In this document: positions 1-6,035 of the stretch, one piece after another
Position numbering within the stretch: position 1 is the first letter of the stretch
How the letters are laid out: each line of letters starts with the position of its first letter
From: Candidatus Omnitrophota bacterium
GTDB taxonomy: Bacteria; Omnitrophota; Koll11; Gorgyraeales; Gorgyraeaceae
NCBI GenBank assembly: GCA_018818505.1
Contig: JAHIRR010000071.1
Span: forward strand, 1 to 6,035
Reading direction: 5' to 3'
DNA length: 6,035 nucleotides
Translations under genes and position numbers: made by a program
Notes under the pieces: model-generated
Told to the model about the DNA's origin: nothing
Seen by the model: the letters and a program-made list of their open reading frames with translations, nothing else
Database searches by the model: none

Positions 1-2
1 CA

Positions 3-761
3 AAAAAGATACAAGAGATCGAGAGATCTTTTGAGCAGCAAGCGCCAGAAGAGGAATCAGAACAGCAAAAGAAAAAAGATGATGGCGAGTGGACAAGGAT
101 AGAGAACAAATCAGAAGAGAAGGCAGTAAAAAGCACTCCGAAACCAAAACCAAAGAGAAAGAAAAAGGTTGTAAGAAAAATTAAAAAGACATCTGCAGAA
201 GAAGAGCCCAAGCCAAAGAAGAAAATAGTAAAAAAGCGAGGTGAGCGAGTCCCGAGCGAAGTCGAGGGAGAAAAGGTTAGAAATAAGAAAAAGACCCCTG
301 GCGATGAATGGACAAGACTCGGAGGTACTCCAGGGGAAGGGACGAAAAGATCTGATATTGATGCGGAATTGCAGGAGTCATTGAGGCTGGCAGAAGAAAG
401 GCTTCGAGAGGAAAAGCGAAAGGCGCCCGTTGCTAGCGCGAGTAAAAAGACCACTGATCTCTCAAACGCAAACGACGTTAAAAAGGCCAGGCCAGCTTCT
501 AGTGCCAGCGGCTCTTACACAAAGGCCAAGAGTTACCTGAGTAAAGGAGAATACGCAAGGGCACTTGATGAGATAAGGCTGGCAAAAAAGGATAATCCTG
601 GTGATCCAGCGCTTCTGGAGCTGGAACAGGAAGTAAAAAATAAGATGAAGGAGGAGAGGATAGGAGACCATTATAATGAAGGTGTAATGCGCTATCAGCA
701 GGACGATTTCCAAGGCGCAAGAAAAGAGTTCGAGGCAATACTCAATATTTTGCCGGAATAG
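3..761 (+). CDS. Lysine-rich TPR-repeat protein, C-terminal part (5' end outside window)
   Basis: The frame is open from the left edge to the TAG at 759-761 (252 visible residues), so an internal TTG at 369 is not a credible start. Visible residues 1-120 are low-complexity and highly charged, rich in Lys, Glu and Pro (runs such as KPKPKRKKK and PKPKKKIVKK). This suggests a disordered linker. A short motif occurs twice, DGEWTRI (81-101) and GDEWTRL (300-320). Residues about 170-203 and 219-252 fit the TPR pattern. The second unit has G, Y, F, A, F and P at the expected places (GVMRYQQDDFQGARKEFEAILNILP) and the protein stops right after it, where a capping helix would normally follow. TPRs bind proteins; no partner or function can be named, and no catalytic domain is visible. 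A palindromic repeat is read in frame at 250-269. polA starts 47 bases downstream. Confidence 0.8.
   Translation, partial: KKIQEIERSFEQQAPEEESEQQKKKDDGEWTRIENKSEEKAVKSTPKPKPKRKKKVVRKIKKTSAEEEPKPKKKIVKKRGERVPSEVEGEKVRNKKKTPGDEWTRLGGTPGEGTKRSDIDAELQESLRLAEERLREEKRKAPVASASKKTTDLSNANDVKKARPASSASGSYTKAKSYLSKGEYARALDEIRLAKKDNPGDPALLELEQEVKNKMKEERIGDHYNEGVMRYQQDDFQGARKEFEAILNILPE
250..269 (+). repeat. Short palindromic repeat, copy 1, read in frame inside the TPR protein
   Basis: The arms TCCC (250-253) and GGGA (266-269) pair around the core GAGCGAAGTCGA. The same core type recurs at 4254-4272 (minus strand) and 6008-6026 with different arms. Here it encodes V-P-S-E-V-E-G within an otherwise Lys/Glu/Pro linker, with no frame disruption. 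It is probably a dispersed element tolerated in a disordered segment; this is inference from three copies in one window. Confidence 0.6.
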
Positions 762-784
762 CATCACTAATTTTTATATATAAA
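750..784 (+). promoter_or_regulatory. Possible polA promoter
   Basis: The only AT-rich stretch between the TPR gene and polA contains the 12-bp palindrome TTTATATATAAA (773-784). It offers -10-like hexamers TATATA (775-780) or TATAAA (779-784). A weak -35-like TTGCCG (750-755) lies 19 or 23 bases upstream, which is longer than ideal. If used, transcription would start within about 20 bases of the polA ATG. Sequence resemblance only. Confidence 0.25.
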
Positions 785-808
785 TCCTTCCATTTCATAC
801 AGCAATCC

Positions 809-3481
809 ATGAAAAAGAAGAAACTATTTTTGATTGATGGAAATTCTTATTGTTACAGGGCTTTTTATGCCATAAAGGAACTCAGGAACTCAAAGGGCAT
901 GCCGACGAACGCGGTCTACGGATTTGTATTGATGCTCAGGAAGCTGCTCGCCAGCGAAAAACCAGATTATCTCGCTATAGCCTTTGATCTTAAGGGGCCG
1001 ACATTCAGGCATAAGAAATTCAAAGAGTATAAGATAACGCGAAAACCCATGCCAGATGACCTTATTTCGCAGATGCCGCTTATAAAAGAGGTAGTGTCAG
1101 CATATAATATTCCGATATTCGAAAAACAGGGCTTTGAGGCGGATGATATCCTTGCTACGATCGCCAAAAAGGTCTCAAAAAAAGACACAACAGTCTATGT
1201 AGTAACTGGTGATAAAGATATGCTGCAGTTCGTAAGCGAGAATATAAAGATATGCTCTACGCATAAGGAAGGCCTTATTTATGATAGAAAAAAGGTAGAA
1301 GAGAGATTTTCTGGCCTGGGGCCTGAGAGCATCGTGGATCTTATGGCGCTCGCAGGGGACCAGACAGATAATATACCAGGCGTGCGCGGCATAGGCGAAA
1401 AGACAGCGATTGATTTAATAAAAGAGTTTGGTGACATAGATATGCTCTACAAGAATCTTGATAAGATAAAAAGTGATTCGAAAAGAAAAACTTTAAAGGA
1501 CGGCGAAGAGAACGCCCGCATGTCAAAAGAGCTGGCTATCCTGGATAGCGCTGTACCTATAGATATAGACGAAGAATCCATGCTCTTAAGCGAACCTGAC
1601 ACAAAAAGACTTTTGGACATCTTTAAAGAACTGGAATTCAAGGCCTTTGCGAAAGAGCTTTCGTCTCAGGATTCCCATGTGCGGCGCGAAGCCAGCTACG
1701 AGACCATAACCGATAAGGCCAAATTTGATGAGCTTGTGAAAAAATTAAAGAAGCAGCGCTCGTTTGTCTTGGACTTTGAAACTACAGGCGAGGATCCTTT
1801 GCAGGCAAGGCCCCTTGGTGTTTCGTTCTGCTGGGAGCCGGGGAGGGCGTATTATGTGGCTTTAGCGAAGGAACAAGGGGTTGAGATGGCGCATGTGTTT
1901 AGCGCGCTGAAGCCGATCTTAGAGGATGAGGAGATAAAAAAGATCGGCCAGAACATCAAGTATGAAAAACTGATCCTGGAAATGCAGGGCATAGAGCTTA
2001 AGGGGATAGAATTTGACACAATGATCGCGTCATATTTATTAAATCCTTCGAAGCTTAATCATAATCTCGATGACATTGCATTCGAATACCTTGATCATAA
2101 GATGATATCCATGGCAGATCTTTTAGGCACTGGCAAAAAAAAGATAAGCATGGAGGATGTGCCTCTGGACAGGCTCTCTGAATATTCCTGTGAGGATAGC
2201 GATGTCACACTGAGGCTGAAACAAATCTTGGAAAAAGAGCTATTTAAAAAGGAGCTGGCCATCCTTTTTAAGGATATCGAAATACCTCTAATAGATGTGC
2301 TGTCGCAGATGGAAAAAAATGGCGTAAAGATAGACATTGCCTTATTAAAAAACGAATCAAAAGAGGTAGAGGAGATATTATGCACTACAGTAAAAAACAT
2401 TTATAAAATGGCCGGGGGTGAGTTTAATATAAATTCACCAAAGCAGCTAAGCCAGATTCTGTTTGAGCGGCTGGAGCTGCCGGTGGTAAAAAAGACAAAG
2501 ACAGGTTTTTCAACAGACGTTGGTGTGCTGGAGAGATTATCGAGCGTGCATCCATTGCCAAAAGAGCTTTTGCTGTATAGAGAGCTGTCAAAGTTAAAAT
2601 CAACATATATAGACGCTCTGCCTGAACTGGTGAATAAAAAAACAGGAAGGCTTCACACCTCGTTTAATCAGACAGTCACAGCCACAGGCAGGCTTTCTTC
2701 CAGCAAGCCAAACCTGCAAAATATACCTATTAAGACAGAGCAGGGCAGAAGGATCAGAAAGGCCTTTATTGGAGAAAAAGATAGATATATAGTGGCAGCG
2801 GATTACTCGCAGATCGAACTGAGGATCTTGGCGCATTTATCAGGCGACGAGGAGCTTGTAGACGCATTTAAAAGAGACTCGGATGTGCATACGCATACCG
2901 CTTCCTTGATCTTTGGGGTGGATGAAAAGGACGTTACCCGCGAGATGCGTTCAAACGCCAAGACAGTAAACTTTGGTATTGTCTATGGTATCAGCGCATT
3001 TGGCCTTTCCATAGGCCTTTCTATTGATCCTGCAAGCGCGCAACAGTTCATAGACGCCTATTTCGAGAGATATCCGCGCGTAAAGACTTATATGGAAGAA
3101 AGAATCGAAGATGCCAGAGACGCCGGTTTCGTTACAACGCTTTTTAATAGGCGCCGATATATCCCTGAGATAAATACAGGCGGCGCCAGAGAGCAGCAGC
3201 AGGCTGAGAGGATAGCGATAAACGCGCCCGTACAGGGCTCAGCAGCTGATCTTATAAAGATCGCTATGATAGACATCCACAGGGAAATAAAAAAGCAAAA
3301 ACTTTCCTCGATGATGACGCTTCAGGTGCATGACGAACTGGTGTTCGAGGTGCCGAAAAAAGAACTTGAGCTGATGAAGGATCTTATCCGCGAAAAGATG
3401 GAGCTCGCTGTAAAACTGAGCGTGCCTGTAAAGGTAACTGTAAAATACGGCAGGAACTGGCTGGAGATGGAAGAGCTTTAG
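809..3481 (+). CDS. polA: DNA polymerase I, full length with 5'-3' and 3'-5' exonuclease domains
   Basis: 890 residues (E. coli PolA: 928). The enzyme fills gaps and removes RNA primers in replication and excision repair. The 5' nuclease domain (1 to about 290) has LIDGNSYCYRAFYA, the acidic FEADD (D112, D113), TGDKD (D135, D137) and the helix-hairpin-helix region AGDQTDNIPGVRGIGEKTA. The 3'-5' exonuclease (about 300-480) keeps all motifs: D322 and E324 in DFETTG, D403 in FDTM, and Y459 with D463 in YSCED. Proofreading should therefore be active, unlike in Taq-type enzymes. The polymerase domain has TATGRLSSSKPNLQNIP, motif A DYSQIELR (D665), motif B R714-K718-F722-Y726 and motif C HDE (841-843). 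F722 matches the E. coli F762 position. The ATG at 809 gives the standard N-terminus, but no Shine-Dalgarno precedes it. The last six codons lie in a hairpin that continues past the stop. The next gene, coaE, starts 57 bases later. Confidence 0.99.
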   Translation: MKKKKLFLIDGNSYCYRAFYAIKELRNSKGMPTNAVYGFVLMLRKLLASEKPDYLAIAFDLKGPTFRHKKFKEYKITRKPMPDDLISQMPLIKEVVSAYNIPIFEKQGFEADDILATIAKKVSKKDTTVYVVTGDKDMLQFVSENIKICSTHKEGLIYDRKKVEERFSGLGPESIVDLMALAGDQTDNIPGVRGIGEKTAIDLIKEFGDIDMLYKNLDKIKSDSKRKTLKDGEENARMSKELAILDSAVPIDIDEESMLLSEPDTKRLLDIFKELEFKAFAKELSSQDSHVRREASYETITDKAKFDELVKKLKKQRSFVLDFETTGEDPLQARPLGVSFCWEPGRAYYVALAKEQGVEMAHVFSALKPILEDEEIKKIGQNIKYEKLILEMQGIELKGIEFDTMIASYLLNPSKLNHNLDDIAFEYLDHKMISMADLLGTGKKKISMEDVPLDRLSEYSCEDSDVTLRLKQILEKELFKKELAILFKDIEIPLIDVLSQMEKNGVKIDIALLKNESKEVEEILCTTVKNIYKMAGGEFNINSPKQLSQILFERLELPVVKKTKTGFSTDVGVLERLSSVHPLPKELLLYRELSKLKSTYIDALPELVNKKTGRLHTSFNQTVTATGRLSSSKPNLQNIPIKTEQGRRIRKAFIGEKDRYIVAADYSQIELRILAHLSGDEELVDAFKRDSDVHTHTASLIFGVDEKDVTREMRSNAKTVNFGIVYGISAFGLSIGLSIDPASAQQFIDAYFERYPRVKTYMEERIEDARDAGFVTTLFNRRRYIPEINTGGAREQQQAERIAINAPVQGSAADLIKIAMIDIHREIKKQKLSSMMTLQVHDELVFEVPKKELELMKDLIREKMELAVKLSVPVKVTVKYGRNWLEMEEL

Positions 3482-3493
3482 CTCTTCCATCTC
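3464..3493. repeat. Perfect 14-bp inverted repeat across the polA stop codon
   Basis: Arm 3464-3477 (GAGATGGAAGAGCT) is exactly complementary to 3480-3493, leaving two bases between them (effectively a TTTA loop). The polA TAG sits in the turn. It would be a very stable RNA hairpin. No T run follows, so it is not a classical intrinsic terminator. It could protect the 3' end of the polA message or be part of a dispersed palindrome. Confidence 0.75.
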
Positions 3494-3494
3494 T

Positions 3495-3526
3495 GCGAAG
3501 CTGTGCATGGAAGTAGCACAGCGAAG
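3495..3526. repeat. Second hairpin in the polA-coaE junction, flanked by GCGAAG
   Basis: GCTGTGC (3500-3506) pairs with GCACAGC (3516-3522) around the 9-base loop ATGGAAGTA. The unit is bracketed by direct copies of GCGAAG (3495-3500 and 3521-3526). ATGGAAG in the loop also repeats 3467-3473 and can pair with CTTCCAT at 3484-3490, so this hairpin and the one at the polA stop are mutually exclusive in part. Confidence 0.55.
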
Positions 3527-3538
3527 AAGGATGGAGGA
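3527..3538 (+). promoter_or_regulatory. Ribosome binding site region of coaE
   Basis: AAGGA (3527-3531) lies 7 bases before the ATG at 3539 and is the better-spaced Shine-Dalgarno. A stronger GGAGG (3533-3537) ends only one base before the ATG, too close for normal use. The site decides the start: it excludes the GTG at 3503, which would add 12 residues encoded by the hairpin. Confidence 0.55.
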
Positions 3539-4105
3539 ATGTTAATCGGTGTAACTGGAAACTATGGCAGCGGCAAGACGACAGTCGCAGGGATGTTTGC
3601 GGGGCGCGGCGCCTTTGTGATCGACGCGGACAAGGTCTGCCATTCTTTGATGGGGCGTTCCATGCCAGTGTACAAAAAGATCATCAAGCATTTTGGCGCG
3701 GGCATCCTTGATGCGAGAAAGAATATCGACAGGCGCGCCCTCGCAGAGATCGTGTTTAGCAATAGGTCAAAATTGGACCTATTGAATAGATCAGTGCATC
3801 CATCCGCGATAAAAGAAATAAATAAAATAATCCGAAGAAACAAAAAAAGAAAGATCATTATCGTGGACGCCGCGCTTTTAATAGAAAGTGATTTTTATAA
3901 AAACATGGATAAGATAATCGTTGTCAAGGCTGTCTCAAGAAAAAAGGATAGCTTACGGAGAATAAGGATGCAGGCGAGCTTTAAAAAAAAGCTTAGGCTT
4001 GCAGACTTTACCATAGATAATAGCGGATCGAAGAAAAAAACACTATCCCAGGTCAGAAGGATCTGGAAACAATTAAGTAAGGCCATGAGTTGCGAAAATT
4101 TTTAA
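3539..4105 (+). CDS. coaE: Dephospho-CoA kinase with shortened lid region
   Basis: 188 residues. CoaE phosphorylates the ribose 3'-OH of dephospho-CoA with ATP, the last step of coenzyme A synthesis, in the cytoplasm. Evidence: the N-terminal P-loop GNYGSGKTT (7-15), VIDADKVCH (27-35), the RRALAEIVFSN block (65-75), LLNRSVHP (81-88), VDAALLIES (109-117, where families usually have PLL rather than ALL) and LADFTIDNSGS (154-164). Between IIVVK (126-130) and LADF the family normally carries a lid of the form R-x-x-R-D/L-G-(I/L)-(S/T)-x-E-E-x-x-x-R-I. Here only SLRRIRMQASFKKKLR remains. By hand alignment to E. coli CoaE about 13 residues are missing, with the frame kept. The start at 3539 gives the canonical MLIGVTG opening. 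The last eight codons lie in the left arm of a hairpin. rho follows after 196 bases. Confidence 0.95.
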   Translation: MLIGVTGNYGSGKTTVAGMFAGRGAFVIDADKVCHSLMGRSMPVYKKIIKHFGAGILDARKNIDRRALAEIVFSNRSKLDLLNRSVHPSAIKEINKIIRRNKKRKIIIVDAALLIESDFYKNMDKIIVVKAVSRKKDSLRRIRMQASFKKKLRLADFTIDNSGSKKKTLSQVRRIWKQLSKAMSCENF

Positions 4106-4125
4106 TTTTTGCAACTCATTTGGCC
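4081..4125. repeat. Long stem-loop spanning the coaE stop codon
   Basis: ATGAGTTGCGAAAA (4085-4098) pairs with TTTTTGCAACTCAT (4106-4119) over 14 positions, with one G-U, around a T/A-rich loop. GGCC (4081-4084) and GGCC (4122-4125) extend the stem after a small bulge. The coaE TAA (4103-4105) is in the loop. No T tract follows the stem, so termination activity is doubtful. The arm encodes the coaE C-terminus KAMSCENF, which may have been supplied by the element. Confidence 0.7.
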
Positions 4126-4241
4126 GAACTTACCCCGCCCTTTTGTTTCAGGCGTTTGGTTTTACAGTAAGCGCTACGCACTGTAAATACTGATGTATAC
4201 AAAAAGTGAAACGCACTAAACAAAAGGGCGGGGTCAATTCG
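4125..4241. repeat. 117-base imperfect inverted-repeat element in the rho leader
   Basis: The 17-bp arm 4132-4148 (ACCCCGCCCTTTTGTTT) is exactly complementary to 4218-4234. The pairing continues inward after a 3x3 mismatch with GCGTTT/AAACGC (4152-4157 with 4209-4214) and outward with CGAA/TTCG (4125-4128 with 4238-4241). Its centre contains a separate hairpin (4161-4187) and the 8-bp palindrome TGTATACA (4194-4201). No ORF on either strand looks real here. The architecture resembles a MITE-like or REP-like element, or a large structured leader. No clean target-site duplication is visible. Confidence 0.7.
4161..4187. repeat. Hairpin nested inside the 117-base element
   Basis: TTTACAGT (4161-4168) pairs perfectly with ACTGTAAA (4180-4187). 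Inside it GCG (4171-4173) pairs with CGC (4177-4179) around CTA, with a two-base AA bulge on the left. Three of its T residues could alternatively pair with the A run at 4203-4205 of the larger element. Confidence 0.6.
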
Positions 4242-4284
4242 CACAGCAACTTACCTCGCACTTCGTGCTCCGTAAGTTGCGTGC
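4241..4284. repeat. Stem-loop just upstream of the rho RBS (palindromic repeat, copy 2)
   Basis: GCAC (4241-4244) pairs with GTGC (4281-4284), GCAACTTAC (4246-4254) with GTAAGTTGC (4272-4280), and GCAC (4258-4261) with GTGC (4265-4268). There is a one-base bulge, a 3x3 internal loop and the terminal loop TTC. Read on the minus strand the inner part is CGGAGCACGAAGTGCGAGG, the same core as at 250-269 with AC and G added symmetrically. It ends four bases before the rho Shine-Dalgarno, so it may affect rho translation or be a tolerated dispersed repeat. Confidence 0.65.
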
Positions 4285-4288
4285 TCAT

Positions 4289-4304
4289 GGAGGAGCGTGA
4301 CATG
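4289..4304 (+). promoter_or_regulatory. Shine-Dalgarno and start codon of rho
   Basis: GGAGG (4289-4293) stands 8 bases before the ATG at 4302. An in-frame ATG at 4287 overlaps this site and an in-frame GTG at 4206 lies inside the inverted repeat. Both are rejected because only 4302 is correctly spaced. GCTC (4283-4286) can pair with GAGC (4293-4296), which would present most of the Shine-Dalgarno in a small loop. Confidence 0.85.
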
Positions 4305-5567
4305 ACTGTAAAAGAAAAGCTGGATATTGAAAAACTTAAAGCCTTGAAAGTATCAGAGCTGAACAAAGTAGCCGCTGATCTGAAGGTCAACGGTGTGAGC
4401 GGGCTGAGAAAACAGGAACTGATATTTAAGGTGCTTCAGGCGCAGACAGAAAAGGCAGGCCTCATATTTGGCGAGGGCGTGCTGGAGACACTTCCTGATG
4501 GATTTGGGTTTTTGCGCTCTGTCAATTATAGTTATCTTCCAGGGCCGGATGACATATATGTCTCACCTTCGCAGATTAAAAAATTTAGCATGCGTACAGG
4601 CGATACTGTGAGCGGACAGATAAGGCCGCCAAAGGAGGGCGAAAAATATTTTGCGCTCCTTAAGGTGGAGGCGATAAATTTTGAAGGGCCTGAGGCCTCA
4701 AAGGATAAGATATTATTCGATAATCTTACGCCTCTTTATCCGAACGAGAGATTTATATTGGAAACAAAAAAGGATGAGCTTTCCACGCGGGTAATGGATC
4801 TATTGACACCCATAGGAAAGGGCCAGAGAGGTATGATAGTCGCCCCGCCTTACAGTGGAAAAACCATTATTATGCAGAAGGTAGCGAACAGCATAGCGAC
4901 AAACTGTCCTGACGCCTCTATCATAGTGCTTCTTATAGACGAGAGGCCTGAGGAGGTTACAGATATGCAGCGCTCAGTAAAGGGCGAGGTAGTAAGTTCG
5001 ACATTTGACGAGCCTGCTGAGAGGCACGTGCAGGTGGCAGAGATGGCGCTTGCAAAGGCAAGGCGGCTTGTCGAACACAAGAGGGATGTTGTGATACTTC
5101 TCGATAGCATAACGCGCTTGGCAAGGGCGTATAACACAGTTGTGCCGCACTCCGGAAAGATACTTTCAGGAGGCGTGGATTCAAAGGCGCTTCATAAACC
5201 AAAAAGGTTCTTTGGTTCGGCCAGGAACATAGAGGAGGGCGGGAGCCTTACTATCATAGCCACTGCCTTAGTTGACACAGGCAGCAGGATGGACGAGGTC
5301 ATATTCGAGGAATTTAAAGGAACAGGAAACATGGAGCTGCAGCTGGACAGAAGCCTATTCCAGAGAAGGGTCTACCCGGCGATCGACATTAAAAGATCAA
5401 ACACAAGAAAAGAAGAGCTTTTGATGAGCGAGAAAGAGCTGCAGAGAGTGTGGGTATTAAGAAAGGTCCTGAATGAGCTAAACAGCGTTGAGGCAATGGA
5501 GCTTCTTCTCGGTAAGCTTCAAAGGACAAAGTCAAACGAGGAATTCTTAGAAAGCATGAACCAGTAA
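4302..5567 (+). CDS. rho: Transcription termination factor Rho
   Basis: 421 residues (E. coli Rho: 419). Rho is a hexameric RNA-dependent ATPase that loads on unstructured C-rich RNA and dislodges RNA polymerase. In order: Rho N-terminal helical domain (about 11-47); cold-shock-type primary RNA site (about 57-127) with the RNP motif DGFGFLRS; Walker A APPYSGKT (181-188, K187); catalytic region [15 protein letters not shown] (E214); Walker [17 protein letters not shown] (D268); Q-loop [11 protein letters not shown] (281-291); R-loop DTGSRMDEV (325-333); and the arginine-finger segment NTRKEEL (R369). Walker A has Y184-S185 where E. coli has K-A. There is no N-terminal insertion. The gene has the longest and most structured leader in the window, compatible with autoregulation by attenuation as known for E. 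coli rho, though this is not shown here. The lack of intrinsic terminators around it fits reliance on Rho. Confidence 0.99.
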
Positions 5568-5584
5568 ACAATACAGTAAAATGA

Positions 5585-5691
5585 CACGAAATAACCAAGA
5601 TACAAGAAACAATAACCAAACAATAACCAATAATCAAATGCCAATGACCAAACCCGCGTTACAGAGATGTTTGGTTATTGATTATTTCGTG
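5585..5691. repeat. ATAACCAA repeat array forming an imperfect inverted repeat between rho and rpmE
   Basis: ATAACCAA occurs exactly at 5591-5598, 5612-5619 and 5623-5630. Variants lie at 5630-5637 (ATAATCAA) and 5644-5651 (ATGACCAA). The reverse complement TTGGTTAT is at 5671-5678 and TTGATTAT at 5678-5685. CACGAAATAA (5585-5594) pairs with 5682-5691, and AATAACCAAACA (5611-5622) pairs with 5668-5679. There is no coding signal or T-run terminator. The irregular spacing (21, 11, 7 and 14 bases) argues against a simple slippage repeat. Confidence 0.65.
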
Positions 5692-5704
5692 CATAAAACT
5701 AAAT

Positions 5705-5717
5705 GGAGGTTACAATG
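5705..5717 (+). promoter_or_regulatory. Shine-Dalgarno and start codon of rpmE
   Basis: GGAGG (5705-5709) is 5 bases before the ATG at 5715. The in-frame ATG at 5703 overlaps the site and has no upstream Shine-Dalgarno of its own, so the start is 5715, giving the family-typical opening MKEKIHPNY. Confidence 0.85.
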
Positions 5718-5915
5718 AAGGAAAAGATACACCCTAATTACAAGGAAGCAACGATTATATGCGCGTGCGGCGAGGTTATTCATACGCGCTCTACAAAGCA
5801 GAATATCCGCGTAGAGATATGTTCTAAGTGCCACCCATTCTTCACGGGCAAACAAAAATTCGTTGATTCTGCCGGCAGAGTCGAAAAGTTCTTGAAGAAA
5901 TACAAGAAGAAATAA
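5715..5915 (+). CDS. rpmE: 50S ribosomal protein L31, zinc-binding (C+) form
   Basis: 66 residues, normal for bacterial L31, which sits at the large-subunit central protuberance and helps bridge it to the small subunit. The opening MKEKIHPNY and the block [21 protein letters not shown] are diagnostic. Four cysteines form the zinc site: C16 and C18 (CAC) with C36 and C39 (CSKC). It is therefore the zinc-containing type rather than the cysteine-free paralogue that Zur represses under zinc limitation in some bacteria. It follows rho after 147 bases and in many genomes is followed by prfA and prmC. The C-terminus is a basic tail, KKYKKK. Confidence 0.97.
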
Positions 5916-5938
5916 TTAATTGTATGGAATTTCAATAA

Positions 5939-6008
5939 AACGCGAATATACGCAAATCCAACGCGAATATTCGCGAATATATGCGTTTGATTCGCGATAA
6001 TTCGCGTT
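5939..6008. repeat. CGCGAAT palindrome cluster downstream of rpmE
   Basis: CGCGAAT occurs at 5941-5947, 5962-5968 and 5972-5978, and its reverse complement ATTCGCG at 5969-5975, 5990-5996 and 6000-6006. CGCGAATATTCGCG (5962-5975) is a perfect 14-bp palindrome. The ends AACGCGAAT (5939-5947) and ATTCGCGTT (6000-6008) pair, so most of the 70 bases can fold into one imperfect hairpin. No T run follows. It could end or process the rpmE message, bind a protein at repeated sites, or be a dispersed element. Confidence 0.7.
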
Positions 6009-6026
6009 GCCGAACGCAGTGAGGCA
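6008..6026 (+). repeat. Short palindromic repeat, copy 3, overlapping an RBS
   Basis: TGCC (6008-6011) pairs with GGCA (6023-6026) around GAACGCAGTGA. Compared with copy 1 at 250-269, the core is clearly related (GAGCGAAGTCGA). The second stem base has changed from C to G with the matching change from G to C on the other arm, so pairing is kept. Confidence 0.55.
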
Positions 6027-6035
6027 TAATTTATG
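6021..6035 (+). promoter_or_regulatory. RBS and start codon of the next gene, possibly prfA
   Basis: GAGG (6021-6024) lies 8 bases before an ATG that occupies the last three bases of the window. Only the start codon is visible, so the product cannot be read. Peptide chain release factor 1 (prfA) is the usual gene after rpmE in this order; that identity is inference from gene order alone. Confidence 0.45.

Follow-up and report, generated by a model that had tools for sequence, protein, structure and literature searches.

Palindromic hairpin elements with a GA-flanked tip, probably mobile, in Omnitrophota genomes

We propose, with a probability of roughly 0.8, that three short hairpins in a 6,035-nt stretch of Omnitrophota DNA (the whole of which we call the window) belong to a set of real, recently active palindromic mobile elements, non-autonomous and REPIN- or MITE-like in build. 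Their constant part would be the hairpin tip, in which two stems are joined by facing GA/GA and capped by a short loop made up mostly of purines, and their arms would vary between copies and sub-families yet stay complementary. The elements would move in a single-stranded state, reached by folding on the lagging strand or by extrusion. Most insertions would lie at the ends of genes or in the gaps between them (beside TAA for type B); those within ORFs would be confined to places where the reading frame is kept, and those into the loops of other hairpins would give rise to nested palindromes.

Tip types in the window and in related genomes

All genes of the window are on the + strand and comprise a TPR-containing ORF (3-761), polA (809-3481), coaE (from 3539), rho (from 4302) and rpmE (from 5715). 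The closest relatives of its PolA are found in Omnitrophota metagenome assemblies (77% identity for locus L001), and the genome-wide counts reported here were obtained from other genomes, not from the window's own. The main set (15 genomes, G001-G015) consists of 14 Omnitrophota genomes picked by PolA and of G015, which was included on the basis of a related hairpin in its PolA locus. A phylum set of 285 genomes shares 12 with the main set, and 13 comparison genomes, 11 of them from other groups, were searched as well.

A sequence-only reading of the window had described one repeat family of three copies, and all three hairpin sequences were confirmed at the positions it had given. The family is real, but its members are of different sub-families, and the hairpin of copy 2 proved to form an end of a composite of 218 bp (4074-4291). 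The features, with the evidence for each in brackets, are as follows.

250..269, + strand: copy 1, type-A hairpin TCCC-GAGCGAAGTCGA-GGGA (sequence, architecture match and core enrichment in relatives)
4074..4291, no strand assigned: composite palindromic element, REPIN-like, located between coaE and rho and made of two inverted type-B hairpins with a palindrome in the middle (model R1 at both ends, fold, relatives)
4074..4132, + strand: type-B end hairpin TAAGT-AA-GGCC-ATGAGTTGC...GCAACTCAT-TT-GGCC-GA-ACTTA (R1 E 3e-8)
4133..4233, no strand assigned: palindrome CCCCGCCCTTTTGTTT...AAACAAAAGGGCGGGG at the centre of the composite, itself enclosing a smaller hairpin (inverted repeat and fold)
4234..4291, - strand: type-B end hairpin with copy 2 at 4246-4280 (R1 E 2.5e-12; in the training set)
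6008..6026, + strand: copy 3, TGCC-GAACGCAGTGA-GGCA, between rpmE and the window end (core enriched; stem and fold weak)

Copies 1 and 3 are the exact matches in the window to an architecture of a stem of at least 4 bp, GA..GA, a short inner stem and a GNA loop, and copy 2, on the minus strand, fits this architecture except for one G.G mismatch beside the GA. In 300 dinucleotide shuffles of the window the same architecture occurred at a mean of 0.02 sites (maximum 1), a figure that is post hoc because the architecture was derived from the copies themselves; the weight therefore rests on independent genomes. A stricter double-stem scan of the window gave no match. The strict architecture was found in 0 of 12 Omnitrophota polA neighbourhoods (L001-L012), and among 34 polA-match loci it had three matches, two of which are A-rich and chance-like. 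An Rfam scan of the window returned a single match at E<=1, located inside rho and scoring 24.7 bits where the cut-off is 100.

Copy 1 lies in frame (residues ...RVPSEVEGE...) within a Lys/Glu-rich linker of the TPR-containing ORF, which carries a TPR_2 domain at its C-terminus. This ORF had tblastn matches in 11 of the 14 relatives searched, strongest at the C-terminus. The linker is variable and poorly conserved, and three of the six relatives with alignments shown have a gap near copy 1, a pattern that fits an in-frame insertion of copy 1 without proving it. Copy 1 has the 12-nt core GAGCGAAGTCGA, which is present in 14 of the 15 genomes of the main set, with 109 matches versus 3 for the reversed pattern. 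Across the 285 phylum genomes it has 535 matches versus 44 reversed, in 144 genomes and with up to 39 per genome, and the 13 comparison genomes, mostly from other groups, hold one site. A complementary stem of at least 4 bp adjoins the core in 38 of 59 copies, compared with ~12.4 when the right arms are dealt randomly. Core counts above those of a control, and self-complementary flanks in further copies, were the two points on which the sequence-only reading had offered itself for refutation in advance, and it withstood both attempts.

The same reading had held the stems to be self-complementary and freely changing, of which the former stood and the latter did not. The inner left arm of type A (four bases) is of 15 kinds in the 59 copies, with TCCC in 25 and CTTC in 10; since the arm kinds are few and repeated, type-A stems covary by sub-family and not freely. 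In the type-A alignment 71.3% of cells are paired versus 62.6% after shuffling, and 87 cells show double changes versus 54.0; neither the pairs with a double change (9 vs 8.6 shuffled) nor the further pair types (29 vs 28.1) were above the shuffles. Two ORF insertions in G006 (L102:6700-6860 and 9900-10050; net +30 nt each) have in common a stretch of AACGACG units ahead of a TCCC-type core, which makes this stretch a further repeat travelling with type A.

Copy 2 is contained in the hairpin at 4234-4291, which reads GCAC-GCAAC-TTACG-GA-GCAC-GAA-GTGC-GA-GGTAA-GTTGC-T-GTGC on the minus strand. The opposite end of the composite (4074-4132) is likewise recognised by R1, a covariance model built from type-B hairpins; it is absent from the training set of the model, all 23 model pairs in it are standard, and the coaE ORF ends within it (4105). 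At the site of the composite, the matches to coaE and rho are spaced by 1-21 nt in 10 of the 10 relatives matched on both sides (L002, L011, L012 and L034, which had no coaE match among the matches listed, were left out) and by roughly 220-240 nt in the window. In DNA folding the composite has a z of -11.24, its strand forming three hairpins, and copy 2 has a z of -4.70.

The type-B pattern TTAYGGAG-N5-11-CGASRTAA, which leaves the outer arms and the tip stem unconstrained, has 54 matches versus 2 for its control in the 15 genomes and occurs in nine of them, where the sole G008 match and one of the two G003 matches are without complementary outer arms. Alignment of 22 copies with their flanks gave a long hairpin in which GA/GA occurs twice (consensus TAAGT-GA-GGAC-ATGAC-TTACG-GA-GNNN-NNA-NNNC-GA-CGTAA-GTCAT-(2 nt)-GTCC-GA-ACTTA). 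With three gapped rows kept at the cost of some pairs, 94.6% of cells are paired, versus 80.1% after shuffling and 23-37% with partners slid. Double changes are found in 15 of the 23 pairs, in 68 cells versus 17.8 shuffled, and span both inner and outer stems, so that the conserved tip with covarying arms noticed in the window is borne out by type B.

R1 has matches in at least 20 of the 23 genomes searched, with at least 65 copies in the richest; eight of these genomes had been picked as rich in the type-A core, and the counts are lower bounds, as in 22 of the 23 genomes 150 of a larger number of candidates were scored. It has 0 matches in the 13 comparison genomes mostly from other groups, an empty result that is weak evidence. 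The plan of the composite (left hairpin, central palindrome that varies between copies, right hairpin) recurs in several relatives, terminal inverted repeats are present in the composites of the window and of relatives, and six further inverted type-B pairs, with 48-95 nt between them, were found in the 34 loci searched.

Copy 3 probably belongs to the same hairpin-tip vocabulary, as a single tip of a third type. Its exact 12-mer, GAACGCAGTGAG, occurs at six sites in 4 of the 15 genomes. A looser core, GCGAACGNAGTGAGC, with one mismatch allowed, has 42 matches versus 5 for the control, 16 of them exact, in 13 of the 15 genomes. Of the core GAACGNAGTGA there are 30 distinct copies in the loci examined; six have an adjoining stem of at least 4 bp versus 2.1 shuffled, and in at least 8, judged by eye, the core is itself the loop of an outer GAG...CGA tip, for example TATTCTTC-GAGC-[GAACGAAGTGA]-GTCGA-GAAGAAT. 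This nesting of copy-3 cores in other tips places them in the vocabulary of tips used by the other types. The membership of copy 3 is judged probable on the looser core and its stems: the core is enriched, but the stems are weak, that of the window copy being just 4 bp long on a strand that prefers a GCGTT/AACGC hairpin instead. The stretch just before copy 3, downstream of rpmE (5939-6008), is dense in CGCGAATAT palindromes and direct repeats, and positions 5935-6030 have a fold z of -3.77.

Presence, absence and landing sites in close genomes

Two genomes of the main set, G006 and G013, are ~91% identical over the polA region. We compared 20 contig pieces of G006 (282 kb) with 60 pieces of G013 (836 kb), and as 18 of the 20 G006 pieces were chosen for containing a core, the densities are biased. 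Hairpins of the form stem-GAGY-loop-RTCGA-stem number 105 in G006 (1.3 shuffled) and 27 in G013 (2.0 shuffled), and the stricter double-stem scan found 29 (0 shuffled) and 8 (3 shuffled), respectively. A loop of 27-29 nt is present in 55 of the 105 G006 hairpins. Many of these form a second composite, in 19 distinct copies, with ends GTTCTCGACT and AGTCGAGAAG flanking an AATATT spacer. GTAG, which precedes 3 of 19 composites with loops of the 28-nt type, is not a constant tag.

Among 67 G006 clusters with 450-bp flanks, 36 have a counterpart in the fetched G013 DNA and 31 have none. Of the 36 comparable clusters, 34 are longer in G006 by 30-273 nt (threshold >=20 nt) and two are about equal in length. 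At 24 of the longer clusters no more than 24 nt remain at the G013 spot; the less clean ten include four differences within a single through alignment and six places with 34-244 nt of other sequence in G013. The reverse comparison, of G013 clusters against G006, gave five cases, with one place represented twice, of which one is longer, three are equal and one is shorter. At two sites the insert is lacking in further genomes, which argues for gain in G006 rather than loss in G013, with third-genome support at these two sites only: nested cores that make up an in-frame stretch of 123 nt in the coaE gene of G006 are absent from 6 of 6 other aligned genomes, and a composite at L006:11238 is absent from both G005 and G013. 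Thus, in a phylum that is uncultured, one genome has gained (or kept) dozens of insertions relative to a ~91%-identical genome in the part compared, including the one inside coaE in which the frame is kept.

By a simple ORF call, under which 89% of the DNA is coding, 27 of the 70 clusters of G006 fall between ORFs, 15 are contained in one and 28 run over the end of one. Because the ORFs of G006 favour frame-keeping inserts, the frame was examined on the unoccupied ORFs of G013: all eight length differences within these ORFs are multiples of 3, compared with 9 of 26 at other sites, and the result of 8/8 is the same with the ORFs of either genome. The chance of such an outcome is (1/3)^8 = 1.5e-4, to be read with two of the eight sites sharing much sequence. 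There is no excess of clusters between convergent genes (51 co-directional, 0 convergent and 2 divergent versus a background of 207/9/8).

TAA stands directly before 22 of the 24 type-B matches listed, some of which are entered in both orientations, and a TAA or TA target is therefore likely for type B. In the cleanest case (L112:7053-7281) TAA is present once in G013 and at both ends of the insert in G006; other junctions are not clean. Hairpins were also found in the loops of other hairpins, as the sequence-only reading had anticipated in suggesting an element that inserts into palindromes: GTTC-GAGC...GTCGA-GAAC hairpins have cores in their enlarged loops, and both type-A and type-B loops contain GGGCGGG palindromes.

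Further repeats were observed at gene junctions. In the rho-rpmE gap of the window (5585-5691), AATAACCAA repeats face TTGGTTATT; the flanking matches are separated by ~147 nt in the window, by 0-77 nt in relatives such as L001, L002, L005, L008 and L009, and by 211 nt in L006. A GTTCTCGAC...CGCTCGAAC element in G008 (L008, from 12649) starts directly after the polA stop codon. The window has a perfect 14-bp palindrome across the stop codon of its own polA (3464-3493), whose left arm is coding and alike in several relatives and whose right arm is an inverted copy absent from the 10 relatives shown.

Competing explanations and a candidate mover

The hairpins could instead be elements of RNA, selected for a role in the mRNA such as processing, stability, termination or a protein-binding loop. 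A conserved loop with compensatory stem changes is in keeping with such a role, as is the excess of G.T (14) over A.C (5) among the type-A mismatches at the four inner pairs. Selection on one strand of RNA should tolerate G.U over A.C; in type B, however, G.T is no commoner than A.C (7 and 7), which points to DNA structure or jointly renewed arms rather than RNA, and one-sided changes are rare (5 versus 68 double changes). Selection on RNA, one of the possibilities raised by the sequence-only reading, was accordingly not upheld for type B. Most clusters do lie between co-directional genes, but with no clear excess over background, and the 15 of 70 clusters inside ORFs and the 34 of 36 that differ in length between ~91%-identical genomes speak against a function in the transcript. 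Overall, we consider this explanation unlikely.

We give a similarly low probability to the building of palindromes, that is, to the insertion of the tip only, with arms made from the target by fold-back copying or template switching. This would account for arms that change in concert with few intermediates, and for the palindrome across the polA stop codon, with its coding left arm and a right arm absent from the 10 relatives shown. Nevertheless, at the inspected empty sites both arms are missing from the unoccupied allele and arrived with the insert, which does not bear out the earlier suggestion of an element that builds palindromes, and the arms are of few repeated kinds, although concerted change could still follow insertion. 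Less probable than either is that unrelated short palindromes share a purine-rich loop by coincidence. Copy 1 alone, with standard DNA energies, folds no better than shuffles (z 0.10), and the stems of copy 3 are modestly above expectation (6/30 vs 2.1) on a window strand that prefers another fold; yet all three core types are far above their reversed-pattern controls, and a model not trained on the second end of the copy-2 composite nonetheless picked it up. For copies 1 and 2, chance is ruled out by the core counts against controls.

If the hairpins are non-autonomous mobile elements, as we prefer to think, their GA-marked tip would be recognised by an enzyme acting in trans, for which a RAYT-like Y1 (HUH) transposase is the first candidate. 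Y1 transposase genes (PF01797) are present in 15 of the 15 comparison genomes, most of them RAYT-like in length and by a weak match. That such a gene flanks the elements as a rule was not supported, since type-B hairpins occur in 1 of 50 Y1 loci and the exact type-A core in 1 of 50; Y1 as such remains a candidate. When these 50 loci were scanned for GAGY...RTCGA hairpins, the strict architecture and the type-A core, five had matches. In L219, the one locus with an exact type-A core, this core is ~1.3 kb from the gene; L093 holds a related hairpin and L087 a chance-like match. Y1 proteins, readable in 41 of the 50 loci (none in nine), form several clusters, none of which obviously matches the type-B-rich genomes.

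The other two of the five loci (L092, G009:C76; L225, G005:C3) each carry a copy-3-type hairpin within the ORF of a Y1 gene, the two genes being related; the hairpin, a perfect one, is there part of the coding sequence (DDAKLT-FASLL). G009 has two more copy-3-type hairpins within 2 kb (C76; L209, L092), one of them just upstream of the Y1 gene. The copy-3-type hairpin may have been copied out of the transposase gene or kept within it, and its proximity to Y1 in G009 is the sole hint of a RAYT partner, for the copy-3 type only. A Y1 gene between end hairpins, on the plan of IS200/IS605, was not found in the Y1 loci and DNA examined, and no wide left-right pair that could be a cargo-carrying parent was found in 282 kb of G006, nor one of type B in the other loci examined. 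Judging from the kind of element, we put the chance that a Y1 enzyme acting in trans is the mover at slightly below even.

We are more doubtful of a wider possibility, a phylum-wide DNA hairpin system in which the single-stranded tip (GA/GA and a short stable loop) is recognised and the stem is not. The arms would be kept complementary by a DNA process, for example copying within the hairpin; new elements would enter old loops so that palindromes grow by nesting, and the mover would be of an enzyme kind not yet tied to such targets. A conserved tip with changing arms separates the part that an enzyme could read from mere structure, two things usually mixed in REP-like repeats, and if a mover is found, it could prove to be a natural system for single-strand insertion into hairpin loops.

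Comparison with known systems

Bacterial MITEs are non-autonomous elements with inverted ends that are moved in trans. The Omnitrophota composites share the inverted ends but differ in that no parent insertion sequence was found in the DNA examined and that a pattern that may be a TAA duplication is clean at one site only. The Rickettsia palindromic elements (RPE) are palindromic, lineage-specific and located in frame within protein genes. Compared by description only, the Omnitrophota elements are alike in being palindromic, lineage-specific and frame-keeping in ORFs, whereas they belong to another phylum and form larger nested composites.

Such elements in Omnitrophota were not found described in a limited literature search, the scope of which excluded supplements and subscription papers. 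Matches to the core and its variants, searched as letters in text outside figures and supplements, were unrelated by title and abstract start, and among the matches listed for Omnitrophota and repeats, nothing on such elements was seen by title and abstract start. The main text of a survey of the phylum (PMC10066038) has no palindrom, repeat, transposase, mobile element or insertion sequence.

Closest in build are REPs and REPINs, described as short imperfect palindromes in many copies and inverted pairs, mostly at gene ends (PMC3733652, PMC3116915), traits that the Omnitrophota elements share, as they share the presence of Y1 genes (15 of 15 genomes tested in the Omnitrophota set). In known REP/RAYT systems, recognition is reported to rely on mismatches and loops in the single strand once it has folded (PMC8266576). 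In contrast to REPs, the Omnitrophota elements are without a constant GTAG (or CGTC) tag (GTAG in 3 of 19), conserve the GA-flanked tip rather than the stem, are nested as hairpins in hairpins and have few adjoining Y1 genes.

Hairpin elements have also spread in organelles. Those of sponge mitochondria invade intergenic and some coding regions, as the Omnitrophota elements do, but have conserved stems and variable loops, the reverse of the case described here (PMC2800124). The palindromes of Volvox organelles have stems of 4-37 nt and short loops that are often of one sequence, occur as palindromes within palindromes and proliferate between genes by a mechanism that the authors left open (PMC2670323). 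The likeness to the Omnitrophota elements lies in the complementary stems, short recurring loops, nesting and intergenic spread; the difference is that these are organelle genomes, that the loops are TAAA/TTTA and that no GA/GA tip is mentioned in the text examined (PMC2670323). Even without a mover, close pairs of Omnitrophota genomes make the spread of palindromes in bacteria and organelles directly testable.
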